Positions 1-61,244 of a stretch of DNA of 61,244 nucleotides are shown piece by piece. Position 1 is the stretch's first letter. Each line of letters begins with the position of its first letter. Made by a program: the position numbers and the translations under genes. The DNA comes from Nitratireductor soli (GTDB taxonomy: Bacteria > Pseudomonadota > Alphaproteobacteria > Rhizobiales > Rhizobiaceae), in the NCBI RefSeq assembly GCF_001050155.1, contig NZ_LFVY01000024.1, positions 1 through 61,244 on the forward strand, read 5' to 3'. The notes under the pieces are model-generated. The model saw nothing but the letters and a program-made list of their open reading frames with translations. It was not told the DNA's origin and did no database searches.

Positions 1-301
1 GATGATGGCACAGCCTGGCAGGGCGGGGATAAAATTGCATGAAATTTGCGCGGCGAGACGCGATTGCCCTTCAATTTGACCGGCAGGAAACTTTCCATCG
101 ACCCGCAACTCTCCCGCAACGCGTTGGCGGTCTGCCGAAACAGCCGATGCCCATGCCACGCGAACGCAAGGTCCCCCGATCCATCCTCTCTAGTCACCAT
201 CCTCTTCCAAAAAATAATTTTAAGCTTGAAGTAGTTTGCGATAGGATGCTGTATGCTCCGGTCAGGCGTCGAGAGAGCGCAACCGCATCAGGAAGGCACA
301 C
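1..301. other. Left-edge non-coding stretch and gcdH upstream region
   Basis: I see no convincing gene before the glutaryl-CoA dehydrogenase start. The short open frames here have no recognisable product. An AT-rich patch near 210-235 precedes gcdH by about 70 bases and is the likely promoter area, but I cannot assign firm -35 and -10 boxes. No strong GGAGG precedes the gcdH ATG; the nearest purine-rich stretch is AGGAAGG at about 290-296. Confidence 0.4.
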
Positions 302-1513
302 ATGAACATGGAAGCAGCCAAACCCAAATCCGCGACCGCCAGCTTCGTCTGGGACGACCCGTTCCTGCTCGAGGACCAGCTTTCCGATGAGGAGCGGATG
401 ATTCGCGACGCGGCGGCCGCCTTTGCCGCCGACAAGCTCGCCCCCCGCATCGAGCACGCCTACATGAACGAGGAGACGGACCCGTCGATCTTCCGCGAGA
501 TGGGCGCGGCCGGCCTGCTCGGCGTCACCATTCCCGAGGAATATGGCGGCGTTGGCGCCGGCTATGTGTCCTACGGGCTGGTCGCCCGCGAGGTGGAGCG
601 CGTCGATTCGGGCTATCGCTCGATGATGAGCGTGCAGTCCTCGCTGGTCATGCACCCGATCCACGCCTATGGGTCGCAGGAGCAGAGGAAGAAATACCTG
701 CCGAAGCTGGCTTCGGGCGAATATATCGGCTGCTTCGGCCTGACCGAGCCGGACGCCGGCTCCGATCCCGGCGGCATGAAGACGCGCGCCGACAAGATCG
801 ACGGCGGCTACCGCCTGACCGGCTCGAAGATGTGGATCTCCAATTCGCCGATCGCCGACGTCTTCGTCGTCTGGGCGAAATCGCCGGCCCATGACGGCAA
901 GATCCGCGGCTTCGTCCTGGAAAAGGGCATGAAGGGGCTGACGGCACCGAAGATCGGCGGCAAGCTCTCGCTGCGCGCCTCGATCACCGGCGAGATCGTC
1001 ATGGACGGCGTCGAAGTGGGCGAGGACGCGCTGCTGCCCAACGTTTCGGGCCTGAGCGGCCCGTTCGGCTGTCTCAACCGGGCGCGCTACGGCATCTCCT
1101 GGGGCGCGATGGGCGCGGCGGAAGATTGCTGGCACCGGGCGCGGCAGTATGGCCTCGACCGCAAGCAGTTCGACAGGCCGCTGGCGCAGACGCAGCTTTT
1201 CCAGAAGAAGCTCGCCGACATGCAGACGGAAATCGCGCTGGGCCTGCAGGGGTCGTTGCGCGTCGGCCGGCTGTTCGACGAGGGCCGCATGGCGCCGGAG
1301 ATGATCTCGCTCGTCAAGCGCAACAATTGCGGCAAGGCGCTCGACATCGCGCGTCAGGCCCGCGACATGCATGGTGGCAACGGCATTCAGATCGAATACC
1401 ATGTCATGCGCCACGCGCAGAATCTGGAGACGGTCAACACCTATGAGGGCACGCACGACGTCCATGCGCTGATCCTCGGCCGCGCGCAGACGGGGCTGCA
1501 GGCGTTTTTCTGA
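302..1513 (+). CDS. gcdH: Glutaryl-CoA dehydrogenase
   Basis: This 403-residue cytoplasmic acyl-CoA dehydrogenase is expected to oxidise and decarboxylate glutaryl-CoA to crotonyl-CoA, the late step of lysine and tryptophan breakdown, passing electrons from FAD to ETF. The order of parts is typical: an alpha-helical N-terminal domain, a flavin-binding motif [15 protein letters not shown] near residue 140, a middle beta domain and a C-terminal helical domain. The sequence [10 protein letters not shown] near the end holds the catalytic base, Glu382. The ending [10 protein letters not shown] is characteristic of GcdH rather than of other acyl-CoA dehydrogenases. Length matches the family. The start has AGGAAGG at about 290-296 as a possible ribosome site. 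It stands alone, followed by a palindromic repeat before kbl. Confidence 0.93.
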
Positions 1514-1532
1514 TCGGGTGAGCGTCGGCGCT

Positions 1533-1801
1533 CGCCCCTCATTCCCCTGCCGGGACCTTCTCCCCGTGAACGGCAGGGCAATCGCATATGGTCTGGACTT
1601 CCCCCACTCCGTCTCGGGGCTTTGCCCCAAGCCACCTCTCCCCCACATCCGTGGGGGAGAGGAAGCGTGCAAAGCGACCAGGGGCACTTCCTCTCCCCCG
1701 TTGCGGGGGAGAGGTGGATCGGCCGGAGGCCGAGACGGAGTGGGGGGCTCAGCCTCCATAGGCGATTGCCCTGCCGTGAACGGGGAGAAGGAAGAGGGGC
1801 G
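1533..1801. repeat. Long imperfect palindrome, MITE-like intergenic repeat
   Basis: The gap between gcdH and kbl is filled by a nested inverted repeat. The outer arms read CTTCTCCCCGTGAACGGCAG at the left (from about 1557) and its near reverse complement at about 1763-1791. Inside are two strong hairpins, CCTCTCCCCCAC/GTGGGGGAGAGG and CCTCTCCCCCG/CGGGGGAGAGG. No coding sequence is supported. Elements like this are common between genes in Rhizobiales and are usually treated as non-autonomous mobile repeats. Confidence 0.7.
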
Positions 1802-1864
1802 CTTGAAACCGTCCGGCGATGATGGAACAAAGGGCGCGCCGTTCCGTCGTTTCAGGAGACCCGC

Positions 1865-3052
<1,188 letters not shown>

Positions 3053-3069
3053 ACGTTTTTGCCGAGCGC

Positions 3070-3225
3070 ACCCCCCTCTGGCCTGCCGGCCATCTCCCCC
3101 TCAAGGGGGGAGATCGGCTGGCAAGAATGCATCGCCTCCCCATATATGTTGGCGATTGGCGAAGCCAGTTCCACCACCTGATCTCCCCCCTTGAGGGGGA
3201 GATGGCCGGCAGGCCAGAGGGGGGT
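3070..3225. repeat. Perfect 46-bp inverted repeat between kbl and tdh
   Basis: Bases 3070-3115 and 3180-3225 are exact reverse complements over 46 positions, separated by 64 bases. Each arm also folds on itself (ATCTCCCCCTCAAGGGGGGAGAT). The arm tips contain CTCTGGCCTGCCGGCCA, the motif that also forms the palindrome at 26405-26450. No gene fits in the element. Confidence 0.85.
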
Positions 3226-3260
3226 AATCTCGTACGAACCACACCGAAAAGGCTCCAGCC

Positions 3261-4295
3261 ATGTCCAACATGATGAAGGCGCTGGTGAAATCCAGACCCG
3301 AGGAAGGCCTGTGGATGGAGCGCGTGCCGGTGCCGGAGATCGGTCCGAACGACGTGCTGATCAAGGTTCGCAAGACCGCCATCTGCGGCACGGACGTGCA
3401 TATCTGGAACTGGGACGAATGGGCGAGCAAGACCGTGCCGGTGCCGCTGGTCGTCGGCCATGAATTCGTCGGCGCGGTCGCCGAGATCGGCTCGGCCGTC
3501 ACCGAATATCAGGTCGGCCAGCGCGTTTCGGGCGAGGGGCACATCGTCTGCGGCCATTGCCGCAATTGCCGCGCCGGACGCGGCCATCTGTGCCGCAACA
3601 CGCTGGGCGTCGGCGTGCAGCGGCCGGGCGCCTTCGCCGAATATCTGTCGCTGCCGCAGCACAATGTGGTGCCGATCCCCGACAACATTCCCGACGAGAT
3701 CGCCGCCATCTTCGACCCGCTCGGCAACGCCGTCCACACGGCGCTGTCGTTCGATCTCGTCGGCGAGGACGTGCTGGTGACGGGCGCCGGGCCGATCGGC
3801 ATCATGGGCGCGCTGGTGGCGCAGGCGGTGGGCGCGCGCAAGGTGGTCATCACCGACATCAATCCGGGCCGGCTGGAGCTGGCCAGGAAGCTCGGCGTCC
3901 AGCACACGGTCAACGCGGCCGAGGAGAAGCTGCCCGACGTCATGCGCCAGCTCGGCATGACGGAGGGCTTCGACGTCGGGCTGGAAATGTCGGGCGCCGC
4001 ACCCGCCTTCCGCGACATGATCGACGCCATGAACAATGGCGGCAAGATCGCCATTTTAGGCATCGCGCCGACCGGCTTCGAGATCGACTGGAACAAGGTG
4101 ATCTTCAAGATGCTGCACCTGAAGGGCATCTATGGGCGCGAGATGTTCGAGACCTGGTACAAGATGATCGCCCTGGTGCAGGGCCGGCTCGACGTCTCCG
4201 ACCTCATCACCCACCGCATCAAGGCCGACGATTTCCACGACGGCTTCGATGCGATCAAGAATGGCGAGGCCGGCAAGGTGGTGATGAGCTGGTAG
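3261..4295 (+). CDS. tdh: L-threonine 3-dehydrogenase
   Basis: This 344-residue zinc-dependent medium-chain dehydrogenase oxidises L-threonine with NAD+ to 2-amino-3-oxobutyrate, the substrate of Kbl just upstream. Catalytic zinc ligands are visible as Cys42 in [14 protein letters not shown], His67 and Glu68 in GHEFVG. The structural zinc site has four cysteines in [15 protein letters not shown] (97, 100, 103, 111). The NAD-binding Rossmann loop is [10 protein letters not shown] near residue 175. The WNWDEW stretch is typical of threonine rather than sorbitol dehydrogenases. Length agrees with the E. coli enzyme (about 341). It is followed two bases later by the convergent end of the MarR gene. 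Confidence 0.95.
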
Positions 4296-4296
4296 G

Positions 4297-4755
4297 TCAG
4301 CTGTTGGCGGGATCGCTGAGCGCGGCGCGCTCCAGCGCCGCCAGCCCTGCCAGAAGCGCCGCGCGCTCGGCCGCTTTCATGCGGGTGAGCAGTTCCGCCT
4401 CGAAGGCGCGGGCGACGGGCACCATGTCCTCATAGGCCTTCTGGCCGAGCTTGCTCAGCGACAGGCGCTCGACGCGGCGGTCGTTGGCGTCCGGCTTGCG
4501 CACCACCCAGCGCCTGACCTCCAAGGAGGCGACGGCGCGGCTGACCTTGGTCTTGTGCATCGAGGAATGGGCGCCGATCTCCGTCGCCGTCATCGTGCCG
4601 TACTGGCCGATGGTCGCCAGCGTGCGCCATTCCGGCCGCGTCAGGCCGAGCCGGGCGCGGTAGGCCTGCGAGAAATCGCGGCTGATCGCGTCGGTCAGCC
4701 GGGTCAGCCGATAGGGCAGGAATTCCTCCAGCGCGAGAACACTTTGTTGCACCAT
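4297..4755 (-). CDS. MarR-family transcriptional regulator
   Basis: A 152-residue winged-helix regulator with the MarR layout: N-terminal dimer helix (LEEFLPYRLTRLTDAISRDF), recognition region around SSMHKTKVSRAVASLE and the wing R...PDANDRRVERLSLSKLG. I start it at 4755 because GGGAG lies five bases before this ATG. An in-frame ATG at 4767 would add four residues but has no such site. It is divergent from the homogentisate operon across about 140 bases, so it most likely controls hmgA, perhaps with homogentisate or a related aromatic acid as ligand. That role is inferred from position only; known hmg regulators in pseudomonads belong to the IclR family, so orthology should not be assumed. 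Confidence 0.85.
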   Translation of the reverse strand: MVQQSVLALEEFLPYRLTRLTDAISRDFSQAYRARLGLTRPEWRTLATIGQYGTMTATEIGAHSSMHKTKVSRAVASLEVRRWVVRKPDANDRRVERLSLSKLGQKAYEDMVPVARAFEAELLTRMKAAERAALLAGLAALERAALSDPANS

Positions 4756-4895
4756 GCGCACTCCCATCGTGGTGATTTTGCCGGGCGGCCCGATTGATAG
4801 TTACATTCTCAATGGTTACGATTGCAACAAATAAACCGGTTCCATCCGGGCCTGCCCTCCGGGCGGGCGACATTCCCCTTCCGACGGAGGATAGC
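4756..4895. promoter_or_regulatory. Divergent control region between marR and hmgA
   Basis: This short, comparatively AT-rich region must carry both promoters. It holds GTTAC twice (4799-4803 and 4815-4819) and GCAACAAA at 4824-4831, which is the inverse of TTTGTTGC at 4743-4750 just inside the regulator gene. GGAGG at 4886-4890 sits five bases before the hmgA ATG. Which repeat is the MarR operator cannot be decided by eye. Confidence 0.45.
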
Positions 4896-6209
4896 ATGAC
4901 CGTTCAGTATATGCCGGGCTTCGGCAACGACTTTGAGACGGAAAGCCTGCCGGGCGCGCTGCCGCAGGGGCAGAACTCGCCGCAGCGGCCGGCCTATGGC
5001 CTCTATGCCGAGCAGCTCTCGGGCTCGCCCTTCACCGCGCCGCGCGGCACCAATGAGCGCTCCTGGCTCTACCGCATCCGGCCGAGCGTCCGTCACACCA
5101 CGCGCTTCAAGGCGGTCAGGTTCGACCAGTGGAAATCGGCGCCGAACCTCGACGACCACGATCTGGCGCTCGGCCAGCTGCGCTGGAACCCGATGCCGAT
5201 GCCGAACGAGGAAACGGATTTCATCGCCGGCATCCGCACGATGACCACCGCCGGCGACGCGCAGGGCCAGTCGGGCATGGCGGCGCATGTCTATGCCGCC
5301 AACAAATCGATGGTCGACGACTATGTCTTCAACGCCGACGGCGAATTGCTCATCGTGCCGCAGGAAGGCGGCATCCGCATCAAGACGGAGATGGGCATCA
5401 TCGACGTCACGCCGGGCGAGATCGCCATCCTGCCGCGCGGCATGATCTTCCAGGTCGAATTGCCGGGCGGACCGGTGCGCGGCTATATCTGCGAGAACTA
5501 CGGCGCCAAGTTCACCCTGCCGGACCGCGGGCCGATCGGCGCCAACTGCCTGGCCAATCCGCGCGATTTCAAGACCCCGACCGCCTGGTACGAGGAGAAG
5601 GAAACGCCCTGCCGGCTGTTCGTCAAATGGTGCGGCCGGTTCCACGTCACCGAGATCGGCCATTCGCCGCTCGACGTGGTCGCCTGGCACGGCAATTACG
5701 CGCCCTACAAATACGATCTGTCGACGTTCTCGCCGGTCGGGGCCATCCTGTTCGACCATCCCGATCCGTCGATCTTCACCGTGCTGACGGCGCCGTCGGG
5801 CGAGGAAGGCACGGCGAACATCGATTTCGTCATCTTCCCGCCGCGCTGGCTGGTGGCCGAGCACACCTTCCGCCCGCCCTGGTACCACCGCAACATCATG
5901 AGCGAGTTCATGGGGCTGATCAAAGGCCAGTACGACGCCAAGGAAGAGGGTTTCGTGCCCGGCGGCGTGTCGCTGCACAACATGATGCTGCCGCACGGCC
6001 CGGACGCCTTCGGCTTCGACAAGGCCAGCAAGACGGAATTGAAGCCGGTCAAGCTCGAGGACACGATGGCCTTCATGTTCGAGACGCGCTTTCCCCAGCA
6101 TCTGACGCGCTATGCGGCGGAGACCGAGACGCTGCAGGACGACTACATCGACTGCTGGACGGACCTGAAAAAGCGCTTCAACGGCACGCCCGAGGGCGAC
6201 TGGTCGTGA
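4896..6209 (+). CDS. hmgA: Homogentisate 1,2-dioxygenase
   Basis: This 437-residue cytoplasmic non-haem iron enzyme opens the ring of homogentisate to maleylacetoacetate, the central step of tyrosine and phenylalanine breakdown. The family start [12 protein letters not shown] follows the ATG at 4896, which has GGAGG five bases upstream; the frame stays open to 4794 but that extension is unlike the family. The iron ligands of the human enzyme (His335, Glu341, His371) have clear counterparts in [12 protein letters not shown] and [12 protein letters not shown]. Length is typical (about 440). It is first in an operon: the next gene starts within its stop codon. Expression is probably set by the divergent MarR protein. 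Confidence 0.97.
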
Positions 6210-7081
6210 ATGAAAGGCTCGTGCTGCTCGGCACGAAGGGCGGCCCGGCGCTGAGGCCGGGCGGCCCGATGCCGACCGCTTCGCTGCTGCAGATCGGCGG
6301 CCGCACGGCCGTCATCGACTGCGCGCTCGGCGTGACCAGGGGACTGGTCGACGCCGGCGTGGCGCTGAAGACGCTCGACCTGGTGTTCATCACCCATCTG
6401 CATTCCGACCACGTGCTCGAATTGGGCGCGCTGCTGCACACGGCCTGGACGGCCGGGCTGGCGACGCCGGTCAAGGTCTACGGCCCGGTCGGGACCGGGG
6501 ACGTGTGGACGCATTTCTGCCGCTCGCTCGCCTATGACATCGACATCCGCATCGACGATGAGGGCCGCCCGGATATTCGCCAACTGGTCGAGGTGACCGA
6601 ATTTGGCGATGGTCCGGTGATGCAGGAGGCTGGGTTGACGGTCGAGGCGCTGCGCGTCGACCATCCGCCGGTCACCGAATGCTATGCGCTGCGCTTCTCG
6701 CATGGCGGCCGTCGCGTGGTCTTTTCCGCCGACACCTGCCATTTCCCGCCGCTTGCCGATTTCGCCCGCGATGCCGACATCCTGGTGCATGAGGCGATGC
6801 TCGCCGCCGGCGTCGACCGGCTGGTCGCCCGCACCGGCAACGGCGCCCGCCTGAAGGCGCATCTGATGGCCAGCCACACGCTGGTCGAGGACGCAGGGCG
6901 CATTGCGTCTGACGCCGGTTGCGCGCATCTTGTGCTCAATCACCTCATTCCCGCCGACGACCCGGATTTCGGGCCCGGCGACTGGGAGGAGGCGGTCCGC
7001 CGGACCTGGGCCGGCCCCCTCACCATCGGCCGTGACGGCCTCGAATTGCCGCTGATAGAAGCGCCCGCAGCCACCGCATAA
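6206..7081 (+). CDS. MBL-fold metallohydrolase in the homogentisate operon
   Basis: A 291-residue metallo-beta-lactamase-fold protein starting with GTG that overlaps the hmgA stop by four bases (GTGA), a sign of translational coupling. The full metal motif HLHSDH is present at residues 64-69, with further ligands in SADTCHFPP and NHLIP. The overall shape ([11 protein letters not shown] at the start, long insert with YGPVGTG) resembles the RNase Z/arylsulfatase-like branch of the superfamily. The substrate is unknown. Its place between hmgA and the FAH-family gene suggests hydrolysis of a lactone, thioester or similar by-product of homogentisate metabolism, but nothing in the sequence fixes that. 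Maleylacetoacetate isomerase is absent from this operon. Confidence 0.85.
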
Positions 7082-7091
7082 AGGAAAACGC

Positions 7092-8111
7092 ATGAAACTC
7101 GCCACGCTCAAGAATGGAAAGCGCGACGGAAGACTGGTCGTCGTCTCACGCGACCTGACCCGCTGCACCGACGCCTCGTTCCTGGCGCCGACGCTGCAGG
7201 CGGCGCTTGACGATTGGGCGCGCATCGCCCCGCATCTGGCAGCGCTCGCTGAAAGCCTGGAGCATGGCTCGGTGCCGGCGGAACGCTTTCACGAGCATGA
7301 TGCGGCATCGCCGCTGCCTCGCGCCTTCCAGTGGGCCGACGGATCGGCATACGTCAATCACGTCGAACTGGTGCGCAAGGCGCGCAGCGCGGAGATGCCC
7401 GACAGCTTCTGGACCGACCCGTTGATGTATCAGGGTGGCTCCGATGCCTTCCTCGCCCCGCGTGACCCGATCGTCATGGCCGACGAAGCCTATGGCATAG
7501 ACATGGAAGGCGAGGTGGCCGTCATCGTCGACGATGTGCCGATGGGCGCCAGCCTGGACGAGGCGCGTGATGCGATCCGGCTGATCATGCTGGTCAACGA
7601 CGTGTCGCTGCGTGGCCTGATTCCGGCGGAGCTCGCCAAGGGATTCGGCTTCTTCCAGTCGAAACCCTCTTCGGCGTTTTCACCCGTGGCGGTGACGCCG
7701 GACGAACTGGGCGAGGCCTGGGATGGCGGCAAGGTATCGCTGCCGCTGTGCGTCGACTACAATGGCAAGCCGTTCGGCCGCGCCAATGCCGGCATCGACA
7801 TGACCTTCGATTTCCCGACGCTTGTCGCCCATGCGGCCAAGACGCGGCCGCTCTGCGCCGGCGCGATCATTGGTTCGGGCACCGTTTCCAACAAGATGGA
7901 TGGCGGCCCCGGCAAGCCGGTGGCCGACGGTGGCGTCGGCTATTCCTGCATTGCAGAGACCCGCATGATCGAGACGATCAATGACGGCAAGCCGAAGACG
8001 CCCTTCATGCGCTTCGGCGACGTGGTGCGCATCGAGATGAAGGATGGCAGCGGCCATTCGATCTTCGGTGCGATCGAGCAGACAGTTCAGAAATACGAGA
8101 AAGGCGCGTAA
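7092..8111 (+). CDS. Fumarylacetoacetate hydrolase family protein
   Basis: This 339-residue protein belongs to the FAH family and most likely hydrolyses fumarylacetoacetate to fumarate and acetoacetate, the final step of tyrosine degradation. The metal site region is visible in DMEGEVAVIVDDV near residue 135-150 and the conserved C-terminal fold in IIGSGTVSNK and YSCIAETRMIE. The protein is shorter than the mammalian fumarylacetoacetase (about 420) and matches the compact form common in alphaproteobacteria. AAGGAAAAC precedes the ATG. It lies 10 bases after the MBL gene and its stop overlaps the next start (TAATG). FAH relatives also act on other diketo acids; the hmgA context decides this call. 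Confidence 0.9.
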   Translation: MKLATLKNGKRDGRLVVVSRDLTRCTDASFLAPTLQAALDDWARIAPHLAALAESLEHGSVPAERFHEHDAASPLPRAFQWADGSAYVNHVELVRKARSAEMPDSFWTDPLMYQGGSDAFLAPRDPIVMADEAYGIDMEGEVAVIVDDVPMGASLDEARDAIRLIMLVNDVSLRGLIPAELAKGFGFFQSKPSSAFSPVAVTPDELGEAWDGGKVSLPLCVDYNGKPFGRANAGIDMTFDFPTLVAHAAKTRPLCAGAIIGSGTVSNKMDGGPGKPVADGGVGYSCIAETRMIETINDGKPKTPFMRFGDVVRIEMKDGSGHSIFGAIEQTVQKYEKGA

Positions 8112-9061
8112 TGGCCAAGCAATTCGCATCCGCAGGCGACCTGACGGAAAAGAAGATCTCGTTCGACGAGATCGGTCGGGATCTGTGGGCGTTCACCGCA
8201 GAAGGTGATCCCAATTCGGGCATCATCATCGGCGATGAATCGGTGATGGTGATCGAGGCGCAGGCAACGCCGCGGCTCGCCGAAAAGGTCATCGAGAAGG
8301 TGCGTACCGTCACCGACAAGCCGATCAGCCACCTGGTGCTGACCCACTACCACGCCGTGCGCGTGCTGGGCGCCTCGGCCTATCACGCGCCGACCGTGAT
8401 CATGAGCGACAAGGCGCGCGCCATGGTGGTGGAACGCGGCAAGGAGGACTGGGATTCGGAGTTCGTCCGCTTTCCGCGCCTGTTCCAGGGGCATGAATCG
8501 ATCCCCGGCCTGACCTGGCCGACGACAACCTTCTCCAGCTCGATGACGGTCTATCTCGGCAAGCGCCGGGTCGACCTGATGTTCCTCGGCCGCGCCCACA
8601 CGGCGGGCGACATCGTCGCCCATGTGCCCGACGCCAACGTCATGTTCACCGGCGACATCGTCGAATACCATTCGGCCTGCTATTGCGGCGACGGCCATTT
8701 CCACGACTGGCCGTCGACGCTGGAGGAAATCCGCTCGTTCGATCTCGACGCCATCGCGCCAGGCCGCGGCGCAGCACTTGTCGGCCAGGACATGGTCAAC
8801 GAGGCGCTCGACCGGACCGGCGATTTCGTGCTTTCCACCTATCAGCCGGTGGCGCGCGTGGCCCAGGGCGGCGGTTCGCTGAAGGAGGCCTGGGACGCCT
8901 GCCGGGCGGCCTGCGATCCGAAGTTCTCCGATTACGCGATCTACGAGCACTGCCTGCCGTTCAACGTGGCGCGCGCCTATGACGAGGCGCTCGGCATCGA
9001 CACGCCGCGCATCTGGACGGCGGAGCGCGACCGGCAGATGTGGGAAGCGCTGCAGGGGTGA
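8111..9061 (+). CDS. MBL-fold protein with a degenerate metal motif
   Basis: A 316-residue metallo-beta-lactamase-fold protein whose ATG overlaps the stop of the FAH gene by one base. The region that should read HxHxDH is LTHYHAVRVLGA: His79 and His81 are kept, but the following Asp and His are Val83 and Arg84. Later ligand positions remain recognisable in GRAHTAGD and FTGDIVEYHS, and Cys-rich CYCGDGH follows. The protein may therefore bind one metal ion, or use another ligand set, instead of the usual pair. There is no signal peptide. Its operon position points to aromatic acid catabolism. I do not assign a substrate. Confidence 0.85.
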   Translation: MAKQFASAGDLTEKKISFDEIGRDLWAFTAEGDPNSGIIIGDESVMVIEAQATPRLAEKVIEKVRTVTDKPISHLVLTHYHAVRVLGASAYHAPTVIMSDKARAMVVERGKEDWDSEFVRFPRLFQGHESIPGLTWPTTTFSSSMTVYLGKRRVDLMFLGRAHTAGDIVAHVPDANVMFTGDIVEYHSACYCGDGHFHDWPSTLEEIRSFDLDAIAPGRGAALVGQDMVNEALDRTGDFVLSTYQPVARVAQGGGSLKEAWDACRAACDPKFSDYAIYEHCLPFNVARAYDEALGIDTPRIWTAERDRQMWEALQG

Positions 9062-9082
9062 CTGCAGGAGCGATGGTCGCTT

Positions 9083-9108
9083 CCTTCTCCCCGCCTGCGG
9101 GGAGAAGG
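9083..9108. repeat. GC-rich hairpin between the MBL and hydroxylase genes
   Basis: CCTTCTCCCC at 9083-9092 pairs exactly with GGGGAGAAGG at 9099-9108 around a six-base loop. No run of T follows, so it is more likely one unit of the dispersed CTTCTCCCCG repeat family than a classical terminator. It could still reduce read-through into the hydroxylase gene. Confidence 0.55.
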
Positions 9109-9191
9109 GGCCTTGACGCTGGCGCTGAACTTGAAACAGGTTTGAGCTGTTTCTTCTCGCGAAGGAACGGCTGCAAGGGGGACGAAAGCCC

Positions 9192-10811
9192 ATGCCGCGT
9201 TATGAGTACAATCGCTTCCCGTACCGGACGCCGCCGGAGCTGACCGGCGGCCCTGCCGGGCAGCACAAGGCGGTCATCATCGGTGCGGGTCCGGTCGGGC
9301 TTGCGGCGGCCGTCGATCTTGCCCAGCGCGGCGTGCCGGTGGTGGTGCTCGACGACAACAATGTCGTCTCCATCGGCAGCCGGGCCATCTGCTGGTCGAA
9401 GCGCACGCTGGAGATCTTCGACCGCCTCGGCATCGGCGAGCGGATGGTGGACAAGGGCGTCACCTGGAAGGTGGGCCGGCTGTTTCACCGCGACCGCGAG
9501 GTCTGGAATTTCGACCTTTTGCCGGAGGAAGGCCACAAGATGCCGGCCTTCATCAATCTGCAGCAATATTACGTCGAGCAGTACCTGGTCGAGCGCGCCG
9601 CCGATTTCCCCGAGCTGATCGACCTGCGCTGGAACAACAAGGTCGCCTCGATCGAGCAGAAGGGCGGCGATGTGCGCCTCGGCGTCGAGACGCCGGACGG
9701 TCATTACCATATGGACGCCGCCTGGGTGATTGCCTGCGACGGCGCGCGCTCGCCCGCGCGCGCCATGCTTGGCCTCGATTTCGCGGGGCAGGTGTTCGAG
9801 GAACGCTTCCTGATCGCCGATGTGGAAATGAAGGCGGATTTCCCGTCCGAGCGCTGGTTCTGGTTCGAGCCGCCGTTCCACAACGGGCAGTCTGCGCTGC
9901 TGCACAAGCAGCCCGACAACATCTACCGCATCGACCTGCAGCTTGGCCCCGACGCCGACCCGGACGAGGAGAAGAAGCCGGAAAACGTCATCCCGCGCAT
10001 CGAGAAGGTGATCGGCCACGCCGATTTCGAACTCGACTGGGTGTCGGTCTACACCTTCCAGTGCCGCAGGTTGGAACGCTTCGTCCACGACCGGGTGATC
10101 TTCGCCGGCGATAGCGCCCACATCGTCTCGCCCTTCGGCGCGCGCGGCGGCAATGGCGGCATCCAGGACATCGACAATCTCGGCTGGAAGCTGGCGATGG
10201 TGGTGCAGGGCGAGGCGCCGGCCTCGCTGATCGCCTCGTATGACGAGGAGCGCATCCACGGCACCGACGAGAACATCCTGAATTCGGCGCGCTCCACATC
10301 CTTCATGACGCCGAAGAGCGCCATGGAGCGGATTTTCCGCGACAGCGTCCTGGAGCTTTCGGCCGACCATGATTTTGCCCGGCGGCTGGTCAATTCCGGC
10401 CGCTTGTCGAAGCCGTGTTCCCTGGCCGGATTTTCGCTGCAGACGCCTTGCGGACATGCCGGCGGGCTGGCGCCGGGCGCGGTCATGGCCGATGCGCCGG
10501 TGCTTGCCGAGGGCGCCGGAGACTGGTTGTTGAACCATGCGGGCGGCGGCTTCGTGCTGCTCGCCGTCGATTGCGATCCGCCGATCGGCCTGCCGGCCGG
10601 CCTGCATGTGGTGCAGGTGTCGGCGGGCGCCGGCGGCGAGGCGGTGGAGGGGGTTACCCGGCTGGTCGATGTGGACGGCACCGTCGCGGCGCGTTACGGC
10701 GCGGGCCGGCTCTATCTGGTGCGGCCTGACCAGCACATCGCCGCCGCGTTCGAGCACCCGGATGCGCATGAGATCGCCGCCGCCATGACGCGGGCCATGG
10801 GGAGGGAATGA
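9192..10811 (+). CDS. FAD-dependent aromatic hydroxylase (3-hydroxyphenylacetate hydroxylase-like)
   Basis: A 539-residue class A flavoprotein monooxygenase. The FAD-binding Rossmann motif GAGPVG is at residues 31-36. The second FAD motif is FAGDSAHIVSPFGARGGNGG near residue 305. A C-terminal thioredoxin-like tail typical of the PheA/MhpA group follows. AAGGGGGAC precedes the ATG. It lies downstream of hmgA and overlaps a small DUF2783 gene. In Pseudomonas putida U, 3-hydroxyphenylacetate is turned into homogentisate by a flavoprotein (MhaA) plus a small coupling protein (MhaB). The same arrangement next to hmgA makes that the leading idea here. Other phenolic substrates, such as 3-hydroxyphenylpropionate, cannot be excluded. 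Confidence 0.8.
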   Translation: MPRYEYNRFPYRTPPELTGGPAGQHKAVIIGAGPVGLAAAVDLAQRGVPVVVLDDNNVVSIGSRAICWSKRTLEIFDRLGIGERMVDKGVTWKVGRLFHRDREVWNFDLLPEEGHKMPAFINLQQYYVEQYLVERAADFPELIDLRWNNKVASIEQKGGDVRLGVETPDGHYHMDAAWVIACDGARSPARAMLGLDFAGQVFEERFLIADVEMKADFPSERWFWFEPPFHNGQSALLHKQPDNIYRIDLQLGPDADPDEEKKPENVIPRIEKVIGHADFELDWVSVYTFQCRRLERFVHDRVIFAGDSAHIVSPFGARGGNGGIQDIDNLGWKLAMVVQGEAPASLIASYDEERIHGTDENILNSARSTSFMTPKSAMERIFRDSVLELSADHDFARRLVNSGRLSKPCSLAGFSLQTPCGHAGGLAPGAVMADAPVLAEGAGDWLLNHAGGGFVLLAVDCDPPIGLPAGLHVVQVSAGAGGEAVEGVTRLVDVDGTVAARYGAGRLYLVRPDQHIAAAFEHPDAHEIAAAMTRAMGRE

Positions 10812-11008
10812 TGAGCAGGGATGACGATATCGGGCGTGATCGGCTGGGGGCGGCCGGCGACGATTTCTACGCGGCGCTGATGGCGGCGCATGACGGGCTG
10901 AGTTTTGAGGAAAGCGCCCGGCTGAACGCCAGGCTGGTGCTGTTGCTGGCCAATCGGGTGGGGGACATCGCGGTGTTGAAGGCGGCGCTGGCGGCGGCGC
11001 GGGAGTAG
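10808..11008 (+). CDS. DUF2783 small protein, possible hydroxylase coupling subunit
   Basis: A 66-residue protein rich in Ala, Leu and Asp, with the line DFYAALMAAHDGLSFEESARLNARLVLLLANRVGD that I recognise as DUF2783. Its start overlaps the hydroxylase stop (ATGA), so the two are probably made in step. GGAGGG at 10801-10806 serves the start; the adjacent ATG at 10811 may be the one really used, given spacing. No catalytic residues are evident and it has no signal peptide. By analogy with MhaB it may help the flavoprotein couple oxygen use to hydroxylation. That function is inferred from synteny only. Confidence 0.7.
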   Translation: MMSRDDDIGRDRLGAAGDDFYAALMAAHDGLSFEESARLNARLVLLLANRVGDIAVLKAALAAARE

Positions 11009-11058
11009 GGCGGCAGGCATCCGGAAGGGGCGTCGGCGGCCGCCGATCGTCCGTTCCG

Positions 11059-11190
11059 GCATGGACCCTCGGGTCGGGGCCCGAGGGTGACGAATGGCAT
11101 GGGCCATGGTGTCAGTCGCGGATGCCGGTGGTTTGCATTCCCGTCCCCACAGTTCGTCATGCCCGGCCGCCGAGCCGGGCATCCATGCCG
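11059..11190. repeat. Pair of REP-like palindromes, inverted to each other
   Basis: The first unit has CCCTCGGG (11066-11073) pairing with CCCGAGGG (11080-11087), flanked by ATGGA and TGACGAA. The second has ATGCCCGGC (11159-11167) pairing with GCCGGGCAT (11174-11182), flanked by TTCGTC and CCATG. The flanks show the two are opposite orientations of one repeat type common in alphaproteobacteria. They lie between convergent genes and may end transcription of both. Confidence 0.65.
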
Positions 11191-11239
11191 TGACGGTCGA
11201 TCCTGATGCGCCGGCGCCCTCTACGGACAGACTGCGCCC

Positions 11240-11734
11240 TCAGTCCTTGTCTTCGCGCACGGCGATGGCTTCCACCTCGATCAGCCAGCCGGGATTGGCG
11301 AGGCCGGCGACCTGGAACACGGAGCGGGCCGGCAGGTTCGGCTGCGCCTCGGTGCCGAAGAACTCGGTATAGCCCTTCATGAAGCCGGCGAAATCCATCG
11401 GCTTGCCGTCCTGGCCGACCAGGTAGACCTGCAGCTTGACGATGTCGCCGATGCCGAGGTCCATCTCCTTCAGCGAGGTCTCGATGGCCTGGAAGACGGT
11501 GCGCGTCTGCTCGGTCATGTCGCCATAGGCGGCCAGCGAGCCGCGCTCGGCGTCCTGGTTGACGACGGCGGGCACCGCGCCGCTCAGATAGATCGTCGTC
11601 GCATCGGCGGGTACTTCGACGGCGCGCGCGATGGGGAAGTCCGAGCCCGGAATCTTGTGCCGGACGACCGGGTCGGCCTGGGCTGCTCCGGCGAGAAGGA
11701 CGGCGCCGGTCAGGAGGCTGGCGAAACGGATCAT
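11240..11734 (-). CDS. Exported RidA/YjgF-family imine deaminase
   Basis: A 164-residue Rid-family protein with an N-terminal signal peptide (MIRFASLLTGAVLLAGAAQA, cleavage near residue 20), which is unusual because most Rid proteins are cytoplasmic. The catalytic arginine of the active subgroup is kept as Arg137 in LPARSVFQVAGL, followed by the acidic pair in IEVEAIA. AAAGGAG precedes the ATG. Rid enzymes hydrolyse reactive enamines and imines to ketones and ammonia. Here the gene is last in a three-gene set after a flavin amine oxidase, whose product is an imine, and a cytochrome c. I infer that it clears that imine in the periplasm. The exact substrate is unknown. Confidence 0.88.
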   Translation of the reverse strand: MIRFASLLTGAVLLAGAAQADPVVRHKIPGSDFPIARAVEVPADATTIYLSGAVPAVVNQDAERGSLAAYGDMTEQTRTVFQAIETSLKEMDLGIGDIVKLQVYLVGQDGKPMDFAGFMKGYTEFFGTEAQPNLPARSVFQVAGLANPGWLIEVEAIAVREDKD

Positions 11735-11811
11735 GGAAATCTCCTTTGAAAGTGAAGCGGAAATGAAAAAGCCGCGCCGCCGCGGCGGCGCGGGTGGACC
11801 TTCGTCGGCGA

Positions 11812-12219
11812 CTATGGCCGCGATGCGGCGACGTCCTCGGCCGTCGTCTCGCCGGCATATCCGTTGCCGAAACCGGTCTGGATGTAGTTGATCACGTCGG
11901 CGACCTGCTGGTCGTCGAGGATCGCGCCGAGCGGCGGCATGGCCTTCTGGCCGTTGAGGATGATGAACATCGGATATTCGGGGTATTCGAGGTTCTCGTT
12001 TCCGGCGAGCGCCGGGTAGGCGCCGGCGCCGATAGCGCCCGCGCCCTCCGGCATGTGACAGCCGCTGCAGACGGCGTTGTAGACATTCTCACCGCCGGTG
12101 ACGGTGATCTTGCTCGGGTCGCTGAACAATGCGCCGTCCTGGGCGCCGTCCTGGGCGAGCGCAGGTGTCACGGCGATGATGGATGCGGCGATGCATAAGC
12201 CGGCTGCTATGGTTTGCAT
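11812..12219 (-). CDS. Periplasmic mono-haem cytochrome c
   Basis: A 135-residue class I cytochrome c. The signal peptide ends around ALAQ at residue 23. The haem is attached at CSGCH (51-55) and Met94 in KAMPPLG is the likely sixth ligand. The start at 12219 is chosen because AAGGAGAACCCC precedes it and it gives a clean signal peptide; the open frame continues upstream without support. The gene lies 26 bases downstream of the flavin amine oxidase gene, so it probably accepts electrons from that enzyme and passes them to a terminal oxidase. The nicotine-degrading enzyme NicA2, a flavin amine oxidase relative that uses a cytochrome c, is the precedent. Confidence 0.9.
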   Translation of the reverse strand: MQTIAAGLCIAASIIAVTPALAQDGAQDGALFSDPSKITVTGGENVYNAVCSGCHMPEGAGAIGAGAYPALAGNENLEYPEYPMFIILNGQKAMPPLGAILDDQQVADVINYIQTGFGNGYAGETTAEDVAASRP

Positions 12220-12245
12220 GGGGTTCTCCTTTGCAAATGTGGCGA

Positions 12246-13832
12246 TCAGCCGTTGATGACGCGGTTGTGCAGGCGGGAAATGGCGTCGAGGCCGGAAAGG
12301 AGCGCGCCCTCCTGCCAGGCCGGCAGATAGGAGATGTGCTCGCCGGCCATCAGGATGCGGCCGTCGATCTTGGTCGCCTTCTCGTAATCGGCCTCCTTGT
12401 CCTTCCAGATGCCGTAGCAGCCGAGCACCCAGGGCACGCGGTGCCACGCGACGCTGACGCCGTTCGAGAACTCGTCCTTGTATTGCGGGTGGATCATCGC
12501 GCCGTATTCGACGGCCTTCTTGATCCGCTCTTCCGGCGACAGCGCATTGAACTGATAGGCGGTCGCGCCCCAGCTGTAGCCGCCGAGCAGCACGCCCTTG
12601 CCGGTCGAGAAATAATCGCCGGACGGATAGCTGATCAGCGCGATCGGCAGGTCCGTATAGGAAATGCCGCCATAGATGCGCTCATCCTCTTCCCAGAAGC
12701 GGCGGTTGAATTCGAGGCCGAACTTCACCGAGCCGGCATAGTACATCGAATCGATGATGCCCTTCATCTCGCCCGACAGATTGTTCTCGATCTGGCCGAG
12801 GATGGAGAAGGGGATGGTGCACAGGCACCAATCGGCCTTGGCCTCCTGCGTGCCGCCCTGGCCGCCCGTGTCCTCGTAGGTGACCGTGACGCCGTTGTCG
12901 TCCTGGTTGATCGCCGTGACCTTGGCGTTGAACCGGATCAGGTCCTTGATCTCGCGCTCGAAGGCCTGGGCGATCATGTCCATGCCGCCGACCGGCTGGA
13001 AGATGGTCTGCTGGTGCTCGGCCGATTCGGCATCGTCGAGCCACTGCCACAGGCGCGACTGCAGGATCTGGCTCGGATCGATCGGATCGGAGGGGATGGG
13101 GGCGGCACCCGAGCCGCCGCCCGGCCATTTCTGGTAGCCGCGATAGTCGCTCGTGTGCTCGCTTTTGACATAGGCGTAATCCTTGTCGAGCACGCCGTAG
13201 ATGCGCAGCGATTCGAGCAGCATTTCCTTGTCTTCCTGGCTGACCATCTCGTCCAGCTTGCCCTGGTTGGCCGCCTTGGCCAGCAGCTCGGAGGTCTGGC
13301 CGCGATAGTCGGTGGCGATGTCGCGGAAGCGCTGCGGCTTGCCGTCGAAGGCTTTCGTGGAGTGGAGGAGGGCGTTGTGGTTCTTCTGGATGAACGGCTC
13401 GAGCTTGACGCCGAGGCGCTTGCAATAGTCGAGGACGGCGTGGTGATGATAGGGGATGCGCCAGGGGCCGGGATTGAAGTAGTTGCCTTCCGCGAATCCG
13501 ACATCCTGCTTGAAGCCGCCGAGCTCGGTGTAGCTGTCGCCGCCGCGTAAGGTCCAGCAGCGCCCGCCGGCCTTTTCGCGGAACTCGAGCACCTCGACCG
13601 TATAGCCGGCTGCCCGTAACTCCAGAGCGGCGACCATGCCGGCGAGGCCGGCGCCGAGGATCAGCACCTTCGCGCCCTTGGGATCGCCGTCCAGCTTGAC
13701 CGGTCCCTGATAGGTGGATTCCTGTGCGTGGCCCAGTGTGGTCATCGCCTGATAGAGGGCCGCCCCTCCGGCTGTCGCGCCGATCATCGTTAAGAGATCG
13801 CGCCGAGACATTTGTCCAAACGTGCGTTGCAT
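12246..13832 (-). CDS. Tat-exported flavin monoamine oxidase/dehydrogenase
   Basis: A 528-residue protein of the flavin amine oxidase superfamily. It starts with a twin-arginine signal (SRRDLLTMIGATAGG, residues 9-23, cleavage near HAQ 35-37), so it is exported folded with its FAD. The FAD motif GAGLAG is at 60-65, with Glu83 and GGR at 89-91. Length fits L-amino-acid oxidase and tryptophan 2-monooxygenase relatives. AAAGGAG precedes the ATG. The following cytochrome c gene suggests it works as a dehydrogenase that donates electrons to cytochrome c rather than to oxygen. The terminal RidA gene suggests an imine product. The amine or amino-acid substrate cannot be read from the sequence; hpd upstream makes an aromatic amine or amino acid plausible. 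Confidence 0.88.
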   Translation of the reverse strand: MQRTFGQMSRRDLLTMIGATAGGAALYQAMTTLGHAQESTYQGPVKLDGDPKGAKVLILGAGLAGMVAALELRAAGYTVEVLEFREKAGGRCWTLRGGDSYTELGGFKQDVGFAEGNYFNPGPWRIPYHHHAVLDYCKRLGVKLEPFIQKNHNALLHSTKAFDGKPQRFRDIATDYRGQTSELLAKAANQGKLDEMVSQEDKEMLLESLRIYGVLDKDYAYVKSEHTSDYRGYQKWPGGGSGAAPIPSDPIDPSQILQSRLWQWLDDAESAEHQQTIFQPVGGMDMIAQAFEREIKDLIRFNAKVTAINQDDNGVTVTYEDTGGQGGTQEAKADWCLCTIPFSILGQIENNLSGEMKGIIDSMYYAGSVKFGLEFNRRFWEEDERIYGGISYTDLPIALISYPSGDYFSTGKGVLLGGYSWGATAYQFNALSPEERIKKAVEYGAMIHPQYKDEFSNGVSVAWHRVPWVLGCYGIWKDKEADYEKATKIDGRILMAGEHISYLPAWQEGALLSGLDAISRLHNRVING

Positions 13833-14003
13833 CGTCTTCCACTCCTTTCGGATTCTTTTTGCCCCCTATCATTGCGCCCAGCTTGGGAGGCGATAAAGGT
13901 GATGATCAATAAATGTTTTGATCCATCGACCAGTGGCCTTTGAGCCAGCCATGGTTAGCGGTTCCTTGCCGGGAGCGGCGGCCGCCTGCGGGCGGCGTGC
14001 GGC

Positions 14004-14034
14004 CAAAAGAAAAGGGCCGCTGAAAGCGGCCCTT
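14004..14034 (-). terminator. Rho-independent terminator of hpd
   Basis: Read on the minus strand, a hairpin with stem AAGGGCCGC/GCGGCCCTT (14012-14034, loop of five) is followed at once by TTTTCTTTT. It lies 29 bases beyond the hpd stop, so it separates hpd from the amine oxidase genes, which must have their own promoter in 13833-14003. Confidence 0.85.
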
Positions 14035-14062
14035 GCGGAAATCACCGGTGTGGCGAATGCTG

Positions 14063-15175
14063 CTATTCGGCGGCGTCCACCTTGATCACGCCGCGGCGGA
14101 TCTGGTCTTCCTCGATGCTCTCGAACAGGGCGCGGAAATTGCCCTCGCCGAATCCCTCGTCGCCCTTACGCTGGATGAACTCGAAGAAGATCGGCCCGAT
14201 GACCGTCCTGGAGAAGATCTGCAGCAGGATCTTGGTCATGCCGCCGTTCACCACGCCCTCGCCGTCGATCAGGATGCCGTGTTTCTTCATCCGCTCGATC
14301 GGTTCGTCATGGCCGGAGACGCGCTCGTGGCTGCGCGCGTAATAGGTCTCGGGAGGGCCCGGCATGAATTTCAGCCCGTTTGCCGCCAGCTTGTCGGTGG
14401 CGTCGTAGATCCCGTCCGTGCCGACGGCGATGTGCTGGATGCCTTCGCCCTTGTACTTCTTCAGATACTCGACGATCTGGCTGGTCTCGTCCTTCGATTC
14501 GTTCAGCGGGATGCGGATCTTGCCGCAGGCCGAGGTGATCGCCCGGCTGACGAGGCCGGTGATGCGGCCGTCGATGTCGAAATAGTGGATCTGCGTGAAG
14601 CCGAACAGATCGCGATAGAACGCCCACCACTTGTCCATGTTGCCGCGATAGACATTGTGGGTGAGGTGGTCGAGATAGTAGAAGCCGACGCCTTCCGGCC
14701 GCGGGTTCTTCGCGCCGGTCCACTCGAACTCGGCCTCGTAGGGCGAACCCTTCTCGCCATAGGTGTCGACGAAATAGATCAGTGAGCCGCCGATGCCGAC
14801 GATGGCCGGCACGTCGAGCGCCTTGTCGCCGCCGGTATACGCCTCGGCGCCCTTCGAGACCGCGTGCCGCAGCGCGTGCTGCGCATCGACCACGCGCCAG
14901 GCCATCGACGGCGCGCAGGGGCCATGCTCGTCGACGAAGCGCATCGCATGGCTGCCGGGCTCGGCATTCAGGACGTAGTTGATGTCGCCCTGGCGCCAGA
15001 CGGAGATGTTCTTCGTCTTGTGGCGGGCGACCTCGGCATAGCCCATCCTGGTGAACAGCTCGGTGAGCTTTTCCGGTTCCGGATGGGCGAATTCGACGAA
15101 TTCGAAGCCGTCCGTGCCGGCGGGGTTCGTCTCGGTGATCTCGGCGGGCGGCGCGTCGTGCGGGAATGGGCCCAT
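14063..15175 (-). CDS. hpd: 4-hydroxyphenylpyruvate dioxygenase
   Basis: This 370-residue non-haem iron enzyme converts 4-hydroxyphenylpyruvate to homogentisate, feeding HmgA. The metal ligands are visible as His170 in YLDHLTHNV, His248 in IQHIAVGT and Glu332 in IFFEFIQRKGD. The C-terminal GFGEGNFRALFES is diagnostic. I start at 15175, where GGAGGAG lies about eight bases upstream and the length becomes the usual 370; the frame runs on upstream without support. It is divergent from an Lrp-type regulator and ends in a strong terminator. It is therefore transcribed apart from the hmgA operon about 8 kb away. Confidence 0.96.
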   Translation of the reverse strand: MGPFPHDAPPAEITETNPAGTDGFEFVEFAHPEPEKLTELFTRMGYAEVARHKTKNISVWRQGDINYVLNAEPGSHAMRFVDEHGPCAPSMAWRVVDAQHALRHAVSKGAEAYTGGDKALDVPAIVGIGGSLIYFVDTYGEKGSPYEAEFEWTGAKNPRPEGVGFYYLDHLTHNVYRGNMDKWWAFYRDLFGFTQIHYFDIDGRITGLVSRAITSACGKIRIPLNESKDETSQIVEYLKKYKGEGIQHIAVGTDGIYDATDKLAANGLKFMPGPPETYYARSHERVSGHDEPIERMKKHGILIDGEGVVNGGMTKILLQIFSRTVIGPIFFEFIQRKGDEGFGEGNFRALFESIEEDQIRRGVIKVDAAE

Positions 15176-15321
15176 GGGATAAACTCCTCCTGTGGCGGGA
15201 CAATTCGGTGCGCTGCGGCACCTTTTCCCTATTATAGGCTCGCAGCCTCGCAAGCGGCTTGCATTCTGGGGCATGTTTTGTGCTAAATATGCGTACTTTG
15301 TGCAGGCATAAGGAAAATTGC
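15176..15321. promoter_or_regulatory. Divergent control region hpd/lrp-like
   Basis: This 146-base gap carries both promoters. The hpd ribosome site GGAGGAG is at about 15184-15190 (minus strand), and AAGGA at 15310-15314 serves the regulator. The AT-rich part TTTGTGCTAAATATGCGTAC around 15279-15298 is a plausible promoter and Lrp binding area. No single clear operator stands out. Confidence 0.4.
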
Positions 15322-15789
15322 ATGGCGGAAGCACGGATTGATGGTTATGACCGCAAGATACTGTCTCTGTTGCAGGTGGACGCGCGGCTGACCAACAACG
15401 ATCTGTCGGAGCGGGTGAACCTGTCGCCGTCGCAGTGCTCGCGCCGCCGCCAGCGGCTCGAGGAGGAAGGCTATATCCGCGGCTATGTGGCGATGCTCGA
15501 CCGCGACCGGCTGGGGTTTCCGCTGGTCAACATCATCACGGTGACGCTCGCCACCCACAATCCCGACAATGCGCGCCGCTTCGGCGAGCTTCTGGCGCGC
15601 CTGCCCGAGGTTCAGGAGGCGCACGCCCTGACCGGCGAGATGGATTACATCCTGAAGGTCGTCACGCCCGATCTCAAATCCCTGTCCGCATTCGTCAACG
15701 GCGTGCTGCTGCCGCATGAATCCGTGCAGCACGTCAAGAGCGCCATTGTGCTGGAGACCTTGAAGGAAACCGGCGCCCTGCCGCTGTGA
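15322..15789 (+). CDS. Lrp/AsnC-family transcriptional regulator
   Basis: A 155-residue feast/famine regulator. The N-terminal helix-turn-helix is seen in DRKILSLLQVDARLTNNDLSERVNLSPSQCSRR and the C-terminal RAM ligand domain in LVNIITVTLATHN...EVQEAHALTGEMDYILKV. The start is set at 15322, which has AAGGA seven bases upstream and matches the family N-terminus; 21 upstream codons in frame are ignored. It is divergent from hpd, so the simplest role is control of hpd and itself by an aromatic amino acid such as tyrosine or phenylalanine. This resembles known Lrp-type regulators beside hpd in other bacteria, but the ligand is inferred. Confidence 0.92.
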   Translation: MAEARIDGYDRKILSLLQVDARLTNNDLSERVNLSPSQCSRRRQRLEEEGYIRGYVAMLDRDRLGFPLVNIITVTLATHNPDNARRFGELLARLPEVQEAHALTGEMDYILKVVTPDLKSLSAFVNGVLLPHESVQHVKSAIVLETLKETGALPL

Positions 15790-16011
15790 GCCTTGGTTGC
15801 GTTACAAATATTCCTCGGCTAGGCTCTTTATTGTTACATAATTTCCGCTAAAGTCCGTGCTGGACGCGCGCCGGGTTTCCGAAGGATACTCGGCCATCAG
15901 GCATCGGGGCATTTTGGACCGAAGGTGGGAGCCGATCGGGATCGATCTGGTGCGTGAGCGGACAAGAGGCGTCGCGCGGGCGCTGAAGCACATGCAATCG
16001 GGAGGATAAGC

Positions 16012-17061
16012 ATGACATCATTTTCCGTCAGAAAACTGGCCTTGGCTGCCGCCGTTGCGGCGACCGGCCTGATCGGTGCCACGGCATCGTCGCTGGCACA
16101 GGAGGTCACGCTCAGGCTGCACCAGTTCCTGCCGCCGCAGGCCAATGTGCCGAAACTGGTCCTCGATCCCTGGGCTGACAAGATCGAGCAGGAATCGGGC
16201 GGCCGCATCAAGATCGAGCGCTATCCGGCCATGCAGCTCGGCGGCACGCCGCCGCAGCTCTACGACCAGGCCAAGGACGGCATCGTCGACATCGTCTGGA
16301 CGCTGCCCGGCTCCAATCCCGGCCGCTTCCCCTCGACGGAGGTGTTCGAGCTTCCCTTCATGATGACCAACGCCGAGGCCACCTCGCGCGCCTATTGGGA
16401 CCTGTTCGAGAAACACATGAAGGACACCGAGTTCAAGGACACCCATGTGCTGGGGGTCTGGGTCCACGGTCCCGGCATGCTCCATTCCAAGGCGCCGATC
16501 GAGAAGCTGGAAGACCTGAAGGGCATGAAGATCCGCGCGCCCACGCGCATCATCAACCAATTGCTCGGCCAGCTCGGCGCGACGCCCGTCGGCATGCCGG
16601 TGCCGCAGATCACCGAGGCCCTGTCGAAGGGCGTCATCGACGGCTGCGTCATTCCGTGGGAGGTCACCCCGGCGCTGAAAGTGCCGGAACTGGTCTCCAA
16701 CCACACCGAGTTCGGCGGCGATCACGCACTCTACACGACGACCTTCGTGCTGGCGATGAACAAGGCCAAGTATGACAGCCTGCCCGATGATCTGAAGAAG
16801 GTGATCGACGACAATTCCGGCCAGGAATTCGCCGCCTTCGCCGGCCGTACGCAGGCGGGCGCCGACGGCCCGAGCCGGCAGATCGCCGTCGACCGCGGCA
16901 ACAACATCATCGAGATCAGCGCCGAGGACACCGAGACCTGGAAGGAGGCCGCCCAGCCGGTCTACACCCAATGGGTCGAGGAGATGAAGGACAAGGGCAT
17001 CGACGGTCAGGCGCTGATCGACGAAGCGCGCGGCCTGATCGACAAATACACCAGCCAATAA
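16012..17061 (+). CDS. TRAP transporter substrate-binding protein, DctP family
   Basis: A 349-residue periplasmic binding protein with a signal peptide ending near SSLAQ (residue 29). DctP-family features include the mixed alpha/beta body with YPAMQLGGTPPQLYDQAKDG and the conserved stretch FPSTEVFELPFM near residue 105. GGAGGA precedes the ATG. It is the first gene of a three-gene TRAP system that imports a carboxylated solute using an ion gradient. A hairpin terminator follows it, which would let the binding protein be made in excess over the membrane parts. The substrate is unknown; nearby hpd and Lrp genes make an aromatic or 2-oxo acid possible, but that is only context. Confidence 0.92.
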   Translation: MTSFSVRKLALAAAVAATGLIGATASSLAQEVTLRLHQFLPPQANVPKLVLDPWADKIEQESGGRIKIERYPAMQLGGTPPQLYDQAKDGIVDIVWTLPGSNPGRFPSTEVFELPFMMTNAEATSRAYWDLFEKHMKDTEFKDTHVLGVWVHGPGMLHSKAPIEKLEDLKGMKIRAPTRIINQLLGQLGATPVGMPVPQITEALSKGVIDGCVIPWEVTPALKVPELVSNHTEFGGDHALYTTTFVLAMNKAKYDSLPDDLKKVIDDNSGQEFAAFAGRTQAGADGPSRQIAVDRGNNIIEISAEDTETWKEAAQPVYTQWVEEMKDKGIDGQALIDEARGLIDKYTSQ

Positions 17062-17082
17062 GGCGATCCGGTGCAGCAGAAC

Positions 17083-17112
17083 GGGGCGGGCCGAAAGGTC
17101 CGCCCCTTGTCA
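17083..17112 (+). terminator. Hairpin after dctP, partial terminator
   Basis: GGGGCGGGCC (17083-17092) pairs with GGTCCGCCCC (17097-17106) around GAAA, with one G-T pair, followed by TTGTCAT. The weak T tract suggests incomplete termination between the binding-protein gene and the permease genes. Confidence 0.55.
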
Positions 17113-17229
17113 TACCCGAGGCGGCCCTTCGCGCTTGCGCTGGCAACAGCCGGTGGCTAACTTTGCCTGCCCGGTCCATGACAAGAACAATCAACGCATG
17201 AAACTGAATCCTGGGGGACGGGAAGGGGC

Positions 17230-17760
17230 ATGAACCTGTCGAAGATCGTTGTCTGGCTGGCACGCGCCCTGGCCATTCTGGGCGGCATCGTTCTGGTCGC
17301 GGTCACGGTGATGACCGTCGCCAGCATCACCGGGCGCGCCTTCTCGCGTGTCGGGCTCGGGCCCGTGCCGGGTGATTTCGAGCTGGTGCAGGCCGGCGTC
17401 GGCTTCGCCGTGTTCGCCTTCCTGCCCTGGTGCCAGCTCAATCGCGGCCATGCCACGGTCGACATCGTCACCAGCCTCTTTTCCGACCGCGCCAACCACA
17501 TCATCGACGTGGTCTCCGAGATCCTGATGACGCTGGTGCTGGGCGCCATCGCCTGGCAGCTCTACTACGGCATGCGCGACAAGCTCGCCTACAGCGAAAC
17601 CAGCTTCATCCTGCAATATCCCTTGTGGTGGCCCTATGCGGCCTGCCTCGCCGCGGCGGCCGTCGCCGTCATCGTTTCCATCTATATGTGCTTCGTGCGG
17701 CTGCGCGAACTGCGCGACGGAACGCCTGTTTCCACGATGGGCCAGGGGGCCGCACATTGA
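17230..17760 (+). CDS. TRAP transporter small permease, DctQ family
   Basis: A 176-residue membrane protein with four predicted helices: about residues 7-32, 55-70, 88-110 and 133-156. The family pattern VPGDFELVQAGVGFAVFAFLPWCQLNRGHATVDIV lies between helices one and two. GGAAGGGG lies immediately before the ATG. DctQ proteins pair with the DctM subunit in the inner membrane. The gene overlaps the start of dctM by four bases, so the two are translationally coupled. Confidence 0.92.
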   Translation: MNLSKIVVWLARALAILGGIVLVAVTVMTVASITGRAFSRVGLGPVPGDFELVQAGVGFAVFAFLPWCQLNRGHATVDIVTSLFSDRANHIIDVVSEILMTLVLGAIAWQLYYGMRDKLAYSETSFILQYPLWWPYAACLAAAAVAVIVSIYMCFVRLRELRDGTPVSTMGQGAAH

Positions 17761-19079
17761 CCAATCTCGAAATGGGCCTGTGGTCCTTCCCGCTGCTTCT
17801 CGTTCTCATCTTCCTGCGCATGCCGATCGGCCTTGCCATGCTGCTGTGCGGGCTGGGCGGCAGCTGGCTCGTCTTCGGCAATGTCGCGCCGGTGCTGGCA
17901 AAATTGAAGAACGAGACCTATTCGACCTTTTCCGGCTATTCGCTGACCATCGTGCCGCTGTTCCTGCTGATGGGCCAGTTCGCCACGCTGGGCGGCATGT
18001 CGCGCGCCCTGTTCAAGGCGGCCGAAACCTGGATGGGCCACAAGCGCGGCGGCGTCGCCATGGCGGCGGTCGGCGCCTGCGCCGGCTTCGGCGCCATCTG
18101 CGGTTCGTCCCTGGCGACGGCCGCCACCATGAGCCAGGTGGCGCTGCCGGAACTGCGCCGCTACGGCTATTCGGGGGCGCTGGCCACCGGCACGCTGGCC
18201 GCCGGCGGCACGCTCGGCATCCTCATCCCGCCATCCGTCATCCTGGTGATCTACGCCATCCTGACCGAGCAGAACATCGCCAAGCTGTTCGTCGCCGCCT
18301 TCGTTCCGGGCATCCTGGCGGCCATCGGCTACATGCTGGCCATCTCCATCTACGTCCGCCTGTGGCCGGAATCGGCCGGCACGCGCGCCCGCGCGCCCTA
18401 TGCCGAGCGCTTCCGCGTCCTGATCGATGTCTGGCCGGTGCTGGTCGTCTTCCTGGCGGTGGTCGGCGGCATCTATCTCGGCGTCTTCACGCCGACGGAA
18501 GGGGCCGCCGTCGGCGCTGCCGGCACGGGTCTGATCGCCCTGGTCAATGGCGGGCTGACCCGCGAGACCTTCGTCCAGTCGATCCTGGCGACGGCGACCG
18601 CCTCGGCGATGATCTTCTTCATCGTGCTCGGCGCCGGCTTCTACAATTCCTTCCTGGCGCTGGCGCAGGTGCCGCAGCAGATGGCCGCCTTCGTCAGCGG
18701 GCAGGGGTTCAACCCATGGCTGGTGCTGACCCTGATCCTGGTGCTCTACCTGGTGTTCGGCTGCGTCATGGATTCCCTGTCGATGATCCTGTTGACGATC
18801 CCGATCTTCTTCCCGATCGTCACGGCGCTGGACTATGGCCTGGGCGCCGAGGAATTCGCCATCTGGTTCGGCATCCTGGTGCTGATCGTCGTCGAGGTCG
18901 GGCTGATCACGCCGCCGGTCGGCATGAATTTGTTCGTGCTCAACGCGATGGCCAAGGACACGCCCATCTCCGCCACCTATCGCGGCGTGACGCCGTTCAT
19001 CATCAGCGACATCGTCCGCGTCATCCTGCTGACCGTCTTTCCGGCGATCTCGCTGGTGATGCTGCGCTGGCTGTATTGA
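17757..19079 (+). CDS. TRAP transporter large permease, DctM family
   Basis: A 440-residue inner-membrane protein with about 12-13 hydrophobic helices, the ion-coupled channel of the TRAP system. Conserved stretches include MPIGLAMLLCG near the start, GGTLGILIPPSVILVIYAI near the middle and VEVGLITPPVGMNLFVLNAM near the end. The likely start is a TTG at 17757 that overlaps the dctQ stop (TTGA) and has AGGGGG seven bases upstream. An ATG at 17772 is the alternative and would remove five residues. Length matches the DctM family (about 425-450). Confidence 0.92.
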   Translation: MTNLEMGLWSFPLLLVLIFLRMPIGLAMLLCGLGGSWLVFGNVAPVLAKLKNETYSTFSGYSLTIVPLFLLMGQFATLGGMSRALFKAAETWMGHKRGGVAMAAVGACAGFGAICGSSLATAATMSQVALPELRRYGYSGALATGTLAAGGTLGILIPPSVILVIYAILTEQNIAKLFVAAFVPGILAAIGYMLAISIYVRLWPESAGTRARAPYAERFRVLIDVWPVLVVFLAVVGGIYLGVFTPTEGAAVGAAGTGLIALVNGGLTRETFVQSILATATASAMIFFIVLGAGFYNSFLALAQVPQQMAAFVSGQGFNPWLVLTLILVLYLVFGCVMDSLSMILLTIPIFFPIVTALDYGLGAEEFAIWFGILVLIVVEVGLITPPVGMNLFVLNAMAKDTPISATYRGVTPFIISDIVRVILLTVFPAISLVMLRWLY

Positions 19080-19150
19080 GGAGCACGCCGCTTACAGCAT
19101 TTTTGCAGTTCCTTTGTGCGTCCGGAGACAGCACAGGACCCAAGCGTCCG

Positions 19151-19268
19151 CGCCTGCCCCTCATCCGCCTGCCGGCACCTTCTCCCCGTAAACGGGGAGA
19201 AGAAGGATGGCCGCAACGCTGACGTCCCCCTCGCCCCGTTTACGGGGAGATGGTAAGGGTGAGGGGCG
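19151..19268. repeat. Paired CTCCCCGT hairpins, dispersed repeat
   Basis: TCTCCCCGT/ACGGGGAGA forms a hairpin at 19181-19200. A second copy, CCCCGTTTACGGGG, follows near 19235-19250. The outer flanks CCCCTCA and TGAGGGG are inverted to each other, so the whole is a nested palindrome related to the element at 1533-1801. It lies between the convergent dctM and DUF442 genes. Confidence 0.6.
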
Positions 19269-19315
19269 GCGCGACGTTTATGTCGTGCACGGTAACTTGG
19301 AGAAAAGCGGAAACG

Positions 19316-19657
19316 CTACGCCAGCCCGCGCTCCTTGATGAAGCCGTAGAGATTGGCCGAGCGCGTGCCGCTGCGGCAATAGGCGAAGACAGGGCCGGGG
19401 AGTTCCTTCAGCGCCGCCGCCATGGCGGTCACGTCATCCATCGTCATCGCTCCGCTGACCACCGGCACATGGCGGAAGGCGAGCCCGGCTGCCTGCGCGG
19501 CCGCGGCGATGGAAGCGACGGACGGTTGCCCGGCATCCTCGCCATCGGGGCGGTTGCACACCACACTCTGGAAGCCCGCCATCTTGATGGCGGCGATGTC
19601 CTCGACGGCGATCTGCGGCGAAACCGCGTAATCGTCTGCGATCTGGCGAATGTCCAT
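19316..19657 (-). CDS. DUF442 / TIGR01244 sulfurtransferase-phosphatase-like protein
   Basis: A 113-residue protein of the beta-lactamase-hydrolase-like family (DUF442, TIGR01244), related to dual-specificity phosphatases and sulfurtransferases. The active-site loop is AYCRSGTRSANLY with the nucleophilic cysteine near residue 96, and the family start MDIRQIADDYAVSPQI is present. The start at 19657 gives that family N-terminus; an in-frame ATG at 19693 adds 12 unrelated residues. In other bacteria this domain is linked to sulfide oxidation and persulfide chemistry. It is the last gene of a minus-strand run after the FadB-like gene, 55 bases away. Its role in that operon is unclear. Confidence 0.85.
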   Translation of the reverse strand: MDIRQIADDYAVSPQIAVEDIAAIKMAGFQSVVCNRPDGEDAGQPSVASIAAAAQAAGLAFRHVPVVSGAMTMDDVTAMAAALKELPGPVFAYCRSGTRSANLYGFIKERGLA

Positions 19658-19712
19658 TCTTTGTTTCCCGTTTGCTGGGGTCGTTTTCGACAATGTAGGC
19701 GCGATCGGCTCT

Positions 19713-21785
19713 CTATGCGAGATCGGCGAAGCCGCCGCCGGTGAACGCCAATTGCCGCAGGATGGGAGCCGGCTTGAACACTTCCTTGCCCGTCTCGCCG
19801 TACCAATATTCCAGCCGGTCGACGATCTTGCCGATGCCGTAGCGCTCGGCCCAGAACATCGGCCCGCCCTTGGCGACGGGGAAGCCGTAGCCGTTGACCC
19901 AGACGACGTCGATGTCGGAGGCGCGCGCGGCGATGCGCTCTTCGATGATGCGCGCGCCCTCGTTGATCATCGGATACAGCGTGCGCTCGGTGATCTCCTC
20001 GGCGCCGACGGCGCGGCGCGCGACGCCGAGCTCGGCGGCCTTCGCCGCGATCAGCTCGGCGACGAAGGGATCGGGCTTCGGCGCGCGCGAGCCTTCCTCG
20101 TAGAGGTAGAAACCACGTTCGGCCTTCTGGCCGAAACGGCCGGCCTCGCACAGCGCGTCGGCGATGGGCGCGGTCAGGCCGAGCGATTGCCGGTGCTTCC
20201 AGCTGATGTCGAGGCCGGCGAGGTCGACCATGGCGAACGGGCCCATCGGCCAGCCGAAATCGGCGAAAACCCCGTCGACCTGCTCGGGCGTCGCGCCGGA
20301 AAGCAGCAGGCTCTCATTCTCCTCGCGGCGCGCCGCCAGCATGCGGTTGCCGACGAAGCCGTTGCACACGCCGACCACCACCGGCACCTTGCCGATGCGC
20401 CGCGCCAGCGCCAGCGCCGAGGCAAGCACGTCCGGCGCGGTGCGGTCGCCGCGGACGATCTCGAGCAGCCGCATCACATGCGCCGGCGAGAAGAAATGCA
20501 GGCCCACCACATCCTGCGGACGCTCGGTCGCGGCGGCGATCTCGTTGAGGTCGAGATAGGAGGTGTTGGAGGCGAGGATCGCGCCGGGCTTCATCACCTT
20601 GTCGAGCGCGCCGAAGACCTGGTGCTTGACGCCCATGTCCTCGAACACCGCCTCGACGACGATGTCGCAATCGGCAAGCGCGGCGTAGTCGGTGGTGCCG
20701 GAAATGCGCGCCAGCCGCGCGTCCTTCTCGGCCTGGCTGATCGAGCCGCGCTTGACCGAGCCGGCATAAATCTTGTCGATCTGGCCGAGACCGCGCGCCA
20801 GCGCCTCCTCGTTCATCTCGAGGATCTTCACCGCGATGCCGCCATTGGCAAGCGCCATGGCGATGCCGCCGCCCATCGTGCCGGCGCCGATGACGGCGGC
20901 GCTGTCGATGGGGCGTGCCTTTGTGTCGCGGGTGATGCCCGGCACTTTGGTCGCTTCGCGCGTGGCGAAGAACAGATGGCGCTGGGCGGCTGATTCTTCG
21001 CTGTCGCGCCGCTCGAGGAACAGCTCGCGCTCGCGCTCGAGGGCGGCGTCGAACGTCATGGAGATGGCGTTGCGCACGGCCTCGGCGGCCTTCAGCGGCG
21101 CTGTCAGGCCGCGCGATTTCTTGGTCGCTTCCTTGACGGCCGTGTCGAAGGCCTCGAGATCGACGGCAAGTTTCTCCGCGCGCTCGCGGATGTGCCGGTG
21201 CGGCCCGCCCTCGGCGATTTTCGCTCGTGCAAAGGCCACGGCATCCGCCGTCAGATCGCCCTCGGCCAGACGGTCGACCGCACCGAGCGCCAGCGCCTTG
21301 TCCATGCCGATCGGCTTGCCTGAAACGATGATGCCGAGCGCTGCTTCCGGCCCGACGAGGCGCGGCAGGCGCACCGTGCCGCCGGCGCCGGGGATCAGGC
21401 CGAGATTGACCTCCGGCAGGCCGATCATCGCCGCCTTGTCGGCGACGCGGTAATGGCAGCCGAGCGCCAGCTCCAGACCGCCGCCGAGCGCCGTGCCGTG
21501 GATGGCAGCGACCGTCGGCTTGGCGATGCTTTCGAGAAGCGCGATCAGGTCGGGCAGGCTGGGTTCCTGCGGCGGCTTGCCGAATTCGGCGATGTCGGCG
21601 CCGGCAATGAAGGTGCGCCCCGCGCAGGCGATGACGATGCCCTGGACCGCGTCATCCGCCCGGGCCGCCTCCAGCGCCGCAAACAGCGGCGCGCGCAGCG
21701 CATGGCCGAGCGCATTGACGGGCGGGTTGTCCAGAAGGATGACGGCAATGCCGTCCTCATGGGTGATCGTCACGGTCTCGCTCAT
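19713..21785 (-). CDS. FadB-like enoyl-CoA hydratase / 3-hydroxyacyl-CoA dehydrogenase
   Basis: A 690-residue bifunctional beta-oxidation protein. The N-terminal crotonase half shows the oxyanion segment GTALGGGLELALGCHYRVA and catalytic-Glu region GLPEVNLGLIPGAGG (residues about 100-135). The C-terminal dehydrogenase half starts with the NAD-binding VIGAGTMGGGIAMAL near 300 and has the catalytic HFFSPAHVM near 425. AGAGGAG precedes the ATG. It would hydrate enoyl-CoAs and oxidise the resulting 3-hydroxyacyl-CoAs. No thiolase gene is adjacent. In this operon with BKACE it may process the acyl-CoA that BKACE releases. Specificity for chain length cannot be judged. Confidence 0.93.
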   Translation of the reverse strand: MSETVTITHEDGIAVILLDNPPVNALGHALRAPLFAALEAARADDAVQGIVIACAGRTFIAGADIAEFGKPPQEPSLPDLIALLESIAKPTVAAIHGTALGGGLELALGCHYRVADKAAMIGLPEVNLGLIPGAGGTVRLPRLVGPEAALGIIVSGKPIGMDKALALGAVDRLAEGDLTADAVAFARAKIAEGGPHRHIRERAEKLAVDLEAFDTAVKEATKKSRGLTAPLKAAEAVRNAISMTFDAALERERELFLERRDSEESAAQRHLFFATREATKVPGITRDTKARPIDSAAVIGAGTMGGGIAMALANGGIAVKILEMNEEALARGLGQIDKIYAGSVKRGSISQAEKDARLARISGTTDYAALADCDIVVEAVFEDMGVKHQVFGALDKVMKPGAILASNTSYLDLNEIAAATERPQDVVGLHFFSPAHVMRLLEIVRGDRTAPDVLASALALARRIGKVPVVVGVCNGFVGNRMLAARREENESLLLSGATPEQVDGVFADFGWPMGPFAMVDLAGLDISWKHRQSLGLTAPIADALCEAGRFGQKAERGFYLYEEGSRAPKPDPFVAELIAAKAAELGVARRAVGAEEITERTLYPMINEGARIIEERIAARASDIDVVWVNGYGFPVAKGGPMFWAERYGIGKIVDRLEYWYGETGKEVFKPAPILRQLAFTGGGFADLA

Positions 21786-21834
21786 GCAAGCTCCTCTTTT
21801 GCTGTTGAATGCCGGCCTGCCGCCGGCGCGGGCT

Positions 21835-22632
21835 TCAGCCCTGCCGGCCGGCCTCGCGCAGGAAGGCGTCGATCAGCGCCGCCGTCTTGGCTGGCTGTTC
21901 GATGCAGGGCAGGTGCCCGGCATCGTCGATGATCTCGAAACGCGCGCCGTCGATCAGCGCCGCCAGTTCGCGCACCAGATCGGGCGGGGTCGAGCCGTCC
22001 TGATCGCCGACGACGCACAGGGCCGGGATCGTCAGGGCGCGCGTCGCTTCCGTCAGTTCGGCATCGCGCAGGGCAGCGCAGGTGCCGGCATAGCCGTCGA
22101 CGGGCGTGCGCGTCAGCATGGCCGTGTAGCCGATGAAGCCGGCATTGTCCGGCGACCGGTAGGCGGGCGTGAACCAGCGCTGCAGGATGCCGTCGGCAAT
22201 GGCCGCGATGCCCTCGGTGTTCACGGCCTCGATGCGGCTGTTCCAAAGGTCGTCCGTGCCGATCTTGTGGGCCGTGTCGCACAGGACGAGCGCCGAAACG
22301 AGGTCCGGCCGGCGCGCCGCCAAGCCTTGCGCGATCATGCCGCCGACGGACAGGCCGACGATTGCCGCGCGGGCGACGCCCAGATGATCGAGCAGGGCGG
22401 CCAGATCGTCGACATGGTCGGTCAGCGCATAGGGCTGCGGTGTCGCCTCCGACAGCCCATGGCCACGCTTGTCGTAGAGGACCAGACGATAGTTGTTCGC
22501 CAGCCTGGCGGCGACCGCATCCCAGATGCGAAAATCCGTGCCGAGCGAATTGGAGAAGACGAGCACCGGCCCGTCCGCCGGACCGCGCACCTCATGGTGC
22601 AGGACAACGCCGTTCACGCGCGCGAAAGCCAT
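21835..22632 (-). CDS. PcaD-like alpha/beta hydrolase (3-oxoadipate enol-lactonase family)
   Basis: A 265-residue cytoplasmic alpha/beta hydrolase whose sequence follows the PcaD pattern: VFSNSLGTDFRIWD near the oxyanion hole, nucleophile Ser95 in GLSVGGM, acid in VVGDQDGSTPP and catalytic His in DDAGHLPCIEQP. PcaD opens 3-oxoadipate enol-lactone in the protocatechuate pathway, but no other pca gene is in the window. The gene sits instead in the BKACE/FadB operon, 49 bases before fadB. It may therefore act on a different lactone or ester. The family call is firm; the exact enzyme is not. Confidence 0.82.
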   Translation of the reverse strand: MAFARVNGVVLHHEVRGPADGPVLVFSNSLGTDFRIWDAVAARLANNYRLVLYDKRGHGLSEATPQPYALTDHVDDLAALLDHLGVARAAIVGLSVGGMIAQGLAARRPDLVSALVLCDTAHKIGTDDLWNSRIEAVNTEGIAAIADGILQRWFTPAYRSPDNAGFIGYTAMLTRTPVDGYAGTCAALRDAELTEATRALTIPALCVVGDQDGSTPPDLVRELAALIDGARFEIIDDAGHLPCIEQPAKTAALIDAFLREAGRQG

Positions 22633-22706
22633 GCGCTTGCCTCCCTATTCCGCTTCGAAACGGCTTCTGTATGGGAGAAGCCCGCCGCCCCGTCAATCGG
22701 CTTGCC

Positions 22707-23120
22707 TCACTTTGCCATGCGCATGTCGATCGGGCCGTTGAGCGAATTGCTGACCGTGCAGCGTGCCTTGGCCCGCTTGATCAACTCGGCCGATTGCTCG
22801 GCGTCGGGCACCGTGTCGAGCGTGACGACGGCCGTGTAGCTGCCGACCCGGTCGGGCAGGTCTTCCGCCTTCCTTGCGCCGACCTCGACGGACACCGTGC
22901 CGACGTCGATCTTCATCTCCTGGGCCGCGTGGTGGAACGACAGGGCGAGGCAGGCGCCGAGCGCCGAAACGAGAAAATCCACCGGGGTCCCGGCGTCTTC
23001 CGTGCCGGGCGAGGTGATGGCGACGGTCTGGTTCGGCGCGGTGGCCACGTGGATGATCTTGCCGGGGCCGATCGCCGTGGTGTAGGGGCCGTAGGTCTTC
23101 GGTTTGATGCGGATGGCCAT
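22707..23120 (-). CDS. OsmC-family peroxiredoxin-like protein
   Basis: A 137-residue OsmC/Ohr-superfamily protein. Both redox cysteines are present, Cys57 in LGACLALSFHH and Cys121 in ARCTVSNSL, which fits thiol-dependent reduction of organic hydroperoxides. There is no signal peptide. The length equals typical OsmC proteins. It lies between BKACE and the PcaD-like gene on the minus strand, with gaps of 98 and 74 bases, so it may be transcribed with them. A protective role against peroxides made by acyl-CoA metabolism is possible but not shown by sequence. Confidence 0.88.
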   Translation of the reverse strand: MAIRIKPKTYGPYTTAIGPGKIIHVATAPNQTVAITSPGTEDAGTPVDFLVSALGACLALSFHHAAQEMKIDVGTVSVEVGARKAEDLPDRVGSYTAVVTLDTVPDAEQSAELIKRAKARCTVSNSLNGPIDMRMAK

Positions 23121-23218
23121 GAGGGACTCCTGGGAGGGTGCTGGTCAACGACATCTAATGATGCCGTCGGGAGACGTCCACTGGCAGCGTGCCGGTGAGG
23201 GGGCTTTCCGGCAGGCGG

Positions 23219-24067
23219 TCACCGTCCGCGTCCGGGCGCGTCGAGGCCCCAATCGGCGCGCAGACCATCGGCGGTCTGCAGTCCCGTGCCGAGCCGCTCG
23301 AGCGCCTCGCCGACGCCGGCGACGATCGCCGCGTTGTCGGCGGCGATCGTGCCGTCGGCCAGATGCAGATTGTTCTCGAAGCCGACCCGCGCGTGGCCGC
23401 CAAGCAGGCCCGCCGCCGTGACGCAGGCCGCTTCGCGCGCGCCGAAGGCGCAGACCATGAAATGGGCGAAACGCGGCATCGCCGGATCGAGGAAGGGCAG
23501 GAGGTCGGCGGGGTCGGAGCGCTGGCCCTCCGTATAGCGGCCGAGCACGTAGAGGACGGGAATGTCGGGAAACGGGATCAGCCCGCGCGCCATCATGCCC
23601 TTCAGCTGCAGCGCCTCGTCGGGATGGTAGAGGATGATCTGCGGGGCGATGTTCTCCTGCCGCATGAAGGACAGGAAATGCGAGAACGCAACCTCGTGCG
23701 AGGCGTCGGGCACCAGCTCGCGCAAGGCCAGAGACGCCGCCTCCGGGCGCACCGCGCGCACCACCTCCATCTGCTCGGGAGCGGCGTAGCGGCCGACCGC
23801 CTCGGTGGTGATCTGAAGGATCATCCGGTCGCCGACCGCCTGCCGGATGGCGGCGACGGCATCGCGGTAGGCATCCGCATCGAGGACATGACGTCCTTCG
23901 GCGTCGCGCACATGGCAATGGATCATCGCAGCACCCGCATCGAGGCAGGCCGCCGCCGTCTCGGCGAGCTGGGCCGCCGTTTGCGGCAGGGTCGGGTGGT
24001 CGGTCCTGGTGCGCCGCCCACCATTGGGTGCGACGGCGATGGCGACGCGATGCACGGTTCCGGTCAC
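23219..24067 (-). CDS. BKACE family beta-keto acid cleavage enzyme (DUF849)
   Basis: A 282-residue TIM-barrel enzyme of the BKACE family. Known members join a beta-keto acid with acetyl-CoA and release acetoacetate plus a new CoA thioester; the founding one acts on 3-keto-5-aminohexanoate in lysine fermentation. The metal-binding His-x-His is visible as His50 and His52 in MIHCHVRD, with QITTEAVGRY near residue 85. The start is GTG at 24067, supported by GGAGG six bases upstream. It is divergent from a MurR/RpiR regulator and an aminotransferase, which could make its keto-acid substrate. The substrate is not decided by the sequence I can see. Confidence 0.9.
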   Translation of the reverse strand: MTGTVHRVAIAVAPNGGRRTRTDHPTLPQTAAQLAETAAACLDAGAAMIHCHVRDAEGRHVLDADAYRDAVAAIRQAVGDRMILQITTEAVGRYAAPEQMEVVRAVRPEAASLALRELVPDASHEVAFSHFLSFMRQENIAPQIILYHPDEALQLKGMMARGLIPFPDIPVLYVLGRYTEGQRSDPADLLPFLDPAMPRFAHFMVCAFGAREAACVTAAGLLGGHARVGFENNLHLADGTIAADNAAIVAGVGEALERLGTGLQTADGLRADWGLDAPGRGR

Positions 24068-24100
24068 GAAAATCCTCCGATCGTTGCATTCAAATTAATA

Positions 24101-24118
24101 ATGCAACATATGTTGCAT
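24101..24118. promoter_or_regulatory. Perfect 18-bp palindromic operator between BKACE and murR-like genes
   Basis: ATGCAACATATGTTGCAT is an exact palindrome in the 81-base gap between two divergent genes. Further half-sites TTGCAT (24084-24089) and GCATTGCA (24120-24127) lie on each side. The position and symmetry suit a dimeric regulator acting on both promoters; the adjacent MurR/RpiR protein is the obvious candidate. Confidence 0.8.
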
Positions 24119-24148
24119 AAGCATTGCACTCCGTCTAGGATGCATTTC

Positions 24149-25054
24149 ATGGACCGCGCCGCTCTCGCAGACCACATCACCCGCTCTTTCGGCGACCTTC
24201 CCGGGCAATTGGGGACGGCGGCGCGCTACGTGCTCGACAACCCCGGCGACGTGGCGCTGCTGTCGATGCGCGAACAGGCGCGCCGCGCCGGCGTCCAGCC
24301 CTGGACCATGACCAGGCTCGCCAAGCGGCTCGGCCTCGACGGCTACGAGGAACTGCGCCAGCTCCACGGCGAGGCGCTGAAGGAACAGGCGCTCGGCTTT
24401 TCCGGCAAGGCCGGCGCGCAGGTGGCGCGGCAGAAGCAGGGCGGCAGCCATGCGCTGGCGCGCGACATCGCCGCCGCAAGCGCCGCGCAGGTGGCGATGC
24501 TGGCCGAGGCGGAAACGCTGGACGCGCTCGCCGCTGCCGCGCGAACCATGGCCGCGGCGCGGCGCATCTATTGCTTCGGCCTTCGCTCCAGCCATGCGGT
24601 CGCGGCGCATTTCACCTACGCCCTTTCCTTCCTTGGCGAGAAGGCGGTGCTGCTCGATTTCGGCGCCGGCACGGGACTCGACGCCCTGAGGCACGCCGAG
24701 CCGGGCGACGTGTTCTTCATCGTCACCGTCGCGCCCTACACGCGCGCCAGCATCGAGGCGGCCGAACATGCCCGCTCGCATGGCATGAGCGTTGTCGCAT
24801 TGACCGACAGCCCGATTTCGCCGCTTGCCGGTCTCGCCGACCGCGTCATCCTGACGACCACCGACAGCCCCTCCTTCCTGCACGCCATGACGCCGGCCTT
24901 CGCCGCCGTGGAAATCCTCGCGGCACTCATCGCCGGTGAGGGCGGGGAGGCCGCACTGGCGGCCATCGGGCGGGCCGAGAGCCAGCTGGCCGCCCTGAAA
25001 ATCCACCTCCTGCAACCAGCGCCGCGCGCGCGCCGCTTCGGAAAATCGAGATGA
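24149..25054 (+). CDS. MurR/RpiR-family transcriptional regulator
   Basis: A 301-residue regulator with an N-terminal helix-turn-helix of the RpiR type (LLSMREQARRAGVQPWTMTRLAKRLG, about residues 40-65) and a C-terminal SIS domain (RRIYCFGLRSSHAVAAHFTYALS from about 140, SHGMSVVALTDSPISPLAG near 215). SIS domains usually sense phosphosugars, but several RpiR proteins near amino-acid genes bind other ligands. The ATG at 24149 has AGGA about eight bases before it; an in-frame ATG at 24140 is the alternative. It overlaps the aminotransferase gene by four bases. It likely binds the palindrome at 24101-24118 to control both divergent units. Confidence 0.9.
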   Translation: MDRAALADHITRSFGDLPGQLGTAARYVLDNPGDVALLSMREQARRAGVQPWTMTRLAKRLGLDGYEELRQLHGEALKEQALGFSGKAGAQVARQKQGGSHALARDIAAASAAQVAMLAEAETLDALAAAARTMAAARRIYCFGLRSSHAVAAHFTYALSFLGEKAVLLDFGAGTGLDALRHAEPGDVFFIVTVAPYTRASIEAAEHARSHGMSVVALTDSPISPLAGLADRVILTTTDSPSFLHAMTPAFAAVEILAALIAGEGGEAALAAIGRAESQLAALKIHLLQPAPRARRFGKSR

Positions 25055-26373
25055 CCCACATCCTGCATCGCCAGATCCACGCAACCCTGCCCGTCGCCGT
25101 TGGCGGCCGCGGCATCGAGCTGTTCGACGAAAGCGGCAAAGCCTATATCGACGCGTCGGGGGGCGCCGCCGTCTCCTGCCTTGGTCACGGCCATCCGGAC
25201 GTGGTGGCGGCGCTGCAGGCGCAGGCCGAACGGCTTGCCTATGCGCACACCAGCTTCTTCACCAACGAGCCGGCCGAGCGGCTGGCCGATCGGCTGATCG
25301 CCGGTGCACCGCAGGGCATCAGCCACGCCTATTTCGTCTCCGGCGGCTCGGAGGCCAACGAGGCGGCGCTGAAGATGGCCAGGCAATATTTCGTCGAGAA
25401 GGGCGAGCCGCAGCGCCGTGCCATCATCGCCCGCCGCCAGAGCTATCACGGCAACACGCTGGGCACGCTGGCCACCGGCGGCAATGAATGGCGGCGCGCG
25501 CCGTTCAAGCCGCTGCTGATCGACACGCACCACATCGACCCCTGCTATGCCTACCGCCATCAGGAGGCGGGCGAAAGCGAAACGGCCTACGGCCTGCGCG
25601 CCGCGCAAGCGCTGGAGGACAAGATCCTCGAGCTCGGGCCGGAAACGGTGATGGCCTTCGTCGCCGAACCCGTGGTTGGCGCGACGGCCGGCGCGGTGCC
25701 GGCGGTGGCCGGCTATTTCAGACGCATCCGCGAGATCTGCGACCGCTACGGCGTGCTGCTGCTGCTCGACGAGGTGATGTGCGGCATGGGCCGCACCGGC
25801 ACGATGCACGCCTGCGAGCAGGACGGCGTGGCGCCTGACCTGATGACCATCGCCAAGGGGCTCGGCGGCGGCTACCAGCCGATCGGCGCGGTGCTGTTGG
25901 GGCAACATATCTTCGATGCTTTCGCCAATGGCTCGGGCCTGTTCCAGCACGGTCACACCTATATCTGCCACCCGATGGCCTGCGCCGCCGCATTGTCGGT
26001 GCAGGAGGTGATCGAGCGCGATGGGTTGCTCGCCAATGTGCGGGCCATGGGCGGATACCTGCGCGGCCGGCTGGAAGCGCGCTTCGGCAACCACGCCCAT
26101 GTCGGCGACATTCGCGGCCGCGGCCTGTTCCTCGGCGTGGAACTGGTGGCCGACCGCTCGACGAAGGAACCGTTCGATCCGGCCCGCAAACTGCACGCGC
26201 TGGTGAAGAAGGAGGCCATGGCGCGCGGCCTGATGGTCTATCCGGCCGGCGGCACCATCGACGGCGCGCGCGGCGACCACGTGCTTCTGGCGCCGCCATT
26301 CATCATCGACGAGCCGGCCGCCGACGCCATCGTCGAGCGACTCGGCGAGGCCGTCGACGCGGCAACGGCTTAA
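25051..26373 (+). CDS. Class III PLP-dependent aminotransferase
   Basis: A 440-residue aminotransferase of the omega/aspartate class III family. The PLP-binding aspartate stretch is LLLLDEVMCGMGRTG and the Schiff-base lysine is Lys269 in TIAKGLGGGYQPIGAVL. YFVSGGSEANEAALKMA holds the cofactor phosphate. Such enzymes move amino groups from beta- or omega-amino acids or amines to pyruvate or 2-oxoglutarate. Its ATG overlaps the regulator stop. With BKACE opposite, the simplest idea is that it converts a beta-amino acid to the beta-keto acid that BKACE cleaves. The exact substrate cannot be told, since this class is very broad. Confidence 0.92.
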   Translation: MTHILHRQIHATLPVAVGGRGIELFDESGKAYIDASGGAAVSCLGHGHPDVVAALQAQAERLAYAHTSFFTNEPAERLADRLIAGAPQGISHAYFVSGGSEANEAALKMARQYFVEKGEPQRRAIIARRQSYHGNTLGTLATGGNEWRRAPFKPLLIDTHHIDPCYAYRHQEAGESETAYGLRAAQALEDKILELGPETVMAFVAEPVVGATAGAVPAVAGYFRRIREICDRYGVLLLLDEVMCGMGRTGTMHACEQDGVAPDLMTIAKGLGGGYQPIGAVLLGQHIFDAFANGSGLFQHGHTYICHPMACAAALSVQEVIERDGLLANVRAMGGYLRGRLEARFGNHAHVGDIRGRGLFLGVELVADRSTKEPFDPARKLHALVKKEAMARGLMVYPAGGTIDGARGDHVLLAPPFIIDEPAADAIVERLGEAVDAATA

Positions 26374-26404
26374 GTGTTCCGCAGGTGGTTTTTACGTTGG
26401 TGTC

Positions 26405-26450
26405 CCTTCGCGCGCCCCTCTGGCCTGCCGGCCAGAGGGGCGCGCGAAGG
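26405..26450. repeat. Perfect 20-bp-arm palindrome after the aminotransferase gene
   Basis: Bases 26405-26424 and 26431-26450 are exact reverse complements with a six-base loop. The core CTCTGGCCTGCCGGCCAGAG is the same tip motif found in the arms at 3070-3225, so this looks like a collapsed copy of that element. It could also stop transcription of the aminotransferase operon, though no T tract follows. Confidence 0.7.
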
Positions 26451-26523
26451 AACGCAAACGTACAAAGCAGCAATAAAGCCAGGCAACAGGGGGGAGAATA
26501 GCCGTTCGTATTCAAAATCTTAT

Positions 26524-26612
26524 CCACGATCCTCTGGATCGTGGCGCAACAACGGGTTGCAAGTTTCGCCAAATTGCGCAGTCTATCCATTGACTTGGGC
26601 CATTGACTTGGG
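26524..26612. promoter_or_regulatory. Structured upstream region of the TAXI TRAP operon
   Basis: Three features lie in the 400-base gap before the transporter. CCACGATCC/GGATCGTGG forms a hairpin at 26524-26544. GCAAC at 26546-26550 and GTTGC at 26556-26560 are inverted around five bases, close to the half-sites of the operator at 24101-24118. CCATTGACTTGGG occurs twice in direct tandem at 26587-26599 and 26600-26612. I see no gene in 26451-26773. Confidence 0.45.
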
Positions 26613-26773
26613 GCGGGGGCCGTTTCACGCTTCCGGTTCAGGCCTTTGTGGACTGCGCATCGCCGGGCATATCGCGCGCGATGTCCGGCCGCGGTGGTCG
26701 GTCCTGAAAGGCTGAACCACCGTTCGACGTGCACGCATTCGCTAACGCGTAAACATCAGTAGGGAGACGTATA

Positions 26774-27754
26774 ATGAAACCCAATCGCATTCTCGGATTT
26801 GGCCTTGCGGCCGGGATGCTTGGCTCGCTGGCTGCCGGTGCGGCCAGTGCACAGGAGCAACGCTTCGTATCCGTCGGCACTGGCGGCGTGACGGGCGTCT
26901 ATTATCCGGTGGGCGGCGCAATCTGCCGCCTGATGAACCAGACGCGCAAGGAGCACGGCATTCGCTGCTCGGTCGAATCGACCGGCGGCTCGGTGTTCAA
27001 CGTCAACGCCATCAAGGGCGGCGACCTGGAATTCGGCGTGGCGCAGTCCGACGTGCAGTACAACGCGTCCAAGGGCGAAGGCGCGTTTGCCGATGGCGGT
27101 GCGCATGACAAGCTGCGTGCGGTCTTCTCGCTGCATGCCGAGCCGCTGACGGTCGTGGCGCGCAAGGAGGCCGGCATTGCCTCCTTCGACGATCTGAAGG
27201 GCAAGCGCGTCAACATCGGCAATCCCGGCTCCGGCCAGCGGGCGCTGATGGACCTCCTGATCGCCGAGAAGGGCTGGACCAACGCCGACTTCGCCGTTGC
27301 CGCCGAACTGGCGCCTGCCGAGCAGAGCGCCCAGCTTTGCGACAACAACATCGACGCCTTCGCCTACACGGTCGGCCATCCGGCGGGCGCCATCCAGGAG
27401 GCGACCACCACCTGTGACAGCGTGATCGTTCCGGTCGAGGGCGAGGTCGTCGACAAGCTGGTTGCCGACAACCCGTACTACTTCAAGGCGGTGATCCCCG
27501 GCGGCATGTATCGCGGCACGGACAATGACGTGAACACCTTCGGCGTCGGCGCCACGGTCGTCACCTCGGCCGACGTGCCGGACGAGGTCGTGACGGCCTT
27601 CGTCGAAGCCGTGTTCAAGGACTTCGACGCCTTCAAGGGCCTGCACCCGGCGCTCGCCAACCTGACGCCGGAAAGCATGGTCAGCCAGGGCAATTCGGCT
27701 CCGATGCATCCGGCCGCCGAAGCCTATTACAAGGAAAAGGGCTGGTTGAAGTAG
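26774..27754 (+). CDS. TAXI-family TRAP solute-binding protein
   Basis: A 326-residue periplasmic protein with a signal peptide ending near ASAQ (residue 27). The TAXI family signature is clear in [25 protein letters not shown] at the mature N-terminus and in [14 protein letters not shown] near residue 90. AGGGAGA precedes the ATG. It binds the solute for the fused permease encoded downstream. TAXI systems often carry glutamate, alpha-ketoglutarate or other small carboxylates, but the specificity here is unknown. A strong terminator-like hairpin after the gene would keep binding-protein levels above permease levels. Confidence 0.93.
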
Positions 27755-27769
27755 CACGACAACATTCGA

Positions 27770-27800
27770 GGGCGCCCGCATGCCGGGCGCCCTTTCTCTC
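27770..27800 (+). terminator. Hairpin with T-rich tail after the TAXI gene
   Basis: GGGCGCCCG (27770-27778) pairs exactly with CGGGCGCCC (27784-27792) around CATGC, followed by TTTCTCTC. It is a good intrinsic terminator or attenuator 15 bases past the stop. The permease genes downstream then depend on read-through or on a promoter in the 40 bases that remain. Confidence 0.75.
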
Positions 27801-27838
27801 CCTGAAAATTAAAACGGTTCATAAGGGGACACGGGGAC

Positions 27839-30532
<2,694 letters not shown>

Positions 30533-30545
30533 GGGAGTGGCACAG

Positions 30546-30971
30546 ATGTACAAGGACATCCTCGTTTCCATCGACCTGGGCAACGCGGAAGACGAGGTCC
30601 GGACCCTGGAGACGGCGATCGACTATGCGAAGGCCTTCGGCAGCCGCCTGCACGTGATGACGGTGGTGCCCGACTACGGCATGTCCATCGTCGGCGGCTT
30701 CTTTCCCAAGGGGCACGAGCAGGAGGCCATCGAGCACACCAACAAGGCGCTGCACGCGTTCACCAAGAAGCATGTGCCCGACGGTATCAAGCATCGCCAC
30801 ATCGTCGGCCATGGCTCGATCTATCGCGAGATTCTGCGCTACGCGACCGAGATCAAGGCCGATCTCATCGTCCTGTCGGCCAAGCGGCCAAGCCCCGAGG
30901 ATTACCTGATCGGCCCCAACGCGGCGCGCGTCGTCCGCCACGCACTGATCTCCGTCCTGGTCGTGCGCTGA
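30546..30971 (+). CDS. Universal stress protein (UspA family), TRAP-associated
   Basis: A 141-residue UspA-fold protein. The family start YKDILVSIDLGN and the ATP-binding type motif in the C-terminal part (LIVLSAKRPSPEDYLIGPNAARVVRHALISVLVVR, with G-x9-G replaced by a divergent loop) are visible. GGGAG precedes the ATG at 30546 by eight bases; 15 upstream in-frame codons overlap the permease gene and are not needed. It is the last gene of the TAXI operon. The ectoine transporter TeaABC of Halomonas has a similar USP partner, TeaD, that lowers transport, so a regulatory role on this permease is likely. It converges on ccoS. Confidence 0.88.
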   Translation: MYKDILVSIDLGNAEDEVRTLETAIDYAKAFGSRLHVMTVVPDYGMSIVGGFFPKGHEQEAIEHTNKALHAFTKKHVPDGIKHRHIVGHGSIYREILRYATEIKADLIVLSAKRPSPEDYLIGPNAARVVRHALISVLVVR

Positions 30972-30995
30972 GGCACGGAGCGCGCGCTGCCGTCC

Positions 30996-31154
30996 TTAGT
31001 CCCGCTTGAGCGGGGCTTCTTCCTCGATGAGGATGCGCTCGGCCGCGCCGTCGAGATCGTCGTACTGGCCGCTTTTCAGCGACCATAGAAAGGCGATCAG
31101 GCCGACCGCGCCGAGGAACAGCGCCACCGGGATCAGGATCGCGAGATTTGTCAT
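30996..31154 (-). CDS. ccoS: cbb3 oxidase assembly protein CcoS
   Basis: A 52-residue membrane protein with one N-terminal helix (residues 4-25) followed by the family pattern SLKSGQYDDLDGAAERIL and an acidic-basic tail. CcoS is needed to insert haem and copper into the catalytic subunit of cbb3 oxidase. The start at 31154 overlaps the ccoI stop (ATGA), which together with the motif fixes this short gene. It is the last gene of the ccoGHIS unit and converges on the stress protein gene, 24 bases away. Confidence 0.94.
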   Translation of the reverse strand: MTNLAILIPVALFLGAVGLIAFLWSLKSGQYDDLDGAAERILIEEEAPLKRD

Positions 31155-33442
31155 GCGGCGGCCTCCATCAGCGGTGCGGCGGCGGCATCCGATGCTTGCT
31201 GGCCGGCAAAGCTGGCGCTCAGCAATTCCTTGTCGGTGCGCAGGCGCAACGCATTGCCGATGACGATCAGCGAGGACAGCGACATGGCCACCGCCGCGAC
31301 GAGCGGCGTGACATGGCCGGACACGGCGATCGGCACGGCCAGAAGATTGTAGCCCACCGCCAGGGCGAAGTTCTGCCGGATCAACCGGCCCGCCCGCAGC
31401 GCGATGTCGCGCGCCAGCGGCACGGCCAGGAGATTGTCGCGCAGGAAGACGAAATCGGCGGCATTGCGGCCGATGTCGGCGGCGGTTGCCGGCGCCATGG
31501 AAACATGCGCCGCCGCCAGCGCCGGGGCGTCGTTCAGCCCGTCGCCGACCATCAGCACCTTGCGGCCGGCGGCGGCCAGCGCTTCCATCCGCGCCAGCTT
31601 CTCGCCGGGCAGGACGCCGGCCGCCCGCGCGGCGATGCCCAGCCGGTCGGCGACCGCGTCCACCTGTGCCTGGCTGTCGCCCGACATGATTTCCATGCCG
31701 ATGCCCTGCTCGCCCAGATGCAGGAGCGCCGGCGCGGCACCTGGCCGCAACTGGTCCTCGAAACGGAACTCGGCCAAGGTGCGGCCATTCTGCACCAGCA
31801 CGGTGCCGCTCAGCGCCGTGCCCGCGGCACAGGTGTCCTGGAGCGCCCATTTGGCCCGGCCGAGCCGCCAGGTCGCGCCGTCGAGGCGGGCCTCGATGCC
31901 GAGGCCGGGAAGCTCGTTCACGCTGTCGAAATTGAACGCCCTGGCGGCGCGTCCATCGGCGGCCCGGACAATGGCGCGCGAGAAGGGATGGCGCGAATGC
32001 GCGGCGATGGCGGCGGCGAGCGCCAGGGTCGTCGCGCCAAGCTGGTTGGCGTTCTTCAATTGCGGGACGCCGAGCGTCAACGTCCCGGTCTTGTCGAACA
32101 CGGCATGATCGATTTCGGCAAGCCGCTCCATCGCCGCGCCGTCCTTGACCATGATGCCGTTCTCGAACAGGCGGCGGGCGGCGACCACCTGGACGATGGG
32201 CACGGCCAGGCCCAGCGCGCAGGGGCAGGTGATGATCAGCACGGCGATGGCGATGGTGATGGCCCGGTGCCAGTCTCCGGTGGCGGCGAGCCAGCCGGCG
32301 AAAGTGAGAAAGGCGGCCGCGTGAACGACCGGCGCGTAGAGCGCCGAGGCGCGGTCGGCAAGGCGGCGGTAACGGGCCCTTCCGCCTTCGGCCGCCTCCA
32401 TCAGGCGCACCATCTCGGCCAGGAAGGACTTGTCCGCCACGGCCACCGCCCGCATGACGAGCGGCTGGGTGAGGTTGAGCATGCCGGCGCGGACCTCTGC
32501 TCCGGGACCCACATCCTGCGGGGCGCTCTCGCCTGTCGCCATGGAGCAATCGAGCGCGGAATGGCCGCGCAGGATGGTTCCATCGACGGGCACGCGCTCG
32601 CCGGCGGCGATGACCAGCCGCATGCCGGGCCGGATCTCCTGCAGGGGAAGGTAGTCGCGGCTGCCATCCTGGCCGATCACCATGGCGCCGCGCGGCGCCA
32701 GCCGCGCCAGGCCGGCAACGGCGGTGCGTGCCCGCTCGCGCATCACATGGTCGAGCGTGCGGCCGATCAGCAGGAAGAACAGCAGGGAAACCGAGGCGTC
32801 GAAATAGGCATGCGGGCCATGATTGATCGTCTCGTAGAGGCTGAGGCCATAGGCAAGCGCGACGCCCAGCGCGATCGGCACATCCATGTTCATGCGCCCA
32901 TGGCCGAGTGCGCTCCAGGCGGAGCGGAAGAAGATGCCGCCAGCGAAGAACAGGGCGGGAAGGGCGATCAGCGCCGACAGCCAGTGGAACAGGTCGCGCG
33001 TCGCTTCTTCCGCGCCGGACCAGACGGATACGGACAGGAGCATGATGTTGCCGGCGGCAAAGCCGGCAATGGCCACGGCGCGGATCAGCTCCGACAGGAC
33101 GGGATCCTTGCCGGTCTCGCCGCCCTCGAAAAGATGCGCGGCATAGCCGAGCCTGTTGAGCGTTTCGACAAATGGCGGCAAGGCACCCTCGCGCCATTTG
33201 ACGCTGACGCGCCTGGTCGACAGATTGACCCGTGCGGTCGTCACGCCTTCAAGTCCGCCAAGCGCGCGCTCGATGGCCTGGATGCAGGCGCCGCAATGCA
33301 CGCCGGGCACCGCCAGATCGGTTTGCATGAGCCCGCCGCCGACCGGCCGGCTGGCCAGTCGGATTTCCTCGGCGCCGGGTCCCGCCGCGCCCGTGCCGGC
33401 GGCATCCAGTGCGCCTTGGCTGCCGGGCGCGCAACAGCTCAT
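31151..33442 (-). CDS. ccoI: Copper-translocating P-type ATPase CcoI/FixI
   Basis: A 763-residue P1B-type ATPase that supplies copper for cbb3 oxidase assembly. It has a Cys pair near the N-terminus (MSCC), a heavy-metal domain with Cys50 and Cys53 in GVHCGAC, transmembrane helices, the ion-path motif CPCALGLAVP near residue 404, the phosphorylation site DKTGTLT near 449 and GDGLNDAPALAAA near 645. The start at 33442 overlaps the ccoH stop by four bases. The frame remains open upstream but that part is antisense to or within ccoH. CcoI-type pumps are slow exporters that load copper to periplasmic acceptors, not detoxification pumps. Confidence 0.96.
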   Translation of the reverse strand: MSCCAPGSQGALDAAGTGAAGPGAEEIRLASRPVGGGLMQTDLAVPGVHCGACIQAIERALGGLEGVTTARVNLSTRRVSVKWREGALPPFVETLNRLGYAAHLFEGGETGKDPVLSELIRAVAIAGFAAGNIMLLSVSVWSGAEEATRDLFHWLSALIALPALFFAGGIFFRSAWSALGHGRMNMDVPIALGVALAYGLSLYETINHGPHAYFDASVSLLFFLLIGRTLDHVMRERARTAVAGLARLAPRGAMVIGQDGSRDYLPLQEIRPGMRLVIAAGERVPVDGTILRGHSALDCSMATGESAPQDVGPGAEVRAGMLNLTQPLVMRAVAVADKSFLAEMVRLMEAAEGGRARYRRLADRASALYAPVVHAAAFLTFAGWLAATGDWHRAITIAIAVLIITCPCALGLAVPIVQVVAARRLFENGIMVKDGAAMERLAEIDHAVFDKTGTLTLGVPQLKNANQLGATTLALAAAIAAHSRHPFSRAIVRAADGRAARAFNFDSVNELPGLGIEARLDGATWRLGRAKWALQDTCAAGTALSGTVLVQNGRTLAEFRFEDQLRPGAAPALLHLGEQGIGMEIMSGDSQAQVDAVADRLGIAARAAGVLPGEKLARMEALAAAGRKVLMVGDGLNDAPALAAAHVSMAPATAADIGRNAADFVFLRDNLLAVPLARDIALRAGRLIRQNFALAVGYNLLAVPIAVSGHVTPLVAAVAMSLSSLIVIGNALRLRTDKELLSASFAGQQASDAAAAPLMEAAA

Positions 33443-33936
33443 CTCAATGCTCCGTTTAAGATGACGATGCGGCGCACGTCGCGATAGGGATGGTCGAGCC
33501 CGGCATCCGCCTCGATCTTCACCACCCAGGTGCCGTCTCCCGGTCCGTGCGCGGCGGAGAAGCCGCCATCGCCGTCGACCGTCATGGCAAGCGAGACATC
33601 CTCGTCGGCGGTCACGGGCCGGTGCATGGTGACGCGCACATCGTCGAGGTGGATCGGGCTGCCGCCGGCATCCGTCAGGCGATAGGTGACGACCCCGTCC
33701 GAAACGCCGAGCGCTCCCTGCCAACCGAGCGCCGCCTGGGCCCGCCCTTCCGCCGCCCGCTCGTTGAAGGTCTGGCTGGCGACGTAGGAGTTCTGGACGA
33801 TCAGCCCGGTCCAGCTCGAATTGGCCAGGAAGGCCATGGTGAAGTTGACGGCGATGATGACACCGAAGAAGGCGAGCATGATGAAAAGCATGTGTCGCCC
33901 GGTGAATTCCTTCTGCCGGCCTGTTCCCTCGCTCAT
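33439..33936 (-). CDS. fixH: FixH/CcoH cbb3 assembly protein
   Basis: A 165-residue membrane-anchored protein with one helix near residues 16-36 (MLFIMLAFFGVIIAVNFTMA) and a periplasmic domain containing the typical NSYVASQTFNERAAEGRAQAALGW. FixH is required for stable cbb3 oxidase assembly and interacts with CcoN. It overlaps both neighbours by four bases (ATGA junctions), so ccoG, ccoH, ccoI and ccoS are translated as a coupled series. Length is typical of rhizobial FixH. Confidence 0.94.
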   Translation of the reverse strand: MSEGTGRQKEFTGRHMLFIMLAFFGVIIAVNFTMAFLANSSWTGLIVQNSYVASQTFNERAAEGRAQAALGWQGALGVSDGVVTYRLTDAGGSPIHLDDVRVTMHRPVTADEDVSLAMTVDGDGGFSAAHGPGDGTWVVKIEADAGLDHPYRDVRRIVILNGALR

Positions 33937-35492
33937 CGTGCGCCCTCCGGTGTGTTGAATGTGGCCTGGTAGACATCGCGTTCGAAACTGGCCTTGTCTT
34001 CGACGACGAAGCTGAAACGTTCATTGACGCCGGTGACGCGTTCCATGGGAAGACGGACAAAGATCCGCACTTCGCGCAGCCGGTCGGGATCCACCGGCAC
34101 AGCCAGCGAGCGGCCTTCCGGCTGGTCGATGCCGACACCTTGCATTGTCGCTCCCGGCAATCCCTCGAGCGACAGGAAGATGACGCGCGGCTCGGGGATC
34201 ATGTTGAGCAGCTTGACCGTATAGCCATTGCGCACCGCGCCGTCGGAGAGGAGGACGAATTGCGGGTTGCGGTCGTGCAGGACATTGACCTCCAGCCGGT
34301 CGCGCGTCAGCAGGGCATAGAGCATGACCAGACCCGCCAGCGACCAGGCGCAGAAATAGACGAGGGTGCGTGGCCGGAAGATCTTCCGCCAGTGGAACTG
34401 GGCGATCCTGCCGGACAGCGCGCCGCCGGCGTCGCGCACGCGGGCCGGCCGTATGACGTCGGTTCCGCCCGCCGTCGCCAGCGCCATATTGGCGTTGTAG
34501 TCGGACAGGGTGGCGTAGGAGATCAGCCCGCGCTCGCGGCCGGTCTTGTCCATCACGCTGTCGCAGGCGTCGATGCACAGGGCGCAGGTGATGCATTCGA
34601 GCTGCTGGCCGTCGCGGATGTCGATGCCCATCGGGCAGACCGCAACGCAGGCGTTGCAGTCCACGCAATCGCCGACGCTCTCGCCGGCGGCGGCCATTTT
34701 CTTGGCGTGGCGCGAGCGCGGTTCGCCACGCCAGTCATTGTAGGTGACCGTCAGCGAATTCTCGTCGAGCATCGCCGCCTGGATGCGCGGCCATGGGCAC
34801 ATGTAGATGCAGACCTGCTCGCGCATCAGACCGCCGAAGAGATAGGTGGTGGCCGTCAGGACGGCGATCGTCATATAGGCAACGGGCGCGGCCCGGCCGG
34901 TGAAGATGTCGACCAGAAGCGTCGGCGCATCGGCGAAATAGAACACCCAGGCGCCGCCCGTGGCGGCGGCGATCACCACCCAGATCAGGTGTTTCGAGAA
35001 CCGCTTGGCAAGCTTGCCCATCGACCAACTGGCGCCATCAAGCTTGATGCGTGCGTTGCGGTCGCCTTCGACGGCGCGTTCGACGACCAGGAACAGATCG
35101 ACCCAGACGGTCTGCGGGCAGGTGTAGCCGCACCAGGCGCGGCCGACGGTGGAGGTGATCAGGAACAGGCCGATGCCGGCCATCACCAGAAGGCCCGCCA
35201 CATAGAAGAATTCCTGCGGCCAGATTTCGATGAAGAAGAAGTAGAAGCGCCGGTTGGCGAGATCGACGAGCACCGCCTGGTCGGGCGCGTAGGGACCGCG
35301 GTCCCAGCGCAGCCAGGGCGTCAGGTAATAGATGCCCAGCGTGATGGCCATGATCAGCCACTTGAAGCGGCGGAACTGGCCCGATGCGCGTTTGGGGAAA
35401 ATCTTCTTCCGCGGCGCATAGAGCGGCTGCCGGCGCCCGGCGGCGTTGACGGCTTCGGCGTCGATGCGTTCGATTTCGGTCTGGCTCAGCAT
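33933..35492 (-). CDS. ccoG: Cytochrome c oxidase accessory protein CcoG/FixG
   Basis: A 519-residue membrane ferredoxin-like protein that reduces copper for cbb3 assembly. Helices are near residues 35-55 and 75-110. Two cysteine clusters, CVDCNACVAVCP and CITCALCIDACD (about residues 270-310), hold 4Fe-4S centres. A C-terminal Ig-like domain follows (LSDGAVRNGYTVKLLN). I start at the ATG at 35492: its MLSQTEIERIDAEAV matches rhizobial FixG N-termini. The in-frame TTG at 35540 lies inside a perfect FNR/FixK box and cannot be the start if that box is used. No ribosome site is obvious before this ATG. Confidence 0.94.
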   Translation of the reverse strand: MLSQTEIERIDAEAVNAAGRRQPLYAPRKKIFPKRASGQFRRFKWLIMAITLGIYYLTPWLRWDRGPYAPDQAVLVDLANRRFYFFFIEIWPQEFFYVAGLLVMAGIGLFLITSTVGRAWCGYTCPQTVWVDLFLVVERAVEGDRNARIKLDGASWSMGKLAKRFSKHLIWVVIAAATGGAWVFYFADAPTLLVDIFTGRAAPVAYMTIAVLTATTYLFGGLMREQVCIYMCPWPRIQAAMLDENSLTVTYNDWRGEPRSRHAKKMAAAGESVGDCVDCNACVAVCPMGIDIRDGQQLECITCALCIDACDSVMDKTGRERGLISYATLSDYNANMALATAGGTDVIRPARVRDAGGALSGRIAQFHWRKIFRPRTLVYFCAWSLAGLVMLYALLTRDRLEVNVLHDRNPQFVLLSDGAVRNGYTVKLLNMIPEPRVIFLSLEGLPGATMQGVGIDQPEGRSLAVPVDPDRLREVRIFVRLPMERVTGVNERFSFVVEDKASFERDVYQATFNTPEGAR

Positions 35493-35526
35493 GGGATGGA
35501 TATGGACCGGTAACGGGGTGGGGGCC

Positions 35527-35540
35527 TTGATCGAGATCAA
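35527..35540 (-). promoter_or_regulatory. FNR/FixK box upstream of ccoG
   Basis: TTGATCGAGATCAA matches the TTGAT-N4-ATCAA consensus at all ten fixed positions. It lies 35 bases upstream of the ccoG ATG. A separate micro-oxygen promoter for ccoGHIS is the simple reading. The activator is presumably the FixK encoded at 43532-44212. Confidence 0.85.
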
Positions 35541-35584
35541 GACGGCGAACGGGTTCCATTGCTGCCGTTACGGCCGATTGCAGC

Positions 35585-36448
35585 CTATTCCCCGCCGCCG
35601 AGCGAATGGACATAGACGGAGAGCTGCTTGACCGTGGCGTCGCCCAGACGCGCCTGCCAGGCGGGCATCACACCGTGCCTGGGGGTGCGCACCTGCGCTG
35701 CGATCTCGGCCTCGCTCGATCCATAGAACCAGATCGCATCGGCCAGATTGGGCGCGCCGAAAGCAATGTCGCCCTTGCCCTCCGCGCCATGGCAGGAGGC
35801 GCAGTTGTCGGCATAGACCCGCGCGCCGGCCTCAGCCAATGCGGCATCCGACGGGGTGCCGGTCAGGGAGGCCACATGGGCCGCCACCTGGCGTACCTCC
35901 AAGGGGCTCAGAATCTCGCCGAAGGCGGGCATTTCGGAAAAATGCGTTTCGTCGTCGCCGGCAAACCGCACACCATGGGCAATCGTCCGGCGGATCGTCT
36001 CGATGTCGCCGCCCCACAGCCAGTCGTCGTCGTTCAGGTTCGGATAGCCGGCCGAGCCTTGCGCGCCGGAACCATGGCATTGCGAGCAATTCACCTTGAA
36101 GGCGGCCGCGCCCGCCGCGGTGGCGAAGCGGCGCAGCGTCTCGTCGGCCAGGATCTCCTCGACCGGCTTCTCGGCAATGGCCGCGCGCAGCTCGGCCTGG
36201 CTGGCGGCGACAACGCTAAGCTCCGTCGCCAGCTCCTGCCGGCTCGAATAGCCCAGCACGCCCTTGGTCGCCGAGCTGATCATCGGCCAGGCCGGATAGG
36301 CGATCGTGTAGGCCAGTGCCCAGGCGATGGTGGCGTAGAAGGTCCAGAGCCACCAGCGCGGCATCGGGTTGTCGAGTTCCTTGATGCCGTCCCACTCATG
36401 ACCGGTTGTCGAGACGCCGGTAATCTCGTCGATGTTTTTCTCACTCAT
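35585..36448 (-). CDS. ccoP: cbb3 cytochrome oxidase subunit III (di-haem CcoP/FixP)
   Basis: A 287-residue membrane-anchored cytochrome with one helix near residues 33-58 and two haem c domains, CSQCH at 121-125 and CASCH at 216-220. Axial methionines are likely in SEMPAFGE (about 173) and GVMPAWQ (about 264). It carries electrons from the cytochrome c pool to the catalytic subunit. The ATG lies two bases after the ccoQ stop. Length agrees with rhizobial FixP. Confidence 0.96.
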   Translation of the reverse strand: MSEKNIDEITGVSTTGHEWDGIKELDNPMPRWWLWTFYATIAWALAYTIAYPAWPMISSATKGVLGYSSRQELATELSVVAASQAELRAAIAEKPVEEILADETLRRFATAAGAAAFKVNCSQCHGSGAQGSAGYPNLNDDDWLWGGDIETIRRTIAHGVRFAGDDETHFSEMPAFGEILSPLEVRQVAAHVASLTGTPSDAALAEAGARVYADNCASCHGAEGKGDIAFGAPNLADAIWFYGSSEAEIAAQVRTPRHGVMPAWQARLGDATVKQLSVYVHSLGGGE

Positions 36449-36449
36449 C

Positions 36450-36599
36450 TCAATCGTCCTTCAGCGGGATGCGGGCGGCTTCCTCGGCGTTCTTCCTGCT
36501 GCCGGGGCGGAAGGCGAACAGGACCGCGCCGACGAAGAACACGGCCATGAAGAGCAGCCCCCAGCTGTCGGCGAATTGGCGCATTGCGGTGTAATCCAT
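36450..36599 (-). CDS. ccoQ: cbb3 cytochrome oxidase subunit CcoQ/FixQ
   Basis: A 49-residue membrane protein found by translating the gap between ccoO and ccoP. The start MDYTAMRQFADSWGLLFMAV and the helix up to FAFRPGSRK are typical of CcoQ, which stabilises the cbb3 complex. GGAG lies a few bases before the ATG (positions 36606-36609 read on the minus strand). It fits exactly between ccoO (stop at 36612) and ccoP (start at 36448), completing the ccoNOQP set. Confidence 0.95.
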   Translation of the reverse strand: MDYTAMRQFADSWGLLFMAVFFVGAVLFAFRPGSRKNAEEAARIPLKDD

Positions 36600-36611
36600 G
36601 GACGGCGCTCC

Positions 36612-37343
36612 TTATCGGTAACCGGCGGCTTCGTCGTAGGTCGAGAAATCGACCAGCGTGCCGAGCATCTGCAGATAGGCGACCAGCGCATCCATCTCCG
36701 TCAGCGCCTTGGGATTGCCATCGAGATCGCCGGTGACGACCTTGGGATAGCGCGCCTCGAGGCCGGACGTGTCCGCGTCCGGATCGGCCTGCGCGCGAAG
36801 GTCCTGATTGGCGTTGGCGATCATCTCTTCCGTGTAGGGCACGCCGACGCGCACGTTGGCGATGAGCTCGGTCGAGAAATCGCGCACCTCGAGCGGCGTG
36901 TCCTTCAGGAAGGCGTAGCTCGGCATCACCGATTCCGGCACCACCGAGCGCGGCGCGATCAGATGGTCGACATGCCAGGTGTTCGAGTAGCGCCCGCCGA
37001 CACGGGCAAGGTCCGGCCCGGTGCGCTTCGACCCCCATTGGAACGGATGATCGTACATGGATTCTGCCGCCAGGCTGTAGTTGCCGTAGCGCTCCACCTC
37101 GTCGCGGAAGGGGCGGATCATCTGGCTATGGCAGGTGTAGCAGCCCTCGCGGACATAGATGTTGCGGCCGGCAAGCTCGAGCGGTGAATAAGGCCGCATG
37201 CCCTCGACCTTCTCGATGGTGTTTTCCAGGTAGAACAGCGGGGCGATCTCGACGATGCCGCCAATGGTGACCACGAGGAACGAGCCCACCAGCAGCAAGG
37301 TCGCGTTCTTTTCGATGATCGCGTGTTTGTCCAGCAATGCCAT
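36612..37343 (-). CDS. ccoO: cbb3 cytochrome oxidase subunit II (mono-haem CcoO/FixO)
   Basis: A 243-residue membrane cytochrome with one N-terminal helix ([20 protein letters not shown], about residues 16-36) and a haem c site CYTCH at 68-72 followed by [15 protein letters not shown], a CcoO hallmark. Axial methionine lies probably in [17 protein letters not shown] precedes the ATG. Length matches FixO. It is 12 bases downstream of ccoN. Confidence 0.97.
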
Positions 37344-37355
37344 CGCTATGGCTCC

Positions 37356-38996
37356 TTAACCGGCGTTTTGAAGGGAAGGGGCGAGCGGGGTGACGTTGCC
37401 GCCGATCGGGGCTTCCTCACGCTGGTAGCCGAGGATGGTCATGACGACGTTGTAGGCCATCACAAACCCGCCGATCAGGAACAGGCCGCCGCCCAGCGCA
37501 CGCAGCACGTAATAGGGATGCATGGCCGCCACCGTTTCGGCGAAGGAATAGACGAGGAACCCCTGCTCGTCGTACTCGCGCCACATCAGGCCCTGCTGGA
37601 TGCCCGACACCCACATCACTGCCGCGTAGACGACGATGCCGAGCGTCGCCAGCCAGAAGTGCCAGGTGACCAGGCGCAGCGAATAGAGCCGCTCGCGGTT
37701 CCACAGTTTCGGAACGAGGTAGTAGATTGCGCCGAAGGTGATCATGCCGACCCAGCCGAGCGCGCCGGAATGCACGTGGCCGATGGTCCAGTCCGTGTAG
37801 TGCGACAGCGAGTTGACCGCCTTCACCGACATCATCGGGCCCTCGAAGGTGGACATGCCGTAGAAGGCGACGGCCATCACCATCATGCGGATGATGGGGT
37901 CCGTGCGCAGCTTGTCCCAGGCGCCCGACAGCGTCATCAACCCGTTGATCATGCCGCCCCAGGAGGGCATCCACAGCATGATCGAGAACACCATGCCGAG
38001 CGTCTGCGCCCAGTCGGGCAGGGCGGTGTAGTGGAGGTGGTGCGGGCCGGCCCAGATGTAGAGGAAGATCAGCGACCAGAAATGGATGATCGACAGCCGG
38101 TAGGAATAGACCGGGCGGTTCGCCTGCTTGGGGATGAAATAGTACATCATGCCCAGGAAACCGGCCGTCAGGAAGAAGCCGACCGCGTTGTGGCCGTACC
38201 ACCACTGCGTCAGCGCATCCTGCACGCCGGCAAACAGCGAATAGCTCTTCGAGCCGAAGGGAGAGACCGGCACGGCCAGATTGTTGACCACGTGCAGCAT
38301 GGCGATGGTGACGATGAACGACAGGTAGAACCAGTTCGCCACATAGATATGCGGCTCCTTGCGCTTGAAGATCGTGCCGAGGAAGACGATGAGATAGGCG
38401 ACCCAGACGATGGTCAGAAACAGGTCCACATACCATTCGGGCTCGGCGTATTCGCGGCTCTGGGAGATGCCCAGCAGATAGCCGGTCGCCGCCATGACGA
38501 TGAACAGCTGGTAGCCCCAGAAGACGAACCAGGCGAGATTGCCGCCGAACAGGCGCGCCCGGCAGGTCCGCTGCACCACATAGAGCGAGGTGGCGATCAG
38601 CGCATTGCCGCCGAACGCGAAGACCACCGCCGAGGTGTGCAGCGGCCGGGTGCGGCCGAAGTTGAACCAGGGCTCGATGTTGAGGTCCGGATAGGCGAGC
38701 TGCAGGGCCACGGTGACGCCGACCAGGAAGCCGACAATGCCCCAGAACATGGTGGCGATGACGCCGTAGCGCACCGGGCCGTCCATGTAGAACGCGGTAT
38801 CGGCCCTGAGCGGGATCGACGCCGCGCCCGCCGGCGCGAAGCTTGCCTTGCGCATCAACACGACGGTCGATCCCAACAGGACGAAGAACAGGATCCACAT
38901 ATGCGCCTGGAAGGCCGAATCCTGCGCCAGACCGGCGGCTGCCAGCGCGCCGAACGCGGCCAGGCCGACCAATACGATCTCGGTGCCAAATTTCAT
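37356..38996 (-). CDS. ccoN: cbb3 cytochrome oxidase subunit I (catalytic CcoN/FixN)
   Basis: A 546-residue integral membrane protein with about 12-14 helices, the oxygen-reducing, proton-pumping subunit. Haem and copper ligands are seen in [14 protein letters not shown] (low-spin haem b), [13 protein letters not shown] and [14 protein letters not shown] (copper B) and [13 protein letters not shown] (haems). The high oxygen affinity of this enzyme suits micro-oxic life. The ATG at 38996 is taken. A FNR/FixK box 102 bases upstream lies between this gene and hemN. Confidence 0.97.
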
Positions 38997-39097
38997 TGCA
39001 TGTCCCCAATCCAGAAAACCTGCCCCGCAGGGCCCGCGCGAATCCGCAATTCCCGATTCTCGCCGGTGAGGTTTCTCGTATCGGGCCGCCGCGCGCT

Positions 39098-39111
39098 TTG
39101 ATCTGCGTCAA
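39098..39111. promoter_or_regulatory. FNR/FixK box between ccoN and hemN
   Basis: TTGATCTGCGTCAA matches TTGAT-N4-ATCAA at nine of ten positions and is extended to a symmetric CTTTGA/TCAAAG. Its centre is 62 bases before the hemN ATG and 108 before the ccoN ATG. With the usual -41.5 placement, a hemN transcript would start near 39146, just before the AAAGGA ribosome site. The same box may also serve ccoN. Confidence 0.8.
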
Positions 39112-39166
39112 AGCTTTCCGTCCGCCGGTCGTGGAAAAGCAGGGCGGCCAGGGGAAAGGAACGACG

Positions 39167-40540
39167 ATGCAGCGTGCGGGAGAACAGATGAGCGGAGCGG
39201 GGCCGACCGCGCGCCTTTCCGAAGCCGTGCCGCGCTATACGAGCTATCCCACGGCACCGCATTTCCATGCCGGCGTAACGGGCGAAACGTTCAAATCCTG
39301 GCTGGAAGCGATCGGCGAAGGCGAGGACATCTCGCTGTATGTGCACATCCCGTTCTGCGACCGGCTGTGCTGGTTTTGCGCCTGCCACACCAAGATGACG
39401 CGCCGCTACGAGCCGGTGGCGACCTTTCTCGACGCACTCCTGTGCGAAATCGCCACGGTCGGCCGGCTCGCCGGCCAACGAGGCAGGGTAAGGGCGCTGC
39501 ATTTCGGCGGTGGTTCGCCCACCATGCTCAAGCCCGATGATGTCGCGCGCCTGGGCGCGGCGCTGAGGGCGGCGTTCGATTTCGCCGATAACGCCGAGAT
39601 CAGCGTGGAACTCGACCCGAACGACATGGATGAGCCGCGCTTCGCCGCCTTCGCTGCCCTCGGCATGACGCGGGCGAGCCTCGGCGTGCAGGACTTCGAC
39701 CCGCTGGTGCAGAAGGCGATCAACCGCGAGCAGACATTCGAGCAGACCAGGGCCGTGGTCGACGGCGTCAGGGCGCGCGGCGTCGCCTCGGTCAATCTCG
39801 ACCTGCTTTACGGCCTGCCGCACCAGACGGTGGCGAGCGTCGGTGAGACGATCCGCCGGGCGCTGACGCTGGCGCCCGACCGCATCGCCCTGTTCGGCTA
39901 CGCCCATGTCCCGTGGTTCAAGAAACACCAGACGATGATCGACGAGGCATGGCTGCCCGGCCCGCAGGAGCGCTACGCGCAACAGCGGGAGACGGCGCGC
40001 ATCATCGAGGCCGCCGGTTACCAGCCGATCGGCCTGGATCATTTCGCCAAGCCTGGCGACCCGCTGGCGCTCGCCGCTCGCGAACACAGGCTGTTTCGCA
40101 ATTTCCAGGGCTATACGGAGGATTCCTGCCGCACGCTGATCGGCCTCGGCCCGTCCTCCGTGTCGCGCCTGCCGCAGGGCTATGCGCAGAACAGTCCGGC
40201 GACCGGTCCCTATGAACGCGTCGTCGGCGATGGCGGCCTGGCGACCGCGCGCGGCATCGAACTGGACGACGAGGATCGGGCGCGCGCCTGGGTGATCGAA
40301 CGGCTCATGTGCGACTTCGCCTTTTCCGGCCCTGAGGCCGTGCGCCTGTTTGGCGCGCACGGCGCGCGCATCGTCGCCGAAGCGCGCGACCCGCGCCGCA
40401 ATGCAGGCGGACAGGCGCTGTTGGAGGAGAACGGCACCTTCGTCGTGCCCGAAGGGGAGCGGCCGCTGGTCCGCTCCACGGCGGCGCGTTTCGACCGGTA
40501 TCTCGCGCGCGGCGGCGAGCGTCATTCGGCGGCCGTGTGA
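39167..40540 (+). CDS. hemN: Oxygen-independent coproporphyrinogen III dehydrogenase
   Basis: A 457-residue radical SAM enzyme that decarboxylates coproporphyrinogen III to protoporphyrinogen IX without oxygen. It carries the family N-terminus PRYTSYPTAPHF, the iron-sulfur motif CDRLCWFC with Cys64, Cys68 and Cys71, and the SAM-binding GGGSPTML near residue 110. The ATG at 39167 has AAAGGA six bases upstream; an in-frame ATG at 39188 is possible. It would keep haem synthesis running for cbb3 oxidase when oxygen is low, and it shares a FNR/FixK box with ccoN. Confidence 0.96.
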   Translation: MQRAGEQMSGAGPTARLSEAVPRYTSYPTAPHFHAGVTGETFKSWLEAIGEGEDISLYVHIPFCDRLCWFCACHTKMTRRYEPVATFLDALLCEIATVGRLAGQRGRVRALHFGGGSPTMLKPDDVARLGAALRAAFDFADNAEISVELDPNDMDEPRFAAFAALGMTRASLGVQDFDPLVQKAINREQTFEQTRAVVDGVRARGVASVNLDLLYGLPHQTVASVGETIRRALTLAPDRIALFGYAHVPWFKKHQTMIDEAWLPGPQERYAQQRETARIIEAAGYQPIGLDHFAKPGDPLALAAREHRLFRNFQGYTEDSCRTLIGLGPSSVSRLPQGYAQNSPATGPYERVVGDGGLATARGIELDDEDRARAWVIERLMCDFAFSGPEAVRLFGAHGARIVAEARDPRRNAGGQALLEENGTFVVPEGERPLVRSTAARFDRYLARGGERHSAAV

Positions 40541-40620
40541 GCACGCGGCGCTGACCCCAAGCCGCCGCATCGAGCCTACGGGCGGGGAAGCCGGCATGGC
40601 CGGCTGTTCGATGCGGCGGC

Positions 40621-40654
40621 GGCCGGGCGGGCATTGCGGATTGCCCGCCCGGCC
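40621..40654 (+). terminator. GC-rich hairpin after hemN
   Basis: GGCCGGGCGGGCA (40621-40633) pairs exactly with TGCCCGCCCGGCC (40642-40654) over an eight-base loop. Only ATCTTG follows, so U-tract support is weak. It lies 80 bases past hemN and nothing coding is seen from 40541 to 40837. It probably separates hemN from the fixL transcript. Confidence 0.5.
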
Positions 40655-40837
40655 ATCTTGCTCCCGGCCTTGCCATTCCCGTACTTTCCGCAGCACCAGC
40701 GCCCCCCGCCGCCGGCCTCCACGCGCTGCGGCATTCGGTCTGGCCGCAGCAAGGTCGCTTGCGATGTGTCCTGCAGACGGGAATAATACCCCGGCGATTT
40801 GACACCCTCGCGGAAGGGGCGGCCCCAGGGGCCGACG

Positions 40838-42355
40838 ATGGGTTCTGATGATGACATGGCGCGGCCTGTGATGCGGCTGGCTGATGATTCCGCCGTTCCA
40901 GGCTATGCAGTGGCGATTGCCGGCAGTGCTGCCATCGTCGTTGCACGCTTGTGGATCGGCGCGCCCTTCAGCGATGTGTGGCTGCTGTTCCTGGCGGCGC
41001 TGACGGCGCTTTACGCGGCTATACTCGGTGGCCGTGCCGCGGGCCTCCTGGCCGTTGGCTTGACGGCCCTGGCGATGGTGCTGATCGGCCTTGTCGCTAC
41101 CTTGCCCTTTGCGCTTCCGGCTTTCACCGCGCTGGTCGCCTTCACCATCCTGCTTGCGCATGTCGGCGCCGCCTATCACAAGGCGCGCGACGCCAGCGGC
41201 CTGGTGCGGCAGCAACTGGCCGCCCGCGACGCCCATCTGCGCTCGATCCTCGACACCGTGCCCGACGCGACCGTGGTGATCGACACCAACGGCGCGATGG
41301 TGTCCTTCAACCGGGCGGCGATCCGCCAGTTCGGCTATGCCGAGGAGGAGGTGCTGGGCCGCAACGTCAGCATGCTGATGCCGGAACCCTACCGCACGCA
41401 GCATGACGGCTATATCGAGCGGTATCAGCGGACGGGCGAAAGGCGCATCATCGGCATCGATCGGGTCGTCGTCGGGCGGCGCAAGGATGGCTCCACCTTT
41501 CCCATGAAGCTTGCCGTGGGCGAAATGAAGAGCGGCGGGCAGGTGTTCTTCACCGGCTTCATCCGCGACCTGACCGAGCGCGCCGAATCGGAGGCCGAGA
41601 TGGAGGCGGTGCAGGCCGAGCTTGCCCGCCTGGCGCGCCTGAACGAGCTTGGCGAGATGGCCTCGACGCTTGCCCATGAGCTGAACCAGCCGCTATCGGC
41701 CATCGCCAATTACGCGCAGGGATGCAGCCGCCTTCTCAAGGACCTGGACCACCCGGTCGCCGGGCGCATGCGCGACGCGCTCGAGGAGACGGCGCGCCAG
41801 TCCTTGCGTGCCGGCCAGATCATCCGCCATCTGCGCGAATTCGTGACGCGCGGCGAAACGGAAAAACAGCCCGAGGACATCCAGAAACTGGTCGAGGAGG
41901 CGGCGGCGCTGGCGCTGGTGGGCTCGCGCGAACTCGGCGTGCGCACCGTTTTCGAGTTCCAGCCCGACCTGGGCATGGTGATGGTCGACCGCGTGCAGAT
42001 CCAGCAGATCGTCATCAACCTGATCCGCAACGCGATGGAGGCGATGCGCGACAGCCAGACGCGGGAACTGCTGGTGAAGGTTTCCCTCGACGGGGGGGAC
42101 AGGGGCGACGGGACCGGCGCCATCGCCATAGACGTCTCCGACACGGGCTCCGGCGTTCCCGTCGAGATCGCCGAAAATCTGTTCAAGCCCTTCGTCTCGA
42201 CCAAGCGCGGCGGCATGGGCGTTGGCCTGGCCATTTCGAAACGCATCGCCGAGGCGCATGGCGGCTCGTTGAACCTGCTTGGCAGCAGCAGCGCCGGAAC
42301 GACGCTTCGCGTCTCCCTGCCGGTCATGGAAGAACGGGAAATTCAGGATGACTGA
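40838..42355 (+). CDS. fixL: Oxygen-sensor histidine kinase FixL
   Basis: A 505-residue sensor kinase. Four hydrophobic helices lie in residues 22-113, followed by a haem PAS domain (about 130-250) and a kinase. The haem ligand is His189 in [12 protein letters not shown]. The FG-loop arginine region [15 protein letters not shown] matches FixL. The phosphorylated residue is His280 in [14 protein letters not shown]. The ATP lid is in VSDTGSGVP and [19 protein letters not shown]. FixL autophosphorylates when haem loses oxygen and passes phosphate to FixJ. ATG 40838 is chosen, with AGGGG upstream; an in-frame TTG at 40799 is less likely. The gene overlaps fixJ by eight bases. Confidence 0.95.
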
Positions 42356-42965
42356 AAACGTGGTGATCCATATCGTCGACGACGAGGAGCCGGTGCGCAA
42401 ATCGCTCGCCTTCCTGCTGTCCATGTCGGGCCATGCGGTGCGGGTGCACGATTCGGCGACCGCTTTCCTGGGCGTGGCCGCCGGCCTGCGCCAGGCCTGC
42501 CTGATCACCGATCTGCGCATGCCGGACATGAGCGGGGTCGCGCTGCTGCGCCGCCTGCGCGACGCCGGGCAGATGCTGCCGGCCATCGTCATCACCGGTC
42601 ATGGCGACGTGCCGATGGCGGTCGAGGCGATGAAGGCGGGAGCGCTGGATTTCATCGAAAAGCCGTTTGCCGAGGACGTGCTGCTCGATGCGGTCGGCCG
42701 GGCGGTGGCCGAACTGCACCGGCATCCGCGCGATGGCGCGGACACGGCGGATGTCAGGCAGCGTCTCGACCAGCTTTCCGAACGTGAACGCCAGGTGATG
42801 CGGTGCGTCGTGGCCGGCCTGCCGAACAAGACGATTGCCTTCGAACTCGACATCTCACCGCGCACGGTCGAGGTGCACCGGGCCAATGTGATGGCCAAGA
42901 TGCAGGCTCGCAACCTGCCGGAGCTGGTGCGCATGGTCCTGCTGGCCGACGACACGATCTCCTGA
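42348..42965 (+). CDS. fixJ: Response regulator FixJ
   Basis: A 205-residue two-domain regulator. The receiver domain has acidic residues Asp11-Asp12-Glu13, phosphorylation site Asp55 in [12 protein letters not shown] and Lys in FIEKPF near 105. The C-terminal LuxR-type helix-turn-helix is [36 protein letters not shown]. The start at 42348 has AGGATG context and overlaps fixL, giving a protein of normal FixJ length. Phosphorylated FixJ activates fixK and related promoters; a candidate site lies at 43446-43472. Confidence 0.95.
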
Positions 42966-43001
42966 GCGGGCTGCAGCGGGCTTTGCCAACGGGGCGGTGT
43001 T

Positions 43002-43015
43002 TTGATCCAGCGCAA
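43002..43015 (+). promoter_or_regulatory. Degenerate FNR/FixK-like site before the receiver-like gene
   Basis: TTGATCCAGCGCAA matches the FNR/FixK consensus at eight of ten positions: the left half is perfect and the right half is CGCAA instead of ATCAA. If used at -41.5, transcription would begin near 43050, which would favour the GTG start at 43099 of the next gene over the ATG at 43042. Confidence 0.3.
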
Positions 43016-43041
43016 GGCGGCTGACCGCCCGGAGGCGGACA

Positions 43042-43452
43042 ATGTGCGCGTCCCCGGGAAACGGCATCTTGTCTCCCGTTCTGAGGAGATGTCTGGACGT
43101 GAACGAAACGATACTCGTGGTGGCTCCCGATTCCGCTTTTCGCCTGTCGCTTCGCTTCATGCTCGAATCCGAAGGCTATGGGGTGGAAGTGCTGGCCGGC
43201 ATGACCGATTTCCGGCTGTATCGGAACCGTGCGGATTGCGTGATTGTCGATCACGAGATCCTGGAGACGGCGCGCATCCCGGTGAAAAGGCTGCTTGACG
43301 AGGGTGGCCCGGTCATCGTCCTGGCCGAAACGAGCGCCGCGACATCTGAACCCGGCAGACTGCTGATCATCGAAAAGCCGCTGCTGGGCGGCGCGGTCAT
43401 CAGCGCCGTTCGCGCGCTGCTCGATGAGACGACGAGCGGCGCCGCTACGTAG
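43042..43452 (+). CDS. Receiver-like single-domain protein between fixJ and fixK
   Basis: A 136-residue protein of unknown function. From residue 20 it follows the receiver fold: ETILVVAPDSAFRLSLRFMLESEG, then a central DCVIVDHEIL whose Asp aligns with a phosphorylation site, then LLIIEKPLLGGAVISAVRALL with the conserved Lys-Pro. Only one acidic residue of the usual pair is kept (APDS). It has no output domain. GGAGG six bases before the ATG at 43042 supports that start; a GTG at 43099, with GAGGAG upstream, would give 117 residues. Its place suggests feedback on FixL, as FixT does elsewhere, but homology to FixT is not evident. Confidence 0.75.
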   Translation: MCASPGNGILSPVLRRCLDVNETILVVAPDSAFRLSLRFMLESEGYGVEVLAGMTDFRLYRNRADCVIVDHEILETARIPVKRLLDEGGPVIVLAETSAATSEPGRLLIIEKPLLGGAVISAVRALLDETTSGAAT

Positions 43453-43472
43453 AACCCCGTAGGGGGGATACC
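43446..43472 (+). promoter_or_regulatory. FixJ-type promoter element upstream of fixK
   Basis: The stretch TACGTAGAACCCCGTAGGGG with GGATACC after it resembles FixJ-dependent promoters as I recall them (TACGTA-x-TT-x-CCC followed by TAxGG). It overlaps the stop codon of the receiver-like gene and lies 60-86 bases before the fixK ATG, a suitable distance for an activator just upstream of -35. Confidence 0.5.
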
Positions 43473-43531
43473 GAATTTCGCCGCGCGCCCGATTCCGCCA
43501 GTGTGATGCCGTTCCCACCAGGAGGCATCAA

Positions 43532-44212
43532 ATGCGTGCTCAAACCGTGATCGTCGCTTCATCCATGCTTTCGTCTGCGCTCCGCCCGGCCAATGTTCGC
43601 GGTTTTTCCCGCAAGCGTGCGACGCCAGCCCCGTTTGCCCCCGATCAACCGCATCAGATCGTCTTTTGCAGCGCGAATCAGGAAATCTACGCGCAGGGCG
43701 AACAGTCGACGGCCCTCTATCAGGTCGAGTATGGCGTCGTGCGCCTTTACCGGCTCCTCTCGGATGGCCGGCGGCAGATCAGCGCCTTTCATGTTGCCGG
43801 GGAAATGTTCGGCTTCGAGGCGGACGGCCAGCACCATTTCTTCGCCGAGGCAGTCGGCGATGCGGGCATCCGCGTTTTCCGCCAGGCGGCCAATGACGGA
43901 AATTGGCGCCAGACACTGGATGCGGCATTGGCGGCACTGGTGCGGGCGCAGGAGCATCTCCTGGTGGTCGGCCGGCAGAATGCCGCCGAACGTGTCGCCG
44001 CTTTCCTGCTCGACATGGCGGAGCGCCAGGGCAGCCATGGATGCATCGAGCTTGCCATGTCGCGCACCGACATCGGCGACTATCTGGGCCTGACCATCGA
44101 GACGGTCTCGCGGACGCTGTCGCGCTTCAAGGCGAGCGGGCTTGTGCGCCTGGAAGGCGCGCGGACGGTTGAGGTCGCGGACGCCCGGGCTCTGCGCGCG
44201 CTTTGCGCGTGA
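43532..44212 (+). CDS. fixK: Crp/Fnr-family regulator FixK
   Basis: A 226-residue transcription factor with a cyclic-nucleotide-binding-like beta-roll (IYAQGEQSTALYQVEYGVVRLYRLLSDGRRQISAFHVAGEMFG) and a C-terminal helix-turn-helix LAMSRTDIGDYLGLTIETVSRTLSRFK. The recognition helix ETVSRTLSRF is the Fnr/FixK type that reads TTGAT-N4-ATCAA. The N-terminal cysteine cluster of Fnr is absent, so it should not sense oxygen itself but act under FixLJ. GGAGG lies six bases before the ATG. Its likely targets in this window are the boxes at 35527 and 39098. Confidence 0.92.
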   Translation: MRAQTVIVASSMLSSALRPANVRGFSRKRATPAPFAPDQPHQIVFCSANQEIYAQGEQSTALYQVEYGVVRLYRLLSDGRRQISAFHVAGEMFGFEADGQHHFFAEAVGDAGIRVFRQAANDGNWRQTLDAALAALVRAQEHLLVVGRQNAAERVAAFLLDMAERQGSHGCIELAMSRTDIGDYLGLTIETVSRTLSRFKASGLVRLEGARTVEVADARALRALCA

Positions 44213-44414
44213 GGGCCGCGGTGCCAGTTGGCAGGAACTGACCGAGACCGGCCGGCCGCACCGTTTGCAGCTTCGTTCGTGCTCTGCTATCGCTCGACTT
44301 TCATGTTGTATTCCAGCAAACGCAGACGATCACCTCTCATCCTTTCACCCCTGGAACTGTTCGCAAGGGTGAGCAGAGGTGCATCGCAGCCATTGATGGC
44401 GCGCTGCGCAAAGT

Positions 44415-45761
44415 ATGAGCGGACGGATGAAAATCACTGTTTTCGGCACCGGCTATGTGGGTTTGGTACAAGCGGCGGTGTTTGCCGAATCCGGCCATGA
44501 GGTCATGTGCGTCGATATCGATCTGCAGAAGATCGAAAAACTTCAGAACGGCATCATGCCGATCTACGAGCCAGGCCTTGAGCGGCTGGTGAACGAGAAC
44601 CATGCCGATGGCAGGATTCGCTTCACCGCTGATGCAACCGAGGGCGTCGAACATGGAAGCGTGCTGGTCATCGCCGTTGGTACGCCGCCCGGAGAGGATG
44701 GCTCGGCCGATCTGAAGCATGTGCTGGCCGTTGGCCACACGATCGGCAGCGAGATGAAGACCGGCAAGATCATTGTCAGCAAATCCACGGTGCCCGTGGG
44801 CACATGTGACAGGATCAAGGCCGTGATCGGCGCGGCGCTGGCCGAACGCGGGGCCGGCGATATCGATTTCCACGTGGTGTCGAATCCGGAATTTCTCAAG
44901 GAAGGCTCGGCGGTTTCCGATTGCATGAAGCCCGACCGCATCGTGGTGGGCACCGACAGCAGGGATGCCGAGGCGGTGATGCGGGAGCTCTACGCGCCGT
45001 TCAACCGCAATCATGAAAAGATGATCGTGATGGACGTGCGCAGCGCCGAACTCACCAAATACGCGGCGAACTGCATGCTGGCGACCAAGATCAGCTTCAT
45101 GAACGAAATGGCCAACATCGCCGACCGTCTGGGGGCGGATATCGAGCAGGTGCGCCTGGGGATAGGCAGTGACCCGCGCATTGGATACGACTTCATCTAC
45201 CCCGGCATCGGCTATGGCGGGTCGTGCTTTCCCAAGGATGTGCGAGCGCTCATCCGCACGGCGGAGAAAGCGCGGTTCGACCCGCAGATACTGCGCGCGG
45301 TCGATGAGCGCAATGACCGGCAAAAGCGTCTTCTGTTTGAGCAGATCGCCGGCTATTTCGATGGCGATCTGTCCGGGAAGGTCATCGCCTTGTGGGGCCT
45401 TGCCTTCAAGCCGAACACCAACGACATGCGCGAGGCGCCGTCGCGCGTCCTGCTTGAAAACCTGTGGGAGGCAGGGGCCAGCGTGCGCGCCTACGATCCT
45501 CGCGCCATGGAGGAGTGCCGGCAAATCTATGGCCAACGAGACGATCTGGTTCTGTGCGAAACGAAGGATGCGGCCCTTGAGGGAGCCGATGTGCTGGCGA
45601 TCGCCACGGAGTGGAAGAGCTTTCGGGCGCCATCCTTCGAAACGGTCCGCGAAGCGCTGAACCATCCCGTCATCTTCGATGGCAGGAACTTGTACGATCC
45701 AAAAATCGTTCGGCGTTATGGTTTGGAATACAGGAGTGTCGGACGTCCTGGAGCAGCGTAG
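44415..45761 (+). CDS. ugd: UDP-glucose 6-dehydrogenase
   Basis: A 448-residue cytoplasmic enzyme that oxidises UDP-glucose twice with NAD+ to UDP-glucuronate, a precursor for acidic surface polysaccharides. The NAD-binding motif FGTGYVGL is at the N-terminus and the catalytic cysteine is in [29 protein letters not shown] lies in the C-terminal domain. The start could be 44415 or the ATG at 44427 ([12 protein letters not shown]), which is the family's usual beginning; neither has a strong ribosome site. It opens the surface glycan region, with a 202-base gap after fixK in which I see no gene. Confidence 0.94.
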
Positions 45762-45919
45762 CTGACGATTGTGTCGCCAATCTGTCATGCAAGTATAATG
45801 ATGTCTGAGATACCAAATACAACTCCAATAAGGCCCTTGCTTCATGCGTGGCCATCGCTCTAAAAGGCATCTCCAAATTTAAGGAAAGTCATAAACGATG
45901 GGTGGCGGCTGACACGAAC

Positions 45920-46918
45920 ATGCTGACAGGACAATCGATTCTCATCACCGGCGGCACGGGATCATTCGGCAACACGTTTTTGCCGATGACCCTCGAACGC
46001 TACAATCCAAAGCGAATCATTGTCTATTCGCGCGATGAAATGAAGCAATGGGAGATGGCGAAGAAATACGTTGGCGATAGCCGCGTGCGCTTCTTCATTG
46101 GCGATGTCAGGGACAAGGAGCGGCTCTACCGGGCGTTGGATGGCGTCGACTATGTCGTTCATGCGGCGGCGACGAAGATCGTTCCGACGGCGGAGTACAA
46201 CCCGTTCGAATGCATCAAAACAAATATCAATGGCGCGATGAACGTGATCGATGCTTGCATCGATCGGGGGATAAAGCGCGTTGTTGCACTTTCGACGGAC
46301 AAGGCGAGCAGCCCGATCAACCTTTATGGCGCAACGAAGCTGGCTTCGGACAAGCTGTTTGTTGCCGGCAATTCCTACGCCGGGGGCCACGACACGCGAT
46401 TCGCCGTGGTTCGCTACGGAAATGTCATGGGGTCTCGCGGCTCGGTCATTCCCTTCTTCCTGTCCATCCGTGAGCGGGGTGAACTGCCCGTCACCGACAA
46501 GCGCATGACCCGCTTCATGATCACCCTGGAGCAGGGAGTCGAGCTGGTTTGGCATGCGTTCGACGACATGGAAGGTGGGGAAATCTACGTCAAGAAGATC
46601 CCGTCGATGAAAGTAACCGATCTCGCCCGCGCGGTCGCCCCCGAGGCCAAGCTGAACTATGTCGGCATTCGCCCGGGTGAGAAACTGCATGAGCAGATGA
46701 TCGGCCCGGAGGATTCATTCTACACCTACGAGTACCCCGAATATTACAAGATACTGCCGACCATCAACAATTGGGGGACGAGTAGAGAGCGCATCAAGGA
46801 TGGTTCCAAGGTGGCCGAAGGGTTCAGCTACACGAGCGACAACAATGCGGAGTGGATGAGCTCGGAGACATTGCAGGAATGGGTTGCGAACAATCAGGAA
46901 AAGATCGGCAACATATGA
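45920..46918 (+). CDS. pseB: UDP-GlcNAc 4,6-dehydratase (inverting) PseB
   Basis: A 332-residue short-chain dehydrogenase fold enzyme, the first step of pseudaminic acid synthesis: it dehydrates UDP-GlcNAc and inverts C5. Features are the NADP motif ITGGTGSFG, the active-site YGATKLASDKLF and the PseB-typical FIGDVRDKERLYRALDGVDYVVHAAATKIVPTAEYNP. The start ATG at 45920 gives the usual length; the frame is open upstream to 45848 but that part is unlike the family. No clear ribosome site is visible. Its stop overlaps the pseC start. Confidence 0.95.
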   Translation: MLTGQSILITGGTGSFGNTFLPMTLERYNPKRIIVYSRDEMKQWEMAKKYVGDSRVRFFIGDVRDKERLYRALDGVDYVVHAAATKIVPTAEYNPFECIKTNINGAMNVIDACIDRGIKRVVALSTDKASSPINLYGATKLASDKLFVAGNSYAGGHDTRFAVVRYGNVMGSRGSVIPFFLSIRERGELPVTDKRMTRFMITLEQGVELVWHAFDDMEGGEIYVKKIPSMKVTDLARAVAPEAKLNYVGIRPGEKLHEQMIGPEDSFYTYEYPEYYKILPTINNWGTSRERIKDGSKVAEGFSYTSDNNAEWMSSETLQEWVANNQEKIGNI

Positions 46919-48081
46919 ATGTGATCCCGTATGGCCGACAGGATATCGCGCAAGCCGATATTGACGCAGTCGTTGAGGTGCTGCGCTCGGATTTCCTCAC
47001 TCAGGGTCCTGTCGTGCCTCGTTTCGAAAAGGCTGTCGCCGATTACTGTGGGGCGGGACATGCAATTGCCGCCAACAGCGCGACCTCGGCCCTGCACATA
47101 GCCTGTCTGGCGCTGGATCTGGGGCCGGGCGACTGGCTGTGGACCAGCCCCATCACCTTTGTCGCGTCGGCGAACTGTGGGCTTTACTGTGGCGCCAAGG
47201 TCGATTTTGTCGACATCGATCCGCGCACCTACAATCTCTGCCCGCAGGCCCTCGAGCGCAAACTGGTTGTCGCGGAGCGTGAAGGCCGGCTGCCGAAAGT
47301 CGTCGTTCCTGTCCATCTGTGTGGCCAGCCCAGCGCCATGGCTGCCATTCATGCGCTTGGTCAGCGCTATGGCTTTGCGATTATCGAAGACGCCTCTCAT
47401 GCCATTGGCGGGCGCTATCAGGATGCGCCGATTGGAGATTGCCGCTACAGCGACGTAACGGTTTTCAGCTTCCACCCGGTAAAGGTCGTCACCTCTGCGG
47501 AGGGTGGCATGGCATTGACAAACAATGCCCGGCTTGCCGAGCGAATGGCGCTTCTGCGCAGCCATGGCATTACGCGCGACCCGGCACTGATGACACACGA
47601 GCCCGATGGCCCATGGTACTATCAACAGGTCGATCTTGGCTTCAATTACCGTATGACCGAGTTGCAGGGTGCGCTCGGATTGAGCCAGATGGCGCGGCTG
47701 GACGAGTTTGTTGCCCGGCGCCATGTTCTAGCACGTCGTTACGACGAGATGCTCCAGTCCCTACCAATCATCACACCCTGGCAGCATCCTGATGGCTATT
47801 CCGGTCTCCACCTTTACGTCGTCCGGCTGCAACGCGACAAGTCCAACCGGCACCACCGGGACGTGTTCAGCGCCATGCGGGAACAGGGAATTGGCGTCAA
47901 TCTTCACTACATCCCCGTTCATACGCAGCCATTTTACCAGCGCATGGGCTTCAAGACCGGCGATTATCCGCAATCCGAAGCTTACTATGAGGAAGCGATC
48001 AGCCTGCCGATGTTCCCAGCCATGAGCGAGGCGCAGCAGGATCAGGTGGTCGAAGCGCTGACGCGGGCTCTTCAGGTATGA
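46915..48081 (+). CDS. pseC: UDP-4-amino-4,6-dideoxy-N-acetyl-altrosamine transaminase PseC
   Basis: A 388-residue PLP aminotransferase of the DegT/DnrJ/EryC1 family. It adds the 4-amino group to the PseB product using glutamate. The Schiff-base lysine is in SFHPVKVVTSAEGG. The start IPYGRQDIAQADIDAVVEVLRSDFLTQGP is typical of PseC. The ATG at 46915 overlaps the pseB stop (ATGA). The next gene, pseF, follows after 25 bases with AAAAGG upstream. Confidence 0.95.
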   Translation: MNVIPYGRQDIAQADIDAVVEVLRSDFLTQGPVVPRFEKAVADYCGAGHAIAANSATSALHIACLALDLGPGDWLWTSPITFVASANCGLYCGAKVDFVDIDPRTYNLCPQALERKLVVAEREGRLPKVVVPVHLCGQPSAMAAIHALGQRYGFAIIEDASHAIGGRYQDAPIGDCRYSDVTVFSFHPVKVVTSAEGGMALTNNARLAERMALLRSHGITRDPALMTHEPDGPWYYQQVDLGFNYRMTELQGALGLSQMARLDEFVARRHVLARRYDEMLQSLPIITPWQHPDGYSGLHLYVVRLQRDKSNRHHRDVFSAMREQGIGVNLHYIPVHTQPFYQRMGFKTGDYPQSEAYYEEAISLPMFPAMSEAQQDQVVEALTRALQV

Positions 48082-48106
48082 GGCCCCTGGAAAAGGCATT
48101 CTAGAG

Positions 48107-48796
48107 ATGAGGCTGGCAGTCATTCCGGCGCGCGGGGGCAGCAAGCGGATTCCGCGCAAGAACATTCGCGAATTCTGCGGCCGGCCGATGATTGCATGGT
48201 CCATTGAGGCTGCAAGGCTGAGCGGCTGCTTTGACAAGATCATCGTCTCGACCGACGATGATCAAATCGCGGCGATTGCCCGTCAATCTGGTGCGCAGAC
48301 ACCCTTCATGCGTCCCGCTGATCTTTCGGACGACCATACCGGAACGGTCCCAGTCGTCGCGCATGCCATCGAATGGCACTTGCAGCGTGGGGAGAAACCG
48401 ACGCAGGTTTGCTGCCTCTATGCGACGGCTCCCTTTGTTCAGGCTGATGACCTGCGAAACGGCTTGAAGACATTGGAGCGGGAAGGCTGCCAGTATGTGT
48501 TCCCCGTGACGAGCTACCCTTTTCCGATCCAGCGCGCCGTCCGCGTGACGCCGCAGCGGCGCGTCGAAATGTTCAATCCGGAGCATTTCCACACCCGGTC
48601 CCAGGATCTCGAAGAAGCCTATCACGATGCCGGCCAGTTCTACTGGGGGCGGGCCGATGCATGGCTTGAGCGCAAGCCGATCTTTTCACTCGAAGCCGCG
48701 CCCATGATTTTGCCAGCCTATCGTGTTCAGGACATCGACACGCTGGAGGACTGGAAGCGGGCGGAGTGGCTGTTCGAAGCATTGCGGGCGGGATGA
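48107..48796 (+). CDS. pseF: Pseudaminic acid cytidylyltransferase PseF
   Basis: A 229-residue CMP-sugar synthetase that activates pseudaminic acid to CMP-pseudaminic acid. The nucleotide-binding signature IPARGGSKRIPRKNIREFCG is at the N-terminus, with STDDDQIAAIA and LYATAPFVQ further on. Length and motifs match PseF rather than NeuA, and the flanking pse genes agree. The stop overlaps the next ATG by four bases. Confidence 0.94.
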   Translation: MRLAVIPARGGSKRIPRKNIREFCGRPMIAWSIEAARLSGCFDKIIVSTDDDQIAAIARQSGAQTPFMRPADLSDDHTGTVPVVAHAIEWHLQRGEKPTQVCCLYATAPFVQADDLRNGLKTLEREGCQYVFPVTSYPFPIQRAVRVTPQRRVEMFNPEHFHTRSQDLEEAYHDAGQFYWGRADAWLERKPIFSLEAAPMILPAYRVQDIDTLEDWKRAEWLFEALRAG

Positions 48797-50358
48797 TGGA
48801 AAAGCAGAAAGTCAGGGTCGCTTTCCGCGCCGATGCGTCATTCGCCATCGGCACCGGCCACGTCATGCGATGTCTTACGTTGGCCGATGCCCTGCGCGAA
48901 CAGGGCGCTGAAATACGCTTCATCTGCCGCGAGCATGATGGCCATCTTTGCGCATTGATCGAGGAACAGGGCTTTGACCTGCATCGCCTGGAAGCGCCTG
49001 GCGAACGTCGGGAGCCTGCCGTTGACGAACCGGCGCACGCGGCATGGGTGGGAGTGAACTGTCAACAGGATGCCGATGAAACGCTCTCGGCGCTTGACGA
49101 CTTTCGGCCGGACTGGCTGGTGATCGACCATTACGGCCTCGATGCGCGCTGGGAAAACCGTCTTCGCGATCACGTGGGCAAGATCATGGTGATCGACGAT
49201 CTTGCCGATCGGATGCATGATTGCGATGTGCTGCTCGACCAGAACCTGGTGGCCGGACAGCACGCGCGCTATGGAAGCTGGACGCCCGAAGCATGCGTGC
49301 TGCTTCTCGGCCCCGCCTATGCCCTGCTGCAACCCGTCTATGCCCGATTGCGCAAGCAGGCAGTGCCGCGTGAAGGCGCCGTGCGGCGGGTGCTCGTGTT
49401 CTTTGGAGGTGTCGATAAGGACGGTTTGACCTTGAAGGCTGTGGAGGCATTTCTGATGCTTGATCGGCCGGAGGTTACTGCCGATATTGTTCTCTCGGCC
49501 TCATCCCCGTTTTACGGGAAGGTGGCTGCCCGCCTTGCCGGTCATTCCCGCCTGCGGCTGCACGACCGCGTGCCGAGCCTTGCTCCGCTGATGCTCGAGG
49601 CCGACCTCGCCATTGGTGCCGGCGGAGCAACGAGTTGGGAACGGCTTTGCCTCGGCCTGCCTTCCCTCGTGGTCACGGTAGCGGAAAACCAGCGCCCAAT
49701 AGCCGAAGAACTTGCCAGCGGTGGATTTGTGGATTGGCTGGGGCATTCCGATAGTGTCGATGTCCAGGCTATCGCCGATGCGCTGGGAACGCTCATCTCG
49801 ACCGGGCTGGACGCTGCCTGGTCGAGAAAGTGTCTCGAAGTGGTGGACGGTCTCGGTGTGGATCGGGTGTCGTCGATATTGATGGCGAACCGTGATATGC
49901 CGCTCGTTATCCGCCCTGCCGAACTCGGTGATGAAACATTGCTTCTGGAATGGGCGAACGATCCCGCCACACGTCGCAACGCGTTCAATCTGAAGCCGAT
50001 CTCTGCTGACGACTATCGAAACTGGTTCCGCGCCCGCCTTCAGGATACTGCCAGTTGCGTGTTTTATATTGCGGAAACTGAACTGGGTTTCCCTGTCGGG
50101 CAGATTCGTTTCGATCAAAAGGAGCCGAGCTGGGAAATCAGCTACTCGATTGGTCCTGCATATCGCGGTCGCGGGTTGGGTCGCAAGATGCTGGCCACTG
50201 CGATCGAGCGTGCACTACAGGATCTCGGCAATGTGCAGCTGTTGGGGCAGGTGAAGCCGGATAATCTGGCCTCGCAGGGAATATTTGATTCCTTGGGCTT
50301 CTCGCTTCAATCACATGCAGCAGACCGCTATGTCTACGAACGCCGCTTTAACACGTGA
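48793..50358 (+). CDS. pseG: PseG-PseH fusion: UDP-sugar hydrolase plus N-acetyltransferase
   Basis: A 521-residue protein with two domains. Residues 1 to about 365 are the GT-B-like PseG hydrolase that removes UDP from UDP-2,4-diacetamido-2,4,6-trideoxy-altropyranose; the catalytic histidine lies in GTGHVMRCLTLADAL and GAGGATSWERLCLGLPSLV is conserved. Residues 369-521 are a GNAT acetyltransferase with the acetyl-CoA loop RGRGLG (458-463), matching PseH, which acetylates the 4-amino group before PseG acts. The ATG at 48793 overlaps the pseF stop; a second ATG follows at once. No separate pseH is present, which supports the fusion doing both steps. Confidence 0.92.
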   Translation: MMEKQKVRVAFRADASFAIGTGHVMRCLTLADALREQGAEIRFICREHDGHLCALIEEQGFDLHRLEAPGERREPAVDEPAHAAWVGVNCQQDADETLSALDDFRPDWLVIDHYGLDARWENRLRDHVGKIMVIDDLADRMHDCDVLLDQNLVAGQHARYGSWTPEACVLLLGPAYALLQPVYARLRKQAVPREGAVRRVLVFFGGVDKDGLTLKAVEAFLMLDRPEVTADIVLSASSPFYGKVAARLAGHSRLRLHDRVPSLAPLMLEADLAIGAGGATSWERLCLGLPSLVVTVAENQRPIAEELASGGFVDWLGHSDSVDVQAIADALGTLISTGLDAAWSRKCLEVVDGLGVDRVSSILMANRDMPLVIRPAELGDETLLLEWANDPATRRNAFNLKPISADDYRNWFRARLQDTASCVFYIAETELGFPVGQIRFDQKEPSWEISYSIGPAYRGRGLGRKMLATAIERALQDLGNVQLLGQVKPDNLASQGIFDSLGFSLQSHAADRYVYERRFNT

Positions 50359-50368
50359 AGGGTTGTCA

Positions 50369-51415
50369 ATGTTTATCGGAAATCGAAAAATCGGCCGTGA
50401 AGCTGCGCCATTCGTCATCGCTGAGATGTCCGGCAATCATAATCAGTCGCTTGAAAGAGCGCTTGAGATCGTCGACGCAGCAGCAGAAACCGGTGCTCAC
50501 GCCCTGAAACTTCAGACCTATACGGCTGACACGATCACACTTGATGTGCGTGGCGGGGCTTTCGATATTGCGGACGAGAACAGCTTGTGGAAGGGCCGTA
50601 ATCTTTACGATCTTTACAAGGAAGCCCATACGCCCTGGGAATGGCACGCTCCCATAATGCAGCGCGCTCGCGAACACGGCATGCTGTGTTTCAGCACGCC
50701 CTTCGACGAGAGTGCAGTCGATTTCCTTGAGGGGCTCGATGTGCCGGCCTATAAAATCGCATCCTTCGAAAACATCCACCTGCCGCTTATCCGTAAAGTG
50801 GCGGCTACCGGAAAACCAATGATCATGTCCACTGGCATGGCCAGCCTTGCCGAACTGGACGAGGCCGTTTCTGCCGCTCGGGAAGCGGGATGTCGCGATC
50901 TGATCCTTCTAAAATGCACCAGCACCTACCCTGCTACGCCGGAAAATACCAATGTTCTGACAGTGCCGCATATGCGCGAGTTGTTCGGCTGCGAGATCGG
51001 TCTCTCAGATCATACGATGGGCGTCGGCGTCGCTGTTGCTGCAGTTGCGCTTGGTGCATGCGTGGTGGAAAAGCATTTCACGCTCAACAGAGCTGACGGC
51101 GGTGTTGACAGCACGTTCTCGCTGGAACCCGAAGAGATGAAGGCGCTGGTTGTCGAAACCGAAAGGGCGTGGCAATCCTTGGGGCGCGTTTCCTACGGCC
51201 CAACCAAGGCCGAGGCAAAATCGCTCGCTTTTCGGCGCTCAATCTATGTTGCGCACGATGTCGCTGCCGGCGAAACCCTGACGTCCGACAATTTGCGCAT
51301 CGTGCGGCCCGGGCATGGTCTCGCGCCGAAGCATTTCGATATGCTGTTGGGCCGGCAGGCAAGCCGCGACCTGAAGGCTGGTACGCCGGCAAGCTGGGAC
51401 ATTGTTATGTCGTGA
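50369..51415 (+). CDS. pseI: Pseudaminic acid synthase PseI
   Basis: A 348-residue enzyme that condenses the PseG product with phosphoenolpyruvate to give pseudaminic acid. The TIM-barrel motifs FVIAEMSGNHNQSLERALEI and GLSDHTMGVGVAVAAVALGA are clear, and the C-terminal SAF/antifreeze-like domain begins near RRSIYVAHDVAAGETL (about residue 290). The SGNHN stretch is typical of PseI rather than NeuB. GAAGGG six bases before the ATG at 50369 sets the start. It is the last gene of the plus-strand pse operon and converges on the large glycosyltransferase gene. Confidence 0.95.
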   Translation: MFIGNRKIGREAAPFVIAEMSGNHNQSLERALEIVDAAAETGAHALKLQTYTADTITLDVRGGAFDIADENSLWKGRNLYDLYKEAHTPWEWHAPIMQRAREHGMLCFSTPFDESAVDFLEGLDVPAYKIASFENIHLPLIRKVAATGKPMIMSTGMASLAELDEAVSAAREAGCRDLILLKCTSTYPATPENTNVLTVPHMRELFGCEIGLSDHTMGVGVAVAAVALGACVVEKHFTLNRADGGVDSTFSLEPEEMKALVVETERAWQSLGRVSYGPTKAEAKSLAFRRSIYVAHDVAAGETLTSDNLRIVRPGHGLAPKHFDMLLGRQASRDLKAGTPASWDIVMS

Positions 51416-51552
51416 AAGAAAATGGGCCTCTGGCAGCATTTCATTCTTCCAGAGAGCAGGTGCTCTGAGGCCGAAATTGGAGCGGCTGACATCCTGGCGA
51501 CGGACTGGCTTGCGCCGCCGGGATTTTTGCAATCCCCAGCCACCAACCAAGA

Positions 51553-54522
51553 CTAACGCATCGTAGGCGCGCCAGCTTGAACCCAGTCATCGAGAATGCT
51601 GCCGATATCAAGCGCGACCGCGCCGTTTGAGCGGGCACACCCGACAAATATCTTTCCAATGATACCGCCGGCCACGAGCACAAGGTCACCGGGATCAGCC
51701 GCTGCCCGGAGCTTCTCCAGAAGCGCGGGATAGACGAACGGCAGCGGCTTGCTTCCGCTATGGTATTTATCGTTGAGAGATGTCCTGTTATGTGTCGGTA
51801 TAGGGATGAGCTCGACGTTCGGTCCGCTGTCGAAGGGGGGCGGCAAATTCTCGCGTTTGACGCTGCCAACGATGATGACCTTGCCGGCCAGTCTCGCGAG
51901 TGATGCGATCGTTTGTAGGTCGCTGAGCGATGAGACATTCACCTTGTCTTCGGCGATCCGCGCCGAAACGGCAATCAGGTTGGGAGCTCCATTCAGAACC
52001 TGCAGGAGTCCCCGGCCTTGTATGGATTGCGTCAAGGAGCGGCTCCAATCGGTGTGATCCCGGATGAACCTGTACACGGCGGGAATGCCGACAATATCGG
52101 CTTGTGCGATCGCGTCGCGCGCTTCTGCGATAATGGCCGAGCGCAGATCGCCGGGAAGCTCCGTCCCCCACCAATGCCGCTCGCGATCGGCTGCGTCTGC
52201 GCTGCCGAAAAATCGGCCTTCAGGAAAGAGATATCCCTCGCCATCACTCAAGCGGACCAGGGAGAAAGGTTTCCGATCTTGGATTGCTGCCTTCACGAGA
52301 GACAAAAATGCATCGGCTTCCGATGCGTTCGTGCGGGTGTCCATGAACTGCATCCGAGGACGCAGCGCATCGTAGATGGGCCGCACTGATGCTGTGTATT
52401 CTCGAGCAACGCCACGTGGCGCGACGAGCGCGAACTGCTGCTCCGCATGGGCGTGGTTCCAGTCCTCCGCTCCCTGGCGGTCGAGCGCATCCATGTTTCG
52501 GAATTTGAGCAGATCGAAGCGTGACGCACGTTTCTCGAAGTCGGCGCGCGTCTGCTGGGCTTCCAAAGCGCGCGCCGGCACGGAGCGCAGTTTGCGCAGA
52601 ACTTCGATCTGCTTGCTGATGGGAAGATCCTGCTTGCGAAAGACGGATGCGCTCGCCCAAAACTGATCGAGTTGATCGACTGTGCCGTAACGCAAAATCG
52701 CTGAAAGAAGCAGGCGCTCCAGATGGCGCTTCTGGTCCTTTCCGGCATTCAGCGTATAGATGAATTTGGATATCGCCGCGAATTCATCCGCATGCAGAGC
52801 CACATTGCCGAGCTCTAACTTCTTGAGATATGCCCAGGTTCCGACAACTGCCCCCGATGGCCAGCGGGGAAATCCCTCGAAGACGGTCTTTAGCGCCGGA
52901 TTGCGCTTCTGGAACATCTCCTCCAGTGCCGAGATCATCTCGACCGGCGTGAAGGCTCGAACCTTTTCGCTCAGGAGAAGCCATTCGGCAGGCCTGCGCA
53001 GGTCGCTCAACGTTCGCTCGATGAACATGATGGACGCGGCTTTACCGCTGGCGTTGCCGACTTTGAGGTTCGTGTTGGCCAGAGCGAACTCTATGAATCG
53101 GGAAAGCGGCCGTTGATTTGCATTGATCACCTTGACCAGCGCCGGTTTCATCAAGCGCTTGATGCGGCTCCTGTAGGCGTCGAACAAGCGGCCGGGCACT
53201 TGGAATTGTCGTGTATGAGACCGCTCCGTTTCTTGCACCAGCTCGGCCAAGCGGCCGATCTCATCGACGAACCTGGCATGCTGTTCCACAGACCCGCTAT
53301 CGGCGGATGGATTCCATCTCGCATACTCATCAAGCCATTTCTCACTCAGTTGGTAAGGGCGCCAGAACGGCCCGGAGAGAGATTTCTGGTCCACTTCAAA
53401 GGTGAGACCGCTTTGTACAAAGCCGTAATAGTCGCGTTCCACTGGGTCGAAGCTGAAATTCTGATAGACCGGGATGCCGCGATGAAGCAGTTCGACGGCC
53501 ACCGAAGAATTGCCGACGAGGGCAATGTGATCCTCGGCAGGGATATCATCGACCAAGATGACGCCGGCCGTATCGAGCTGTTCATTCAGGGAACGGCGCG
53601 CACCGGGGTGCTGTTTGATGAGGATTCTTTCGACGGCCGGATTGCTCCGCAGAACGTCCAGAATTTTCTGCAGTCCGTCCGCCAGGATGCGTGAGGTCGG
53701 ATAGATTGTAACGGTGATATCCTTATCGCGCGGGGCGGCCAGTCTCTCGCGGGCGAACGCGCCTTCGTGACGCGGAAGCACATAGGTTTTCCCGGCAATC
53801 GGGCCGATCTCTCGGTAGATGGCGAGAGAATGAGCGTTGCGCAGCACGCTGTGCTCGAAGTCCAATGGCGGAAAGTGCCGTGTCACTTCCGCATGCTGCA
53901 GGTAAATGCGCGGCACTTGCAGCGCTTTCATGATCATCGACAGCGCGACCCGTACCGGCGAATGATCGTTGGCCTGGACCAGGGCCGTTGGTTTGATCGC
54001 CTTTGCGTCCGAAAATGAGATCAGGAAGCCGAAGAAGGAGCGGCTGTAGAGCACCTGCTGGCGAACCAGGCTAGCAGTGATGATGTGGCGCGACTGATAA
54101 AAGGCACGGATGTCATCGACGATGCTTTCAAGCGCATCCTGGTGATCGGTTGAAAGCGAAGAATGGGAATAGCGATTGCAGTTTGAATAATTGCTCCTGG
54201 AAAGGAGGGGGCGGACGTCGGGACACGTCCTCTCGAAGAATGCGAATTCGCGAAGATTGTTGCTTGAGTTGCCCTCGCAGGCGAAGCCGGAGAATGCCGG
54301 TCGGATGATGTTGACGGGCAGCATTCGGACCTTGCCCTCGGCTACCTGGATCGCGTGTCGTCTTTGCGCGGATATGCCGACAGTGCCGTCGAAAAGCGTC
54401 AGCTCACCGTCGGTCAGCTTTTCACCCATCAGGGCGTCGTAGCTCGGATTGCCGTCGATGATCGTGCCAACCCGCAGCATCCCTTCGCGGTGAAATCTCA
54501 GCATGTTCGCAATATCGGTCAT
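51553..54522 (-). CDS. Putative two-domain glycosyltransferase of the surface glycan locus
   Basis: A 989-residue protein I cannot name. The middle of its first half resembles GT-B enzymes that use CMP-sugars or similar donors: IKQHPG at 302-307 and GNSSVAVELLHRGIPVYQ at 337-354. Its last 270 residues resemble the GT-D fold (SP_1767/DUF1792), with VRLSDGEGYLF near 756-766 and DIGSILDDW near the end. The part between, about 440-700, is helical and unassigned. No signal peptide or membrane helix is seen. The start is the ATG at 54522 with GGGAG eight bases before it; an ATG six bases upstream is possible. Lying next to pse genes and an ABC exporter, it may add pseudaminic acid to a surface glycan. 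Confidence 0.65.
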   Translation of the reverse strand: MTDIANMLRFHREGMLRVGTIIDGNPSYDALMGEKLTDGELTLFDGTVGISAQRRHAIQVAEGKVRMLPVNIIRPAFSGFACEGNSSNNLREFAFFERTCPDVRPLLSRSNYSNCNRYSHSSLSTDHQDALESIVDDIRAFYQSRHIITASLVRQQVLYSRSFFGFLISFSDAKAIKPTALVQANDHSPVRVALSMIMKALQVPRIYLQHAEVTRHFPPLDFEHSVLRNAHSLAIYREIGPIAGKTYVLPRHEGAFARERLAAPRDKDITVTIYPTSRILADGLQKILDVLRSNPAVERILIKQHPGARRSLNEQLDTAGVILVDDIPAEDHIALVGNSSVAVELLHRGIPVYQNFSFDPVERDYYGFVQSGLTFEVDQKSLSGPFWRPYQLSEKWLDEYARWNPSADSGSVEQHARFVDEIGRLAELVQETERSHTRQFQVPGRLFDAYRSRIKRLMKPALVKVINANQRPLSRFIEFALANTNLKVGNASGKAASIMFIERTLSDLRRPAEWLLLSEKVRAFTPVEMISALEEMFQKRNPALKTVFEGFPRWPSGAVVGTWAYLKKLELGNVALHADEFAAISKFIYTLNAGKDQKRHLERLLLSAILRYGTVDQLDQFWASASVFRKQDLPISKQIEVLRKLRSVPARALEAQQTRADFEKRASRFDLLKFRNMDALDRQGAEDWNHAHAEQQFALVAPRGVAREYTASVRPIYDALRPRMQFMDTRTNASEADAFLSLVKAAIQDRKPFSLVRLSDGEGYLFPEGRFFGSADAADRERHWWGTELPGDLRSAIIAEARDAIAQADIVGIPAVYRFIRDHTDWSRSLTQSIQGRGLLQVLNGAPNLIAVSARIAEDKVNVSSLSDLQTIASLARLAGKVIIVGSVKRENLPPPFDSGPNVELIPIPTHNRTSLNDKYHSGSKPLPFVYPALLEKLRAAADPGDLVLVAGGIIGKIFVGCARSNGAVALDIGSILDDWVQAGAPTMR

Positions 54523-54569
54523 GCACATTTCTCCCGCATACCCGGTCGTCTCACCCTGACGCCTGCCGG

Positions 54570-55484
54570 TCAGCGTCGTTCCGGTTCGCCACCAAAACTC
54601 AGCCGAACAAGCTCGCTCAATTCTACAATCCAGATCAGGAACAGCACGCGGATGGCGGTCAATCTGTACTTCAGCGGATGCTGGGTTGCGCTTAGAAATC
54701 GCCAGGCGCCGCGCACTGGCGGCGTCAACGTTGCCAACATCCAGCTGCGTTGCCGCGAACGCGCCCCGGCGGTCAACTGACCTCCCTTGATGCGCCTGGC
54801 TTTCGTCGTGACCTCCTGCCAGGTCACGCGGGCCGGATGATCAACGCGAGCCTCGGGAACGTAGACAATCGGGTGCCCCTGGTCACCGGCTCGCCTGCAG
54901 AAATCCGCGTCGCCACCGGAGAAGCGCTTGTCGTCAAAACCGTTCAGCTTGTCGAAGATCGGCCTGGGTACGGCCAGGTTTGCGGTCGCTGCATACCCGC
55001 GACCGACATAACGCGCCTGCGGTATCCCTTTCACGATGTCAAAAATCTCGTACGAACCAGGTCTATCGGATGCCGCGACCATTTCGACTGAACCGGCCAG
55101 CAAGGCGCCATCCTCGCTCATTCGTTTGGCGGCGTCGTCGAGCGCCTGCAACCATGCGGGCGAGGGCAGGCAGTCGGCATCGGTGAAAACCAGCCACGCG
55201 CCGCCCGCATGCCGCGCTCCGTGGTTGCGAGCGGCATATGAACCCGGTGTGTCGCAGCGCAGCACCCGTGTTTGCAAAGGCAGGTCTTCCGGTATGGTCA
55301 GTTCGGTCGACCCGTTGTCGACAAGCAACGTTTCGAACTTGCTCTGCGGAAAAATCTGCCGATCAAGGCAAGCGAGCAGGTTCGGCACAAGCCGCCAGTG
55401 CTGATAGACCGGCACGATCACCGAAAAGCGCATGGCCTTCGGGTTGCATTCCGAAACAGCGTCGAGGGGAGCCTCTGAAGCCAT
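54570..55484 (-). CDS. Family 2 glycosyltransferase
   Basis: A 304-residue GT-A enzyme. The N-terminal nucleotide-sugar fold starts at FSVIVPVYQHWRLVPNLLACL; the donor-binding motif is LLVDNGS and the metal-binding DxD is FTDADCLP near residue 105. The acceptor region GYAATANLAVPRPIFDKLNGFDDKRFSGGDADFCRRA is typical of GT2. One hydrophobic stretch near the C-terminus (LTAIRVLFLIWIVELSELV) may attach it to the membrane. Donor and acceptor cannot be read off. It is transcribed with the ABC exporter genes, whose ATPase ends 15 bases upstream. Confidence 0.88.
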   Translation of the reverse strand: MASEAPLDAVSECNPKAMRFSVIVPVYQHWRLVPNLLACLDRQIFPQSKFETLLVDNGSTELTIPEDLPLQTRVLRCDTPGSYAARNHGARHAGGAWLVFTDADCLPSPAWLQALDDAAKRMSEDGALLAGSVEMVAASDRPGSYEIFDIVKGIPQARYVGRGYAATANLAVPRPIFDKLNGFDDKRFSGGDADFCRRAGDQGHPIVYVPEARVDHPARVTWQEVTTKARRIKGGQLTAGARSRQRSWMLATLTPPVRGAWRFLSATQHPLKYRLTAIRVLFLIWIVELSELVRLSFGGEPERR

Positions 55485-55499
55485 GATTGCCGCTTCCCG

Positions 55500-56291
55500 T
55501 CAGTCGCTTTTCTTTTGGGCGGCGGAGGCCTCGGGCTTGACTGCTTTTCGCGCCTTCATCCAGTCCTGATACTCGGGATACACCTCGGCGACCTTGCCTT
55601 GAGCGCGGATCTCGCCCTGGTCAAGCCAGACGACCGTTTCCACCCACTCTTCGAGCACGCGACGCGAATGGCTCGCAAGCAGGAGGATCTTTGCCCGCTC
55701 GATAAGCTGTGCTTGAAGGCCGCCGATCGCGGCGCTCAGCGAAGGATCCGCTGCGTTGACCCATTCATCCATAATAAGGATCTCTCCGCGGACCAGCCGC
55801 AGCAGGCTCATCACCAGGCGGGATCGCATGCCTGCCGAATAGCTTTCGATCGGCAGTTCGAAATATCCGCCAAGACCGGAAAGCTCCTTGACGTCTTCGA
55901 TATGACGGGCAATCGTACTTTGCGGTACACCCAGATAGAGGCACTTCAACTCGGTGTTCTGCCGGCCCGTCAGGCTTGCCCGCATTCCCGAACCCAGAGC
56001 AAACTGCGGACTGATGCGCCCCTCGATGGTCAACGTTCCGGACTGGGCGGCCAGCGCGCCGGCGCACAGTTTCAGGAGGGTCGACTTGCCCGAGCCATTG
56101 ATGCCGATCAGGCCGACACGGTCGCCGTCCTTCATCGACAGCGAAATGCTCCGCAGCGCCGCGATTTCAAGATAGCGCTGGCCGATGATGATCTGCGCGC
56201 CGACAGCGCCGCGCTCGAGGCTCTTCGTCATATCCCCGCGCTTGCGCAGGAAATAGCTGACGCTGACATTGTCGATGTCGATCTTTGCCAT
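55500..56291 (-). CDS. Polysaccharide ABC transporter ATP-binding protein (KpsT/Wzt type)
   Basis: A 263-residue ATPase that powers export of a surface polysaccharide. Walker A is GINGSGKST near residue 63, the signature YSAGMRSR near 150, and Walker B ILIMDEW just after, in the variant form typical of KpsT and Wzt. There is no long C-terminal carbohydrate-binding domain as in Wzt of some O-antigen systems, so it is closer to the capsule type. The start at 56291 lies two bases after the permease stop; the frame extends upstream into the permease gene without support. Confidence 0.92.
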   Translation of the reverse strand: MAKIDIDNVSVSYFLRKRGDMTKSLERGAVGAQIIIGQRYLEIAALRSISLSMKDGDRVGLIGINGSGKSTLLKLCAGALAAQSGTLTIEGRISPQFALGSGMRASLTGRQNTELKCLYLGVPQSTIARHIEDVKELSGLGGYFELPIESYSAGMRSRLVMSLLRLVRGEILIMDEWVNAADPSLSAAIGGLQAQLIERAKILLLASHSRRVLEEWVETVVWLDQGEIRAQGKVAEVYPEYQDWMKARKAVKPEASAAQKKSD

Positions 56292-56293
56292 CG

Positions 56294-57079
56294 CTATTTG
56301 AGGTTCCTCACGAATCCCTGCGAGTGATGGTAGGCCAAATAACCGGTCATGCACACGATTGCCGAGATGATTGTCGCCGTCAGCCAGGTGTTGGCGTCAA
56401 GCGGCTCGATGCCGAAAACCTGGCGCGGGAGCGAAAGATAATAGGCTGCCGGGTTGTACTGGACCAGCATGACGCGCAGCCCGGTGCCGGTTGCCGCCGC
56501 GCTCCAGAAAACGGGCGAAGCGAAGAACATGAAGCGCGTACCGACCCTGAACATCGCCTTCAGGTCAGGAAAGAAGATTGTCATCGTGTTGACGAGATAT
56601 GCCGCACCCAGAGACGTCAACACGGCAAGGACCAGGAATGGAATGAAAAGCAGCACCTGCATTCCGAGTAGGCCGGGTCGTAGGACTATCAGCAAGGCCA
56701 GAAAAGGGATCAAATTGATGAAGAAAACAAACAAGCGATCGATGAGCAGTTTACCGAACAAGCCAGCAAGCGAAAGATTGTTGTGGATGGCGAATTCCAG
56801 TCGGCCCTGGATCACATCCAAGCTGCCGGTGATGCTGCTGGCGATGAAGCCCCAGAACACATAGCCGATCAGCACGTACAGGAAAAAATCGGCCAGCGGG
56901 ACGGTATCTGAATGCCTGAAGACAAGCGCCAGCATCGCCGTGAAGATGAGCGTGGAAAGAGGGACCCAGAGAATTCCGAGATAAGTGCCCTTGTGCTCGG
57001 ATTTGGCCTCAATATAGCTGATATGGAAGAGGCGGACGATGCCGGACAGATACGGCCGGATGCGTTTCCAGATTGCCAT
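56294..57079 (-). CDS. Polysaccharide ABC transporter permease (KpsM/Wzm type)
   Basis: A 261-residue ABC-2 permease with six predicted helices, for example LSTLIFTAMLALVFRH, FFLYVLIGYVFWGFIASSI, LFVFFINLIPFLALLIVL and IISAIVCMTGYLAYH. The first 35 residues include the family pattern EAKSEHKGTYLGILWVPLS. With the ATPase it exports a lipid-linked glycan across the inner membrane. No kpsC, kpsS, kpsD or kpsE-type gene is seen in the window, so the rest of an export route must lie elsewhere. Confidence 0.92.
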   Translation of the reverse strand: MAIWKRIRPYLSGIVRLFHISYIEAKSEHKGTYLGILWVPLSTLIFTAMLALVFRHSDTVPLADFFLYVLIGYVFWGFIASSITGSLDVIQGRLEFAIHNNLSLAGLFGKLLIDRLFVFFINLIPFLALLIVLRPGLLGMQVLLFIPFLVLAVLTSLGAAYLVNTMTIFFPDLKAMFRVGTRFMFFASPVFWSAAATGTGLRVMLVQYNPAAYYLSLPRQVFGIEPLDANTWLTATIISAIVCMTGYLAYHHSQGFVRNLK

Positions 57080-57391
57080 GCGTGTCGCTAACTTGGTCTA
57101 GGCTTGATCATCGGCGACGCTTAGCGGTTACCGGCGGCGACTGCAACAGGCGCTGCTGGTTTGACTGAAACAGATGGTTCCCATCTGCTTCGAAAAAAAG
57201 CCCACAAGCTATTGCTCTGGTGGAGCGATTTTCCCTGACAAATGAGTATCATCTGTCGCGACGGTGCCATCAGGCCCCAGCCCGGTGAAGTGGAGTGAGC
57301 TCGGAAATCGCGATACAGTGTTGCATCCCCATTCGCGCTGGATACCCCGGGGGCGCAACTGCACATCAACCACAAGGTTACACGACAGCCG
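57080..57391. other. Intergenic region between divergent permease and GT4 genes
   Basis: This 312-base gap separates two divergent surface-glycan genes and must hold both promoters. One minus-strand frame is open here but has no recognisable product and unsuitable codon use, so I leave it out. I see no clear operator, hairpin or ribosome site beyond a weak purine stretch before the GT4 start. Confidence 0.4.
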
Positions 57392-58633
57392 ATGAAGATC
57401 TGGATTGTGCGGGATCTCGAGCCACTGCGGACGGACCCCGGAAAACCACGCCTCCTGCGCGCTGGCATGCTTTCGATGACGTTGGCTGCCCGGGGCCATC
57501 AGACAACGTGGTTTACCTCGACCTTCAACCATTATTCGCGACAGCACCGCGTCGCGGGTCGTCAGAAGCTGGATAAGAACTTGACAGTCGAGGTGCTTGC
57601 CGCTCTGGGCTATAGCCACAACATCAGCCTGAGGCGTTTGCTGCACAATCACCTGTTTGCGAGGGCGTTCCTGCGCAAGGCCGCGGTTCAGAAGGACTTG
57701 CCGGATGTCATTGTTGCGGATTTGCCGACAACAGATGCGGCCAGCGCTGCCGTTGCCTTCGGCAAGCGGAACGGAATCCCCACAGTGTTGTCGATTCGCG
57801 ATCTGTGGCCGGATTTCTTTGCCAATTTTGCCCCGCTGCCCTTGCGGGCAGCCGTGCGTATCGGTGTCTGGCCACTCGACCGGCAAGCGCGCTTTGCTTG
57901 TGCGAATGCCGACTCGCTGATCGGCATATCGAAAGTGTATCTGAATTGGGGACAGCAAAAGGGCCGCCGATCGCAAACGGATCTTGATCGCATTTTCCCT
58001 CTGGGATTTCGCCGCCAGGATGAGGCGCCGGGACACGAGATCGAAGCGGCAATGCGCCGGTTGGGCGTCCCCGTCGGCAAGCACATCGTTGCATTTGTCG
58101 GATCCTGGGGCGCAACCTACGATCTCGCGCTGATACGCGATGTAGCTTGCCTTTTGGCCAAACGGGACGACATTGTCTTTGTTCTGGCCGGCAATGCGTC
58201 CGAGTGCCCCGAGCTGGAGCGTGACTTTCGTGCATTGCCCAATGTCATCCTGCCTGGCTGGCTCGGTCCCGACGAGGTTGCCGCGCTTCTGAGCAACGCG
58301 CAGGTCGGGCTCCTGCCTTATGCTGAACATGCGCCGCAGGGGCTCCCCAACAAGGTCTTCGAGTATATGGCCTACGGCGTTTATCAGCTTGCGACTTTAG
58401 CTGGCGAGTTGAAGGCGCTGTATGCCGAGACGGCGGCTGGCCGTTCCATTGCCGGCGCTACGCCCGAAACATTGGCCGAAGCGGTTGAGACGGTGCTTGC
58501 CGATCAGGACATTGCCATGGCCCGGCGGCAGCGCATGGCGACCTTCGCTGCTGATTTCGATGCGCGGAAGATCTACGCGGAAATGGCCGATCATATTGTT
58601 CATGTGGCGCGCACGCCACGCAGGAGTGGCTGA
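57392..58633 (+). CDS. Family 4 (GT-B) glycosyltransferase
   Basis: A 413-residue GT-B enzyme of the GT4/GT1 group. The N-terminal acceptor domain has LRAGMLSMTLAARGHQTTWFTSTF; LSIRDLWPDFF near residue 132 is common in enzymes of this group. The donor-binding end shows VGSWGATYDLALIRDV near 230 and the E-x7-E-like region GLPNKVFEYMAYGVYQLAT near 320. No membrane helix is seen. It probably adds a sugar, often GlcNAc, Fuc-type or Man-type, to the surface glycan; the donor is not certain. It stands last in the island, before the transposase remnant. Confidence 0.85.
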   Translation: MKIWIVRDLEPLRTDPGKPRLLRAGMLSMTLAARGHQTTWFTSTFNHYSRQHRVAGRQKLDKNLTVEVLAALGYSHNISLRRLLHNHLFARAFLRKAAVQKDLPDVIVADLPTTDAASAAVAFGKRNGIPTVLSIRDLWPDFFANFAPLPLRAAVRIGVWPLDRQARFACANADSLIGISKVYLNWGQQKGRRSQTDLDRIFPLGFRRQDEAPGHEIEAAMRRLGVPVGKHIVAFVGSWGATYDLALIRDVACLLAKRDDIVFVLAGNASECPELERDFRALPNVILPGWLGPDEVAALLSNAQVGLLPYAEHAPQGLPNKVFEYMAYGVYQLATLAGELKALYAETAAGRSIAGATPETLAEAVETVLADQDIAMARRQRMATFAADFDARKIYAEMADHIVHVARTPRRSG

Positions 58634-58777
58634 GGGCGCTTGAAGATCGCAGGTGGACATTTCGAACTACCGGCAATTCCACAGAGGATGGTGCCGCGAT
58701 GAGGCTTGGCGCGGCCTGATGCGCAGCGATCGGCTCGGATTTGGTCATTGAGATTGATGCTGCTTGCCGATTTCACC

Positions 58778-58922
58778 GGCATGCTGCCAACGGCCAAAGA
58801 AGAAGAGCGATCCCTTTGCATGAGTCGTTCGCGCGGCGGCCTGACCACCAAGATCCATGCCCTTGTCGATGCCGAGGGGCGTCCAATCCGCATCTGGCTG
58901 CGAAGTTGTGAGCCGGCCACCT
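58778..58922 (+). pseudogene. Remnant of an IS5-type transposase
   Basis: The stretch translating as SRSRGGLTTKIHALVDAEG followed by RPIRIWL is characteristic of IS5-family transposases (IS427 group), where it begins the catalytic core. Only about 40 residues remain. The sequence before it is degenerate and homology stops after about 58900, where the end of the VOC gene follows. No terminal inverted repeats could be found by eye. The fragment marks a past insertion at the edge of the glycan island. Confidence 0.7.
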
Positions 58923-59400
58923 AGTCCGCCGCCGCGGCCTCCAGCACCGCAATGTCGATCTTCTTCATCGTCATCATCGCCTCCATCGCGCGCTTGGCCT
59001 TGGCGCGGTCGGGACCGGTCGTCAGCTCCATCAGCCGCTTCGGCGTGATCTGCCAGGAAAAGCCCCATCGGTCCCTGCACCAGCCGCAGGCGCTCTCCGC
59101 GCCGCCGTTGCCGACAATGGCGTTCCAGTAGCGGTCGGTCTCTTCCTGATCTTCGGTCAGCACCATGAAGCTGACGGATTCGTTCGCCTTGAAATTCGGG
59201 CCGCCGTTCAGGCCCAGGAACGACTGGCCGAGCATGGTGAACTCGACGGTCAGTTCATTGCCTTCCTTGCCGCCGGGATAGTCGGATGCGGACGCATTCA
59301 CCCTATCCACATGGCTGTCGGGAAAGGTGGCGGCATAGAATGCGGCCGCCTTGCTTGCTTCGCCGTGGTCGAACCACAGGCAGGTCACGAGTTTGGTCAT
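58921..59400 (-). CDS. VOC-superfamily protein (PhnB-like)
   Basis: A 159-residue cytoplasmic protein of the VOC superfamily, in the branch often labelled PhnB or 3-demethylubiquinone methyltransferase-like. The start [23 protein letters not shown] and the second half [16 protein letters not shown]...[16 protein letters not shown] are typical. The ATG at 59400 has GGAG upstream; 20 further codons in frame are ignored. Function of this branch is unknown. It may be cotranscribed with the hydrolase and reductase genes upstream on the same strand. Confidence 0.88.
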
Positions 59401-59452
59401 TTCTAATCTCCTCGGTTTTCTTGGGTTTTTGTTCGCGCGCGTCTGCGAGATT

Positions 59453-60316
59453 TCAGTCAAACCAGCCCTTGGGCGCTTCGCCGGCCAGGAAGGGACCGAT
59501 GAACGCCATCATCAGGTCGGGCTGGCCGATCAGCGCGGTGTGCGAGGTGGCCGGCAGGATCGCGAGCCGCGAGGCGGGAAGGGGCTTGCCCGTGTCGCCC
59601 ATAACGCCGCCGCCGAGCAGCCGGAACATCTCCACATTGTGCTCGAGCGTCGACCCGTCGGCGTCGCCGGCGATGATCAGCACCGGCGTGCTGAGCGCCG
59701 CCACCTCCTCACCCCAGGCCAACGGCGCCTTCTCGAGTGCGATCAGCTTCTCGGCCAGTGCAGGGAAGCCTTCCGGGTCGGGGGCGAGCGCCTTGTACTC
59801 TTCGGCCAGCGGCGACCCGGAGAACATCTCGACCGTCCATTGCGGGATCGCCTCGCGGAAGGCCGGCTGCCAGCCCTGGAAGTCGTATATGCCGGAGGCG
59901 AAGACCAGCTGATCGACCTTCCCGGGATGGTCGATGGCCAGCCTGAGCCCGGCGATCGCGCCCATCGAGTAGCCGAAGACGTCGGCCTTCTCGATCCCGA
60001 CCGCATCCATGAACGCGGCGACGTCGCCGGCGAGGTTCGGATAGGTGATCGGCCTGTCGATATCGGTGGTGCGGCCGTGGCCCTGGAGCTCCAGCGCGTA
60101 GACGCGGTGGGCCTCGGCCAGCCGCCCGACGATCTCGCCCATCATGGGGATATTCATGAAGCCGCCATGCAGCACGATCATCGGGTCACCCTTGCCGGAG
60201 ACCTCATAGTACATCTGCATGCCGTTGATTTCGACCCGCTTGCCTTCGGGAGCCTCCTGGGCGAAGGCGGCGACGGCTGCGACGAGCGCCGCCGCAGTCA
60301 GTAGAATGCGTAGCAT
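59453..60316 (-). CDS. Exported alpha/beta hydrolase
   Basis: A 287-residue alpha/beta hydrolase with a signal peptide ([20 protein letters not shown], residues 1-20), so it acts in the periplasm. The nucleophile is Ser117 in GYSMGAIAG, the oxyanion region is LHGGFMN and the catalytic histidine is probably in [12 protein letters not shown] near the end. AAGGAG precedes the ATG. The substrate is unknown. It lies 52 bases upstream of the VOC gene and 12 downstream of the RibD-like gene. Confidence 0.88.
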
Positions 60317-60328
60317 CGTGGTTTCTCC

Positions 60329-60952
60329 TTAAGCCTGCTGCGCGCCGGCCGACGTCGGGATGGCGACGGTCTGCAGCGATCCAACGTGTCGATAAGTGTT
60401 CATCAGCACGCCCGAGGACGTAGCCTTGGTGCTGACGAGAGCGAGTTCGCGCGGGTCGGCCCCCTCCGAAAAGAAGCGTTTGCCCCGGCCGAGCAACACC
60501 GGGTAGACGAGCAGCAGAACCTCGTCGACCAGCCCCTGCTCGAGCAAAACGGACGTCAGTGTCGTGCTTCCCCAGACGATCAGGTCAGGGCCGTCCTTCG
60601 ACTTGAGGCGGCGCACACCCGCGATGATGTCGGTGCCCAGGTCCTCGACCGGGCCCCATCCGAGGCTGTCCGGCCTGTGGGTCGCGACGTATTTCGTCGC
60701 GGCGTTCAGACCGTCCGCTATCGGATCGTTCTCGACCTTCGGCCAGTGGCCGGCAAAGACATCGTAGGTGCGGCGACCCAACAGCAGATCGAAGCTCTTG
60801 CCTTGCGCCGCCGCGATGGCCTCTGCCATGGCCGTATCGAAATACCGCATCGCCCATCCACCGTGCGGGTAGTCGCCGTCTTCGTCCGGACCGCCGGGCG
60901 ACTGGATCACGCCGTCGAGCGAGATATTCGCGATGATCCTGATCTTTCTCAT
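60329..60952 (-). CDS. RibD C-terminal/dihydrofolate reductase-like protein
   Basis: A 207-residue NADPH-dependent reductase-fold protein of the RibD C-terminal domain family. The start RKIRIIANISLDGVIQSPGGPDED and the core LLLGRRTYDVFAGHWP are typical, as is the end DEVLLLVYPVLLGRGKRFF. Such stand-alone proteins are common and mostly uncharacterised. The ATG at 60952 begins the family domain; upstream codons in frame to 61093 look non-coding. It appears to be the first gene of the three-gene minus-strand run at the right edge. Confidence 0.87.
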   Translation of the reverse strand: MRKIRIIANISLDGVIQSPGGPDEDGDYPHGGWAMRYFDTAMAEAIAAAQGKSFDLLLGRRTYDVFAGHWPKVENDPIADGLNAATKYVATHRPDSLGWGPVEDLGTDIIAGVRRLKSKDGPDLIVWGSTTLTSVLLEQGLVDEVLLLVYPVLLGRGKRFFSEGADPRELALVSTKATSSGVLMNTYRHVGSLQTVAIPTSAGAQQA

Positions 60953-61069
60953 GGGTCTTTCACCGGTATTCGTTGCTTTGTATCTCGAGGACGAACGAGT
61001 GGTCTGACTTCCGACAACCGGCCTTGTTTTTCTGGCTGCGGGACTTCGCGGCGCGAACCCGTCATCCGG

Positions 61070-61244
61070 CCTCGCTTTGCCGTGGCCTGCCATTTCTGAA
61101 CGGCTAAGCTGAAACAGGCCGCAGAGCGCGACAGAAAAGCGTTGCGGTTGGCCTGCCTTTTCTGAACGGCTAAGCTTGTGCTGGTCGCGCTCTTCACGAG
61201 GATGCAGTTGCGGTTTGACCTGCTCCCCTGAGATGTTCCCGATT
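61070..61244. repeat. Degenerate tandem repeat of about 66 bases
   Basis: TGGCCTGCC followed by TTTCTGAACGGCTAAGCT occurs at 61083-61110 and again at 61149-61176, differing at one base, so the period is 66. A third, weaker copy starts near 61213 (GTTGCGGTTTGACCTGC). The rest of each unit is more diverged. The array may continue beyond the window. No gene is supported from 60953 to the end. Confidence 0.7.

Follow-up and report, generated by a model that had tools for sequence, protein, structure and literature searches.

A candidate periplasmic module for respiratory L-amino acid deamination, with a cytochrome c and an exported Rid protein, in Nitratireductor soli

Three exported proteins encoded side by side

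Three adjacent genes occupy positions 11240-13832 on the minus strand of the window, by which we mean the whole 61,244-nucleotide stretch of Nitratireductor soli DNA that was analysed. A sequence-only reading had described them as genes for exported proteins, and this description holds: the open reading frames (ORFs) for a flavoprotein, a mono-haem cytochrome c and a Rid protein are all in place, as are their Pfam families, their export signals, the haem motif and Arg137 of the Rid protein. All three Pfam scores exceed their cut-offs, the cytochrome c having been scanned with a longer N-terminus. The features of the locus are as follows.

4794..6209, plus strand: homogentisate 1,2-dioxygenase (hmgA); TIGR01015 709.3 bits, cut-off 510.75; PF20510, PF04209
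7092..8111, plus strand: fumarylacetoacetate hydrolase family protein; PF01557 127.2 bits, PF18288 97.6 bits
11240..11734, minus strand: Rid protein, 164 aa; N-terminus MIRFASLLTGAVLLAGAAQA; PF01042 Ribonuc_L-PSP 70.5 bits
11324..11326, minus strand: codon of Rid Arg137, within PARSVFQV
11672..11734, minus strand: Sec-type signal peptide of the Rid protein, from its sequence
11772..11793, minus strand: terminator-like hairpin in the cytochrome c/Rid gap; 9 G-C pairs, then CTTTTTCATT
11812..12219, minus strand: mono-haem cytochrome c, 135 aa; Sec-like start MQTIAAGLCIAASIIAVTPALA; PF13442 Cytochrome_CBB3 52.8 bits
12055..12069, minus strand: CXXCH haem-attachment motif CSGCH, cytochrome c residues 51-55
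12246..13832, minus strand: flavoprotein, 528 aa, SRRDLLTMIGATAGGAALYQAM; PF01593 Amino_oxidase 194.9 bits
13725..13832, minus strand: Tat-type signal region of the flavoprotein, sequence SRRDLLTMIGATAGG..
14012..14034, minus strand: terminator-like hairpin in the hppD/flavoprotein gap; 10 pairs, then TTCTTTT
14063..15175, minus strand: 4-hydroxyphenylpyruvate dioxygenase (hppD); TIGR01263 397.9 bits, cut-off 277
15319..15789, plus strand: Lrp/AsnC family regulator; PF01037, PF13412
16012..19079, plus strand: TRAP transporter DctP-DctQ-DctM; PF03480, PF04290, PF06808

The flavoprotein and cytochrome c genes are 26 bp apart; the 77 bp between the cytochrome c and Rid genes hold the first hairpin, which is present in the fold of an 81-nt stretch (z -1.87). 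The second hairpin, at 14012..14034, points to separate transcription of the trio and hppD.

The best solved relative of the flavoprotein is 2jae (302 bits, E 7.2e-89), the L-amino acid oxidase (LAAO) of Rhodococcus opacus, and the homology is full-length, with 2jae residues 6-486 aligning with flavoprotein residues 49-526. Arg125 is invariant (162/162 relatives) and residue 419 is Tyr in 156, Phe in 5 and a gap in 1; by a mapping onto 2jae read by eye from the alignment, these are presumably the carboxylate-binding Arg84 and Tyr371 of R. opacus LAAO. The earlier assignment to the NicA2-type amine dehydrogenases was rejected, as the best matches are LAAOs from 302 bits down; the NicA2 entry 7C4A is absent from the codes listed for the best 60 of 96 solved-structure matches. 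Judged by its homologues, the flavoprotein belongs with the L-amino acid oxidases and is not NicA2-like, which makes an L-amino acid the expected substrate, likelier than a NicA2-type amine. AlphaFold, given 11 sequences, modelled the flavoprotein poorly (mean pLDDT 61.9).

An RR motif and h-region, read from the sequence, give the flavoprotein its Tat-type signal, and the aligned RR pair, scored by aligned columns, is found in 159/162 relatives (KR in 2, a gap in 1). Lys370, by alignment the lysine tied to oxygen reactivity, is likewise present in 162/162; this lysine is retained in NicA2 too (PMC12224317).

The nearest solved relatives of the Rid protein are PSPTO3006 (9bka, 122.6 bits) and PFL1385 (9bkc, 103.8 bits), with the next solved Rid at 36.2. 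Both proteins were assigned to Rid3 in PMC5619798, and by these closest structures our Rid appears nearest to the Rid3 subfamily rather than to archetypal RidA. The signal and the intact Arg137 of the sequence-only reading stand, while its RidA label appears less apt; in alignments, Arg137 falls on the same column as the arginine in the solved structures of Rid3 proteins. For the cytochrome c, the best solved relatives are weak matches at 33 bits and serve as cytochrome subunits in quinone alcohol dehydrogenases.

Conservation of the gene order and of export

Flavoprotein, cytochrome c and Rid form a conserved cassette rather than a chance neighbourhood. By a motif-based rule, a same-strand haem-motif ORF starts no more than 200 bp downstream in 135/162 distinct flavoprotein relatives, and it lies directly behind the flavoprotein in 122/124 relatives at ≥50% identity; no haem ORF was detected by the rule in 27/162. 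In an earlier set, tblastn with cytochrome queries matched 114/116 loci at ≥50% identity and 4/28 below 50%. Five loci (L156, L157, L159-L161) have an ORF of 134-141 aa in the cytochrome's place; at L157 this ORF has no match in Pfam.

The Rid gene follows in 121/162 relatives. At ≥50% identity it was found in 93/124, many of the 124 having a flank too short to show it, and in 54/69 distinct loci with at least 2.5 kb downstream. The remaining 15 of these 69, together with Nitratireductor sp. B36 (L069), lack Rid, so Rid is dispensable.

Where Rid is present, its catalytic arginine is kept without exception (121/121), as is Glu153 (121/121), with Glu155 in 120/121. Export-like Rids number 117/121: 114 have a signal-like N-terminus, 2 are cytochrome fusions and 1 has an N-terminal anchor. 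Signal peptides were called from sequence motifs and from a permissive hydrophobicity rule of our own making, which for Rid considered only residues ahead of the Rid domain and let the protein begin at any start codon within 75 residues upstream. As controls, we took 15 Rid paralogues encoded elsewhere in the genome; 12 fail this rule, 1 passes and 2 were unmappable. The comparative evidence supports the idea of the sequence-only reading that the trio is a single exported unit equipped with a cytochrome and a Rid of its own.

The exceptions are few. L158 is the sole signal-less Rid beside a haem ORF, and it has the N-terminal hydrophobic anchor. Four Rids (L061, L062, L172 and L179) have neither signal nor anchor nor fusion; their flavoproteins carry 3-4 charges in the h-region, and the cytochrome is not seen alongside. 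These four form a single clade and therefore represent one event. Charges alone are no separator, since L166 combines 3 charges with an exported Rid and L087 combines 3 charges with a cytochrome. On a flavoprotein tree (FastTree, with long-branch warnings), haem state changes 4 times and Rid export state 2 times when L158 is scored as non-exported.

Natural fusions of Sec signal, cytochrome and Rid occur in Oceanicola granulosus (L092) and in an uncultured Sulfitobacter (L100). Among 9 flavoprotein loci in 223 genomes of the latter's family, viewed with 1.5 kb flanks that may cut off Rid, we found no cytochrome-Rid fusion beyond L100's own.

In Dinoroseobacter shibae, coxB, ctaD, a hypothetical gene and an assembly gene precede the flavoprotein-cytochrome pair on the same strand. 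Cox genes of this kind adjoin the pair only at L185 and L204, which are identical matches, among L011-L187 and L200 upward, mostly with short flanks.

A proposed respiratory deamination module

We think it probable, from gene content and conserved residues, that the trio is a module for respiratory deamination of L-amino acids in the periplasm. Its FAD enzyme, exported by Tat, would hold the carboxylate of an L-amino acid via Arg125 and Tyr419 and oxidise the substrate to a 2-imino acid. Two electrons would then pass singly to the mono-haem cytochrome c encoded alongside, and from there to a cytochrome c oxidase, with little formation of peroxide. In the same compartment, the exported Rid3-type protein would convert the released imino acid to 2-oxo acid and ammonium. 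Because hppD, homogentisate genes and a TRAP transporter adjoin, the neighbourhood suggests tyrosine or phenylalanine as a main substrate in the N. soli genome, where the aryl pyruvate would be imported and catabolised. Among 80 named loci, hppD adjoins the trio locus in L068 and L069 only (an hmgA-like ORF is present in L071), so this suggestion about the substrate is local.

Work on related proteins is consistent with the deamination steps. Rid3 proteins hydrolyse LAAO-derived imines in vitro, and PFL_1385 and PSPTO_3006 slow the build-up of semicarbazone from L-Phe, its rate dropping from 21 to 3 (PMC5619798). According to PMC5053998, a Tn5 insertion in lao of Gluconacetobacter diazotrophicus PAL5 lowers indolic compounds by about 96% and leaves tryptophan largely unmetabolised, and ccm mutants, cited there, make IAA at 5% of wild-type.

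We weighed this evidence on both sides. In favour of the module we counted the LAAO homology, Arg125/Tyr419, the conservation of haem ORF and Rid, the fusions, the L158 anchor, the clade of joint loss, the D. shibae cox neighbours and the cytochrome's weak likeness to dehydrogenase subunits. Against it we counted the Rid-less loci, the hairpin before Rid, the 27/162 relatives without a haem ORF, the invariant Lys370, hppD at L068/L069 only, the charge overlap, the one event behind four non-exported Rids and the control paralogue that passes.

The electron acceptor is where the strongest rival arises. The flavoprotein could be a periplasmic, oxygen-using and peroxide-making LAAO, in which case Rid would only clear the imine and the cytochrome would act elsewhere, for instance in removing peroxide. 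The closest solved relatives are indeed named oxidases, Lys370 is invariant, and an exported flavoprotein with Rid and without a haem ORF is found in L057, L058, L067, L166, L173-L178, L180 and L181; Tat-FAOs without CytC were mostly oxidases in PMC12224317. However, the haem ORF directly behind the flavoprotein in 122/124 closer relatives and the cytochrome oxidase genes bordering the D. shibae locus both speak against this reading, which we regard as unlikely. In other FAO clades, dehydrogenases that use CytC were recognisable by a Tat signal and a neighbouring CytC gene, and the same paper (PMC12224317) regards prediction of CytC versus oxygen use from sequence alone as unreliable; we infer that cytochrome c rather than oxygen is the acceptor.

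It is less probable still that Rid is an unrelated passenger, or cytoplasmic despite its N-terminus. Its absence from 15/69 full-flank loci and the terminator-like hairpin preceding it would fit, but it is kept next door in 121/162 relatives with the arginine in all, it is naturally fused to exported cytochromes, and of the 15 genome paralogues 12 fail the signal rule, 1 passes and 2 are unmappable. Finally, a non-amino-acid amine substrate, as for NicA2 or Pnao, is very improbable: many public plasmid records label relatives flavin monoamine oxidase, and Tat and CytC are common to NicA2-type operons, but the 302 bits to LAAO, the absence of 7C4A from the codes listed for the best 60 of 96 matches, the invariant Arg125 and near-invariant Tyr419 and the tryptophan phenotype of the G. 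diazotrophicus operon (PMC5053998) all point elsewhere.

Returning to the respiratory module, it is tempting to go further. Possibly, though we would rate it as somewhat short of an even chance, there is a dedicated exported branch of bacterial Rid proteins that joins an LAAO-type flavoprotein and a haem protein in a periplasmic complex. Such a complex would physically link the removal of electrons to the hydrolysis of the imine and, in at least two marine Alphaproteobacteria, cytochrome and Rid are one polypeptide.

Described systems and what the trio adds

The sequence-only reading held that such a partnership was undescribed, and this claim fails. Rodrigues et al. (2016) had already reported a lao-cccA-ridA operon in G. 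diazotrophicus PAL5 (GDI2456-2454; PMC5053998), and PMC10805672 describes periplasmic LAO1 with LAO2/RIDA. We therefore rejected the idea of a wholly undescribed module.

Compared by description, PMC5053998 gives the G. diazotrophicus operon the same three gene types, order, single strand and flavoprotein Tat signal, an LAAO with 34% identity to the R. opacus LAAO, and the authors' proposal that cytochrome c and RidA act as helpers of this LAAO. Their operon was studied for IAA from tryptophan, whereas the N. soli trio adjoins tyrosine/homogentisate genes. Their LAAO is said to form H2O2, with cytochrome c considered as a possible acceptor of its electrons, and a signal peptide of RidA goes unmentioned in the accessible text. 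Co-transcription was reported there from lowered transcripts in the Tn5 mutant, whereas in N. soli a terminator-like hairpin precedes Rid.

NicA2/Pnao/CycN and the other CytC-using FAO dehydrogenases of PMC12224317 likewise pair an FAO exported by Tat with a cytochrome c that is encoded next to it and exported by Sec, but RidA and L-amino acids are absent from the main text of that paper, whereas the N. soli FAO is LAAO-type. Rate constants with the cytochrome lie at 10^4-10^6 per M per s in that work. Chlamydomonas LAO1 with LAO2/RIDA similarly combines a periplasmic LAAO with a Rid protein acting on extracellular L-amino acids; it is eukaryotic and H2O2-producing, and the only cytochrome c mentioned in the accessible text of PMC10805672 is that of the G. 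diazotrophicus cluster. PFL_1385 and PSPTO_3006, the closest solved relatives of our Rid, hydrolyse LAAO-made L-amino acid imines, but were assayed with snake LAAO and Pseudomonas aeruginosa DauA; the words periplasm and signal occur 0 times in PMC5619798.

The additions to the published record seem to be the exported Rid branch, the fusions of cytochrome and Rid, the joint loss in the four-member clade and the location next to tyrosine/homogentisate genes. In a search of the open-access literature, we found no bacterial metabolite-repair enzyme described as tied to the respiratory chain outside the cytoplasm. If the coupled-complex reading is true, the FAO lineages of PMC12224317 would be joined by another one that holds a respiratory L-amino acid dehydrogenase. 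If the module works as proposed, a further set of enzymes annotated "amine/L-amino acid oxidases" would be respiratory dehydrogenases conserving energy from extracellular amino acids, and imine clearance would operate outside the cytoplasm also. The trio also bears on bacterial routes to indole-3-pyruvate and auxin. As a three-gene system, it allows a direct test of whether Rid acts in repair or as a product-release catalyst, and the natural fusions of cytochrome and Rid lend themselves to such tests.

Proteus-type L-amino acid deaminases are linked to the respiratory chain; to our knowledge, they belong to a different flavoprotein family and come without a dedicated cytochrome c. The abstract of PMC5651824 describes them as membrane-bound with a Tat peptide. 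Separately, one unannotated Proteus record (H71) holds a Rid at 48%.

Architecture of the trio and its likely substrate

Export-type starts are present on all three adjacent minus-strand genes, together with a haem motif in the cytochrome and Arg137 in the Rid protein, as the sequence-only reading had described.

12246-13832, minus strand: flavin amine oxidoreductase, with SRRDLLTMIGATAGG near its start
11812-12219, minus strand: mono-haem cytochrome c, with a Sec-like start and one CSGCH
11240-11734, minus strand: Rid protein, with a Sec-like start and Arg137

The window genome (5.1 Mb, 58 contigs) has PF01593 matches at 7 places and 16 PF01042 matches. It holds one full-length match to the flavoprotein; the next match spans 43 residues and scores 19.5 bits.

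The best solved relative of the flavoprotein is 2jae, the Rhodococcus opacus L-amino acid oxidase (LAAO; 302 bits over query residues 49-526), followed by ancestral and snake LAAOs. Arg84 and Tyr371 of the 2jae enzyme, which we take to be its carboxylate ligands, align with Arg125 and Tyr419 of the window protein. Arg125 is found in 162/162 flavoprotein relatives; at position 419, 156 of these have Tyr and 5 have Phe, and the remaining one has a gap. Because of this LAAO homology and the retention of both residues, an L-amino acid is a likelier substrate than the amine originally proposed.

The trio is flanked on one side by hppD, past which come an Lrp/AsnC regulator and a TRAP transporter, and on the other by a homogentisate cluster (hmgA, fumarylacetoacetate hydrolase). 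There is one terminator-like hairpin after hppD and a second in the gap separating the cytochrome and Rid genes. Among the 80 best named loci, hppD is near the trio only in L068 and L069; an hmgA-like ORF occurs in locus L071, and an Aminobacter plasmid has hppD-hmgA-maiA and no trio. Because these genes adjoin the trio in so few named loci, we infer tyrosine or phenylalanine as substrate only locally. Beside the homogentisate genes (8111-10811) are a PRK08132-type FAD monooxygenase and a metallo-beta-lactamase-fold protein with weak, below-cut-off likeness to SoxH-related quinoprotein relay hydrolases.

Among solved Rids, the window Rid is by far nearest to PSPTO3006 (122.6 bits) and PFL1385 (103.8 bits), the next reaching only 36.2 bits. 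Both belong to the Rid3 subfamily and reduce semicarbazone formation when snake LAAO oxidises Leu, Gln, Phe, Met or His (PMC5619798). A Rid 48% identical to the window's lies, without annotation, in NZ_OL790811.1, a 4.08-Mb Proteus mirabilis record listed as a plasmid.

Distribution of the cassette

We searched genomes with the window flavoprotein at cut-offs of 1e-60 or 1e-50. In overlapping samples, relatives occurred in 8/397 genomes of the window's order, 23/297 of its family and 27/398 of its phylum; in 23/244 and 19/198 genomes of the order and family of another genome (G929); and in 3/229 of the class of a further one (G805). The distribution is patchy. At least 541 stretches of named genomes encode a relative, of which the best 80 were retained; the closest named relatives among the matches listed are from Nitratireductor (82% and 77%). 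Another genome of the same genus as the window carries one at 92%, and 36 plasmid records have a relative at E <= 1e-60.

Pooling loci L011-L181, L182, L185, L186 and L187 and removing repeats of the same flavoprotein left 162 distinct loci. The gene order recurs in this set, which is weighted to close relatives of the window and in which many loci carry 1.5 kb of flank only: a same-strand ORF with a CXXCH motif (haem ORF) is present in 135/162, always starting <=200 bp downstream of the flavoprotein gene, and a Rid in 121/162. The motif occurs twice in nine haem ORFs. At flavoprotein identities of >=50%, the haem ORF is found in 122/124 loci and Rid in 93/124 (54/69 where >=2.5 kb downstream was available); below 50%, the figures are 13/38 and 28/38. 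In a separate set (L200-L208), CXXCH follows the flavoprotein in frame in 6/9, and Rid is present in 2/9, one being the L100 locus again. Because L069, a close relative of the window locus, has no Rid, the protein is not strictly needed.

Some loci depart from this order. Five distant relatives (L156, L157, L159, L160, L161) have a 134-141 aa ORF downstream where the cytochrome and Rid are expected; that of L157 looks exported and has no Pfam match. The ORF after this one resembles an AMP-dependent ligase in L164. In L047 and L144, the Tat motif is Lys-Arg, not Arg-Arg; the cytochrome is retained and no Rid was seen. On Komagataeibacter xylinus plasmid pGX5 (L183:2266-5426), transposition genes directly precede a short cytochrome c ORF and a Rid, an arrangement that looks like loss of the flavoprotein gene.

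Electron acceptor and precedents

Solved matches to the window cytochrome are weak (33 to 27 bits). They include cytochrome subunits of alcohol and fructose dehydrogenases and p-cresol methylhydroxylase and, equally weakly, cytochromes of cbb3 oxidases and copper nitrite reductases. On Dinoroseobacter shibae plasmid pDSHI02 (L185:300-7033), coxB, ctaD, a hypothetical gene and an assembly gene precede a flavoprotein-cytochrome pair, with no Rid annotated. Tat-exported flavin amine oxidoreductases (FAOs) with an adjoining CytC were dehydrogenases using CytC by stopped flow, strongly in clades 2 and 3 and at low rates in clade 1, whereas those without adjacent CytC are mostly oxidases (PMC12224317). 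The main text of that paper mentions neither L-amino acid nor RidA. Because the same paper cautions that sequence alone is insufficient to settle the acceptor, we only infer that the window flavoprotein uses cytochrome c. The overall mechanism proposed for the trio is likely.

This kind of system is already known, contrary to the initial view that the partnership was undescribed. In G. diazotrophicus, whose LAAO carries a Tat signal, lao-cccA-ridA has been described with cytochrome c and RidA as proposed helpers; Tn5 in lao reduced transcripts of all three genes and removed ~96% of tryptophan-derived indolic compounds (PMC5053998). Work cited there places IAA in ccm mutants at 5% of wild-type and reports the same order in Caulobacter crescentus and Xanthomonas. 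The Chlamydomonas periplasm contains LAO1 and LAO2/RIDA (PMC10805672), FAD amine oxidase genes often cluster with RidA and sometimes Rid3 genes (PMC4433059), and a Rid6 role is predicted in a nicotine cluster (PMC7688666). A Pseudoalteromonas LAAO cluster, as described in PMC6316408, includes neither Rid nor cytochrome. Among the papers listed by our searches of an open-access library, we found no statement that the bacterial Rid of a lao-cccA-ridA-type operon is exported, no report of a cytochrome-Rid fusion and no demonstration of cytochrome c use by this LAAO branch. The novelty of the trio is moderate.

Predicted Rid export and cytochrome-Rid fusions

The signal on Rid is widely kept: by a rule-based assignment, a signal-like extension was scored for 114 of the 121 Rids of the trio and fusion to the cytochrome for 2, leaving 5 with neither. 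Under the same rule, 12 of the 15 Rid paralogues in the window genome fail, 1 passes and 2 are unmappable.

The fusions, from Oceanicola granulosus HTCC2516 (L092:9578-10654) and an uncultured Sulfitobacter (L100:9581-10552), are each one open frame with a signal-like start, a cytochrome domain and a Rid domain, both domains scoring above their Pfam cut-offs. Since c-type cytochromes acquire haem outside the cytoplasm, the fused Rid domain, as predicted from these frames, must lie there too. The L092 linker is strongly acidic.

Four loci of a single clade (L061, L062, L172, L179), presumably Pseudomonas, have Rids that start like PSPTO_3006, with neither signal-like extension nor fusion; the haem ORF is absent and the flavoprotein h-region carries 3-4 charges. 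Export of both flavoprotein and Rid seems to have been lost in this clade, and the joint absence of export signals and cytochrome is one evolutionary event. Three h-region charges also occur in L166, where Rid is exported, and in L087, where the cytochrome is retained. The flavoprotein of the clade retains a relic RR motif. The fifth Rid with neither extension nor fusion, that of locus L158 (747-1, minus strand), has an N-terminal hydrophobic anchor ahead of its domain in place of a cleavable signal; the adjoining haem ORF contains CXXCH twice.
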